Assembly: GCF_019649055.1 (NCBI RefSeq)
Contig: NW_026570253.1
Coordinates: 186,001-250,000, forward strand
Direction: 5' to 3'
Source: Paramacrobiotus metropolitanus
Lineage: Eukaryota; Tardigrada; Eutardigrada; Parachela; Macrobiotidae
DNA length: 64,000 nucleotides
Numbering within the stretch: position 1 is the first letter of the stretch; each line of letters starts with the position of its first letter. Both the position numbers and the translations under genes were made by a program. This document shows positions 1 to 64,000 of this stretch, piece after piece. The notes below the pieces were generated by a model. The model worked only from the letters and a program-made list of their open reading frames with translations, searched no databases and was not told the DNA's origin.

Positions 1-3000
1 GCATTAACCGTCCCGTAACGACTAAATCTTCATGCAAAATGACCGGTTTATATAACGTAATTATCGTCTTTATATATCAATGCAAACCAAACCAATGATT
101 TTGGGGTTTGCTGTTTACAGTCATTGCGATAAGGTCAATCGCTCGCCATCATATTAGCCAATAGATTTCTGCTTATATCAATTGTATGCTATTTCTGGAA
201 GCGAATATCGATGTAGCGATCCAACGACCCGTTAATTATCACTGCAAAAACTTAGTTTTATAACTAGTTAGCAGTACCACGGGCAGTACTTTTGTATCGC
301 TTGCTATAATTTAATTAGAAGACAAACTTAACTACATATTTTTTCATGATTTTACTGAAGAAATCTTTTGCCATCCCGAAGATCAATTAACTGAACCCGG
401 CATTTGGATTATATTATGTGATCCTTTCCGTAAGTTGTTACGTGGTTTGCATTAATAGGCGGTGCATTTCGTTGCAAAATCTTTGATTCTTACCGGTAGT
501 CATTGTCAGCAAGACGATAAACGATACACACTGAAACAGTCTCCTTATCCACATGATCCACATTTTCCAGTTCCCTCAGGAAATAACAAAAAACCCAATC
601 CCTTACACCATGAACGGCGCTAGTGACCCGCTTTTCGCGGTGGTATAATCTTTAATTGGCAAAATAATCAAAAACCGGCTAACATGCCCGACCACTCGTC
701 AGTGCGCTGATGCGCAGCAGCGTCAACGGGCACAGACCAAGAAACGGGGTGAAAAGTGCCCGGCGATTGGTTCCGGAAGACCGCCGACCTGTTCCCGGCA
801 GTTCTCAATGAGTGACCTAATCGGAGTGCCAAGATGCGGTACGGTAAAGCGGATTGTCAAGTTGGCGAGGAAGTCATTAGAGATCCGATGCAGGCGCATT
901 GTAGCCTCCACACACCAGCAGAGAGAAAGTCAGAGACGCGCGCTCGCAGACAAAGAGAAATCTTTGAGCAAAACAAGGCGAAGGCTAATAGCCGCTGCTG
1001 CGATGCGGATGTATATAATATATCTGTACAAGTACGGGCGTATATATGAGACTGTATTTGCGTAAACACTGGCGCTGGGGATCGTGTTGCAGGCACCGCG
1101 AGTGATATCCTCTGGATCTATCCCGAGTGAGTGAGTATGCGCATTGTGTGAGGTGGGCGGGGCCCGCGGGATGGCTGCCTCCAGAGCAATTACGCCGGGC
1201 GCGCTGGCACTGTGCGCTGCCGCGTAACCCCAACTGCCGACCTCCTTCGTGATTGCGGCTGGCCTCCTCCGCGCGCGCACTGACAACAAAGCCACAGCCA
1301 TTAATCCCCCTTGTCGTTGTGTCTTTGCGTGCTGGTCATGTTTTCTGCATGGTACAAAGAAAATGATTTATGGTTTCTCGAGACAATTAGTAACCTTCGG
1401 CTGGATCGTTAGCGAAAAGAAAGAACTTGCATCCAATTAATTAAACGGGCATTTTTGGTCAACCGTAATATATAAATTTTTATATTGGTGTTTCCTAGTT
1501 TTCGTCGGTATTTTTTCCACAATGCACAGAATATTCGGATGCAGATGCTCTTCTAACTTGTTAATATAGATCTGTTAAAGTTATATTGAAAAAAACATTG
1601 TTTGTATATCAAGCCTGAATAAAATAAATCTTTTAACGACTTTTAAATTCAGATTTTTCTAAAAGATGTTGTATTGTTAGAAACTTACTTTTTGTATGCT
1701 GCAGTCTGAACTACTTATACACTCGTACTACTCGTACAGATACACATAAATGCGGTCCAGTCGAGGCGCAAATAGTTTCTTGGGAACGGCACCGCGAATC
1801 TCATGGTGGCTCATAGTCATCGCAATTGGCTTAACATAGACTCCGGCGGCCCGAATTGCTGGACTTTGATCCGCGTAACCGCCAGTGTGCCGCGGTGTCC
1901 GGCCAATCCATCGCCTCCCCACCGAACGGAAGTCAGCCCACGCCGGGGATCCGTCCAGCTGACAGCCTAAGCGCGAAGGGGCGGGACGTGTTGGATGGCG
2001 TGCGGCGCTGCTGACCCGGTAAAGTATGATGTATGAGAGGAACACACGGAGACACCAGCGGCACACACACGGACTGGACTATATATATCCACTTGTCACA
2101 GCCGGAATATATGACGGCGTCCGGGGAATCGGGCGGCAGTCAGGAGATCCTCACTCACTTGTCACAATTGCCAGTGTTCACCCGACATCCTCTACAGTCT
2201 ACACACTGCCTGGAATTGGTCGAACTGGTGTGTTTTAATTGCCCGTATATGTGCGCTGCCATAGCCGGTTTAATTTCCATATATGCTGCATATACTGTGG
2301 CGGATGTGGGTCAGTGGTTCCGTTGATTTCGCTTCGACGGTCGCACAGCTCCGCGGTCCCACTCAATTTCGGGCATTATTCGCCGGTTAGGGAAATTAGA
2401 GCGGGGATTAAGGTTTTAATTAAAGTGCAGATGCCTTCGCATGTAAATGATGCTGTAAAGTGACACATTAAATGCGCTTAACAGCGCTAAGCGGCACATT
2501 TCCAAACATTGAATTAAACTGGAATCAGCGACCATTACGCTTCGACAACTAATCCAGTTACTAAAATACTCCTGCTACTTCAATAAATAAATAATTCACA
2601 TTTAAAGTCTTGTAATACGTAATTCAATGTCTTGAATGCGTTCCTATTAATCCAAAATACGTCTACTGTTATATTATATAAATTGATCAATAAAAGGGAA
2701 CAATCCATGGGTATATTTTTGATTTGTGTTTTATTTACGTAATTACTTTTGGAGAGAATGCTATGGCACCACAATGAACTAAAAATCGTCCTAGCAGTGT
2801 GTGACGGAGAAGTCGTAAGCGGACAAGTGTGCACAAGGGATAGCGATGACGGGCGTGGATATCCGCTGTAAAACTGATTTATCACTATCAATTTCACATT
2901 GCGCCAGATCGGAAATGACGATTTCATATCCATTTATCCCCTTATAAAACTGTCAAGCCACACTACTACTTCACCGGTATTCTTTCACTTGCACTTTCTC

Positions 3001-4512
3001 CTTATTCAGGCGCTTGCCGACACGATGGCGCATGTTTTGCATGTCAAAGATTACATAATTATATTCATGTGCAACGGCACAGTGGTTGAAGGTTTCAAAA
3101 CTAGTATCTGCCAATTGCAACATATTATGTTGGTGAAAAGTTTAGCTTGATCGCTTCTCTTAATGAGACTTTTGGTACACCTTATTGCATTTAAATGTCT
3201 CAGGATTTTCTGGCAGCCATAATTCCCCAACCGGATGTTGAGCACAAAAACGGCTTTTGCGTCATTGTGTACATATAAATATTTGTACAAATCACTTGGT
3301 TGCACATTGCCATAAGGGAATGTAAAAAAAGTGTTTTTGAGTGCGCGAAAGCAAAACTTTTCGTTGATATACACGGATTTGGTGCCACTTCCTTTAACTT
3401 ATACTTTACCAGACGTTTTTAGAATTAATGTTGGGGCTAGCCTAAACGTTGTTTCGACTGCATAGCAATACAATAGTTTAGATGCCAAGCAAGGTTTAAA
3501 AACCTCGTTCACAAAAGATGTGTACATTTGGTACATTTGTATCGATATCGATACGAGTGCTTTCCTAAATGTTCTAAAGTAGAGCAAACGTTCTTCTTTG
3601 GAAGCGCTAACAGCTGGAGAGGAGATAAGCGCAGCGTGCCGGACCGAGAAGAGAGCCAGAACCGGAAGCGGCGCGCCTGGCACTGCCGCTTGGGTTATCT
3701 ATCGGCAACAGTCGTCGTTTACACAACAAACACCATCTACGATGCTTAAGCGGCTCTTGTGGATTAGACGTAAGCGAAACCCAATTGTCCGCCTTTTCTC
3801 CGCGCCATTACGTACTTAGATCGATTTTGTAGTGATATGTGCTCACTGCTCATCATCGATTTAACTTACTGACTCACTCAGAATTCTTAGCATGGTGTCT
3901 GACAGTTTTATGAGATGCTCACAAAAACCTATTGGAATCCGAGACGTCATGAAGGCGGAATCGTCTGTAACTGAAGCGTCCTAGAGGTGCGCAGGCACTT
4001 AGCATACAATTTTATCTGCAGTAGAATCGTGACCTTTAGTGATAAGAAAGTCTTGCTGCCAACCAAATGGATATCTGCATGCACGATGTTGCGCTTTGCA
4101 GCTTTGGTGACTGCATGCCTAGATGGGGAAAATAACACTTAAAACAACCGAAATTAAAGTATAAGAGTACAATAGCTAATGCATTTACTCCCGTAAACCG
4201 ACATGGGAATTTTACTTCTTTAAAAGGCTGTTTTGGGCAACTATAAGCTGTGTATCCGTAGAATAAAGTTAATGTCATAATGAAACTATCTGCTGAGCTA
4301 TTAGCTGATACCTGTTGGGCATTTAAAACCAAACTTTGTTCCACTTTAAAATTGAACTTGATGTCCAGACAAGAAAAATTTGTCTGACTGAATGCATGAT
4401 GCGGCTGAGAATTTAACGGCAAAAAGAACTAGATTCTGCAGTTTGCAGGACATTCCGGCCCGAGGAAGAATGACACGATTTTCTTCAGTACTTCCGTAAT
4501 CTGTATTTTTAG

Positions 4513-4989
4513 TTATGGCTTCACACAAGCATCAAGCATCGTTGCATGTGGTGTCGGAGGTAGCTTTAGAATCCTGCCAGTTAACACAGGCAGTCGCAGA
4601 GGAGCCGTGCAGTTGCTTATTTTACCAATACATGTATTGTACATGCACAGTAAACTCCGGATAGCGATCAATGACTTCGGCGCATCGTCGCCAATACGGA
4701 CAGTTATGTCCCAATCTTTATTTTTACTGTCTTTGATTAGCAGTGGACGTTGATAATGCTTTTGCGGTACTACTTTAGTGACAACATTTTCTGGCTTTTG
4801 AGTTCGATGGCCATTAGTGACCTTTGGCATTCTGTAGTTGCTGTTGCTGGTCCGCCTTATCTGTACGAACAAGTGGGCCACTTGAAATAAAATACCGGTA
4901 TAGCTTTCACTGCACCACAGTTGGTCGGCCTGCATGACCTTGTCGTAGTGACGTGCCATTGACGCCTTTGCGTCGTAGTGATCGTGCAA
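4513..4989 (-). other. Unassigned 158-codon open frame
   Basis: This is the longest open frame in the first 7 kb. It opens at a TTG, not an ATG, and the first internal methionines come about 10 codons later. The translation has an ordinary amino-acid mix but no motif, signal peptide or repeat that I recognise, and no paired splice sites suggest it belongs to a larger gene. It could be a chance frame, a remnant of a mobile-element gene, or an exon of an unknown gene. I do not assign a function. Confidence 0.15.
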
Positions 4990-6411
4990 AAGTACGCAAC
5001 CCGAACTGCGTAAATGAATCCAAATTGATTTTAGTAACTACGCAGTATATGGTACGTGACCTTCTTATAAGTCACCGATGTGGCATTTTAATACTGTATT
5101 AAAGCAACTGGCTTGGGCACTATACTACAGTACTAGTGCTGTAGTAAATTCTTCGCTAACCAGAAGCAAAACTTCAGGTGATGCACCGCTCATACTGGTT
5201 TTGCACCTCGGAAAACCAATCCGCGACGGCGTTCCTCTATGTAGCTTCACACTAAACAAAGTTGTAATAACTTTTTGGTAGGGCGGTGGGAGCGAAAGTC
5301 GTTCCTCGGAAGACCGCCGGAGGCCAAGGTATGGCGAAAAGTAACACGTGACACGACAACTAACGTCTCGCGTGGTACCGCGGCGACCCGGCGGACCGCT
5401 CTATGTTGGCCCTGCCGACACGGTTCGTTGGCAGTTGTTGGGTGTATTTAGACGCAATAAGCACCATGGCCGGCTGTCTCCACGTACAGGGTTCGCAATG
5501 TTATCCGATGCACCGGTACAGGTAGCCGAAGTAGTAGCTATAATGATGAGCGTACCGGTGGCTCTTACCGGGTCGTAGTAGAACCACTGTGTAAAGACAT
5601 GAAAGAACTGGTTGGGCAATCGGCGGCGCCGCGTCGTGGTCGTAGTCGGAGTAGTGGTCGCAAACTTGGAGCAGTCGTTGTTGCGTTGCTAGTTGTTTCG
5701 GCGAATCCCAAATTAAGTGCATGGAACTGTCGCAGACCGATACGGAACTCCTGCACCATCGTGCATTACGCCGCGCACGGGCATTTAGTGGACCGGGCGT
5801 GGCCCCTCGACAGCTGTGGATAAGCGTCCGCTCTGCTCCGCGCTAAAACTGTAACTAACTGCGCTCGACGAGAACGCTCCGCGTTCGAATGGACGCACTC
5901 CGATTCCCTCTATCGGAGAGACAGGTAAACTGATTGTAGCAGAAACACGCGCCACTGCCCAAAAAAGCGCAGTATGCGCTGTGCCTTCCGCGCCAAAAAG
6001 GTCACGCTCGATAGCTGTGATGAATGAGCATGGTATTTACTTGCGCCAAGAGGATAAGCATTAGTCACCGTCAGTGGATAACATACTCTTTAGAAATGCT
6101 CGGGTTAGTCTCTGACGAGAAGAATGCGAGTGTATGCCGACAAAAAAGCAAGAAACTCATGTTACTGATTGCCACCTATATTGTAGTGCACTACATAATG
6201 CTTAGCGTTTGCGGCAGTCCGTTCCTCACTTCAGTTTCTATCCCATTAAAGTATCACTGCGATATTTTGCAAAATATTTCCGTCGAAACCGTTTTGCCTG
6301 ATTCTGATCGAACTGTACATGTGACAGCGTTAAACTGTTCGTGTACGTACAATCTTTTCCAAGTGTAGCTTTAAAAGACCCTCTTTGTACATATTTGCTG
6401 GTACGTATTAT

Positions 6412-6530
6412 CAGGGCCGTCGCGAGGTCCGAGGGTAGGGGGGGGGGGTCGCGCGCCCGACGCGCCAGTTCGAAAATGGCTCAAAAATTGAAAAAAATCG
6501 TAGAAAAGTGGCTCAGAAAAGCCACTTTTC
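6412..6530. mobile_element. Possible transposon terminus with G-run and hairpin
   Basis: The stretch starts with CAGGGCCGTCGCGAGG, the kind of CAGGG-type end common at hAT-family and related DNA transposons. It continues into an uninterrupted run of about ten Gs near 6,440 and a CG-rich block, then a hairpin with 11-bp perfect arms (6503-6513 and 6520-6530, GAAAAGTGGCT and its complement) around a 6-nt loop. I did not find a matching opposite end, so it may be a degraded or solitary end. The assignment rests only on the look of the terminus. Confidence 0.25.
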
Positions 6531-7302
6531 TGCGCTTTTCTATTGTAATTTTCGGTATGTGTATCGGTTCATATTCTTTGACGTTGAAAAGATGAAACGA
6601 ATTAAATGGCCAGAAGATGTTCACACAGAAGGCTGGTAAATAATGTTCGGAAATTTTAAAGGGCTATACGGCACATAATTTACCTTCTGTTACCAGCTCT
6701 AATGTCCTGTGGCAGCGCTAACTAGCGGTTTGTCGGTGTATGCGTATAAATATTTTATATATTATATATTAGTTACGTAATAATCACATTTTATGACTAA
6801 TAAGATGTACAATTTCATTTACTGTCTACTGCATTAGTGTACAGGTATATTGTACACGAGTATCGTACTGCTGCACGCTGGCGTTAGATAACCGTATAAT
6901 TATATGCCATAGACTCTCCGACGTCTCCGTAAACGAGACTCTCTCTCTCTCTCCCTTTAATAAGATCTTTATAAATTGTTTTTGTATTTATGTTTAAAAC
7001 TTCATTTTCTACATACAGTTTGCGCAGAAAACGCCACGGATTTACGTTCCCTTATAAGTTCGGCTTGTCGGCTTTTCCGCTAAAAGCACCACTGTAAACG
7101 GACCGTGCTTTTGCTGCGCTTGTGCTGACAATGCAACAATTTTTCCACATTTTCTGCGTATTATGCGCCTCCCCGTGCATGGTGTGTTACTAACGATAAC
7201 TCCTTCCATTTTAAAAGCGCTGTTTAGTCGTGTCGAGCCTGACCAGGCTGTGTTCACACTATGAGTTCTATTCGTACCCATTGTTTACTCGCTTTGTCCG
7301 AG

Positions 7303-7311
7303 TATATTTAA
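7303..7311 (+). promoter_or_regulatory. TATA-like box for the 7409 gene
   Basis: TATATTTAA lies about 105 bp upstream of the ATG at 7409. A start site about 30 bp downstream, near 7,335, would leave a 5' leader of roughly 75 nt. It is the only such box just ahead of this open frame. Confidence 0.45.
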
Positions 7312-7408
7312 GAAACTAGGGTTTGCATGCATTTCTTAAACACTCTTCGATAAGCGATTTCTATTCGACAAAACTGTTTACATTCTTGCGTTGCATCTAC
7401 GATTCACC

Positions 7409-7726
7409 ATGCTTTCCGCATCTGTGAGTGACCAAATGTTCTCCGTCCTGATATTCTTAATGATCATTCTAATGTGCGGCCAGCCCGAAGGTCAGTCTGT
7501 CAGCATCGCATGGAGCAACGGGACGCATTACTATACCTTAAACAATGGAACAGGCACCAGCTCTGTGGGCAATACCAACGGGATGATCCAGCTATCGCAA
7601 CCGCCCCCGGGTGCCTTACAACAAGCGCTCACCATTCCGCAGATTCCCCAGATCACCTTTCCCAACACGTGGCCGTTCGGTGGGAACCAATTTCCGATAC
7701 AGTTTCCACGTTTTCCGGTTCTCTAA
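7409..7726 (+). CDS. Small secreted proline/asparagine-rich protein, unknown
   Basis: This single-exon frame encodes 105 aa from the ATG at 7409, or 96 aa from the in-frame ATG at 7436. The second start gives a textbook signal peptide: MFSVLIFLMIILMC, then GQPEG and a likely cleavage before QS. The mature part is short, polar and low in charge. It has NGT glycosylation sequons (SNGTH, NNGTG), then a proline/glutamine stretch, and ends in a PF/FP-rich segment (FPNTWPFGG, FPIQFPRFPVL). It has no cysteines outside the signal region, so it is not a disulfide-knot peptide. A TATA-like box precedes it and no intron is needed. I recognise no family; a cuticle-, silk- or mucus-type secreted protein is a guess. 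Confidence comes from the signal peptide and promoter, not from homology. Confidence 0.5.
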   Translation: MLSASVSDQMFSVLIFLMIILMCGQPEGQSVSIAWSNGTHYYTLNNGTGTSSVGNTNGMIQLSQPPPGALQQALTIPQIPQITFPNTWPFGGNQFPIQFPRFPVL

Positions 7727-10700
7727 GGTCCCGCGGAGGGCACGCTCAAACGATTCGTCACTAGTCAGTAGCATGGAATTTTTGGGTGCGACGTGTTTCT
7801 CTCGAAAAAAGATGCAGATAATGCAAAAAGCTTTGCGGGTAATCGGTATACGTATGTTTTTCCGCTACTTTGGCTTATACGAGTATTATGTGTAGTTTCT
7901 TTAACATGGCCATGTTTGTTAAACATTATGCTTGCTTGTCTTTAACAGTTCTTAAGGCTTTGAAGGTTTTTGTACAAAAATATTGGTTTACGCTGCGTTC
8001 TTCTTGGTCGAGAAACTACCTCCGAATTTTCGCTCGATATCAACAGATAAATACACGTTAAAACGTAATCGTGCAAGGTCGAGATACAAAATTGCCTGTT
8101 GGTTTGTGCGAGAGAATTATCCTGGCAGAACAATGCAGTTACGTAATTTATAGTGTGGTCCAGGTAGTTTGACATTTGAAACTGAAATGAATAAAAATAA
8201 CCAGCACTTGCCTGCTCGCGGAAACGTAAGAGATTGCAATTGCGTAGGATGCGTCTCTTGCGTATACAAAGTGCTGAAATACTCTGGTTTGCATGCTTTG
8301 AGGACGAAAACTTTTTGAAGGAAATCGAATTGAAACATAACCATGTATCATCCCGGAATAGTCACGATTTACGAACACAAACTGATTTGCAAGTCTGCGA
8401 TTATGTGATAGCTTTTCAGTTACCGGCACAGACGATATTAAACCTCATTGGTACAAATGCTAATGTATCATTAGGTGCAGTATTATGATTACCGCTTACG
8501 AACGAATCTTTTAGAATAACGATCTTTTAGACAGATATTAATTTTCATTGGCATTACTCATTTTTTCGACGGAGCCAAGAATGTCGTATTACGTAAAGCA
8601 AGTCCAAAGGTGCGAGTGGTTGCAGTTGCAACTCTACCAGTTCGCGACTTCGCGTTACCTTTGTCCCCTTTAACTTTAAATCAAGCAAGCGATTTCTGGT
8701 AGCGTTTTTATAGTTCCCCACGTCTTCAATAACGCAAAACTACTGGCTTAGCGAGTAAAATAAAATTAACCCTGAAATTCTACTGTCTTCTGCGATCTCT
8801 TTATCTGTTGGCGAATTGCAAAACCTTGTCAATGTATAAAAATTTACAAACAAAAGATGTAGATTCACATTCCCTAGGCGTATACAAACAAGTGTCACGG
8901 AAGTCTGCCACATTTCAGTTTCATTGCAACTAGCTAAGCGTGCAAACTGATCTGATTCGTATTTTATTCCGAAAGGGCAACAGGTTTTGTTGGCAAACTA
9001 AGAATGGCAAAGTGATTATGACGGCGTGCAGTACCACAGTCCTTCTTTACAACCAAAGTGACTTGACGAGACCAGAGACGCTGATCTGAATTCTGATGTT
9101 CTAGCTGTGTCAATTCAGGACCAATAAATTCCATGCTTACCTTCGCTGTCTACCACGTAAACAGCTTATGCGATAGAGTGGTACATTATGCGCAACTGTT
9201 TAATGGTTATACATCTTTCAATCGTAATGCACTTTGTATACCAACTGAAATTATTTGCTGTGGAACAGTTAAGTACAGAAGCGATATCCAATTTAGGCCA
9301 TGACCTTTAAGCCGGATCATTAGAAAACCATCCTCCTAGTGCAAAGCGGCTGAAAACTAAAAACTTCTCACATGATTGCACTTAATATGTTCAAATTTCG
9401 ATAGAATACTGTTTATGTGAACCAACAACGTATAAGCCTGACGAAATTTATGAACGGTACAAGAGAACATTACTATGTACAACAACTTTCAAAAGATCAG
9501 AAGTCAAAAAGTTTACGGAAAAAGTCAGAGTTGAATAAAGCACAGTGCGTTGCCGATCTTTTGGCCAAGCTGGCGACTATAACACAGGCAACCGAAGATG
9601 GTGTGAAATTGACTTTTTGTAATTTGGAGAGAACTTCCGAAACGGTTGCGCAACTGAGCCTGATCTACGGTTACCTCCGGTCATCGACTGAATGAAAAAT
9701 TAAAACATTGCATGCGCAGCGGTTTTTGGCACATCCAGACACTGGACATGTCGACTCCAGTTTTTTGCGTCGTCCCAAAAGAAAAAAACATGTGCTTGAA
9801 GTAAACAGTGCACGTGTCTTGATTCACGCACGGTTTTGCAGTTGTATCACAGTACACACTTTTGTTACGGTTGTGTCGGAAATTCGGAAAAACGCTTAAA
9901 GAAAAATCGCGAGCGTGGGCGTGTTGTCCCTTGTCAGTATCGTGGAAAAAAGTGCTCGGTGTACTCGCAGAAGGTGGTCGCCTCGCCACCGTTCGAATGC
10001 CGTACGGCCAACTAATAAGCAGGCTCTGATTGTAAAAGCAGCGCTCTCAAAGCAACGCTCTTGATCTGACAAACTGGAAGTGCCGGTCCAGCCTTCGAAC
10101 GGGATGCATCTAGCTATAGCGTCCTAGCAGTATCCTAATTTTTTCAACTGTGTGTTCTGATATATCTGTCTTTCTTGTTTTTGTACGATTTCTGTTATTC
10201 GAAGTTTCCTAAACTGTCACAGCCTATCTGGCGCCGAGGTAACCTGCTACTGCAACCTGGTGCAAGCTACGCCTAGCTGTTGACGCAGCCTTTTAAAAGC
10301 TGACAAGCAAATGCAGAAACAACCAACATGTTGGTAGCCTAGCTAAAGGTCTCCCTCCGTAATTACAACGTAAAGGTCACAGCCGCTCTCTTTTGTAGTA
10401 TTTTTGCGGACATTTCTTATATAGAAGTATTCATAGCTGTAAAGACAGAACTCGTAACGCATACAATACTGACTGTTAAAACTGTCGCAATCGTTGACCA
10501 AATCATAACAACACTATGATGATGATCCAGTAGGTTGCCGCCGGATAAATGGCCCCGGGAATCTATTAGATGCGATAACGTCAAAGATTTTACCGGTTGT
10601 CGCATACATACTGGGACTTTATATGTATTTGATAGTGATTGAAGATGCCAAGTTGATGGAGATCATTTTTGAAAAATGATTTTCCGCATCAGAAATCAGT

Positions 10701-13700
10701 TTGATTGGCTGTAGGCTGTTGCGGCCTGTTGGCATGCATGGACAGAGGAACTGAACACACAGTACTGTACAAGTACACACGCGGCTATTAAGACGTCCGT
10801 GGGAGCTTCTTAGGCGATTAGGGCCAGTGATAAAACGCGACCGGCGCGCACAATCGGCTCGAACGCCCGCGAAACGGTATTTATCATGGCGATAAAAAAG
10901 AGCCGATTCGTGACAAATTTGCCCCCATCACAGCCGGTAATCAATGGCAAAAAACACCGCTTCTCCCGGCGTCATCCACAGTAGCACGATACTTGTAGGC
11001 AGCTATGGCGCATGCACGCGCCATAAATCATCGGCTAATGTGCAGTGGCCAGTTTTATGTATCCCACTTTATCGCGAGAAACCATTTGCAGATTTCCTTA
11101 ATTCCTTGTAGTATTTTTTTTGCACAGTTGTCTTATTGTATATGCACACATCGGTAGCGTACCATGCATGACAGCAACTGGTCTGCTGTAATTTAAACTT
11201 TTGACTGCTCAATCAAAATTCTTGCATTCTACATGCACTACGACGGTGACTATGTACAATACATTTTTTACAGTTATAGTTATATTTTTGCCGCTAAAAA
11301 CGTTCTGGCTTAATCACGCATGATGAAACTTTTGAAATACATGAACGTATCAAATAATACATCCATTATGACGTTTAAAAAATTTGTTTACACCTTCAAA
11401 CAAAAATTCAAGAAATACAAAGAATCTAATGCAAAACGTGAATTAACTACTATTTCGTAAAATGCAATACGTTCTGCTTATTTAACTGCTTATTTACATG
11501 TATTTACCCTATTTTTAGTGCTCTCTAATTTGCACACGCGAACGAGTATTTTGCACCGCAATTACAGATACTCCGTGATCTTTATGCAGAATACGAATAC
11601 AAGCACTTGTTCACTTTTACCGTAATACAAAAATTAATCTAAATCACATCTTGGGTTTGGAAAAAACTACAATTAATAAAATGCAACAAAATTTAGGAAA
11701 CTGCGGTGTACACAGAAGCTTTAGCCTGCTTACTAGCTTCGTTGGACTGGCGCAGCAATTTTGCTTCTAATCTGATTTTCTTTTTCATTGTTTCTTAATG
11801 TGCTTGACTGACAACCGGCTTTCACTTAACTTTTTTAGATTGCATTCTTGAAAAACGTTTTCTGATACCGTCATTTATTCGCCCATAACTTGAGTGAAAT
11901 GACGAAAATTTCCCGCCAGACTATTAACTAAGGAGGCCAACGAACCAAAAAGCCGGTGACGGGCTGCGTTGTACACGTTATACGGCATTTGTACTGGTAC
12001 ATACTACAATACGCAGTTTGCACACATCTGGACAATGTAACTGTTAATTCGCCGGGCCGATCGCCCATTAAACACCTGAAATTAGATTTGACTCGTTGAA
12101 CACAGCGGAGAAATCTTAAAGCGCAGCAAGGAGAGCGAAAAGCACTTTGTCTTGGGATATTAAACTGGCTTCCATGCTAACGAACCGGAAAGTCCATAAA
12201 GCCCGGCGCGCGCGGGCTGCACTGACAATATCCAAAGCCGGCGCCCCACTGCACTGTGCACAACGGGCGATCCGGCAATCAAATGCTTTCACTACATGGG
12301 CTAATTCGATTTTTTGGGACCTTAACCTTTTCCCCAACCGACGTGGAAATTAATCGTGCAAACAATTTCGGCACTGTGTAGTTGCATTTATGTACACTGC
12401 GTAGAATCGTGGCGAACGCTATACTTAAGTTTGGTAGTAGTCGATCAGTTAGTGAAATATCGATTGCATCTTACTCATTACAAGTTATTTATATTAAAAA
12501 ATACAATTTTATGGCGAATACAGCTGATTTTCAAAGGAAATTTACTACACCGAAAATTTTTGATAAATGTTGGTGGTAAGTGTTGAGTTGAAATGTTGTT
12601 TGTGTTAAGTTAAAATTGTTGAAATTTTTAGAACTCTGAAAAAAAAAATAATTTAACTCACATATTTTGTTAAGTCAAAAGGCGATCATGAATTTGTTCA
12701 GACGCTTTCTGAATACAATTAGCAAAGCGGAGGAAATCGATCGTTTAGGGATAGATGAATAGGGACGATGCTTGTGCCAACCTGTAATGAGCGCTTGTGG
12801 TACCGAGCTTTTTTCAAAACGTTCTCAAAGTCACTTTTAAAATGTGTTTTATGCTGTTAATGGCCAAACTATTACTTTGCGCGTAATTATGACGCAACGC
12901 CTACGCAAAAGGCGTCTATGAGTGACAAAGTAGCGATTAGAATATTGTAGGTGTATTTATAGGTGACCGCGTATATAATCCCGTTTAGCAGACCGTATCG
13001 CGCATATTTATAGATCCGCCCTTGTGGACCACTGCGCAAGCTTCATTGTTCCCGGACCGGAGCTGTTGGACTAAGCCCCGCCCCCTCCCGCCTGCACATT
13101 GTCCGGCTGAAGTACAGGAGACCCGACCAAATGGTGCAAATTTCCGCTGCTTTTCCCTTTCACCATCAATAAAGTACGGCGAGAATATTCAACGTGTACA
13201 ACTGGCATCGTACTGCTGTACATGCAGGACTCAATCTGGGTAATTATTCCCGTACATATCGTGCCTTCCACCAATCTGCCAGCACCAAAAATCACGAATT
13301 GCCCAGTGACTGTACATGCGTTATACTACGCTGGCACGCACATCGTGAGTGCATCTTATGTTATAGACGTCGTATTATACAATCGACGCTCTGTACCGGA
13401 TCCACAGTTTTCTTCACATTATATACAGTGCCAGCACAGCTGATGCCGGGGAAAAATCGGCAAAATCTGTTCCCATAACTAATGACTTCCTTTTTGACCG
13501 TGTTGGGTGTCACTAGTTGTTCGAGGAGTGCTGCTGCCGCCGCCAACAAATTGGGCTCGCTCGGCACTGGATTAATTCACACACCAGCGTATCTGTATCC
13601 TATATGTATATTCCTCTGCTTGAATTCCCTTGAGTGTTGCTGATCCCGGCAGTTTTATTTTGCCGGTTTCTACCGATAAATAAATAAATAAATATTCTAT

Positions 13701-13740
13701 TTGGTGTGTGTGTACAGTATATCCTTGTGCTGTATTGGCA
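7727..13740. other. Intergenic region upstream of the Ig-domain gene
   Basis: No convincing gene is visible over these 6 kb. The largest frame (9417-9695, listed separately) has no recognised family. A polypyrimidine tract ending in AG occurs around 13,716, about 25 bp before the Ig-gene ATG, so a 5' untranslated exon of that gene may lie somewhere in this region. The last 700 bp are more GC-rich than the rest and may contain promoter or leader sequence. Confidence 0.4.
9417..9695 (+). other. Unassigned 92-codon open frame
   Basis: The frame opens at GTG, with the first ATG about 10 codons in. It has a lysine-rich segment (KDQKSKSLRKKSELNK) followed by an amphipathic stretch (CVADLLAKLATITQATE). 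The composition is more protein-like than its neighbours, but I recognise no family, signal peptide or supporting splice partner. It could be a terminal exon of an undetected gene or a decayed remnant. Confidence 0.18.
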
Positions 13741-16700
13741 ATGCGACCCTGGCTGCTGTATCCCATCGGTGCCATTGTGCCGGTTATCATCTGCATTGGC
13801 TGCGTTGGAGGTGAGTGCGGTGACGATTATTCGGCAAGCGGCGATTATTTATCACTGTACATTTCATAGTTTATGCAAGTTTAATTCGTAACGGGAAAGA
13901 ATCGTTAATACGCCCCAGCCAAATGTCATCGATTTTTTTTCATTCGCAGCGTGGTCCAAATTCGAGATTTATTGTACCGGTTTGCATGGCTGGAAGCCAC
14001 AGTGATTAATGGTTTGCTAATTACAGATTAATGACCTTTTTACAGAAACGCTCTATTTTTACAAAAACTTTAAAAATAAATACAAAAACTTTAAAAATAA
14101 ATATTAACTGGCGCTACGAAACCTTTATGCATATTAAGAATATTAATATCAAAATGCAGGAATTGATTAAAAACACAATATGTAGATACGTTTCGTGCTG
14201 TGGTAACTACTTAGTGGATTAACTTGAGCTTAAAGAATTTGGGTCGAAAATCAATATGTCGGGTAAAAAGTTCTGGCATTCCCTGTTGTGTTAATTAGCC
14301 GGTTCGCTTGCCTGTCCCTGACAAGGCGATATATGTCCACACAAACATTCCCGTCAACAGAGGATGTTGTACGTTGTGTGCCTCGATTTTCTTGTGTTGA
14401 GCATTTTTGTCATGGCCCTCACATTGCACAATAGCCGGCTGCACAATTCTGTTAAGGTGCAGCCAAGCAGCTGACACACGTACTCACAGTCAGCAAGCAG
14501 CACAAATCGGCGCTCGACGTAACCGGAAATGAAGGAACCCTATTGCCGAACTGTATGCTCCTGTCACAGCGCGCCGCATTTTGACGTAGTAAAAATGCCG
14601 GGCCGCTGCTGAGAAAATTCCACCATTTATTTCCGCTATACTGGGCAACCTGTCAAAAACACGATCCCGGCAACATTTCCCTCTTATGACAATAGCGCAA
14701 GCGCGGGCACACTTGAACGCATTACGCAATCTTCGATGACAAATTGTCGGCGTCGCCGTGGTTGTGCAGTATATATATATGGGTCAATTGTCCATTGTTT
14801 CCGCGGCTGCCAGCCGGCTAATGGGTGCTGACAGCCGCGGCACCGGTACACTCGCGCGCGCGCGCTTCTTGATTAAACCCGTATCGATCCGTGTAATATG
14901 TATGTTTTTTTAAAATACGATACGGTGAGAAATCCTCCTAACTCGTTGGCAAGTGATTAAACCCTGCCGAGTAATTACACGATACATCTGCCGGGGTAAA
15001 GATAGACGCTAATGGGGAAACAAATCTTTGACCTACAGATACACTGTTGCAACGGCCGGCGTCCTGCAAAATGCTCAGCGACAGTATTAATGCATTGCCG
15101 GTTGCCACGACAAAAGACTAGTGATTTAAGAAAATGGGCTTAAGCTCCGATAACCATTATCCATGGCTGTTATATATGCGCCCGTGTAAAAGAGATTGAC
15201 CTACTGTGCAACGGAAACTGGAATCTTCAATTAAGACGCTGCGAATGCGCACTGGCATGGATAGCTTGCCTTGTGCATATTGCTTCTTGGCGATCTGTGT
15301 GTATGGGAAATGCGAGTGTTTAATACAATGACCAGCGGAGTGGGCATATGCTCCCAGTCCAGTTTAAAGCAATCAAATCACCACGTAATTCACGCGGAAA
15401 TATCGCACAATGACAAATGGTGGCCCCCGACGCTGGGCTCAAAGGGCCATTGCACTGAATTGGCTCTCAGGCCGTTTTCCTTATAAACCTTACACATAAA
15501 TCGACTTAAAACATCGCTCTACCCACCGTATTTGTATAAATATGTTTAAAAAAATCTTCAAATTTTAGATTACGGTGATTTTGCTCTCACACAAATTTTT
15601 TTATAAATTTGTGTCACTTACTACAGCATTTTACAATCTCCCTTTCGTTGTTATATAATTTTATCTATATAATTACAATGTCGTTTTTTATATTTTTCGT
15701 TTTACTTTTGCCATTTCGCGCTTCCTTTTGCCAATTTTCTCCTTAGAAAAGGGATGCTAACGTAAAACTATATACCGGCAGTTTTAGTAACGTCATATAA
15801 CGTGTTGCATAAGCTTGTTAACACAAATTTGCTTTTTTCCGTTGTGCCAATATCTGCGGGTAGATGTACATTTGGAGGCCGCGCGACTGGATCCGGTGCA
15901 AGGGCCATCCGGGTGAAATTGAGTATATTTTCAGGGGGAAGACGATGGTAATATAAGTGAGTTAGTCGGAATATGAACGACCGGCAAATTGTTTCCGTCA
16001 ACAAACCCAACAGCGTTTTTTTCAACGGCCACTCACAGGCACACACATTCACACATATCCACACATCGCTCCATTAATGCGTCTGTCATTACTTACGGCT
16101 CATCAAAGATGTATGCAGCCGGGAACACCGGGCACATATCCATAATATACGCATATGCATATGTGTGTCCCCGAAAAGAGGTGTCGGAGTTGAACGAACA
16201 CTTCCTGTATTAATACCCTTTTTAACCGGCACCGGTTTTTCTCTGTATATACCTGCATACACAAACCCGATGAAAAATCCCGGCAAATATTTGCCATATC
16301 GCTGTGCTCTTTTGTTCGGCATCATGTTATTCCATCAGGATTGTTGATCGTTGTATGTACGTATGTATACAATGTATTGACCGGCATTGCTGGCATCATC
16401 CTACCCATCAAAGTCAAATTTCCGGACAGAGGATATTTCCCCGGCCCGGCATGCCGTGATATAATCAAGTGTAGTATGCAGCGCGCTGCTCACTGGCCAG
16501 CGCTTATAATTAAATTACTATTTACACATCATTCCTTTCCATCTGATCCCCGCCGCATCTTAAATCGTCATAAAATGCCCAAATCAGACTTTTGTCAATA
16601 TTCCCTTGAATTTGTCTTGCCAGTCGCGGATTGCCATATCGCTCCGGCTGTGCGTGTCTTATATTGTTTTATTACACGTTTCCCAATTAGTTGCTCGTTT

Positions 16701-19700
16701 ATTGCGTCCCGTGTTTCTGTGTCAAATTGATGAGTTTAATGACCTAATTGAATAATTCAGTGATTGATGCTGTACCGGAAACCACGTTCTGTTATAACTG
16801 AACCGTATTTTATTTAAACCAGAAATTCTATATGAAAACTTGGTTTTGAAATGCGTTGCATTTCACCGCCTGTGTTTCTGCAGCAGCATGCAAGGGAGAA
16901 GTACCTCGATTATGGAAATCAGATCTAATTTTTAATTCAATAATATTTTGAATGTTAACGTTTTATTTGTTTTTGAATTATAATAATTTTTGAATGGATC
17001 TGAATCTAAAAAGGTTTTAATCAAATTTTCGATTTGATTTTTAAACAACATTTTTGCCGGCTATGGTAAGAAAGAGTGGCTTAAAAGACAAATTATGAAA
17101 ATAGTCCGAAAGAAGAGATTACCCAGCCAATCTTGTGTGTCCCGTTTGCTTAATCCAGCTGCAACTAGAAATCAGCCAGACCAAACATATTTAAAACTTA
17201 TCCGGCGCCCATCTAAAACTTTCTTCACTGGGAATTCCACCAAAATATTCCGTTGACCAGTATAATAATATTGTATGTATATACAAAACCTCCTACTGGG
17301 TGGGCATCGCTGCCGCTGCCGATTTGTAACCCCAAGCTAGAAAATCCTAACAATCACATTAGGAACACAGCCGATCACAACAAGTCCAACTCTTGCTTCC
17401 CATGAACGTATCTGCGTGGCTGTGTACCATCCCAGCAACGGGTCAAGGATTTCGGACTGCCGAGCGGCGATTAAGTGGGCACAATGACGGGTTAAAGGTC
17501 ATCTCTCCTCCCAGCGTCCTAATGAATGCCATTCAGACAGCGCGGGGCCCAGTAAGCATTACAACATACTTCCCCGGAAGTGTAATTTTACCTCCCAATG
17601 ACCGGCTATCAGTGCAATCCCGGCGACTGCCAAACAGCGGGATAGTATGCAAGGAAACACTCAATGCGTTCAACTACGTTCGTTTGCTGTCCTCATTGCT
17701 GCCTTTAACACATCATGACGCTGCGACCTTGTATTTCTTCCTCAACCTGTGTAATTTTCCAAATTCTTTGTAAATTCCTAGCACAACATATTAATTAAGA
17801 GCTTTCGTAAAATTAGAGCTACATAACTTTATGACGGCAAATTTGCTTTGCTATGGATGTTTGAAGAATAAAGTAAGATGACTGTTAATCTTGTTTTGGA
17901 TAATCGTACAGTTTACATAGCTATTTTATGAAATTCGAAATACTTAGACGCTTTTGGTCGGTTGATATAACAAAGCATATATTTTGGTTTTCGTAGTAAA
18001 TTAAAGAGCAGTTTGAAAATAAGCAAAGCGTGACGTAAATGTGATACGCCAGCGCTTGTCCGTAAATGTATAGACAGATTTGATTAGGTTTATTTTGAGC
18101 ACGAGTTCACTGCAGGACCCATAATGTCAGTAGCCGACACGTGTGTCCTTAGATTGCCCGTAAAGTACTGCACCGTCGGTGAATGGGGCAATCAGCTGCG
18201 GCTAAGTCAGGACTCAGGAGCACAATGGCCACTGCCGACCGCATAAATCTGTTTAACCAGTTACAATGGGCATTTATCGCCAGCGTGCGAGGGCAGCCAG
18301 CAAAGTATCCCGTCTGGCGAAGTGTCAGACGGTAGCAGCAATCGTCGTAGACCACCTTCTGTGCTGGCACACGCCATCGATTAAGGCGATATCGTCCTGG
18401 AAAAAGACGGCAGGTGTACACACCCTCGTAGTCTCATCCATCGCCGTACAGCGCAGTTGATCCTTGACTGGTCACTGTACAAAAGGATCAGATTACAGCT
18501 GCCCATTCAATGCCTCTGTATGCCACGATATACAAACCACACAGTGGTATGCGCTATTGTCCCATTGAGGAGCAAACTTTAATATATTCCCATGTAAAAA
18601 TATGTACACACCATCGATTTGTCGTTTTGTATCGAACTTATGATCAGTATTTTCTCAGATAATATCTTGGTAATATGCGTGATTCACTTATAACGGCTCA
18701 GCTCGTTGGTAAACAATCCACTTGGCCTGCAAACGGCTAATGATTACGTGTGGTGGTAATTGGATTGGAAACCGACGAATCAGAATGCAGAGAAAAGAGA
18801 TGAATAGATAGGCGACGCGCAACCGGTAATCGTGCGGCATTATGCGGCCAGTGTAATTGCAGTGGTCAGTGTGCCGTGTGCGCGTTGGCCCGTTGATTAC
18901 GTGTTACCGTACAACAGCGGATCGGCACTGCCCATTCATTACGTGTTGCGTAGGGCGTACGAACTGGCTATTTCGGTGCTGTCTTGGCTGATAAATACAA
19001 TGTTACGTACGAATCGGCTCTGGATCATTCCATGATTCTCTTCCCTTCGCAGTACAACACTAGTACAATAATATCCGTGCGTGCCGTGCCCGGCTTTTGT
19101 CAAATTGACGGTTGCAACTGTCAGCAACATCTAATTGTGCCCAACTAATTTTAATTGATGGCACACTTATTGTGTATCAATTCGATCATTCCCGCGCCAT
19201 GGCGGAACAAGTGCCACTGCTGCCGCGATCAGCGAATGGGGCCGGTTGGCCAAAAATGTGCTGCTGACACGTTCACTTTTCACCAGCGCCCCTTTTTGGC
19301 AACAATAAAAATACAACTTGACAGGTCGCGTGAATACACTGCGCCGTGCATGCTCGAACAAGTCCGGGATATCTGTGTTGTGCGGCGTATTGTTTCTTTA
19401 GCCCACTGCTTGCAGACAAATAACAGCACCAACCAGTGATTATTCCTGACCCACATTCTCCGAATCGGCTCGCGCGCGCTACTTTGTCATTTATTCCTTC
19501 GCGCTGACGCGTGTTGCAGAGAGGCCCGGCAAACTTTGCCTTGTAATTTGTCCTGTACAAATGCAAACACATGCCGCCAGACGATGAGAAACAGCCAAAT
19601 GTTGCTTCTTCTCCCGGCACATGTCATCCCACAAGGGAAAACTAGATTTTTTTCCTCTAAAACAGCAATTTATTTAACGTGCTTCGTTTTATTTAACGTG

Positions 19701-22700
19701 ATTTGAACTTCATAAAAATTCGCTAGGAAATTTATTTTTTGTGCTGTATATAAAAAATCTGACATTAACATAAATCCTGAAGTATACGTGCTTGTAATGT
19801 GTGAAAACAGTTTGCTTTTTCTGTGATAAGAAATGCCAAAATTTTCTATGATTTGTCGATCCGATAAATAAATTAACTTTAACTGTGTGGACGCTTACTT
19901 AAGTAAGCTCGCTGCAATTGGCTTATATATAGATATAACAAATTTCTACTAGTTTTTAGTTTTATCGTGATGACCGCAATTGCCCTGGGTTTACGTTTTT
20001 TCCTTGTTGAATCTGCGGATAAGATTAATAAAGCAATATTGACCTATCAAGCGCATATTCAACACGGAAACATAACCCTCCCAGCAGTGGCTGCGCGGCA
20101 TTCCCAGGCGATTACGGGCTGATCGCGCAGCGCTCATCGGATAATGTGCGCTGCGCCGCGATGGGAGCCGCTGTACATACATCCATAAAAAGTATGTCAA
20201 ATCGAAAAATTGTCCACCGTATACATATGTATATATGAAAAATATCCCAGCCACACAACACCAATACACACGGGTCCAGTGTGTATGGGAATTTAACTTC
20301 CGGCGTCAGATTTCGGCAAACCCGGCATCGGACGCGAGTAGTGGCCACACTTGAAAATCAAAGAGAGAAATCCCGCTGGAGCAGCGGATGAGCCCCGATA
20401 AGCCAATTAGCCGGCGAACCGAGCCGGGACGCTCGCAAGAGCATCCCATACTGGTACTGGCGCAGCTGCGCCCCGCCGGCGGCGGCGCTAGATAAACAGT
20501 CACTCCCATTAATGAGTCATTTAGGCGCAATTATCTGTCGGGCACTTAATCAGCTTGCCGGCATTTTAATTCAATTGCTTGTAATTCAGTATTGTACGTT
20601 TATCTATTGCAGTGCACGTGGAGGCGGCTAAGAAGGCGCATAAGAATGCCGCACACGGGAAGCTGGGACGGAAGCCGATCGAATTCGATGCCCAGATGGA
20701 GAACGCCAGTGTTCCCTTGGGCAAGGATGCCGTGTTCACTTGCCGGATTAATCAGAGTGTTAAATCTGCCGATCTACAGGTAATCACCGGATATGTATAT
20801 GCCGCGGCTCCCTCATTGTGCGCTGCGATGTTCATCGTCCCGGTTGCGCAAGCTCATTTAAGACCAACCGACCAGAGATCCTGAGATCAAACTTATCCAT
20901 ATATTTTATTAAATTATTATATGCGTTAACATAATTTATTTATTTTACGTAAGCATGTCTGTTGAAAGTTTCCTATGACATTTGACAACCTGTAGCTAAT
21001 ACTTTACCCTTTAAGGATGCGAGTATGCATGTTTGTGAGTTAATTTTCATGTAACGAAAAAAGAGCGCGTACCACACAGATTTTAACCTGTGTTTCGTAA
21101 AGTTTGTATTATGATAATGTAAACTAACGATTTCGAAGCATGGAAATGGCAAGTGGTGCCGTGATCCTATTTATGTTTGTACATGGTAAATCTTTAGCAG
21201 AATTCCCTTCGTGATCCCGTATTCTTACTTAATGGTCAGCGCTTAATCTGTCCTTTATGATGTTGATGCTCTCTGTACGTATACACTCCTTGTGATCCTG
21301 TATGTATGTACAGCTCGTCTGGTTGCGGCTGGACTCGCAGACAATCCTGGCCTTTGAGAACCGGCTGGTGCAGAATAATCCCCGTATAAGCGTCAGCCAC
21401 GAGGAGCGCCGGGAGTTCAGTCTGCACATTAAGAACGTCCAGCCGGAAGATGCCGGCCACTACGCCTGCACCATCAACACCAATCCACTCTCGCAAATGC
21501 GCGCCCATCTCGACGTTCTGGGTAAGCACTTGTCGTACACTGACCGATCAAAGGCCGGGGATTTACTTCCCTACCGAATGTGCCGGCCGCCATTAAGGCG
21601 ATAGTGCCGGCCAAATGCCCACAAACAATCACTGCCACTGCCGGCAGTGCGGCATAATATACAATGCCCGGCATTAGTAAGTCCCGCTGCTGGACAATTA
21701 CGTCCAGATTAATAATTCACGCCAACCCGAGCATGATTAATGAGCGCCCTACCGGATGGTCGCTAGATCGATGGACATAACGCTGTATACATCTCTAAAT
21801 GACATTATGTAGCCACGCGCATTATGCGTTTGTTTTCCTGTCCATATGTTGAAAGAGACGCCTGTATGTACAGATGGTCAGCACGGCACAGACTGGACGC
21901 CGGTTTGTCCCGGCTTCCGCCACGCTCTAACACTTCCGTTGATATCCATCGTCACTTTGCTTTCAGTCATGCCCTGTATATATGTCCAAAACTCCGGCCA
22001 ACAATCCCAAATCTACGAGTATATGCTTAACAAACCATTCTGTTAAAAAAAACTAATAAATGTTTACTGCGCGAAAAATAAGCATAACAATTTGTTAATA
22101 CGTGACAAATTAAGCTTCCTTAGAGGTTCCATAGCCTACTCTATTGAACCTATGGCAGAGTTTTCTGGATACACATGTTGGCAGCCTCTCCCATTATCAT
22201 GTACATGTCGTTTTCGCATCTTTGGAGTTTTTTGTTGTGCTTAGTTTATCAGCCCAGTTGGCGGTGTTTTGCAGAAGTCGTATAATCTCGAAAATATTCC
22301 CCATATAATTCAATTATGAGCAATATGCTTTGCGTTGTGCTGTACACTTAAGAGGGAACGTCAGACATGTGTATAATGGAAGATGATATAACTGTTTGGC
22401 ATCACTTTGCCGGGCCAAATTATCGTCCCTTATATATTTAATTAAATATTGCCGGGAAGAGAAACTGACCATGTCCAATCCATCCCGGCGCGCGCCCATC
22501 TCCTTCCTGTGTTTACCCAGTGCGATAGCAAGCAAAGTGCCATCCATCATTTAGCGTCACAACGGCTGCTGGTTTTGTTGACGAGTGGAGCACATGCATA
22601 CATATTGATATGCACATACACACAGTGGGTCAGCGAATGCCGGCTCTGTGTAAAAAACACCCGCCTGCATGTGACAATAAGTGGCCACTTGAAAAAACGC

Positions 22701-25700
22701 TACTAACACAACAGTCGGCCACTTGAACGCGAGTGTTTTGCACGCCGGGTGCTGCGGTTACTTGAGCCGCTGGTCGACGTCTTAAAAGAATGCCAATTGG
22801 GCTCGTTCTTGTTTTACAAATGTCAACAAATTTGATAGGGTTTTATCCAGTTAAATTTGTATAATCACACTGTCAATAAAGGGCAGTGTGTGCCGGGGAA
22901 TCTGGGACTAACTGGGAACAATGTTTACTCTCCGGCCTCCATAACATGCACACTGTGAATAGCCCACAATGATCGGACATCTTGTCATCTAGATCTGTCC
23001 AACAGCGAATTTATATTGGTCTTCAATGCTAAGAAAGCAATCATTTACTTGTATTCCTGTACATGCGCGTTCCTACTGCCTATTGCAGGTTATTTTGCAA
23101 TAGTTTTTGGAACTCGGTTTTACCAAGGTGCACTACAAATTACAAAGTATGCAAACATATACATGGAGGGCAAAAGCTGTACTTCTATGTGATGTTATCA
23201 TAATGGAAAAAAAATTTCAGTCATACAAATGTCTGGAAACTGTACCCTGTACAGTTGATTTGCATTATTTTTTCGTGATTGTGCAGTATTCAACATCAAC
23301 AGATATATTTTAGGCATTTACTTATCTATTTAAGCCCATGCAAGCTTTTTATTTCTTTTGGATCAAATGCACATCAGGTTTATATATTTTTTCCTTGATA
23401 TATTTTGATATTTATTCGACAGGACGTTAGTTCATACGGCGTTGCATTTAATACCGACACTATATTCTCCCAGATTTTTCTGAATGTTTTAGCCTCTTAT
23501 CCAAGTGTTATTCAGTCTTTAAGTGTAAACACAGCGTGGGCCGAATGATACTATCGGCATAACCTGTTTTGATCCCTGGTGACCTTTGATGGAAAGCCCT
23601 CGACACACCCGACGAGAGGCGCTCTTGAGAGTCGTTCCCCAACCGGCATCCTGCTATCAACGGTTGGCCATTTGGTCACCGGTTCTACATACGCAGCGAT
23701 GCAATATTCTGTGGAAAATACTCATCTTATGATTCTCACTGCGCATAAAACACCCACGTAATCGACGTGCACTAAGTGGACAATCTGGGCAATGCGCTAC
23801 TTAAAATGACGCTAACTGACCACATGGACGCCGATTACGTTGTGGTGTAAACACTGAGCAAATGATCGGATCTGTCGTATATATGTATCACAGAGTGTAA
23901 ATGCCCATCTGCTGAATTTCCCGACAGTGATGAAATCATGTTATAACAAAAGTCCATTAGCCAGGATTCAGTATGAACTGTTCGCGTAATGAGCTACCGT
24001 ATCCATCATAAGCGAAGTGAGCGACTGTAAATCAGACACGGTACATAATAATTAATATGCCGGCAATGGGATCCTGCGTATACCGGTTGTGCATTATGGC
24101 ACCGTTTGTGCTTGATTGAGCAATCCATGGGAACACAGATGGGCTGCATTATTCCTTATCCCGGGCACACTTGACATCATTTTCGCTCTGGCGCAGTACG
24201 GTACCGCACCGGGCCAGCTGCAGTTCACTCGGTTGAATTGGAATATTCCAACAATAATGGTGACGGAATTAAACACACCGAATTAAATTTTTCCTCTTTC
24301 CTTTTTTATTTGCGACACCGTAATTATTATTATAATATTGTACGAGTACGTTCACTAGTTAGATTTCTTTAGGTAATGCACAATAAATATTTGCATATGT
24401 ATTTACATAAATAAATATGGCACTTATAATTGCCAGACTGTTACTAAGTAAGTTTTGGTACTTTATTTATTTTGTCTTAATAATAATTTTACCGAAGTAA
24501 AAGCAATAAATACTACACAATACACATAATGAGGCAGAAATACTGCTAGCCACACGGCTCAACAATTATGAAAGTAAATCCCATGTACTCGTAATTTTAT
24601 GAAAGACGTAAAGTTATAAACATACCAATCAAATCCACATACTTCCGCTGCGCTGTGGATATGCTGTCCGGCATCCGTCCGTGCGGACAGCCTATAGCAA
24701 AGCACGCGTGGAGAATATTGTAATTTAATCAGGCACTGGCAGTGGCATAATTAGCATGGCAAATTGATTTATGTAGATTAAACGAAGCCTAATCTGATCG
24801 GCCGGACACGGGCAACATGTTCTCCGTGAACACACGTACATATATATCTGTATATATCAGGGCATGTCTCGGGGGGCGATTATAACAAAAGCGCGATCAT
24901 TTTGCAGTGCCTCCGCTGATCCTGGCCAACGAGACCACCGAGCACGTTGTTGTCCGCGAGGCCTCCAACGTCAGTCTCAAGTGCGCCGCCAGCGGACACC
25001 CGCGGCCGACCATCAGCTGGGTGCGCGAAGACAATATGTATATTACACCCAAAGGCGAAGAAAAAGGTACGACAATATTTGCTTCGGCTTCTGTATTATA
25101 AGAGTACTATGTTAATTGTAATATATGGTGCTTGTTGGTTAAGATGTTATCCAACAAGCATATAGTGTTTAATATTACTGTATACAATCCTTTTCTGCCG
25201 CCACAGCGATTTACGTTTTGATTTCTCTACTCGCATCGATAACTGAAAATAATTTGTACATCATAGGTAATGCTATATGGATACGCCAGTATATATAATT
25301 TTGGCATGCCGAAATTTTTATATACCATAATAATCATGATTATGTCATTTATTGTAATTTTTACTTTTATACTTTTCATAGCTTTGACATATAACGGATC
25401 GGTGTTAAGTCTGGAACGCGTGGGCCGATCAGGTGAGAAAGGTTGACCGATTAAGGCCATCTGCAGTATTATTCAGTGGCTGTTACTAGTGGAGTAATTA
25501 TCTGGGTTGAATTAATTTTATAATTGCAGATATGGCCACGTACATCTGCATGGCCGCCAACGGCGTCCCACCGGCTGTCAGCCAGCGGACCACCGTCAAA
25601 GTCGAATGTACGTAAAGCACTTCCGGTGGCCTTAAACGCCGCTGTTAAGCCTACTCGAAGGAACAGGACAAATATGCTAACAGCAGCCGATTTGTTTGAA

Positions 25701-27806
25701 TAGCCTAGTGGATTTTTAAGTCTGTAATTTCCATTATTTTTCAAAATGCTCTTTCAGTTCCGCCCATGATATGGGTCGAGCCGAAGCATGTGGCTGCCTG
25801 GATCGGCGGAAGTGCCACGTTGAAGGTAAAGTACATTAATATTAGCAATATTTCCGCATCTGAAGCACTCAGACTAATTTTTTTCATTTTTTGCAGTGCG
25901 AAACGGAAGCTTTTCCACAGGTAAATTCAATAGCATGATATACCTTTCGTTAAGGTATTTTGTTAATTGTTATGTGACTGTGATCCAAGTATGTAGCAAA
26001 ACATTCTGTTGCTGATGCAACCAAACATTTGCGATAATGAAAAGTTTCTAGAAAATTACGGAAGAAAGCAAAAGTGAACGTGTAAAATGGCAAACGCTTT
26101 TTAAAGGCCGTGCATTTTTGGCTGCGGGAGGGCGTTATTCTGACCAACAGCGACAAGTACGACATCCGCGCCGAACCGGCACCCGAACCGCATGCCTACC
26201 GTATGAAGATGCAGCTGACCATTCGGAACATGGACGCTAAAGACTTTGGCGACTACACATGCAGCGGTATGTAAAGGAGATATCAGTCTTTTTCCTACGT
26301 TATAAACTGCGGCCTTTAATTGTAATCCTGGCCAACGAACGCGTGGATATTTATTTTGCTTGTGCATTGCAGCCTCTAATTTCCATGGGAGCGTCGAGGG
26401 AGCCGCCAAGTTGTACGGTGCGTGAGCGAGTATATATATATTATACCAAATCTATACTGTATCTTATAGAACTATATCCACATGCAACAATCCGAACCGG
26501 CAAATGGATGCCGCTAATTTCAGTGACCCGCGGCTTGGGCTGCAACGCTTTCATGCCATTACTTAATATAGTCCGCTTTAATCGTGTTGTGTTGTAGAGG
26601 TCGAAGCTCCTCCGGAGGGAAAAACAACACAGGGCAAAGGCAAGTCAGCCCAACGGCCGGGCGGTAATAAGAAAAGTAAGCATGAACCCGGCTCCACCTG
26701 CTGGTTGTGTTTGTTGTCATGTGCCGATGTGCGCGGCTTTTATTATTACATGCAGCCGATTAATGGCCGGTGTTTTTTCTCTCTTCTTCGATGGGATTTA
26801 TAGAGAAAGGTCACAAGCATGCCATGCGAATGGGCGTCAATGCCACCCGATTAATTGGTACTGTCTCTCTTAATTTAATCGTGACTGCACAATTTAACCA
26901 TATGATTTCTTCGATTTACGTTAATTTCTCGTTTTTTTATATAGGTATTTCGATGTTTGAATGAATTAATGTATACACAGTTATTAACTAATTTTATATG
27001 TATGAACGGATTTTCATTTATTCGTAAACGTCTAAATTGTGTATGTACTGATCGTGAATATACTACTGGCACTCGCACATTGAATGAAAGGTTCGTAGTT
27101 GTATGCGCAGTGTGTGCATGACGATCAGTGCTTGATCAAAAAATTGCATTTCACGGAATGCCGTTTGCATTTTTGAAATTGCATCTATCATACTTCTGGT
27201 CTAAGTCTGTTCACCTTTAGTGTGGATTTATTATAATCGATGAATTACGTATATTAATACTTTTCTATCGCAGGAAACTAAAAATTTATTGTCTAAATAA
27301 AAAAAAGTGGTATCAGATTTCTCGATTGTTCTCATGAAGACTGATGAAGTAGAATTTTGTACACTGTAGTGCAAAGTATTGTATTTTCATTAACTGTTAT
27401 TTCTTAAAATTTAATTTAGCGCTTCGTTGACTGGCGTGGTTACTCGCACCAGGAATGACGTTATTGTTTCCGCAACTAATTTCAAATAAATATTTCTGCT
27501 AAGTTATTCTAATCCAAAAAGTCTAAAATCTGTAGTCAACTAACCTGTAGAAAATACATCGGATTAATCGATTGAATTTCTCAGCAAGCCGATATTGCAG
27601 ATGAGAAGTCCTACTACGACAAACAGCAAATGGACCACGATCCGTCGATGCCGATGGAGGAGCCTCAGAAGGGGCCCCTCCAGCGCAAGTCCTCCAATGG
27701 CAATAACGGCAGCCCGCCCTTGACCTTTCGCACCGGCTGCCTCATACCGGCCTTACTGTTGTATTTAGTCGCCTTTCTCCTGATTATGTACAATCAAAGG
27801 ACGTAG
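13741..27806 (+). CDS. Three-Ig-domain surface protein (lachesin/DIP/IgLON type)
   Basis: Thirteen exons join in perfect phase: 13741-13810, 20613-20779, 21314-21521, 24908-25066, 25382-25432, 25530-25607, 25758-25825, 25897-25920, 26107-26266, 26373-26417, 26598-26675, 26804-26857, 27601-27806. They give 455 aa. Exon 1 encodes a signal peptide (MRPWLLYPIGAIVPVIICIG). Ig1 spans about residues 45-148 (C67, W82, C131) with the family-typical LVWLRLDSQTIL and EDAGHYAC. Ig2 has C174 and C225, starting VPPLI. Ig3 has C268 and C327, starting FPPMIW and ending DFGDYTC. A basic, low-complexity linker (about 344-375) follows. The last 20 or so residues are hydrophobic with only a five- to six-residue polar end, which suits a GPI-anchor signal or a short membrane anchor. 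Relatives (lachesin, Dpr-interacting proteins, neurotrimin) mediate homophilic or heterophilic adhesion between neurons or epithelial cells. I cannot say which subgroup it belongs to. The 24-nt exon 8 and 6.8 kb intron 1 are notable. Confidence 0.93.
14058..14102. repeat. Tandem duplication of a 21-bp A-rich unit
   Basis: The unit ACAAAAACTTTAAAAATAAAT appears twice in direct succession, with one near-identical copy boundary. It lies within intron 1 of the Ig-domain gene and looks like simple replication slippage. Confidence 0.55.
17393..17773 (+). other. Unassigned open frame inside intron 1 of the Ig gene
   Basis: This 126-codon frame (first ATG four codons in) runs on the host gene's strand. 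Its C-terminal part reads ETLNAFNYVRLLSSLLPL, then a histidine/alanine/leucine-rich helix-like segment. That faintly recalls the LP...H...L...L pattern of RhoGAP domains (inference, weak). There is no signal peptide, no intron is needed and no promoter is obvious. It could be a processed gene fragment, an unannotated exon or chance. Confidence 0.2.
21522..24907 (+). other. Intron 3 of the Ig-domain gene (3.4 kb)
   Basis: The intron lies between the exons ending Ig1 and starting Ig2. It has GTAAGC at the donor and TTTTGCAG at the acceptor. It holds no frame with recognisable coding content on either strand. Confidence 0.7.
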
Positions 27807-28547
27807 TCAACCGGGGCCCGCTCGCACGCGCCAGTCGGCCTGCAATCCCCTCAACAAATCTGTGATTATTGCCCTCGTTTTCAGCAACAAGAATTGCCGA
27901 AAAGTTACGGACCACAACCCCAACCAGATGTACCAGCAGCTAACAAAAAATCAACCGATAAATTTTGTTCAGAAAATTTCTGTTTTGATTTTTTCACTCT
28001 CATCTAGTGCGTGGCGCCGATCCGGTGGTGTGCCTAATTATACAGGGAGTATCGGATATTTGCACAGTGTAGAATAATCAACATTTTTTGTGGGACATTC
28101 GATTATCGAAGATCTTGGGAAATTAAAAAAGCGTATTTAAGCTAAAGAAAAATTCGAATTGCATTTGTCGTTATTCAGTTTTTCTTCGTACTGGGAATCT
28201 TGAAATACTAAAAAATAACTCAACTGCATTTTGGAATAGTTCGACTATGTGTTGGCCACAAAGAAGTCAATTCGATGAGGAGAACCGAACAACAGACACA
28301 TAAATCTGCGACGATCAAAGTTCAATTCATGTTTCGTTATTGCTCCCGAGAAATTTCAGTTTTAACAAATGCTACAAAAATAAATAAAACAACAACAAAA
28401 TAAATTCAACTACAACAACATGCAAAAGTAGAAAAGCAAATGCAACAAGAATCTGTTATGGAAAAAACTTTGGAGATCACTCAAAATTTGACGCAAAGGC
28501 ACTGACAAACAAATTTATAAAATTAATAACAAAAAGCAGCTGTCAAA
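27807..28547. other. Convergent 3' region between Ig gene and astacin gene
   Basis: About 740 bp separate the two stop codons. The stretch should contain both 3' untranslated regions. Overlapping AATAAA signals on the plus strand occur at 28379-28388, about 575 bp after the Ig-gene stop. I found no good AATAAA for the minus-strand gene. Confidence 0.5.
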
Positions 28548-31500
28548 TCACCAGAATTCGTTGGCGTCACTATATTGCTGGGATGCGGAGCGGTCGTATA
28601 AATCGCATCGTAGCCAGTCCATCAAACGACGAGGCCGTTTATCGGAAGCAATCTGCAAATGACAAAATACAACTGAGAATTCAACGCTTTTGCTCGTTTC
28701 GAAGTGCTGATAAATAGTAAACTACAGCTTTTTTCGGCTACAGAAATTAAGTCGTCGTATCCTTGAATGAATTCGACAATGATATTAATCAATGTAGAAA
28801 CAGAAATGTGCGAAACTGCAGAATCAACAGAAGCTGGACCACTATCAAGTACTTAATTTCTTATTTTCTGCCTATGTAAAAGTTATCAGTACCCTATGGA
28901 CTTGAGCTTGAACGGGTGATGCATTGTGGTAAGCAGGTTTTGTTTATGATTCCGTGACGAATATCATTGCTATAATCAACACAACAGCACAACGCACCTT
29001 GAAAACGTTCTTTTCCAGCGGATAAATCAGTCCATCCGCTAACAGATACACTTCTGAATGCGTTGAACTGTCAGCCACTGTCGGCCACTCCAGCGCCGCC
29101 TGCAGCCGCCCCGGAAAGCCCATCTCTTTGCGCAGCGGGAGCGGGCCGCGGACCTGATTGAAGTCGGAAAGCGGATGCAGCACCCAGTATTCCTCACCTA
29201 CCAACACGCAACGCATCCGTCAGAAAAGATCTAGCGAAACAATGCAGCGTCCAGAGTCGCACCTTTAATGAAGACAATTCGGCCCTCGGTCCAGACAAAC
29301 GCAGCGTCTAGATCGCCGGTTTCTGGCAAGCCGGGGAAACCGCTGGCGATATCTTGTGGGTAACCGTCCAGGGCTTCGAAACCCTTGTATTTCCAGTATA
29401 ACTGGCCCTGTCATCGTAAAGTCATATTTAATTGTGGCACGTCGCATCTTTCCCAGTGAGAGTGAATTCACATGATGAAAAATTGATTTGCAGAGAGAAG
29501 ATGTAGAATTTTCATGCTGTATTGCCTGTTCTGTCGCCTTAATAAGGACCATTCTTTGCTGATGTTGCCAGTTGGTTCCAGCGGAATCTCCCACCGAGCA
29601 CTCCGTTTTGACAACGGTGCTCAAATTTTGGAATATTTTTTGAGTTTCCACTTTCGAAAAGTAATCATAGTCAAAACCCTGATCGAGAAGGATCCTTTTC
29701 CGACCCCGAAGCAATAGCAGAGGGTCTAATCATTATGGAAGGAAAGGTGTCGAGAGTGCTGCAGCTGCTTACTGATAACGCAGAAGAAAATGGTTTCTGG
29801 CACGGTATCATCCGTGTGGTGCAATATCGCGAAAATCCACAGATAAGCACCCCGTCCCTGATTTATTTTTTTTCTCGGCCTGGAGTAAAATTATCGTTCC
29901 ACATTATTTTTCTTAGTTTACCTTAGTCCTTTATCTGTTCCAAATATTTCCTGGCTTGAAAAATTGTTGCGGGGCAAAAAGTTTGAAATTATGAATAACT
30001 GGAAGAAAATATCAGTACACCGATCTCTAAGATACCGCCTAATTTCTTTTCGAAAACGTTTGATGAGTGGCTGTTTAGCTGTTTGCGTTGTATAGAGATT
30101 AAGGGACATTGTTTTGAGAAAATACGAGGAAAGCGCTGATGCAATAAAAAATCGTGCGATAGTTATCATTACTTTCCGAGTAACCCTCGTATTTATTACT
30201 CCAAAAAATATATACGCGGTCTGACATGTGCCACACAGCGCGACTGTTTTGAGCAGAGTTGTATTATCCACCGGTTTACATCACAATGTAACATTAATTT
30301 TGCGTAAAACCTAACAAAAAAATGTAAAAATGTGAAAAAATTATAAACAGTATAAAAACAATATTAGTTTTCAAAAGAAATGGTTAGTGAGCCCGGAGGC
30401 TTACCTTAAAGAAATAAGTATGGCCGTTAATCCATGTGAAGGCCGCGTCGATATCGTTGGGCAGGTTCGGATAATACTGCTTAATAGACAGCACTTTGGA
30501 GATATACCGATGCGGATCCACCACCCAGAAGTGTTCAGCTGCAACAGTAAAGGTCAACTCATTGTCAACATCCAGAAGACAGCCACATCAGACTGACCAG
30601 CTTAACAGGCCAAACTCGTATAAGAGGCTCATAAAAAAAACGAAAAACCCCGCAGATATAATGTTGATCGAAAACCCTAGGGCTATGGACAGCCGGTAAG
30701 GAAAGCGTAGCTTATATGACCGAAAGGGTAAAACAGAACAGAAACAATGAAAATATTACGACTAGTTTTCTGATTTTGTTTCTAGTGATTCATCGATAAT
30801 TTAACTTGCTAAAAATTCTTATGCCGACATTGTTTCATTAAATCAAATTTGTGCAACAGATATCAATAATGCACTCACCATGTACAGACTGTATGGCGCG
30901 ATTCAGAACTTTTCAGCCTGCAGTAGTTTGTTTCGCTTACCGCTGAATATATAAACATGTCCGTCGTTGGTAGTCATAATGGCATTCGTATCGAAGAATT
31001 CATCGCAGGGATTGAGCAGACTGGCCACACCGGCTTGCTTCAGGGTGATGGTGGGGCGTGTGGGCGGCGGGGGCTCGGCGGTGGTGGTGGATGCCGGCAG
31101 GGTGCGTTGCCGGCCTCCCGGCTCCTCCTCACTGCGTACAAAGTTCAGGTATTTCACCATGTTGGGCGGGCGTTTGGCGGCCGGCGCGTACACACTGCCG
31201 CAGCCGTAATACGTGTTGATCTTCTCCGCGTCCACACCGCTCAGTTCGCGCCGCTGTCCCAGCATCTTCAAATTGATGTTGGTACTGGTCGGTGTCAGAG
31301 TGGGTCGGCGTTCGTCACGCGACTGCAAAACCAGAGAAATTCATGTCATACTTTACAGAAACAGCTGATTGTATTCCATAGCCTTATCCGATTATTCGCG
31401 CCCAAAATTATTAACAAATAAAATTAAGTAAAGTTTTTCTGGGCGTGAAATTACAAACAGCTGCGTATAATATAAGATTCTAATGATATTTTTCGTAACT

Positions 31501-33995
31501 GTACGAGTATGCCAGCATCACTCCGATCGTCTTAGACAGATCCAGAAAATTATCGAAATGCACTTGACTTACTGGATAATGAAATACCGAAAATATTTTT
31601 CGTTAAGAAACTAAAGATATACTTACAAATGCGTAAGCGGAATAGTGCATAACCGAATTGTAGTCATACTGTTTGCCCAGGTCGTCGATGCTGCCGACGG
31701 CGCGTTTGTGGAAGTTCACTTCGCGACCTATCACAGAAACCATAATAATCGACCTCATAAGGAAATACCCAGCCATTGTCAAATGGATACATTCATGATG
31801 CTTACCCGGTTCCATGTTGGACCACAAAATAGTGATAAACGAATCACGGTCCAGTCGCGTGTGCTCGTGGTAGAAGCCCAGCACGTGCAGGAGTTCATGC
31901 GCGACCACACCCATCTCGGTCAGGCACCTCCACGGGTCCAGCGTCACCACTTGCTGGCCGCCGCGCCGACCCACGTACGACGAACAACTGAAACGAAACA
32001 CCAAAATGATAGTCACAAATTTCATCGAGACATGCTCCGCGTTTTACCCAATTGTGTTGGGGTCATACGGAGTACTTCCATATAATAAAAATTAATGGTA
32101 CTCATAACAAAAAAGCGCCAATAACTGCAAACAAACAGATTCTGATACAAGTATGCATTAATTAATATTAGTTGTTAACAACTGACAATTCACAGAGGAT
32201 TGTATTGTATTGGGTGTATCAAAAACTCAGTTCTCCCCGTCTTTGTAATATATACTACAGCATTTCAAAAATAATATACCAAGGGCAATGATTTCCGTAC
32301 GACTGCGATAAACATTTCTTGTGATTAATTTAAAATGCATTCTCGATTGTTACGAAACTGACTACTGTTTTGAAAATGGTATACCGTATGTTAAAAGCTT
32401 ATTTAAAAAACAAAAAATTCCTTAATTTTTACGAAGAAGCACGAAGCAGCAAATGTACACTGGTTGCTGCTTTTAGTGCTGTCTCGCCGGCGTGAATAAC
32501 CGAATGGGAACTCGGTCAAACACCGGCCTTGACCGAGGCCGTAGTAGAGTCTAGCGTACTACGTACAATACAACGGCGACGTATCTCCGTATTAGCTAAG
32601 CCACTGCATTAAACACCGAAATACTGCGAATGTAGTGTATACTGCGCCGTGGCTAAACTATTTCACACTGTTCCAACACACCGGCACTCAACGGTACACT
32701 ACTTCCGGTTGTGGCTAGCGCGCACTTACCCTTCACCCGGCATAATGCGCACATAATCCGCTTCCGAGGTCCTCTCCACAAAACTGATACACGTCTTTTT
32801 CTGTAAAAACCACATCACACGTGCTGACCACAAGGACAAAGCGCACAAGATGCGGCTGCTGTTTTCTGCGGAAATCAATGGAAAACAACTTACTCGAATT
32901 TCATCCATTGCGCTGTAGATCATTTGCTTCTGCTCGAAACCTATTCAATTCAAAATTGGTTCAGCGCGAACAGAAATACCAAAGACCTGAGAAAATATTA
33001 ATATGCCAGCCAAAATAAATGGGCCTCGACTTATTTAAAGAAAGATTCAAAACAACACAGTTATTACGCTTAAGTGTTTTGCAAAATAAAATTACAGTTC
33101 TTAAAGATAACAAATTCAAAACATGAACAGAAAGCTGGCATCGTTGCCGAAACTCACTGTAATATGGGTCAATCGTATAGGGCACCACTCCTTTCGTCCA
33201 TTTCCGGTAGTCAGCATTGGTTACCGCTCGAACCTGTCGTTCGAAGCCGCCAGGCAGCACAATGTCGCCTTCATGGTGCGCTAAATACAGTCCACGGTTA
33301 TTTAAATCAGCCTTACTGTATAACATATTCGCAGCGAAACCGGCAGCGTACCTCCCACTTCATCTGCATTGGGTTGCCACAAAAATTCCTCAGAAGCACT
33401 TTCTTCGGGAGTTTCAGCCACTGCAAGATAAGTTGGTTGAAATGCAAAACGCTGCAAACCACATTGCGCACATTTCATAAAAAAAATCTTCTCCGCACCG
33501 TAAAACGCTTAAGTGAAAAGGAAAAATTACACTTAAATTACCTACACCGGAAAAAAATAAATTTTATTTTGATAAAAGATTCGGAGTGCAAAAATGCGGC
33601 TTAATTGATTAATAGCGTAGGGCGGATACACCGCAGCCGGCTGCTGATCGCCATCCTTCGATGACGTCGAAAGTAAACAAAAGTAAACAACAACAACAAC
33701 AACAAAATATCTTCTGATTCAGAACCACCCAACAAATTGTTGGTTTAAATAAACGAAAGATGACCAGTGCTTCTAACAAAAACCTCCACCTCGGGATAAC
33801 CGTTACATAAAGGACGCATTAACTGTCCAGAGCCAATGTACTACTTTATAGTCATTCATATGACTGCAACATACACAGGATATCGTCCACCGAAAGCCGT
33901 TTAGAAATATAATAATCCGGGATGATAGATGCACCGTTAGTTCTCCACAATACCGTCATCCACAGGCACAATAACTGTATCCCGTTGGAATGCAT
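28548..33995 (-). CDS. Astacin metalloprotease with C-terminal hemopexin domain
   Basis: Eleven exons (minus strand, 5' to 3'): 33875-33995, 33158-33420, 32894-32940, 32730-32800, 31806-31987, 31627-31727, 30941-31322, 30405-30538, 29263-29407, 28998-29197, 28548-28652. They give about 583 aa if a one-base slip in exon 2 is allowed. Exon 1 encodes a signal peptide (MHSNGIQLLCLWMTVLW). The propeptide carries the aspartate-switch motif EGDIVLP; RQVR precedes the mature start AVTNADYRKW. The catalytic domain has the zinc site HELLHVLGFYHEHTR (about 198-212), the Met-turn SVMHY (about 253-257) and the four usual cysteines (about C148, C169, C189, C303). A Thr/Pro linker leads to a four-bladed hemopexin propeller bounded by C368 and C565, with DAAF repeats (DIDAAFTW, DLDAAFVW) and FWVVDP/YWVLHP strands. 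Secreted astacins process matrix and peptides; the propeller is known as a substrate-binding module in MMPs. Exon 2 needs a frameshift or tiny intron near 33,350 (see findings). Confidence 0.9.
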
Positions 33996-34842
33996 TACAA
34001 CGAATTGTGGGAAACGAGAGCCGCCGCTCACCAGACACCGGTCTCGTGTTGTGCGTGTGTTGTCGCAACACGTGTGCCTCTGACGAACATGAACAGCGAT
34101 ACACATTGACGACTGCCATTTCACAGTGGATGGTGTTTTATATACGTACGGAACAGATCGGCGACAACACTTCCGCAAGGAAATCTACCTTAATTACCGT
34201 ACCACTACCGCGCTGTCTACACTGGCTACTCGCGTCCAAATATTTGTTTACCGACCCACTTGACATTTGTCGTCTTAAAACAGATTCCATCGCCAACTAG
34301 ACCATCGATATCATTCCCAGATTATGATGTTGCAGTATATTTGAAACAAATTGCAAATACAAAAAACTATACAGAACGTAACTTTTTATAACAAAACAAC
34401 CCGTTGACCTATCAACAGGAAGCTACACAAAATTAGAAAGCAGCAACTACACCATATTAATTAGCCACCACAAACAAGTCGGATGTCCAATCAAAGCTTA
34501 TTATTATGAATTTGTTTTACCACTTAATCAATATTACGCAAAATACAGTTTCTCAGGAATTTTAATTTTGTGATTAAATTAATTTTATTCAGGAGAAAGA
34601 GCAGTACTTCTTCAGAAATCAGAATCCCAGAGTTTATTTTTAACCAACAAATCTTTGAGTTTTCTTCCGCATAGTCACCAGGTACACTGTAAAAAATTTC
34701 ACCGAAGATGTGATAACAAACACCAAAAAGATCATCCACCTTTCTTAAATTTACCAAACTCAACGAATCATTCCACCCATCTATCACTGTGCAAACAATG
34801 TGGACCACCCACATTTCCACTAACTTGTAATCCGCTCCCCTA
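33996..34842. other. Region between astacin 5' end and MTO1 3' end
   Basis: Both neighbours are on the minus strand. The right part is the 3' untranslated region of MTO1: TTTATT (AATAAA on the minus strand) occurs near 34,633 and again near 34,570. The left part should contain the astacin promoter and leader; I see no clear TATA box. No extra coding exon is supported. Confidence 0.5.
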
Positions 34843-37800
34843 TCACATCACCACATTGACAGCTTCCTCGGAAGTTGTCGACACCGGCGGCGGCCGGCGC
34901 TTAGCAATGCGCAACAGACGAATGAGCGCATCGGGCGTGATGCCCTCGATGCGGCTGCAAGCCGCCAAGGAAGCGGGTCGCAGGCGTTTCAGCTTCTCCC
35001 TCACTTCCCCAGACAGATTGAGGCCGCGCTCATCGTAGTCAATGTCCACCGGCAGCAATACTGACTCGTCGGCCTGAACACGGGCCATGTCCAACTGCAG
35101 GTCTCGAGTCGCTTCCGCGTAGGTGGCGCTGATTTTTATACGTCGTCCCAACCAGTCCATCTCCAATAACTCCTTTAATTCCGGCTAGAAAAGTACCCCA
35201 TCAATCAAGTGTACGTACTGTTTTTAGCTTTGTAAATGCTACAGCAGCTAACGCTTATTTTTCTTCCAATCAGTCAATTGTTTCCCATTGTTTCGTTACA
35301 ACTACGGTGCATCAAAGCGTTTGAAACGCTAAAAAAGTAAAATACATACCACCTATGCATTTAATGTGAATGAATACTTCAGTCAACCTTGAAAATCATA
35401 AGAGGCTTCAAAAATAAAAATAAAACTTTGCCCAATAATTTAAGCGAAATTCTCAAGCAAAAATAACTTGTAATCAGTAGATTAGCCTGATAATGACAAC
35501 ATGCTTGAAACCGAACAGATTCTTGCAAAACAAGCATGGCTTTAATTGTACGTACATAACCCCATAACTCTGGTAATTATAATTGATAATTCAGCGTACA
35601 GGAAGCGTCTAAGCAAAACTAAAAACCGTTACTCAACCACCTAAATTAAGTAACCTACATGTTCACCGCCAACGCCATTCAGCAGCGTCTGCACCGAGAT
35701 GTCGGGATGGTTAAGGACCTGATACGCATTTCGCGCATCCGGCTTCGTCAAGTTGAAATCAACGTTCAACTTGGAAGCCCATTTGTGGGACGACATTCGC
35801 AGGGATCGCAGCAACTCCATTGCCCGGGCTAACTGCGCTTTCTGTGTGGCATAACGCTGCTGGCGGGCTTCTCCGATGCAACCCACGCTGATTCCTTTCT
35901 CCGTCAATCGCGCATCTTCGATTTAGAACACAGCTTACTGGTTAGGAAATTGTACGAAACAGCAATCAAACGATGCCGCTTAAGCACAACGTACCGGCGT
36001 TGTCCGGTCGCAGCTTTAAGCGGTACTCGGCGCGCGAAGTAAACATGCGGTAGGGTTCTGTGGCTCCCAGCCGAGTGAGATCGTCGATGAGGACGCCAAT
36101 GTAGCCTTCGGTGCGGCTGATGACAAAAGGAGGCCGGTACAGGGCGTTGCAGCCGGCATTGATTCCGGCGACTATGCCCTGTGCAGCGGCCTCTTCATAA
36201 CCTATTCAATTTCAATACCCATTTTCTGCACAAACAGGCAAACATTTTCACGTTCTTCATAATATGCGATCCTGACATGAGTTCAGTATTTACAGCATCC
36301 CCATTTTGTTACCAGCTTTTTTTTGTAACAGTATCACTTTTAACTACATCTAGTTAGTGCTGGTTACGATATCCTACCTGTCGTGCCGTTTATCTGGCCA
36401 GCCAGAAACAAGCCCGGCATGCGGTGCGTTTCTAGAGTTTGCTTCAACTGCCGCGGATCGATGAAATCGTACATGACACCGTAACCAGACCGAAACATCT
36501 CCACGTTCTCCATTCCAGGAATTAATCGTAATATCTTAATCTGCGACCACAAAAATTCCAATAAAGGCGTGTTTATCAGTTTGATGATATGGGCAGTTCA
36601 CCTGGTATTCCACCGGCATTGTCATAGACAGCCCATTCGGATAGATTACCTCCGAATCAAAGCCTTCCGGTTCCAGCCAGACTCGATGCGGTAAGTGTCC
36701 GAATCGAATGGATTTGGACTCAAAGGAAGGACAGTATCTAACATCGAAATACAAATAAGCAAACCTTATTGACACAAAGTAAGTGCGCAGGAGGCAGTAT
36801 AGTTTTAAAAATGTTATCGCAGTATTCACATTAACGGTACGCCAGTTACAGAAAAATACCAACAAGACGGGAAAATTTCCCAATACAAAAAGCAATCAAT
36901 AACGTCAAACGCTGCAACGGAATTCTCTTAAACAGATAGGTCGAACACATTAAAAATAAGTTAAAATAAATGAGAAATATCTATAAAAAAATATGATTAG
37001 ACTATTCTTAGAAAAAAAATGAAAACCCGCTGCAGATCAAAACTGCTTCCGCTACGAAAGTGTTTCGAGCACAGAACAGCCAGAGTCGAAGTACGTAACT
37101 GTCTAAGCAAAACCAAGTTATCACATCTCACACACCTAAAAACCGTAAAAAGAAAAAATAAAACTGCTTTCAAATACCTCGGCCCGCGCGTTTCTTCCTT
37201 CACATGCCGATTCAGATGCAGCGTGTCCAGCACAATCTTACTGCACTCCGCAGGCGTGTATGTGATGTGGCACAGCATCTGCTGGTCCGCCGCAATCCAC
37301 GGCCGATCATTCATAAAGGAGAAAGGCAAAGGGGGATCGTCACCATAAAACACGCCGGTCTTGGTGAAATCAATGGTCTTCTTATCCAACCGCGGCGGCG
37401 TGCCCGTTCGCAGGCGGGCCATAGTGAAACCGGCCTTCTCAATCGTCTGCGCAAGTGCAACCGCCGGGGCGTCGCCAATCCTCCCCGCCGGCCGTGTCTC
37501 CAGTCCGATATTGATTTCCCCCCGCAGAAAAGTCCCGGTGGTCAGGACAACCGATTTGGCGTGATAGGTGGTGCCGTCGGAAGTGACAACGCCGCGGCAA
37601 GTCGTCTGAGAGGGATCAATCTCGGAGGGCTGGGTAAGGAGATCGTCCGCAGAGGCGGCGTGGATGGTGAGGTTCTGGTAGGCTTTCAATTCCGCTTGCA
37701 TATTGGATTTGTACAGCTTCCTGCAAATTATCACAAATCTGTTCGAGTTGCGATCATTTCTGCATTCGAAACAAAATAGCGCTTGAGCGATCCTTGTAAT

Positions 37801-38512
37801 GAGTGCACATGCAGTCCACTGTCCACAGATAAAGCAACGCGCAAAAATAATTTTTAGGACTGTCCAGGGAAAAAAGGAAATTCGATCGAAATAAGCCAAT
37901 GGGTAATCATAAAACAGCTTCGCGGAGCAATTGCCAGCACTCATTTGCGTCATTACAGAAATTAATACAGTATTAATGAGTTAAGAACGCTACTCATCGA
38001 ATTACGTTTCATCTGCTGAGTGCATACAGTACCGTCCAGTACCTGTCGATCTGAGCGCGATATCCCCAGACGGCCGGTCCCTTCTTGCGGTTGAGTACTT
38101 TGTACTGCACGCCCGAGATATCACAGATCCGTCCGCACACCCCGTCCAGCGCGTCCACCTCCTTCATCAGGTGGCCCTTGCCGATCCCCCCGAAGGAGGG
38201 ATTGCAGGACATTTCGCCCAGGGTGTCCAGTTTGTGAGTAACCAAAAGTGTTCGCGCGCCCATCCGCGCCGCCGCACACGCCGCCTCTGTGCCCGCATGG
38301 CCGCCGCCCACCACAATCACGTCGAAGTCACGGCCACCTGCATAAGACGTTCCCATTGCTGACTGCCGGCTGTGATCGACAGTAATCGTCGTACCTGCTG
38401 TGCTCGACGAATTCGACAATGTTCGGTGGAATATTCCCAGCAGATTCCGGACCAGTTGATGCCGCGAGAAGAGCACTGACTCGCATTCTGCCAGCAGTCG
38501 ACTGGTTAACAT
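34843..38512 (-). CDS. MTO1: MTO1, mitochondrial tRNA wobble-uridine modification enzyme
   Basis: Seven exons (minus strand, 5' to 3'): 38043-38512, 37178-37720, 36602-36737, 36378-36540, 35995-36201, 35659-35915, 34843-35184. All phases match and give 705 aa, close to the usual length. The start is followed by an arginine-containing, acid-poor leader (MLTSRLL...[14 protein letters not shown]) that suits mitochondrial import. The FAD-binding motif [14 protein letters not shown] sits near residues 65-80. Both GidA signatures are present: [15 protein letters not shown] across exons 2/3 and [20 protein letters not shown] across exons 4/5. With GTPBP3/MSS1, this enzyme installs the taurinomethyl (or carboxymethylaminomethyl) group at U34 of mitochondrial tRNAs, supporting accurate mitochondrial translation. 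The C-terminal helical region ends ...EEAVNVVM. It is divergent from the selenoprotein T gene, about 860 bp between start codons. Identity is secure. Confidence 0.97.
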
Positions 38513-39372
38513 TTCTGCTATTTCACGAGAGCTCTCTCAAGAATGATTTGGAACAAGCAGTTCGGATCACAGAAAGAGTACCACTGAAGGAAAGAAACCA
38601 TCCTACGCTTTTGCAAATTCAGCCAGCAAAGCTGCAAAGACAAAAGTGAAAACTGAAAAGTCCTCACTTTATAGTTTATACTTTTCCCTAACGGAGGCGA
38701 TTTCCTCACTATTACAAAATTAACGATAATTCACGGATAACAGATGTGAAAATGATAAGCCAAATGTTTGATGCAGCTAACTTTTATCCAAAAATCAAAA
38801 TTCAAAAATGACAATTTTTGCTGTTCGATCGCACATCGACGATCCTAAAAATCAGCGCTAAAATTTTTTTAAGTGTTGCGAGGCCTACGCGTTGTAGCTG
38901 TGGTACTAGCGCTGAAGCCGTCCGTATCTCTAGGTACTAATTAAGAGTACGTATGTTGCGAGGCTTCCTTAGCACTAAGGCGTCGGCGACGTCTGTAGTA
39001 CAGACTCTGTACTCTTACCGCTTATGCGCTCATGCCTCCCTATCCGTTAGCCCATTCGGTAACAAATTTTAAATAAGGATAAATAATCAGTTTTAAATTT
39101 TCTGTTTTTGGGAGAAGGAAAGAACCTAGCAGCTGCAGTTCCTTGATTTTTTCGCTAAACCGAGGGTAAGGGTTGCTGAGTTTAACGAATGTAATGGGCA
39201 CAGAAACGCTTTAAAACATGTGTAACTGTAATGTAAGTTTGTAACAGAGTGGCTGCAGCTTGCGCATGCGTTACATAACGGATAATCTCAGCTGTTCGTC
39301 TACAAGATATTCTTCTTTCACGATTTCAGTGTGACAGTATTCTGAGTGATACTGGGATCTTCGGCGTGCAGC
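38513..39372. promoter_or_regulatory. Shared divergent promoter region, MTO1 / selenoprotein T
   Basis: This 860-bp interval separates the MTO1 start (minus) from the selenoprotein T start (plus), so both promoters and leaders must lie here or overlap it. There is no obvious TATA box. The segment at 38,875-39,020 is richer in CG dinucleotides than its flanks and contains TGTTGCGAGGC twice, about 80 bp apart. The promoter role is inferred from gene arrangement only. Confidence 0.4.
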
Positions 39373-40999
39373 ATGGCGGACCGTCGCCTGCTGGCCTACG
39401 GACTGCTCGTCAACGTCTTCTTTTTGCTGTCCATTCGCGATCTGTTGGCGCATTCCAAGCCTGACAATCCCGAACCCACAGCCAAAGACGTCCCGCAGCC
39501 CAAAATCATGCAAATGCGCAGTGGACCCGCGCTGAAGTTTTTGTATTGGTAAGCGCCCTTCTTAAAACCAACCAGAATGACTGCGCGTATTGGCAGAGCG
39601 AGCGAAGAAGTAGTATAACAGAATTCACGTCTGTTGTTGGGAATGAAATTGCTGCTCTTAAAATACCGCTATGATGCTCTCCATTTGAATTTTTTGTTCT
39701 GTTGATTTGTTAGTCTCGCTTCTTTGGCTGTAATATCAAGTCGTCGCTTTGATTTAATTTGCCATTCCACGAAAATTGCTCTTGTTCGTCGTAGCGATAC
39801 GGTTTGCATGTTCAGCTTACTTTGCGGAATCGATTTATTGATCGGTCTGTTAGTAGCAATTATTAAGTTTTGCATTCTGTCCTTGTAATATTTCTGAAAT
39901 TCTGCACGACTTAATATCGCTGTGTGGGATACTTAGCCGGTTTGTTCAAACTTCAGACATATTGCTCAGTAATATACTTATTGTTAGTCAGATATCATTT
40001 ATTATAAAATTACAGGTGAAGTTGTTTATGCATTTATTAGTGAAATTTATGCCTTTGTAGTTACTCGTGAGGGTACCGGAAAGTGTACGAGCAGTACCGC
40101 TCGGCACTCGCTGAACGTTATCCGGATTTGAACATCGAAGGAGCCAACTACGATCCCGCACTGTGGCGCGTCCAACTGGCCACCGTGTTAAGCTATGCTA
40201 AACTGGCCTTTATTCTGATTGTCGCTCTCGGCTATAATCCATTCACTGGCTTCGGCACGCAAACTCCCAGATTTTTCCAGTGGGCCATGTCCAATAAGGT
40301 ATGAACTGTGTGTGCGGTACTGAAGCACTCGTCTTACTGTAATTATTTGAGTAGCGATTCAGAATTTTTGATGTAGACATGTAGTTATCCAGTGCTGCAC
40401 TGTAACTAAAGAAGAAATATGTACGAAGTAATTCATTCATAAGATGGATCAAATAGTCATTTTTTAGTTTACTTGAGCTGCCCTGATGTGCCCTTACTGC
40501 ATAAAACGGCATTACGCCCTGTTTGGCTTATGATGATTTTGAAGGCTTTGTTGGTTCCTGAATACATAGCACATTACTACATACTGCTGTAATTTCTCCT
40601 GTATGAGTTGGATGTGACGCATTTACTGACACCGTGAACCGACTTAAAAGGAAACCGTCAATCGCGACGAGTGTTACAATCAGCTAAAACGATTATTTCT
40701 CGAAAATGAACTGCGATTGTGTGATTACAAATATGCCTTGATTTCAGGTTTACGCGTGCCTTATGGCTTGGTTTTTGACCGGAATGTTTGAGAATTCTCT
40801 GCTAAGCACCGGTGCATTCGAAATTTCTTTTAATGGTAACCAAAGCCTGAAGAATATTTTGTCCTCGTGTATAAGCTGATACACAGAGAACATTGCAGAT
40901 GTGCCGATCTGGTCCAAGCTGGAGAGCGGTCGTGTGCCGGAATTCCACGAAGTCTTGGGCATGGTGTCGCAGCAATTAAGTCCGTCGTTTAACAAATAA
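39373..40999 (+). CDS. SELENOT: Selenoprotein T (selenocysteine-containing)
   Basis: Four exons: 39373-39548, 40061-40298, 40748-40835, 40899-40999. They give 200 aa when the UGA at 40068-40070 is read as selenocysteine. The junction of exons 1 and 2 makes C59-Y-S-U62-G-Y, the C-x-x-U redox motif of this thioredoxin-like ER-membrane family. The N-terminus has a hydrophobic signal/anchor (LLAYGLLVNVFFLLSI). After the redox site come VYEQYRSALAERYPDLNIEG, a hydrophobic hairpin segment (KLAFILIVALGYNPFTGFG), FQWAMSNKVYACLMAWF, and the family-typical ENSLLSTGAFEISFNDVPIW. Length and order match known SELENOT (about 195 aa). The protein acts as an ER-resident oxidoreductase. Termination is at TAA, and a SECIS element and AATAAA follow in the 3' UTR. 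An automatic gene caller would probably truncate or split this gene at the UGA. Confidence 0.96.
40068..40070 (+). other. SELENOT: Selenocysteine UGA codon of SELENOT
   Basis: This TGA lies in frame between TCG and GGG. The flanking residues C-Y-S before it and G-Y-R-K-V-Y after it match the conserved CxxU-G-Y site of selenoprotein T, and coding continues for 138 more codons to TAA. The SECIS at 41062-41135 provides the decoding signal. Confidence 0.95.
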
Positions 41000-41061
41000 G
41001 CTCCTCCGATTACAACCGGGATTATCCGTCTTTGATGCTCCTCACTCTAGTCCACAAGATT

Positions 41062-41135
41062 CGGGATAGCTGTGTATGAAGGCGAGGGCTAAAAGCGCTC
41101 AGCGCACGCCCCTGCTGGATGATAATGCTCTCCTG
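41062..41135 (+). promoter_or_regulatory. SECIS element (form 2) in SELENOT 3' UTR
   Basis: This RNA hairpin starts 63 nt after the stop codon. Helix I pairs 41062-41075 with 41122-41135 (11 of 14 positions pair, counting G-U). The non-Watson-Crick quartet is formed by ATGA (41076-41079) opposite GATG (41118-41121), giving the tandem G.A/A.G core. Helix II pairs 41081-41089 with 41108-41116, with one mismatch. Four unpaired adenines (41091-41094) sit in the apical internal loop. A GCGC/GCGC mini-stem (41095-41098 with 41102-41105) and a TCA loop cap it, as in form 2 elements. It should bind SBP2 and direct Sec insertion at 40068. Confidence 0.92.
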
Positions 41136-41325
41136 GAAATATGGATCTAGATACATAATACGTTACGTGGGTCACATCAGAAGTAGGGTATTCTCTTGTT
41201 TTAATTTTATTTTGGCCGTCGCTGGATTTTTGATTTTCCCCACAAGTTTTTCTCGTCTGCGTTCCACTCAGCTTCAGTTTTGGCTGCTTTTTGATGTTGT
41301 TTCGTCGGAATAGTTAATGCTGGTC

Positions 41326-41331
41326 AATAAA
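41326..41331 (+). terminator. Poly(A) signal of SELENOT
   Basis: AATAAA occurs 327 nt after the stop and about 190 nt after the SECIS, in the expected order for a selenoprotein mRNA. It is followed by a GT-rich stretch (TTGTTGTATG). Confidence 0.65.
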
Positions 41332-41339
41332 CTTGTTGT

Positions 41340-42480
41340 ATGTCTACGGTAGTAGTTGTTGGGATATGCAAACGCATGGCAAAGCAGCAGGTGATATGGC
41401 CGATAACGAAATGACTTGCAAGATCGGCTAGCATGCATTAAAAGTTTTTCCAAATTTACAAGAAAACCAAATTTTTTCCATCAAGCAAGTGGACGATTTT
41501 TTCGTTGGCATTTTTCGAGTTACGTTGGAACCGTTTATCATCGACTGTACTGTACCGGATACATGTGTGCGAAATCTCCATACTCTCCCGGGATGGTGAC
41601 GGAAATCCACCAAGAATCGGAAATCGATCCTAAAGCTTCTTGAGAACGATAAGAATTAAACTGATTGCAAAAATTAAAACTTCGCCCGCTTATTATGGGC
41701 GGAACTTTCAAGCCGTCTGTAAACATATTGTACAAAGGTAAATGCCTTATTGTTGGCTTGTAGTCTTGAGAAATGCTATGCTGAAAACTGGATATGTCGC
41801 AAAGCAGCCCATGTGGTACTGCAGGCACACCGGCACGATTTCCACCATCTATTTATATAATATGTACAATAACAATACCTTATTACTTATTTCAAAGAAA
41901 TTGCAAAATTGTATGGTAACCACGACCTGAACTCAAAACGGAGGCCTTTACTAGCTAACAGATGTGGGTCTTACCATTGGATGTGAATTACAGAATTTTC
42001 GTTAATAAAGCCCTTACCTCTATGCAGCGCAAAGAAACAATATGTGCATAGTTATAATACATGTACTTGTACAGTTGTACCTAACTTACATCCGCATCGC
42101 GAATGGATCATCAAAAGCTCCTGTTAAACCATGGTTTGAAGTCCGGCAATAAAATACAAAGGTGTGTTCGCCGTCCACCTTGTTTATATTATGTATACGA
42201 CGCATAATAATAACCCACAAAATATTTTTCGAGACAGTAAAAGCGGCACCTGTGCACGTATGCAGCTACAGAGTATGATCGTCATTTTTGTCGTCATGGC
42301 CGTGGAAATAAAACGTTTTACCAATTTTGCAAACAGGCTGCACAAAATCCACCGCCCTGTCGTCAAACAGGAGTAAAGATTTTACTATTACAGGCACGCA
42401 GGATTTTACTATTACATGTATATGCATCATTTTCCTGTTCCTAGAAACAATACATCTGCCATCATGTTACTGTTATTGGA
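41340..42480. other. Intergenic region between SELENOT and the first lectin gene
   Basis: I find no exon-like sequence with recognised content or paired splice sites on either strand. Short frames at 41,416-41,643 and 41,538-41,828 overlap on opposite strands and show no protein motifs. Confidence 0.5.
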
Positions 42481-42484
42481 CCAA

Positions 42485-42493
42485 TATATAAAG
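42485..42493 (+). promoter_or_regulatory. TATA box of the first lectin gene
   Basis: TATATAAAG lies exactly 100 bp upstream of the ATG at 42585. A start site near 42,515-42,520 would give a leader of about 65-70 nt. It is a strong match to the consensus and correctly placed. Confidence 0.6.
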
Positions 42494-42584
42494 CATATGC
42501 GTGCTGCGAAATTCGGCAGTTGCAGTAAACGTACGTGCTCCTTGTAGCCATTTAGATACACAAGTAGTCAAATTTCTGCACACC

Positions 42585-43480
42585 ATGGCAATGCAGTCTT
42601 GCGTTTTGCTGATGATTGGTCTGGGGGCGATACTGACGGCAACGACCACTTCCGTTAACGGAGACCGAGGGGCCTTAGCGACGGAGAACGGTCTCTTGTC
42701 GCTTGGCCCCTGTGCCGACGGCAAGGTCATCCAGATCCAGGAAGCGCGCTACGGGAACGGGTGCAACTGCAGTTGCGATGCTGGCTTCACTAATTTGGCT
42801 GTTAGATCAAAGTGCCAAGGTAAGACTGTCATATCACAGAACGACCCCGCGCATTGCATGCGTTGGTCTGGTGTTGCAATTCGTCGCAGTTCACAACACT
42901 GGCAGCGGCGCAGTTCGTAAGAATCACTAATTCGAATATTTTGGTTTTATGTCTATCTTATACATGCAGTCGTTTACTTAAATTATCATGACGTCTGTGG
43001 CCGGTATGCATGTACTGGTGTTTCCCACAGATAGCGAATTTGTTGTTTGTTCACGCGGAGCATAAGAGAGACATGGTACATACAAGAGCCAAAGCTACCG
43101 TTATATATATAAAACGGCGCCAATGCTCGAAACACCTATTTACGACATTTTTTTTTGTGTAAAAAAGTATTGCAATTTGTATGAACTGAAGTCATTGTCA
43201 CTTGTCGGGTGCAAGGTCTTCGCCAATACACTGGGCGATGGCGATAGATGACGATTTGTTCAGATCTTCTTACAGCATAAATCTGCGTCGAATACCATTT
43301 TTGATATATTGCATACAAGTTACAACCACTTTCCTTTTAACTGCAGGTGAACAAACGTGCAGTTTCACCGTGACTAGTGCCCTTTTGGGCGATCCGGGAT
43401 GTGGCGGCAAACCGAAAGCTCCTAACACCCTCCTCGTGACGTATGCATGTGTCCCGGACTATGAAAATTCCTCTTACTAA
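42585..43480 (+). CDS. Secreted SUEL/rhamnose-binding lectin, copy 1
   Basis: Two exons, 42585-42819 and 43347-43480, encode 122 aa. There is a signal peptide (MAMQSCVLLMIGLGAILTAT) and then a single galactose/L-rhamnose-binding (SUEL, Gal_Lectin) domain filling the rest. Family marks are visible in order: LSLGPCADGKVIQIQEARYGNG, then C-N-C-S-C, the second-half CxF motif in TCSFTV, the LGDPGC turn, and the closing LLVTYACV strand. The intron is phase 1, cutting within the glycine codon after KCQ. Such lectins bind rhamnose or galactose on microbial or cell surfaces and commonly serve innate immunity or egg/mucus functions. It is one of a tandem pair with the gene starting at 44322: same length, same intron position and phase. 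A TATA box precedes it, and a palindromic AATAAA lies about 195 bp downstream. Confidence 0.88.
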
Positions 43481-43653
43481 ATCAAAATCTACACTTGGGA
43501 GCTGATTTTCATGTACGTAGTCGTTGACTTAAACTTTGAAACACAACTGAGTTTTTGGCTGTTAATTTACAACCGCTGGCTAACTTGTCAAATGCAGCTC
43601 ACATTGAATTCCGGCTGTCGATGGCAGCTCGAGCTTCGCGAAACCAGTAAAAC

Positions 43654-43686
43654 TAACACTTTATTTTATGATAAAATAAAGTGTTA
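43654..43686. terminator. Perfect palindrome carrying poly(A) signals on both strands
   Basis: Two 16-bp arms (TAACACTTTATTTTAT and its exact complement) flank a single G. AATAAA is present at 43675-43680 on the plus strand and, through the symmetry, on the minus strand as well. It sits about 175 bp after the copy 1 lectin stop, so it likely provides that gene's cleavage signal. The function is inferred from position and motif. Confidence 0.5.
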
Positions 43687-43699
43687 CGAAAAGTATTAC

Positions 43700-44321
43700 G
43701 ACGAGCATGCAGCACACGCTTGTAATTAATTACACCAGAAAATTAGCGTATATTATATAGTTTTTATTATAAACATAGGAATATGTGTTGGATATTTTGA
43801 TAACTGCTACAGTCTAGCCCGTGGTTTCACCATTGTTACTTACCATATGTTGTTGAGAGTACGTGAAAATAAAGCTACTACTGTATGTCGATATTAAAAT
43901 TGCTGCAGCAACTACTTAGAATACTTGTAATTCCTATTTTTTTTAATTGAAAGCATCGACAAGCAAGTAATCAAGGGTCCGAAATCGAAACCTTGGCGGC
44001 AGATCGTTTGATTAGTACACAACAGTTGCATCAAAGGTCACTTATAATATCTGTGATCCATTAAGCGTACAGCGTCGAATACTAGATTACTGTAATACTG
44101 AACACGATGTTATCGCCGATTGACACAACCTGAACGCCCAGAACATGTACATGTCAACATTCTGTAGCAGGAAGTTGGAACCATCAGTTTCAGCAGAACA
44201 AGAGTGATAATCATTCATACACTGCAAACTCCTGACTGCAGCATTTTGCACTTGTTTTTGCACTTATTAACTGACTTAATTGGCACGTGCTGATCGCACC
44301 TGCCGTTTTTCTTCAACGACA
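43700..44321. other. Spacer between the two lectin genes
   Basis: The spacer is AT-rich with no coding content seen. It should hold the promoter of the second lectin gene, but I see no TATA box as strong as that of copy 1. Confidence 0.45.
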
Positions 44322-44773
44322 ATGTGGCGTGTGAGAGCATTTAGTATTCTCTGCGTTCTGCTCGTGGAAGCTGTCAAAGACATTCGGGCGTACAAAGGCT
44401 CTTTCGCTGTGGAAAGCTCCACGTTCTCCGTATCATGTGCGGACAGTGGACAGGTCCTCCATATCATCGAAGCCGTGTACGGCAACGGCTGCAATTGCAG
44501 TTGCGATTGGCACTACACGGCACTTGTCGTCCGAGCCAAATGTCAGGGTATGTAGTGCGACACCTTTGCACAAGCCTGGTTTTTTTAAAGCGTAGCTGTT
44601 CCCCTAAATGCTGTTCTATCTTAACTGCAGGGCAGAAATCGTGCCGTTTCAGCGTGGACCGAGATGTGCTGGGTGATCCAGAGTGCAACACTGACAGTAC
44701 GTCGTCTTTCTCTCGCACCCCCAAAAAGCTTCTGGTGACGTACGATTGTGTGCCGGAACGCAACTCGCCTTAA
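44322..44773 (+). CDS. Secreted SUEL/rhamnose-binding lectin, copy 2
   Basis: Two exons, 44322-44547 and 44631-44773, encode 122 aa, the same total as copy 1. A signal peptide (MWRVRAFSILCVLLVEAV) precedes one SUEL lectin domain. Motifs are in the same order: FSVSCADSGQVLHIIEAVYG, NGCNCSCD, KCQG, SCRFSV, VLGDPEC and KKLLVTYDCV. The intron is in the identical place and phase but only 83 bp long, against 527 bp in copy 1. The loop between LGDP and the last strand is longer (serine/threonine-rich), balanced by a shorter N-terminal part. Divergence outside the cysteine framework is high, so the duplication is not recent. Ligand specificity cannot be read from the sequence. Confidence 0.88.
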
Positions 44774-46259
44774 TCGACTTTAATCCCAGCCAATGACAGA
44801 CGTACTAGGAATTGTTATGTAACACAGGTGTGGACTTGCTGATACTTTATAACTTGTGTAAGCATAAATGTACCATTGTGTTTGAGAAATAGAAATCATA
44901 TAGTATAGGTAAAACGATTACGATTTAAGGAGCTACAAATGCCGGATGCCGCACTGGTGCTGTTATATATGCGTTTGACGACAAGTCTGGTGATCTTTTG
45001 GTTACATTTAGCAGTACCAGTAGACTGGTAATCAACAGCTAACTGTCCTTTTTACCCGGCGCATGGTCAAACCGCAAACGTTTCATGAAAGTCCGCGAAA
45101 GCGGCGTCTTGCTAAATCTGTTATTGGACCTCCTCAGAATTATATGCGTTCCTGTAGTCAATTAGAACGCAAGCATTGTAAAGGTCACCTTTTCCAGTAA
45201 AAGTGAGGCCTAGGTGATTATTAATCACCTAGGCCTTTATTAATCACTGATTAATCACTGATTAATAAAGGTTCTCTGTAGATACTCCGTTGATCAAAAC
45301 TTCGTTTTTTTATATTCTTCTACATACACACATATATAAATGCATGTAATTTGATATGTTCTGGAGTAAAATGTTCCCGAGATTTACGACCGGACGCTGC
45401 TAAAATCCTTTTCCTTAAACCTTTTCTTGAAGAGATCTTGAGAGATTTATCATCCAAATCCATCCAAATGCAGCAGCGAATGGCTATATCCATTCAAATT
45501 CAACGAGGAAATGCCAGATTTGTATAATTATGTCTGGTGGGTACTATCCTTGATCAGGATAGCATAGAAAAAGTACTTACTGTACCATATTACTGTAAAT
45601 CTGATATGAATTTTATTTTAGTACTGTTTTTGCTTATGTGTTTCCCTGAAATTTCTGACGGACGATGCGATGTCGGCTAATTTGCTGAATCGCTAAATCT
45701 CTAGGGTACTCTGACCTTTGCAAAAGTTTTATAGCAGTTCAAAAAGAGAAAAGGTGTGTTTTGCGTCGCTACGTGCGCGAATGCCCTAATTTCCGATCAT
45801 CTAACAACTGGCACTCAGTAAAGCTTTGAATTTTTAGTTGAGGCGCACAGACCGGCCTCCCGTTTGCTGATTCCGACTGAAATGACGTTTTTCTATCTGC
45901 GCTCGACGTGTGATAAGCATTTAATACATACAGTTTTAATACGCCATAAATTCCCTGAACACCTGACTACTAAAACCACTAAAAATCTACTATTATACTC
46001 GTACATTTTCACGGTAAAAACCTCTTTGACCTTTGGAGAAGACTGAGGAAATTCAAAAAAAAACAACCATCGCACAACAGTTCACCGCAGACACAAATCA
46101 GCAACACAAATAACATCACCTCGTATAAGTTTCCCAAAAATACCACGAAAATTCTCAGTTTTGAATATGTACAATGTTGCATTTATCACAGGGAAGTGAA
46201 ACACCACGCAGAAATTAACTTCATCATTACCATCAACACTGTTGCCAGACTTAATGTTC
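44774..46259. other. Convergent intergenic region, lectin copy 2 / TTC39
   Basis: No coding exon is supported. A compound palindrome at 45206-45271 carries AATAAA on both strands and is the only strong structural feature. The frame at 45,864-46,046 and its antisense partner have no protein character. Confidence 0.5.
45206..45271. repeat. Two overlapping palindromes
   Basis: The first has perfect 15-bp arms (AGGCCTAGGTGATTA at 45206-45220 and its complement at 45222-45236) around one T. The second shares its edge: CCTTTATTAATCA (45234-45246) pairs with TGATTAATAAAGG (45259-45271) around 12 nt that are themselves nearly palindromic. AATAAA occurs on both strands in the second palindrome. It could be a cruciform-forming site, the remains of a small inverted-repeat transposon, or a two-way poly(A) signal between convergent genes. 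Confidence 0.7.
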
Positions 46260-49200
46260 TCAAGGCTCCGGACTGGAAGGCGGTGTGTAAAACTCATTAC
46301 TGCTGCTTTTCTCCTCTAGTGGGGATTTCAGCAGGCTTTCTTCGCGCTCTTCTATCATTTCGATGGTGGCTCCGATACGGAGCTCCACTTTCGCTTGGAG
46401 GAAATAATTTTTGAATTCCCTATAACAAAAGCAAGTGGTTTCCCAATCCGAATGTAAAACATTAACCGTAAACTATGAGATACATAACGTATAAAGAACG
46501 ATGAAAAGTGCGCGTAAGTAAAGTGATGGACATCTTAACTGCTTCTAAGGCTGTTTCGTTTACTGTAACTAGAAATTTAGAAGTACACAACCACTTCTCT
46601 AAATTTTAACACATAATGATTAAATGTTTACCGCCTCCTATGGCTAATGGCAGGTAGGTGAACGGTGACAATTTTACCCACACACCGGCAAAAGCGAAAA
46701 AAGCGAAGAACCACAGAACGCAAAATGGATACGTACATCGCACGATTGGCATAGCGGAGAGCCTTATCGAGATCATCCATGCGCAGGAACATCTGCGCCA
46801 GTTCTACCGACGCATACGGACACAGGAATTTGTCTTCGCTGATGTGCTGCTCCCTGCAACGACAATCATACCACCTTGAAATATCTGAGAACTGTCACGT
46901 AACGCATGCGCAGTGTAATAAGCAGTACCATTGCACCGTAAAATAAATCGCATCCATTTACAGCAATAAAAACGCTCAGGTTAGCGGTAAACAACAGGTA
47001 AAATGAACGAAAATTTCCTAAATTAAATTTTGTAACTAACTTTAATGAATAGTTATTAAGAACTAGTTATTTTACGTTTTTATGCATAGATACCAGCGCG
47101 ATCGTCTTCCCTTCCTACCCCACAGTTATTTTATCATATATTCTTGTACATTTTATAACCGCACGCCAGTGCGCCGGCAATTTCAGCGTAAAATGTAACA
47201 GCGAACAAAGACCCATAAAGGCCGTGTTATTACTAGGGTAGCATAGAGCTAGTAAGTTTTCTTACGTGCTCCACCACCCATACAACGCAATAAATAGCAA
47301 TGGATACAAATTTCCGAAAGAGAAGTAGTTGTTGGGCATTGAAAAAATTTTAGCTAACGGAAAAATATTTAAAAAATACGTATAACAGGCAGTATCAGCA
47401 TACGATGCACCTACGCGTTAACAATCTCATCGAGGACCCCCGTGGCTTCCTCCACCCGGTTGAGATAAGCCAAACACACGCCGCGGAAGAACTTGAGGGT
47501 AAAAATGCTGTCTGAATGAATGCGACTGCTCCCCTTTCCTTTCTTCGCTCCCGCGCCACCCGGTCCAATCTCCGCAATCTTCCCATCGACAATGGCCAGA
47601 ATATCCTGGACAATGTCCGGACGTTGGTGCAGAGCAGACATGCCGCCCCACACGTACGACATCTCCTGCACAAATAATATCCACAATCAACCACACACAA
47701 ATCGATATACTGTCAACAAACTGAATAAACCCAGCGGCAACCCAAAATAACCAAGGTCAATGGATATGTGTACATTCCGCGGCTCACGCGGCCTCTTAAT
47801 GCTACTCCGCCATGCCAACTGGGACCGGAAGGAAACGCACAAATCCATTATTGTATTGACAATTAGGTAAATATTGCCGCTAGAGTATATAGTGGATTTG
47901 GATGGAGTTATGTAAACAGTTACGGGAGCAAATATTACGACGGGTAACGATAAGGATTCGGTATTGTAAACTCATTCCGCTTATTGTTAGCAAATGTATT
48001 AATTACTGTACTCTTGGACACCACGCTGCAGTACATTTAGAGAAAGCGTAGAAATTAATACAAATTACATCTTAGGACTCTGAAAGTCCTAAGATCTGTA
48101 ATTTGTATTAATTTCTACATAGAACTGAATACAGAGTCCGACTCGGTACAATCACACAGCTTTTTTTCAGAGTAAAAGTGATATAAATTTGTGAGCAACA
48201 AAAAAGTAACGTACACGCTGAATTCAGTTCTATGTACAATACGATTATGCGGTTTATCTCTGGTACACGTACGGTATCGGCATATACTTATTAAGTGAGT
48301 GAAGTGACACAAACCAAAACACAACATGTATTCGAACAATATACTCCAACTGTGGCAAATTACGTACAAATTTGTAATGAAATAATTCAGTGCCCTAGAA
48401 TAATAACACCGATTGTTGGAAACCGTAGATACTATTATACTACACATTCTGTAAACAAAAAATGTAACGCAGGAATGCACGCACATTTTACTAGAATTCA
48501 AACTTAATAAAAACGAGAATCTGATGAAAAATTCAATACTCACAAAGGCGGGAAATACAAGATCCTTTTCCTGTTCGATGTAGCGTTTGTAACGCTTTTC
48601 GGCCAGTTTTTCCGGAGGGATCGTGTGTCCCGCGATCTTTTGCTTTCGAGCAATGACTTCTCTGTAATAACGACCAATAACGTAAGCAATTCCCTTTTCC
48701 CGCACGCAACAACAGATGTATCCAAAGGTGAGTAATACAAAGCAAAAATCTGTAATACTAATTAAACGCAAGTAACCGAATCAACGAGGAACCGTGCACT
48801 TACTTCAGCATCTCGTTAATCGTAACTGTCTCGCCGTTGAGTTTTGCTTCCTGCTGATTAAGCATCAGGAGGAAACAGGCCTACAACCCAGGATAATACG
48901 CGATACCCCAAGGAATTCCCGTGTAAATTAGCAGAGCAATTTTGAACACGCACCGTCAGATACGCGTAGGTTGTTTTACTCCACTGGTTCTCTTTGTACA
49001 AAGCATGCGCCAATTCTGCTGCTGGTAGATAGTTTAATGTGAAACAATGGCACCTGCAAAATATTTCAGTGCACTTTCCGAAACATTATTTTTAAGGAAA
49101 ATATTATCATCAAACTGATCGTATCGGTTTTAATTAAAGTAAGTAAGTGCAATCTGGATTCTGCGATTCGCTACGCTAATTCGTTGTGGTTCACAACACA

Positions 49201-52200
49201 CAGCACTTTATATGCAAGACAAGCCTCTGAGATGGAGGCCTTCTTCGATCTTGAAAAATAACTGGGCAGATACCAAAAGAGTAAAAAACAATAATTAAAA
49301 TCAAAAATTAAAAAAAAAACAATTAAAGATAGTAATTAAATTCGGCTGTCGAACTAATCATCCCTAATATATGAAACGGATTGAAAATTACTTGTACTAG
49401 AATTTGCTATGCAAACGAAAAAACCTCTAATATGGGTCTGTATTACTAGATTAAAAATAAACAATAAGCAAAACACATCAATAAATGGAGACACAACCAC
49501 GGAAACAAACAACCTAAAAACTACTATCCAGTTCGATTTTATGACACATGATTCTTCTTCTGGCTGTTTACGGAATTACGATCCAACACATCCATAAACC
49601 CGTCCATTTCCTCACCAGTACTTCTATACCTAATCGCTGTTCATATCCGCTGTAGTCGGTTACAACACAGGCCATAAAAACCTTGTAGATTGTTTAACTT
49701 ACCACATGCTTTCCCACATGCAGAGATGCTGATACTGCTTCCATTCGCTCTGCGCCCGCATCGACCGATTGAAGTAGTCGAGGGCCTCGGTAAACTGGCC
49801 GCGCAGCTGCGCCACCCGACCGGCGAGGAATAGCGTCACCGCGCCGCTAGGGTACTGCCGCATCAGCGGACTCAGCACTTCCCCGGCAAAATCCACGTCA
49901 CAGATGCCGCTGCCTGCATGTACAGCATCGAAAATTATTATACAGTATACATGTGGAGTAGATCATCATGAAGGCAATTTACAATCGGGAATGTCACGGC
50001 CCAGACAAATCAAATATTATCCAATCAGCCTGTCTAACACAGTCAAGATCAGCTGATATATACGCAGCGTAATGGGACGCAGGAGATTTTTCATGGTTTT
50101 TCTTTTCTCGGAAAGCCAGTTATTCAAAAAAACAAGGAGAAATCTTAGTTAGGGAAGATTCTATCATTGACCTGTGTTGAGTTATTATACAATAAAAAAT
50201 GTCAAATACAAATAACGATTTCGATCCACGAAACCAAGCGAAAAAATATCACCGGATAACTCAGTTGACCAGAAAGAGCTCCATATCGAAATTTTCACTA
50301 CTTACTTTGGCATTACGCGTTACTCAAAAATTAGCGCCAGTAACTAGAATTAACTATCGAAAAACATAATTTGGGGAATGATAGTGAGTAATCAGAAGCA
50401 TATAACATTATTTTAGAAACCTGCACTTCATGTTATTCAAAAAATGCCGAAAAGACTTAACAATAAGCCAACAGAATGAAACAGCAAAATATCTAGATAT
50501 AAAAAATAACTCTGATGATCCGTGTACATCAGCCAACTGCAAAATGTGAACACGTTCTGTAATTGTACGGTCGATAAATTACAAAAAGCAACTTGAATCA
50601 CATCAAAAGGTACCACGTGTAAAATCAATCAATCAAAATCTCGTTCTGAAATAACAATTATCAAATTACAATAAGTCGTAAAGGCCAAGAATATCTTATC
50701 GTAAGCGTACAGTTTATAAACAAGGCGTTTTACCATCAATGATTGTAGCCAAACAACAACATCCGGATGGCGATAATCACATCACCAGCACACTCCGATT
50801 TGTACCCGATAAACCGTTCAAGTGAGTCAGGCCGCAAGAAAACTATGAATTCCTTACCGAGCATAATCTTTCCGTAGGTTTCCCATCCAATCAGTGTCAG
50901 GGCGCACATAGCACCGCGTAGCGCTCCGGGGTCGGCGCCGCTCTTCAACTCGGCGTTACCCACCTTCGCTTGACCGCTGAAGCCCACCATGCTGAGATAT
51001 TTGGCATGTTTAGAAGGGACACAGCTGAAGATCAGGTTGAAGGAGCCAGTGCCCAGTCGGACACCACTCTCAAAGTGCCGCCGTAATTCCTGGTTGTGCC
51101 AGGCTCGTTCCCGCAGGATATTTGCACATGTCCTGTCAAAGACATTATTATTACAGTTAATTCTATGCCACGCCCTACGCAGCACCGCTGCTAAAATGCT
51201 GCTCACAGTTTGTATTTAATTTCACTTTTTCGGTAAATATTATATTATACTAGCACCATTATTGTTATTACCATTGACAAGCAGATTTACACCGAAATGA
51301 ATTTTCGTTAGCGGGATACAATATCTCACTGTAAGTGCGTTAATCATTAATTAGACGTTTTCTAAGCTAAAAAATCCACCTGCAGTTTATCAGCCCAAGT
51401 ACTTAACAAAACAAATGTGTCTACAGTAAGTACCGAATCTGAGAATTTCAGTAAGTCAGTACTGACTCAGTAGAAATAATTAAACAAAACGAACAACGAT
51501 AACACAAAAAGGTAAGTAAAAACAGGTCGAAAACCGGTAATCGGCACAATCTATATCCTTTCCGATTCCCTACTCGGGCGATTTCCATTTTTTCCGTAAT
51601 CACGCCGGCATTTTCGTTCTACATGCACATACACAAAAGGCTTTTCCATCACAAAGCATGTCCTTACTGATAAGTGGAATGGGAGCTCTTGAAGCGTATC
51701 CCCGACTTAACGAGCGCTGTCAGGCCAGGATCCTCAGATAACACCAGCGCCGAAAGCATCAAACCGCATTCGGCATGGCACAACTCGGCATGCACCTGTT
51801 CTGCAAGATTGCACAAGTGTACTTATATTTACTGTACGTCACAATGGTGGCTAACCGCACGGTGACAAACCTTCCGTCCGCTTCGACCGGCTGAAACGAC
51901 CCCGACATCGTTTAGCGCAGAGGGCCTGCGTATCGCGGAGAGCTTTTGAGGCGGCTTTGGCGTCCTCCTATGGAGACAATGGTTATTAAACAACAGGAAC
52001 TGATCAAAGATGGAGTGGCCCCAATCAAAGATACTCACCGCGCTGACGGTCATGATCGCTTGCAAATATAACAGCACACTGTGAGCCGTCGCGGCGTACA
52101 TGCTGGTGTCGATGCTGCGAAGCAAAATCCCATCAATAAATAACCAAAAGTAAAAACAAAAACCGATAAGAGCTTCATCATCAATGCGTTATGGAAATAA

Positions 52201-54396
52201 ATTTAAACGACAACTTCATGCCATAAGAATCTTGACAAAACAAAGGTTCCACGAGCGTAAATATCATTCCGCTCTAGTGAAATTATCAAAAACGACAAAA
52301 CTAAAATGTATGCAACACTAGTAACATAAACAAGGAAGGAAACATATGCTGCTTACAAAATTACTACAATCAACCAAACCAGGTTAATACTGTACACCTT
52401 TGGCTTTATCACAAGAAAAATCGTATATGTGTTATTTGATTAAACTAACCTTTCAAATTATTAATTACTCGGTGCTAATCGTAACCTAATTGTTTGAAAT
52501 CTGTTTTCTGAAATTTTAAATAACCGAATACCGCGGATCACTCGGTTAATAATCTTCGAAATTTCTACATATAACGATATCTTGCATAAGTCTGCTTTTA
52601 ACACTTTATTAACGTTCACGCTGCCTGTCTACACGAGACTGCCATGCAGTAACCTGCGCTGTAACTTCCGTGCCTACCAGCCAAACATCACACAACTAAC
52701 CAGTAACACTAGTAACAATTAACCTCCTATTGAAGCGTTTACTGAGTCGGCAGAATGCCAAAAACGTGAAAGCTCTAACCTTTCCAAGCATGTGATCAAA
52801 GAGATATCTTTAAAATGTTATATAAACGGCAACAGCAATGTATTAATTGAATGGTTTCTTCCGTTGGACGAAAATAAATGGATTACCCCGGCGTTTCCGG
52901 CGACATCCCGGTGTGTAAAAAAATGCGCAGCGGTATGAAACCAGCTTATTCATGCACGAGAAAACCGATTAACAGGCCGAAGATCGAAACCTGTTTGGTT
53001 ATGCTCTAATTCTAAACATTCCGTTTACCACAATAATGGTGCAAAACGTCTCGACTTTGGCGAGTGTATCGGTGCAGGAAAAGCAAACAGACTAAACAAA
53101 CAATCCGGAAACGTAAGGTGCTCTTACAGACCGATAAGGAATACCACTGCGACATCACGATACACATGTAACCTCACAATTCATTAATTGTTAAAATTAA
53201 CAAATATCGATATTGTGTCCCTGGTGTACTTATTGCACTAACAAGTGCATTCTAGCACTACGGTAGAATTTTACAGCCAATGCCAGCGACTAAATTACTT
53301 AATTTAATGTACTGTACTTCTTACACGTGCCACCTGAATTATTAAGTGCAATTTTAGAATAATGCACTCACTTAGGCTCCAGTAGGCGGCGGGCCTCCGT
53401 AATCCGGTTATTCAAAAATAAATCCAGAGCACGCTGAGCCATATGGATTTCCTCCACAAGCGCATATTCGGCCAGACTGCAAACGGAAAGCAAAGATGAT
53501 GGAGATAATTAACACGCGATTTACGGTTGTTGCTTGCGCAACACCAATTTTCTGCACAGGAATTCGATAAACATCATAAAGTTACGACAACACTGACATG
53601 CGAGGAATTCTGATAACGCCAATATAAAAAAACGCAAATAATGCCCATAAAAAGCACATAAGAAGTAAGTAAACTCGAATAGCAAATAGATTCTTTAAAA
53701 TACAACAACAAAATCCTGCCCGTAGGTAAGTAAATAATCTCAGGAATTTGATAAATGCATTTCGGGTGCTATAAATGATACGAGTAAACAAAATTAACAA
53801 AAGCAAAAGCGAATATTATCAATGAAAACAACTGACCGAAAAAATGAATCATAGATTATAAATACTGCAAATCATTCAAGCGATCCAACCAGGTTTTGTT
53901 TGACCACGATCAACCGTTTCATTTATTAATAAATTTATTATCAATCATTGATTATGACTTCTGTTTAGAACTAACAACAAATCACTCGGCATTTAATAAA
54001 GACTAATTTCATTAAAGTCACAAAACTTCTGAAATCGGTTTTATTTGCAATTTGTTGGTGGAAAATTCCGTAACTATGTAATGATTTCAGCGAGGAGGCT
54101 TACGCTCTTTCGGCGGATGTCTGCGTCAGACTGGGACTGCAAGAATTGGTGCTGACCGTTGACTGTGTATCCTCCGGACACAGTCCCTCCTCGAATTCGT
54201 ACGACATCCCGATACCTTGCAGCGGAGATTTATCAAATAAATTGGGCGAAGCAGATCGGCCGTTGTTTTGGTCGCAGTTGGCTGCTGCTGGCAGGCTCAA
54301 CGTTGGCACCGTTCGTCGACAGCTGTTCTGATCGTTCCATTCCTGCGGATTGCTGATCACCAGTTTCAATCCACGGGCTGCTGCAGGACGCGCCAT
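46260..54396 (-). CDS. TTC39: Tetratricopeptide repeat protein 39 family (TTC39)
   Basis: Thirteen exons (minus strand, 5' to 3'): 54104-54396, 53372-53476, 52039-52114, 51871-51967, 51668-51800, 50858-51132, 49703-49913, 48954-49053, 48804-48880, 48544-48661, 47415-47665, 46737-46853, 46260-46419. All phases agree and give 670 aa. Family hallmarks appear in order: ALVEEIHMAQRALDLFLNNR, the HSVLLYLQAIMTVSA helix, HAECGLMLSALVL, the FESGVRLGTGSFNLIFSCVP block, VTLFLAGRVAQLRGQFTEAL, EWKQYQHLCMWESMWCHC, a KQKIAGHTIPPEKLAEKRY loop, and EMSYVWGG. The fold is a TPR-type helical solenoid. The N-terminal 100 residues are serine-rich and unique; the tail (SSNEFYTPPSSPEP) is disordered. The biochemical role is poorly known; vertebrate members are linked to lipid/HDL metabolism and a pigment-cell member to organelle biogenesis. 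I cannot assign the A, B or C subtype. Confidence 0.93.
48048..48236. repeat. Nested long inverted repeats in a TTC39 intron
   Basis: Arms 48048-48079 and 48085-48118 are complementary over 32 positions, with a 2-nt bulge and a 5-nt loop (CTGAA). An overlapping second pair, TACATAGAACTGAAT (48116-48130) and its exact complement (48222-48236), encloses a further 91 nt. Such structure suggests a miniature inverted-repeat element or its remains; it lies in the intron between exons 10 and 11. Confidence 0.7.
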
Positions 54397-55668
54397 GATA
54401 AGATAAGAAAAATAATTGATACTCCACAATATTATCACACAACGGGCTCTATCAGCGTGAGCGGGGTCACACGAGGTTGCGCCAATTAAAGTGATTAGCG
54501 CGCTGACGGCATTATTTCGACGGCGTCTCGATGCGCGCGGTTCTCACGGCATGTTCCCATCAAAAACCAACTATTGTTGGAATGTTTTCGCATCACACTG
54601 CGCTGCCTCGTATTCATGCAGAATCAACACTCTTTCAATTCGGAGCGCGAGCTGGCAGGAGTGGGTGCGTGTGTAGTGTGCGTCTATTCTCCCTATCGAT
54701 TTCCACTAGAGCGCGCCGATCCCGAGCGTAGAAAACTAACCAACGTATCGGTGTCTTCCAGTCCGGCCAAGGCCACGTACAGTATGACGTCAACTCTTCT
54801 CGTTCACAGAGCAAATTTTACAAGAATAAGACACACATATTTAAATTATTTAGATGCTACACTGCAGCTGCAGAGTATCGAATAGGGAACGTACATGCGG
54901 TGCAGATCTTCGATAAAGTAATCAGTAATGACTGTAATGTCTTTGTTTTGTAGGCCATAAACAAAACATTGGCTGCTGACTGCTGTGCTTAGCGTGCTAA
55001 TGAAGTTTTTTTCTTTAAGCACTTTTCAACGACTTTCAAAAAAGAGTACGCCCTTTCGCTATGAGTCACCCAATCGTATTAAGGCGTTCTAGTATGTGTG
55101 GGTGGGGCTAATTCGCATACGTCAACTGTTCAGTTTTTGATTAAGTATTTGTGTATGCATAATGCAATTACTAATTAGGCTTAACAATAATAATAAAGAA
55201 GCACATCGTAGTACATTATAAAAAATACTCCATAAAATGGGCGTACTCATTCAAACAATAAGATCATGTATCGCAAAATATCGGTTACCATTAATAAAAC
55301 TTCCAATTTTTACCAGTGTCATGCCCTTTGCCACAGGTTTTCCCCAATGCAGATGCTCGCCTCGTGCTGCCACCCAGGCCACACGCATGTACTACATAGC
55401 TGATGGGATGCGTGTTGTGGTTCGCTCCAGACTCTGCGCAAAAAGATTTTTGTTACCTACTTTCCTTCTGTTAGTGTTGTTCAAAAATAAAATTTTTTGT
55501 TGATTTGCAACACAGTGGTTTGATTAAAACTATAAAACTATTTGATCAGCAGTTGTTTGCCGTTGTTGCAAGATACATGATCTTTTTCTTGAGAGGTTTG
55601 TACCCTCAAAGATTGCGTTGATTATTTAGCAGAAGTTTTGGACGTTTTTTATCCGGTACCTTTGAACC
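54397..55668. promoter_or_regulatory. Divergent promoter region, TTC39 / NDUFB7
   Basis: About 1.27 kb separate the start codons of TTC39 (minus) and NDUFB7 (plus). The TTC39-proximal 500 bp are relatively GC-rich and CG-dinucleotide-containing; the rest is AT-rich. I see no strong TATA box. Small frames here lack protein features. The promoter role is inferred from arrangement. Confidence 0.4.
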
Positions 55669-56572
55669 ATGGGCAACATCGCGTACAGTTCCTGGGGCCA
55701 GTACTGGGAAGCATTCGTTTACGAGCGGAAGGCCGCTCCCGATGTGATGCGCGATCCGACGTTCGACCCCAATTTCGGATTCGCTGAGCCGCGTAAAGAA
55801 CGAGGTGTGTCTGAACGGCAGCTGCACGCTAGAGCAGCGTGAAATTTAATACTCAGAACGCAGGTGGCTGAAACTGAGTGCTTTGCAGTGATGGTGGCCA
55901 CGGAAGCCGAGATGGAAGCTGCCAACCTTACTTTAGCTGAACGGGACTTCTGTGCTCATCTGCTAATCGACTGGAAGAAGTGCATGCGCTCCAACTTTCC
56001 CTGCTATTGGCGTTGCTACGACCAGAAGCACCACTACCACGAATGCGAAGCTCACGAGTAAGCTGTGTGAGATAGAACGACCAGGTTAAGTTTTTTAGGT
56101 TATTCAGTTAGTTATTAAATGCCTAACTCATTGCGTCGGTCAGTTTTTAGTGCTAACAAATGCTAAATGCATCTGCTGAATTCTGCTCTTAATGATCGCT
56201 TCCGTACTCGTATTTTTCATTGTTGGGGTCTTTGTGTTTGGCTTAAAGCTTAAGAAATTCTTTCAAGTTGTGAGGGATCATCGTATTGTGTCTTTTGTTA
56301 AATAATTACTGTATTAGAAATTTAAGCGAGTTATTGACTTTTTTGGGCGATGCTGCTGCTAAATACGCATAAGGTGCGGTACGCGCGGGAACAGGGACAT
56401 GCAGTTACATTTTATCATAATTATTTAATATGTAACTTTTGCGTGATTTTTCAGTTCGACACTGCGCTACAAGGAGTACGAAAGGGAACGCCGTCTGAAA
56501 CTTCGCTGGCTAGAAGTCCGAGGCCTCGACCCCAACGGTAATCCGCTTCCACAGAAAAAGGTTCACGCCTGA
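55669..56572 (+). CDS. NDUFB7: NDUFB7, complex I accessory subunit B18
   Basis: Three exons, 55669-55804, 55889-56057 and 56455-56572, encode 140 aa (human about 137). The protein starts MGN, a usable N-myristoylation signal as in mammalian NDUFB7. Conserved blocks follow: DPTFDPNFGFAEPRKER, then MVATEAEMEAANLTLAERD. The CHCH core has two CX9C pairs, C-AHLLIDWKK-C and C-YDQKHHYHE-C. The end is basic and helical (YKEYERERRLKLRW). The subunit is imported into the intermembrane space, oxidised by the Mia40 relay and built into the membrane arm of respiratory complex I. A second possible acceptor lies upstream of exon 2 (after 55,863), but it would insert residues not expected in the family, so I chose 55889. 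Confidence 0.95.
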
Positions 56573-57488
56573 TCGTCTTGGACTGTGGTTTTGCGTGTAC
56601 ATGGGAAATTTAGACCTGTTCGCCTTATTTGCATTTGAAGGGTCACTAGGGTAAAATACAGACTATAGAAATATACCAGTTTTGCGTTTTTGCGCAGTTT
56701 TGTGTGTGCTGTGAATACGTAGAAGCAACGGTTGGGACCGAACCAATGAAATGAAAACTTAGTACAGTACTTCTACTAGGGTAGAAATTTTGGCAATTAA
56801 TGCGTAACATTGGGAGTTTCTGTGATTGAGCGTAAAACAGAAGCTTTGACCCTTGTCTTTCCGAATACGGTAACCGCGGACTGATAAAACAGCGCATCAT
56901 TCATCCGCGGCGGCGTAGGAACCTGTCATAAACTAACCAAGGCAAGCAGTGCTTGCCAGGCACTAATTGTAAGCACTAACCGTGGTAAGCAGCGAGCACT
57001 ACCTATCGGTAGTACTGTCTGCACAAACATTGGAAAACAACAATCCCACATCGCCCACGACATTGTCATTCCTTTATCCAAATGGCTTGATAGAAAAAAC
57101 CGCATACCCTCGTGATTCACTTCCAACATTATCCAGATTCTCGATGTGCATCTTTTAGCAGCATACAAACATAAATAATTTAGCATGACCTATAAATTAC
57201 TGCTTGCCTGCATTCACGGGCAAAAAAGCATTAAAACGGACAGCAGTACAATCATCCGCCGCTCATAAAACAATGAAAAAACACATATAAAAATGAAGGA
57301 AAGAGAACCAGAACGCATTCGTCTAGTCATGAAAGAGTCCCGCTTAACAGCAACACCTCCCCTGCCCCGCCGTCTACATACACGCGGTCAATCGTCCCAG
57401 GCATAAACAAATAAACTACAAAACGGCCCTGCCGGCATACAAAAAGGCTGGGCGGAGAAGAACGCCAATAATCAGCGTCGAGTGGTCA
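56573..57488. other. Convergent 3' region, NDUFB7 / CLK kinase
   Basis: About 915 bp separate the stop codons and should hold both 3' untranslated regions. No canonical AATAAA is evident near either gene. Small hairpins cluster at 56,941-57,016, including a perfect one with 8-bp arms (GGCAAGCA-G-TGCTTGCC). No coding exon is supported. Confidence 0.45.
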
Positions 57489-60149
57489 TCATCGACTGGC
57501 GCTGTGGGCTATCGTCTTCTTCCGTCCCTTTCCCCCTTCATGCAGGTGGCTGTAGCCGTTAGTGGGGTAGATCCGATGGAGTTTCTCATCCGCCGGGAGT
57601 TTATCAAAAAAGCCATGCTCCATGGCAGCCCTGAGGGTGATCCGCCGTTCGGGATCATACTCCAGCATGCTCTCAATTAAATCGAATAGTTCCACGGTCT
57701 CCTCCTCAGTATCGCGCATATATTTCTACAAACAGAAATCCGCGGAATGTTTTAATATATTCTCTTGTGCTACAGATACTTCTCTCAAAAAAACTTATTC
57801 ACACTTAACCAAATTTAAACTGTTTTGGAAAACGCCGTGAATATTTTGGAATTGTTTTGATTCCCGAAAGAGATGTTTTAGTCAACGCGCAAGCAGATTT
57901 CGGTCACCTTTAGAGGTTTACAATGTGTTTGGACATATTGTCCATTCTGTGAACGCTTGTCCCATTCCAATTTGCCATTGCGGAAATAGCTGGTCTTGGT
58001 TTTGCGGATTAGTCGTGAAGGCATAGGCCCTAATATCCTACAGACATTTTCAAAATGAGGCCCAGACTTTGAAAAACATTTGTGTGATATATACCTCTCC
58101 ATCATGGCAAGATGTTCCGTATTGTCATGCGTCTGGAACAGCGTCACACCCGAGTACAACTCGAAGATTATACAACCGATGGACCATACATCACACGGCT
58201 GCGCCCATGATAACTCTGAAACAACATTCCGTTGTAATTTGTAATCCATGAAGTAATTCGCATCGGGATATCAGTCAATCCAAAGGGTCAGCAAAGACAA
58301 AATTAATACGAGTACTGCGGCTTACAATTAGTTCATACTAATTATCTCGTTCTATACTTCTATAAAAAAGAAACGAAAATATTGTTACAATTATTATCAA
58401 CAAGTACGATGATAATAGTGCTGGTCTCTAATAATGGATAGATCTGGCGGTCATTGCGCATCGCCTCAAGTATTAAAAAAACTTGAAATTTAAAATAATA
58501 AATCAACAACTGCATTAAAATTAGATACCGTTCTTGAAATTTTAACATTAAATTTAAACAATTCAGATTCATTTGAACAGTTAAAGCATCAATAACACAA
58601 AAGCGACAACGTCAGTACGATCAGAAAGTTGTCCACAATATTATTCACCCACCCAATATCACTTCCGGTGCCCGGTAGTGCCGCGTCGTCACCGTTGTAC
58701 TGTGGTGTTCATGGTCGAATGTAGCCGAGCCAAAGTCAATCAGCCGGATCTCCGCGCTCTTCATCACGCGGATCTGGGTGCCGGGTTTTAATTTAATGTT
58801 GCGGGCCTTCTCCTGAGCGTGCACTTTTGTGTAATCGTTAGTCAAGAATAACATGTTTTCCGGCTTCAAATCCGTATGCGTAAGATTATTATCGTGAAGA
58901 TATTTGACTGAGAAGACCAGTTGATAGGCGATGTGGCGCACCTGCGCCATCGGGTACGGATGGTAGCTGTTTTCTTTGAGGAAATCGTACACACTCTTGC
59001 CTAGCATCTCAAAAAGGATGCAAATGTGTCCATGGTAGTTGAAATGATCCACCATTTTAACGCAGAGAAAGCGGCCCTCCGGGTCCTTGCTGTTCAGTTG
59101 GCTTAACACGTTAATCTCCAGCTGGGCCGCGTGCCGGTACTTCTCCACGTTGCGGATGATCTTCAGGGCGCCCGGCGGGTGTTTGGGACGTTTCAGATCG
59201 ATTACGCTCACCTACAAAAAACAAAATTCCACTTAGTAAACTCATGTGGTTATTTGCTTCTGTTCTGGACAAACTGCCACTGGCCAAGTGCGCCATCACT
59301 CTACGCCTGTCTCTAATATCCAGAACTTTTATCTTCGAGGAATGCAAGATTGCAAGTAAATACAGTAATAATACCAGTGCACCGTAATATCACACAGTTT
59401 ATGTGTACCTGTAACCTTATTTGATAAATTTGTCAACACAACATATACTATATAAATAGATAAGTACATACCCGACATGAAAACATAAATACTCGTATAA
59501 AATTAACAAAATACCGTATTGAGTGCAGCAATAAACTGCACGTATCTTATGACCTAGCATTGCCCTCTAAGAATTCTGCATTCAAGCTTTTTCCACTCAC
59601 CACGCGTCCGAATGTTCCCTCGCCGAGGGTTTTCAGAATCCGATAGCGATGCTTTATCACATCTTCATTCTCGTACACGAGATGGCCGTCCTTATCGTTG
59701 ACCACCCGATCCGGGCTTAGGAAGCGCAGCTCCGGCGACGGACTGCGGGATTTCTTGCGACTGGTTGTATCGCGGTCGCGCCGATTGCTGCGACTGCGCA
59801 ACTGTATATCCCGGCTCGGCGAATGATGCCGATGCCGGCCGCGACTGCGGGTATTATAACGGGAGCGGGACGGCTCACGCACCGCCACCCCATGGGTCAG
59901 ACGGGGTTTCTTGGACCGCGGCGCTTTCACCACACTGGGACTACGAGATCGGGTTAAGGAGCGCTCATCGTCGCTGGACGGCGACGGAATGGGCCGCTTG
60001 CGGGCGGCGGTATTGCGCGGCATCCTGTTTTCAGTGGCGGCTAGTGCGGGGGGCAGGGAGGACGCCTCCAGGGATTGCGAGAGATAGGAAGTGAGGCCTG
60101 AAAGGGAACACGACACGTTACCCACCAGACGCAGCAGGAACTTGTCCAT
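57489..60149 (-). CDS. CLK: LAMMER dual-specificity kinase (CLK/Doa family)
   Basis: Five exons (minus strand, 5' to 3'): 59601-60149, 58653-59211, 58095-58215, 57908-58037, 57489-57725. All in phase, 531 aa. Residues 1-160 form an arginine/serine-rich region ([23 protein letters not shown]), as expected for CLKs that bind SR proteins. The kinase domain has the P-loop GEGTFGRVV (176-184), catalytic lysine in ALKIIRN (K200), catalytic loop [22 protein letters not shown], and the diagnostic EHLAMMER (403-410). Further conserved parts are [14 protein letters not shown] and [16 protein letters not shown]. The enzyme phosphorylates SR splicing factors in the nucleus. An in-frame downstream ATG at 60023 ([11 protein letters not shown]) is an alternative start that would drop 42 hydrophobic-leaning residues; an acceptor-like CCCTTTCAG within the first 30 codons also hints that the first coding exon may be mis-drawn. 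Confidence 0.95.
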
Positions 60150-61344
60150 ATCTGGATGATGCGCATGCTAACGTCACCATCGAGCAGCGGTAGAAAAAAT
60201 CACCAACAATCATCAAAAAGAACAAATGCAATAAATACAACAGTACGCACAACACCAACAATTCGCAATGGTTCGATTTAGAGCGCGACAGAATGAGTTC
60301 TGCACGCAAGAATAGTTAGTGTTATAGCGAATTTCGCTGAATGCAAAGTGAAAGTTGAAAAGCTAAAAATGGTCCTCCATGGAAACCTCGCGAACCTTTG
60401 AGGTTCGTTTTCGAGGTCGCAGAGAATTTTGGAGGAAATAACACGTACTGATAACAATTTCTTCACTCAAGGCCAAAAATAAATTGCTGCAGACTGCCAG
60501 CAGTCAGCACAAACGAATGCCATTCGAATACATTTTAATAAAGTCAGACTATAGATATACTTACAGGTTGAGAGTACATACCGTACAGTAATACCGACAG
60601 AAGTCAATACACTCGAAACTAGGGCATGAGGCAGACGCCCATTCACTGCACAAACCACAATCTTTTTTACATAAATATGTAACGTGGAAATTTTTATTTT
60701 AATAATTTAATTTAGAGTTATTGCACTACCCGTAGAGCGTCTTCTAAAATTTGATTAAGTAACTATGTCATTTTTGAGAGAAGGATCATCTGTGCCACCT
60801 AACGAAAACGCTGAACAACCTGAACCATAATGTCCTTAAAGCAAGTATCACTTACTTTGATTTTTTTTATATTATATAAATATTATATAAATATAGATAT
60901 TATATAAAATAAATATTTTATATTATATAAATTTTATAATTTATATATGACGTAAATCACACTATCACATTAATAAACCCAGATATCTACTGAAAACACT
61001 TATTGAACTACTGAATTGCTCACTGTTATGAAAATTAAAAAACTAAATACTTTAAACTAATGCAACATGAATCTAATGGTAAGTAAATCACGGTCCCCCG
61101 CTCACAGCAGTTTGATACTAGCGGAATACGAACCGGAAATTCAAACAGGTTGACAATTGTCACTGCTGGCTTTATGTCACTGAGTTGGGGTGGAACGTTA
61201 AACTCAGAATTTTCGTATTATAATCTGAATGTTGCAATGGTACGCGTAGTTCAGGAATATATAGTGCATAACTAAATAGCTGAATATAGATAATAATTAG
61301 ATATTAATTACTAAATTTTCAGTCACAATTCCGCTAAATCTACC

Positions 61345-61596
61345 CTAATACAAGTCCTTGTTCAATGGATTCGTTTCGTTGTTACTTGTCAGTACTGTAC
61401 TGTGATGGTAACTGTAAGTTGTAACCGGTACACTTTTCTCAACTTCCGGTTGGTGCCCACTTGCAGAACGGGTGGCAGTTGCAGTACTTTGCTCACCATT
61501 AGAAAAGTAACCCCCGTCTTCGAGGGAAGCTACGACAACGCGAGGACGTTGCCGTCGTTGCTTAAAATGCCAAACGGAAAATGATAAGTAACGAAT
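61345..61596 (-). other. Candidate terminal exon of an unknown gene
   Basis: Reading from a possible acceptor (GGCATTTTAAG), the frame begins QRRQRPRVVVASLEDGGYFS and continues polar and Ser/Thr-rich to a TAG stop, ending NPLNKDLY. It looks like the cytoplasmic tail of a membrane protein: basic start, then disordered. No matching upstream exon was found and similarity is unknown. The left edge is the stop; the right edge depends on the splice site chosen. Confidence 0.28.
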
Positions 61597-62180
61597 CATT
61601 AAAGAATTTACTGTTTGCATTGCATTCACAATTTCAGAACATCGAAAAATTTTCAATGAGCTTCACTGAAATTAAAAGGATAACAGTTATGATTTCGGTG
61701 CAGTGGAACCGATTATAATACAAGCCCAGACCAGATTTATCGCAGTGCCTAACTGTGAGTTTTTCGTTCACGTTCCAACGGTGAGATCAGTAGGTTTTTG
61801 TATTATTAAAACTCCTTACATAAATAATAAATTTCAGGCAATATTTTTTAGTGACAGATTGAGACTCCAACCCAGAAAAGACACAACTTTATTAGATTCA
61901 TCATTCTTCCCATTCTAGCCGATCACCCATGCACCAGCTCACCTTAATACAAACCAGAGTTTTAACTTTTGTCGCACAGAAACGGTAAATTGTATGATAA
62001 AAACCACGACTTTCAATCATTAAAACAAACTATCCGACTACCAATACACACGCTGCTCCGACAGTAGATATTAATATTGTAAAATGCTAAAAAATACGCT
62101 CAATTATGCGATCGCCTTTTCAGCTTTCTGCGGACAGAAACGGTTACAATTACCTTAATAAAATTCTCAAAAAGGATTAA

Positions 62181-62505
62181 TCATGAAGAAAGACGCAGAA
62201 CTGCGGCCGTATCCGTGGCTAGATCCACTTGGCGACCGCTCTCTTCCATCTGGAATCCCATTCCATAGTGGTTAATCCGAACAAACGACGGCCGCTTTAA
62301 AATACTCAAATTTACGAAATGACCTTGAACAATCCGGAGACAAAAAATTCTGTCTGGTGTATACGTTTCACAGGAATTTGAATTCAAGAAACAGATCTGC
62401 AGTTCGCGTTTGTCCGACTGCGCAGCAGCCAGCAGCATCCAAGCGGCCAGGTGGCGCTGCTGTGCAGTGATCGCTATCGCCGGTTTGAAGGCAAAGCGGA
62501 TGCGT
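62181..62505 (-). pseudogene. Candidate exon or broken gene fragment
   Basis: The frame runs from an upstream TGA to a TAG (TAGs and TGAs on both sides), with QQRHLAAWMLLAAAQSDKRE in its first third. A second frame just upstream starts ATG with MSDPLPAEDDASALPSNRR before a stop at the point where the first frame begins to look protein-like. One base change or a frameshift would be needed to join them, so it could be a decayed coding sequence. I recognise no family and cannot exclude chance. Confidence 0.2.
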
Positions 62506-62613
62506 CATCCTCTGCCGGTAACGGGTCTGACATCCTGAGGGGTGACTTCGCTGCCCTTCTGTTAATCCTGCCCACTGCCCGGTGAATGGCGCAGATTGAT
62601 CCCCAGAATACAG

Positions 62614-62647
62614 AATTCGCACTTACAGAATTCTGTACGTGCGAATT
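62614..62647. repeat. 34-bp near-perfect palindrome
   Basis: AATTCGCAC-T-TACAGAA is followed by TTCTGTA-C-GTGCGAATT: every position pairs except one T opposite C. There is no loop, so it would form a tight hairpin or cruciform. It lies in AT-rich intergenic DNA with no gene at its edge. It may be a junction of two transposon termini or a mutation hot-spot relic. Confidence 0.65.
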
Positions 62648-63901
62648 TTTTTAAGTTCTTCAAATTTTTTTTCTTTCTTGGCGTGTATTGACTGTTGTAC
62701 ATCACGGACGTAAGGTAATTTTAATAATTTAACAAAAACTTTAATGAGAAATCCAGCTGACATGGAATTAATTTTACAAGAAAACTTTGAAGTCTTGAAC
62801 AAATGATTTAAATTTTAAACACCAGAACTGGTCTACAGCTGCGCTAGCAAAGCACAACTGGTACCAGAGATTATAGTGTGGTGCTGTACCTTCCTTCAAA
62901 GTATGTACTTATAGATATCTATATAATATATTATAATTTTGATTTTTGAGTACGGGTTCTTTATTTATACTATAGTATTATTAAACTGTTTGTACTAAAA
63001 GAAACAGGGTGTTCAACTTCGTGTTTGCGCACTTTCTTTGATGTCTGTAATCTGTAAATCGTTCAATACTCCTGATTAACGTAAGCAGATCTGTAGATGT
63101 GAAGAAAACAATCAGATTTCAGAAACTCTGAGAATCCCTAACAAGTTTTGAGAAACATTTGTAAAACGTCACATATAGTACTTGAAGTATGCAAAGTTGC
63201 TAACTGTACAGTGTACGCAACGTTAAAACTTGTGAACGGAATGTAGTGGCTGCCACCTGGCACAGGGTCTCTGCTTTTAAGACTTTCGTACTGATTTAAT
63301 TTAAACGAGGTTTTATATATCTATATATATATACGATTTACAATTAGTAGTACACAGATCAAATCAAACATAAAAAGGATAAAACGAATGTAGGCAAAAT
63401 CAAAAACAGTCAAATCACAGTCTACTTCGCATTTTGTAAGTACTGCAGACTGCAGAGTAAGTTGCAGAAAGGAATAAAACACACTGCAATTTCAAAAATC
63501 ACCTAAAACTCCGTCGATCAAGGACGAGTACCAGTGTGGTTGTGGTCAGGCAGGCTCTTTCTTTATTTGACCAGTAACCACCCGCTAATGTAAACTTGCC
63601 ACCGTTCCGCAAACTTGTTAGAATACAGTCGGTACAAAAGACACCGTTTGAAGTTGTCGAAAACACATCGACTGTGCAAAATTACTCAAATAAACATCAA
63701 AACTCTTAAAACACTGAATCATCTACTTCCGCTCGGCATACGCAGTTATCTCATAAAAGGCCTGCATGCTGCTGCCTTCCGCCCTGGGAAATCGTTCGTA
63801 GCCGCCGACATGGAATGAAGTAGCATCCACAGATAAAAACACAAGCCTTTGGTACACACAGCGACTGATTTTGTTTTTTGAGGTAAGACTGCAACCGTGG
63901 T

Positions 63902-64000
63902 TCAGGGAAGACGTTTATCATCGTCATCCAGTAGGATTGTCTTCTCGCCGTGCACCGGCAACTTCGCTACTGGCCGCACCGTCCCATTGGGGCTAATGGT
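63902..64000 (-). CDS. C-terminal end of a gene running off the window
   Basis: Thirty-two codons are open to the window edge and end at TGA. They read TISPNGTVRPVAKLPVHGEK and then TILLDDDDKRLP. Codon use resembles nearby exons (GC-rich third positions) and contrasts with the AT-rich flank, which supports real coding. The family cannot be named from so short a piece; the protein would end in an acidic patch followed by KRLP. Confidence 0.4.
   Translation of the reverse strand, partial: TISPNGTVRPVAKLPVHGEKTILLDDDDKRLP

Follow-up and report, generated by a model that had tools for sequence, protein, structure and literature searches.

The window analysed here, a stretch of 64,000 nucleotides from Paramacrobiotus metropolitanus, carries on its minus strand (33995 to 28548) a gene in which an astacin catalytic domain is followed by a hemopexin-type propeller. 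The coding model, derived by reading of the sequence and by script, comprises 11 exons and 547 codons from ATG to TGA; all ten introns have GT-AG boundaries with consistent phases, exons 3-11 having been found by eye and then checked by script. Exon 1 is the least certain piece and is kept as tentative: the ATG at 33995 opens a signal-peptide-like exon judged plausible by eye, and its join to exon 2 is tentative, with a weak donor (GTGTAT). The features are as follows.

33877..33995, minus strand: exon 1 (tentative), with the start codon, a signal-peptide-like stretch and the first part of the prodomain; its frame is open and in phase with that of exon 2
33158..33315, minus strand: exon 2, encoding prodomain sequence and the mature enzyme's N-terminus; its acceptor, at 33315, belongs to the tentative join
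33264..33278, minus strand: HHEGD, aspartate-switch-like prodomain motif (sequence)
32894..32940, minus strand: exon 3, catalytic domain (window gene model)
32730..32800, minus strand: exon 4, catalytic domain (window gene model)
31806..31987, minus strand: exon 5, catalytic domain with the zinc site (PF01400 match at G000:C33:217792-217998)
31855..31899, minus strand: HELLHVLGFYHEHTR, zinc-binding motif, model residues 162-176 (sequence)
31627..31727, minus strand: exon 6, catalytic domain with the Met-turn (window gene model)
31642..31656, minus strand: SVMHY, Met-turn, model residues 217-221 (sequence)
30941..31322, minus strand: exon 7, the bridging exon, with the end of the catalytic domain, the linker and the first half of blade 1 (one open frame)
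31008..31199, minus strand: Pro/Thr-rich linker of 64 residues, from the last catalytic cysteine to the first propeller cysteine (codon log-odds)
30405..30538, minus strand: exon 8, propeller blades 1-2 (window gene model)
29263..29407, minus strand: exon 9, propeller blades 2-3 (window gene model)
28998..29197, minus strand: exon 10, propeller blades 3-4 (window gene model)
28548..28652, minus strand: exon 11, last part of blade 4 including the closing cysteine, then the C-terminal tail and stop (window gene model)

An earlier note on this DNA had described a run in phase across five introns; these are the five that follow the exon carrying SVMHY, out of ten in the whole model, and the two junctions that it singled out, 31627/31322 and 30941/30538, are both GT-AG and in phase. 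Exon 7 is a single open frame that begins within the astacin domain, runs past its last cysteine and through the linker, and stops in blade 1. The codon log-odds of the linker is +48.8 bits in its own frame, against -3.4 to 24.6 bits in the five other frames, and 436 overlapping intron segments scored 6.1 bits or less; by this measure, the 64 residues look coding. Since one open exon carries the catalytic end, the linker and half of blade 1, the two domains belong to one gene.

A Pfam check of the translated model, as suggested earlier, returned both Astacin and Hemopexin above cut-off on one predicted protein. Astacin (PF01400) matched residues 78-267 over profile positions 1-188 of 189 (213 bits, E 4e-63, cut-off 22.5), and Matrixin (PF00413) stayed under its cut-off of 24 with 12.6 bits (E 0.13). 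The astacin consensus consists of an HExxHxxGFxHE zinc motif and a Met-turn with a tyrosine, and the window gene agrees with it in both HELLHVLGFYHEHTR and SVMHY; the four conserved astacin cysteines are present at residues 112, 133, 153 and 267, so that the catalytic domain is intact in the minus-strand model, as had been claimed on these same features. By sequence comparison, the nearest PDB relatives of the catalytic half are tolloid-like 1, crayfish astacin and BMP1. The aspartate-switch consensus of astacin prodomains is FxGD, and the corresponding motif reads HEGD, with a histidine at the place of the phenylalanine. A cysteine-switch prodomain was also looked for: there is no cysteine at residues 11-111, the sole one before residue 112 being residue 10 in the signal-peptide-like stretch, and the protein thus has no MMP cysteine switch. 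The six cysteines past residue 10 would suit three disulfides, two in the astacin domain and one in the propeller, a predicted pairing.

Hemopexin (PF00045) matched the second half of the protein in three stretches (90.3 bits, E 7.4e-26, cut-off 21.3). Cys 332 and Cys 529 lie at the two ends of the propeller, 197 residues apart, in agreement with the four hemopexin-type blades between two cysteines that had been proposed: three are covered by the Pfam stretches, and blade 4, which has no separate stretch, can be aligned to the propellers of MMPs from this genome as far as the closing cysteine, with about 7 residues inserted. The nearest PDB relatives of this half, again by sequence comparison, are hemopexin, MMP-14 and collagenase-3.

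The propeller was compared with the MMP genes of the same genome (533 contigs, 169,799,020 bases; GC 0.431 over 300,350 bases of it). A Matrixin search gave 15 exon-level matches that were grouped into nine loci, seven of which have a propeller (L001, L002, two in L003, L004, L005 and L006); at the two Matrixin loci of L007, propeller alignment scores of 63.3 and 52.7 were at the noise level of the spliced aligner. When L002 and L003a are aligned directly to the propeller of the window gene, both have its introns 22/1, 67/0 and 115/1 (position/phase), and at least one of these three was found in each of the seven MMP propellers. The fourth propeller intron of the window gene, 182/0, has a phase-0 counterpart in L003a, both being 16 residues from the closing cysteine; the direct alignment with L003a ended before this intron, and therefore backs three introns. 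The chance of four introns agreeing within one residue is 1.6e-8, a rough figure with three of them backed by direct alignment. The best local match of the window propeller is an MMP on contig C62 (40% over residues 1-122). A propeller tree contained no well-supported branch, so it does not name the donor MMP; the row nearest to the window gene by path was L003a. The window propeller thus retains the exon structure of an MMP, and the match of three introns in both position and phase to MMPs of the same genome supports a domain transplant, in line with the swap between metzincin subfamilies that the earlier note had put forward.

The spliced aligner also placed introns in MMPs that have none in the window gene (187/0 in L001, 122/2 in L004, 128/2 in L005, and 10/1, 153/1 and 169/2 in L006); these extra introns are taken as mostly misplacements.

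The window gene had been presented as one fusion gene. The fusion stands and its singularity does not: three more astacin-hemopexin genes, L009, L012 and L019, are present in the genome, which makes a family of at least four, and catalytic residues are altered in all three. A Hemopexin search of the genome gave at least 17 exon matches, a lower bound because none falls within the window's own gene; one of them falls in L009, on contig C3. The L009 model of 676 residues, whose end is uncertain, scored 82.4 bits for Astacin and 26.9 bits for Hemopexin; it reads KTLVH for HELLH, has a methionine for the third zinc histidine and SITFH for SVMHY, and its propeller is 20% identical to that of the window gene. 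L012 (C3:2562745) was reached by a search with the catalytic part of L009. It has an astacin part (70.2 bits), a Thr/Pro-rich stretch and a hemopexin part (22.0 bits, cut-off 21.3), scored by Pfam as two separate pieces, the catalytic part and the linker exon being linked by strand and order only; its catalytic site is mostly lost, much as in L009. In both genes linker and propeller lie downstream of the astacin part, and most blades are left unscored by Pfam owing to high divergence. L019, on contig C49, has HQLMH for HELLH (Glu to Gln) but an otherwise intact zinc motif and an intact Met-turn, and carries its Met-turn, linker and first half-blade in one open frame, a bridging exon of its own. 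The Glu to Gln change may come from a sequencing error. Judged by metzincin chemistry, the altered sites of L009, L012 and L019 would be catalytically inactive.

L019 scored 175.5 bits for Astacin and 18.1 bits for Hemopexin, under the cut-off of 21.3. Against a model made only from the seven MMP propellers of this genome it scored 39.3 bits, with a best shuffle of 6.5 (793 reported of 1000), the scored string having one extra glutamine at the last exon join, which is an uncertain join (the Pfam scores and intron positions come from the string without it); L009 and L012 scored 27.3 and 25.0 bits, with best shuffles of 8.4 and 7.3. Alignment to a consensus puts the propeller introns of L019 at 22/1, 67/0 and 114/1. 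In L012, 22/1 was placed by alignment and two further introns agree in order and phase; in L009, two introns agree in order and phase. Used by itself, the spliced aligner is too noisy where propellers are divergent: over L018 and L020-L041 its scores were 58.9-87.4 (sense) and 48.2-89.6 (antisense). The aligner score of L019, 88.2, is within the noise range; its propeller is assigned because of the profile score, the three intron positions and the bridging exon. L008 (C12) was considered as a fifth member and rejected: it has a propeller, but no metzincin was found in the roughly 11 kb that precede it upstream.

At least 164 exon-level astacin matches occur in the genome (150 of 445 candidates were scored). 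We examined 34 astacin loci, namely the window gene, L009-L021 and L022-L041, with about 4 kb downstream of each (about 3.2 kb for L026, to the contig end). The last twenty were taken in order from the list of intron-bearing matches, skipping C444:6101, C173:180961 and C213:41287 (inside L025). A propeller is present in four of the 34, a sample that is not random, as L009 came in through its hemopexin match. None was found in the 30 other loci, where the best match over all frames had an E of 12 and was antisense; with an earlier propeller model applied to ten loci, the best match had an E of 7.2 and was antisense in L020. The genome may contain more members. The data suggest that the astacin-hemopexin combination is an established family and not an accident, and because the propellers are very divergent, it is probably an old and small one.

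The catalytic tree places the window gene and L019 among active-type astacins, the window gene belonging to no small well-supported group, and groups L009 and L012 with five other dead-site astacins with a support of 100/100; in these five no propeller was found. The catalytic introns 51/1, 90/2 and 151/1 of the window gene recur in other astacins, and 67/0 and 185/0 were not seen at any of the 13 other loci compared. Since other astacins have them too, the former three do not prove that the window gene and L009 are related, and that argument was rejected. Long branches leave the trees uncertain.

Two alternatives bear on how these genes were formed. The window model could have falsely merged an astacin gene with an adjacent propeller gene, a known problem with helminth-specific fusions: one study covering 20 species judges that most of these are probably artefacts of annotation, and that their interdomain regions are longer (PMC12964723). 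Unlike the artefacts described there, the window linker is short and lies within an exon; the joint falls within a single open exon that shows coding bias, the independent gene L019 repeats the order with its own bridging exon, and the same order occurs again in L009 and L012, and we consider a false merger highly improbable. A different matter is whether the window gene and L019 on the one hand, and L009 and L012 on the other, gained their propellers in separate fusions. The split of the catalytic tree, with the first pair apart from L009, L012 and their five dead-site neighbours, the lack of a detected propeller in these five, and the lack in L019 of the catalytic introns 51, 90 and 151 of the window gene all speak for independent gains, whereas the propeller introns agree across the members (three in L019, one plus two in L012, two in L009). 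This agreement is not decisive, because the MMPs of the same genome have the same introns. A single fusion followed by losses and several fusions both fit the data; separate gains are a possibility to be kept in mind, though we lean against them.

Astacins and matrixins are subfamilies of the metzincins, distinguished by their catalytic domain and accessory modules; astacins usually carry EGF, CUB, ShK or MAM modules, and hemopexin propellers are typical of matrixins (MMPs). Like the astacin family (M12A), the window gene has a complete catalytic domain with zinc motif, Met-turn and four cysteines; unlike the usual astacins, it follows this domain with a hemopexin propeller, and the Pfam scan gave no EGF, CUB, ShK or MAM. 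It resembles MMPs (M10A) in its Pro/Thr-rich hinge, its four-bladed propeller with one closing disulfide and three intron positions and phases, and differs from them in that its catalytic domain is that of an astacin, with Matrixin under cut-off and no cysteine switch. L009, L012 and L019 are like the inactive metallopeptidase homologs (pseudopeptidases) in keeping the astacin domain without all catalytic residues, unlike the window gene, which keeps them all.

In the open literature searched, no account of the astacin-hemopexin architecture was found, and it is not described in the available text of PMC12549020, PMC11788884, PMC5763927, PMC11266112, PMC1867822, PMC12964723, PMC3566077 or PMC3675644. 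In the accessible part of one review, astacins are named once, in a list of metzincins (PMC11266112). A table pairs Astacin with DUF3377 under an MMP24 group (PMC11788884), which we take to be a cross-match of the Astacin model to the catalytic domains of MMPs; on this reading, database matches to both Astacin and Hemopexin would need checking. The window gene differs from such a cross-match in its full-length astacin match with Matrixin under cut-off. The novelty of the architecture is provisional. It could instead be old, spread across tardigrades or wider among animals and already held in domain databases, with little that is specific to the lineage; the strong divergence of the family propellers (20% identity between those of L009 and the window gene) points to age, against which stands the lack of a description in the open literature covered. 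We regard this as evenly poised.

The reading that we favour, and consider probable as a whole, is that of a secreted astacin with a docking propeller derived from an MMP, its three altered relatives serving as partners, decoys or regulators. Gene structure, domain identities, intron correspondence and the altered sites were computed; expression, activity, latency, docking and the partner roles are inferred, and secretion, latency, activation, cleavage and docking are read by analogy with known astacins and MMPs. The protein would be secreted by means of its signal peptide and kept latent as a zymogen by the short prodomain with its aspartate-switch-like motif; removal of the prodomain would activate it, with cleavage by astacin (M12A) chemistry. 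A presumably flexible Pro/Thr-rich hinge would join the catalytic domain to the four-bladed propeller closed by one disulfide, a module that was probably acquired from a gene of the MMP type, either through exon shuffling or through recombination within the hinge. As in MMPs, the propeller would most likely dock the enzyme, either on a substrate in the extracellular matrix or cuticle or on a partner. L009, L012 and L019 are probably binding partners, decoys or regulators, which may compete for docking sites or may themselves bind to the active enzyme. Searches of the genome for TIMP and for fibrillar collagen (COLFI), both run without a positive control, gave no match. A 30-base telomere-like repeat of another tardigrade gave no match either, which is not decisive.

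A stronger claim, that a tardigrade lineage has combined an astacin with an MMP-type propeller and expanded the combination into one intact protease and three altered members with a common docking module, an enzyme-plus-decoy system that remodels the extracellular matrix or cuticle and is unmatched in other animals, we hold to be doubtful. If the architecture is restricted to tardigrades, it would mean that this lineage has rebuilt its set of extracellular proteases in a way of its own. As a natural exchange of accessory modules, the window gene allows the propeller's own share of MMP targeting to be tested apart from the matrixin domain, and the three relatives with altered sites form a natural set in which to ask whether a shared docking module can let inactive homologs regulate an active protease.

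Besides the gene in the window, three other loci of the genome were found to combine astacin and hemopexin, each with altered catalytic residues:

L009, G000:C3:1552748-1555793, astacin-hemopexin gene
L012, G000:C3, about 2560746-2563345, astacin-hemopexin gene
L019, G000:C49, about 262928-264863, astacin-hemopexin gene

A usable HExxH was absent from five additional astacin-like genes (L013, L014, L015, L016 and L017), and a propeller, looked for at each of these five, was not found. In the tree of catalytic domains, the five genes were placed with L009 and L012 in a single group (support 100/100). They apparently constitute a family of dead-site astacins. Directly upstream of the L009 gene (L009 1-1118), open frames resembling a von Willebrand A-type domain were noticed by eye.

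Other loci noticed in the genome are a propeller gene, two Matrixin loci and astacins located inside long single-exon open frames of 400-980 residues, one of which is listed here:

G000:C12, minus strand, near 1613600-1615100, gene for a hemopexin propeller
G000:C37:936191-941210, two Matrixin loci
G000:C19:272940, long single-exon astacin

No metzincin domain was found in about 11 kb upstream of the propeller gene, and a search for a propeller at both Matrixin loci gave nothing above noise. The C-terminal part of the single-exon astacin on C19 has, by eye, a leucine-rich-repeat-like appearance.

Within the window, inspection by eye revealed further minus-strand open frames:

34843-35184 and 36997-37980, minus strand, MTO1/GidA-like
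58645-60167, minus strand, LAMMER/CLK-type kinase-like, with an Arg/Ser-rich N-terminus

The former, resembling a tRNA-modification enzyme, lie upstream of the astacin-hemopexin gene on the same strand.
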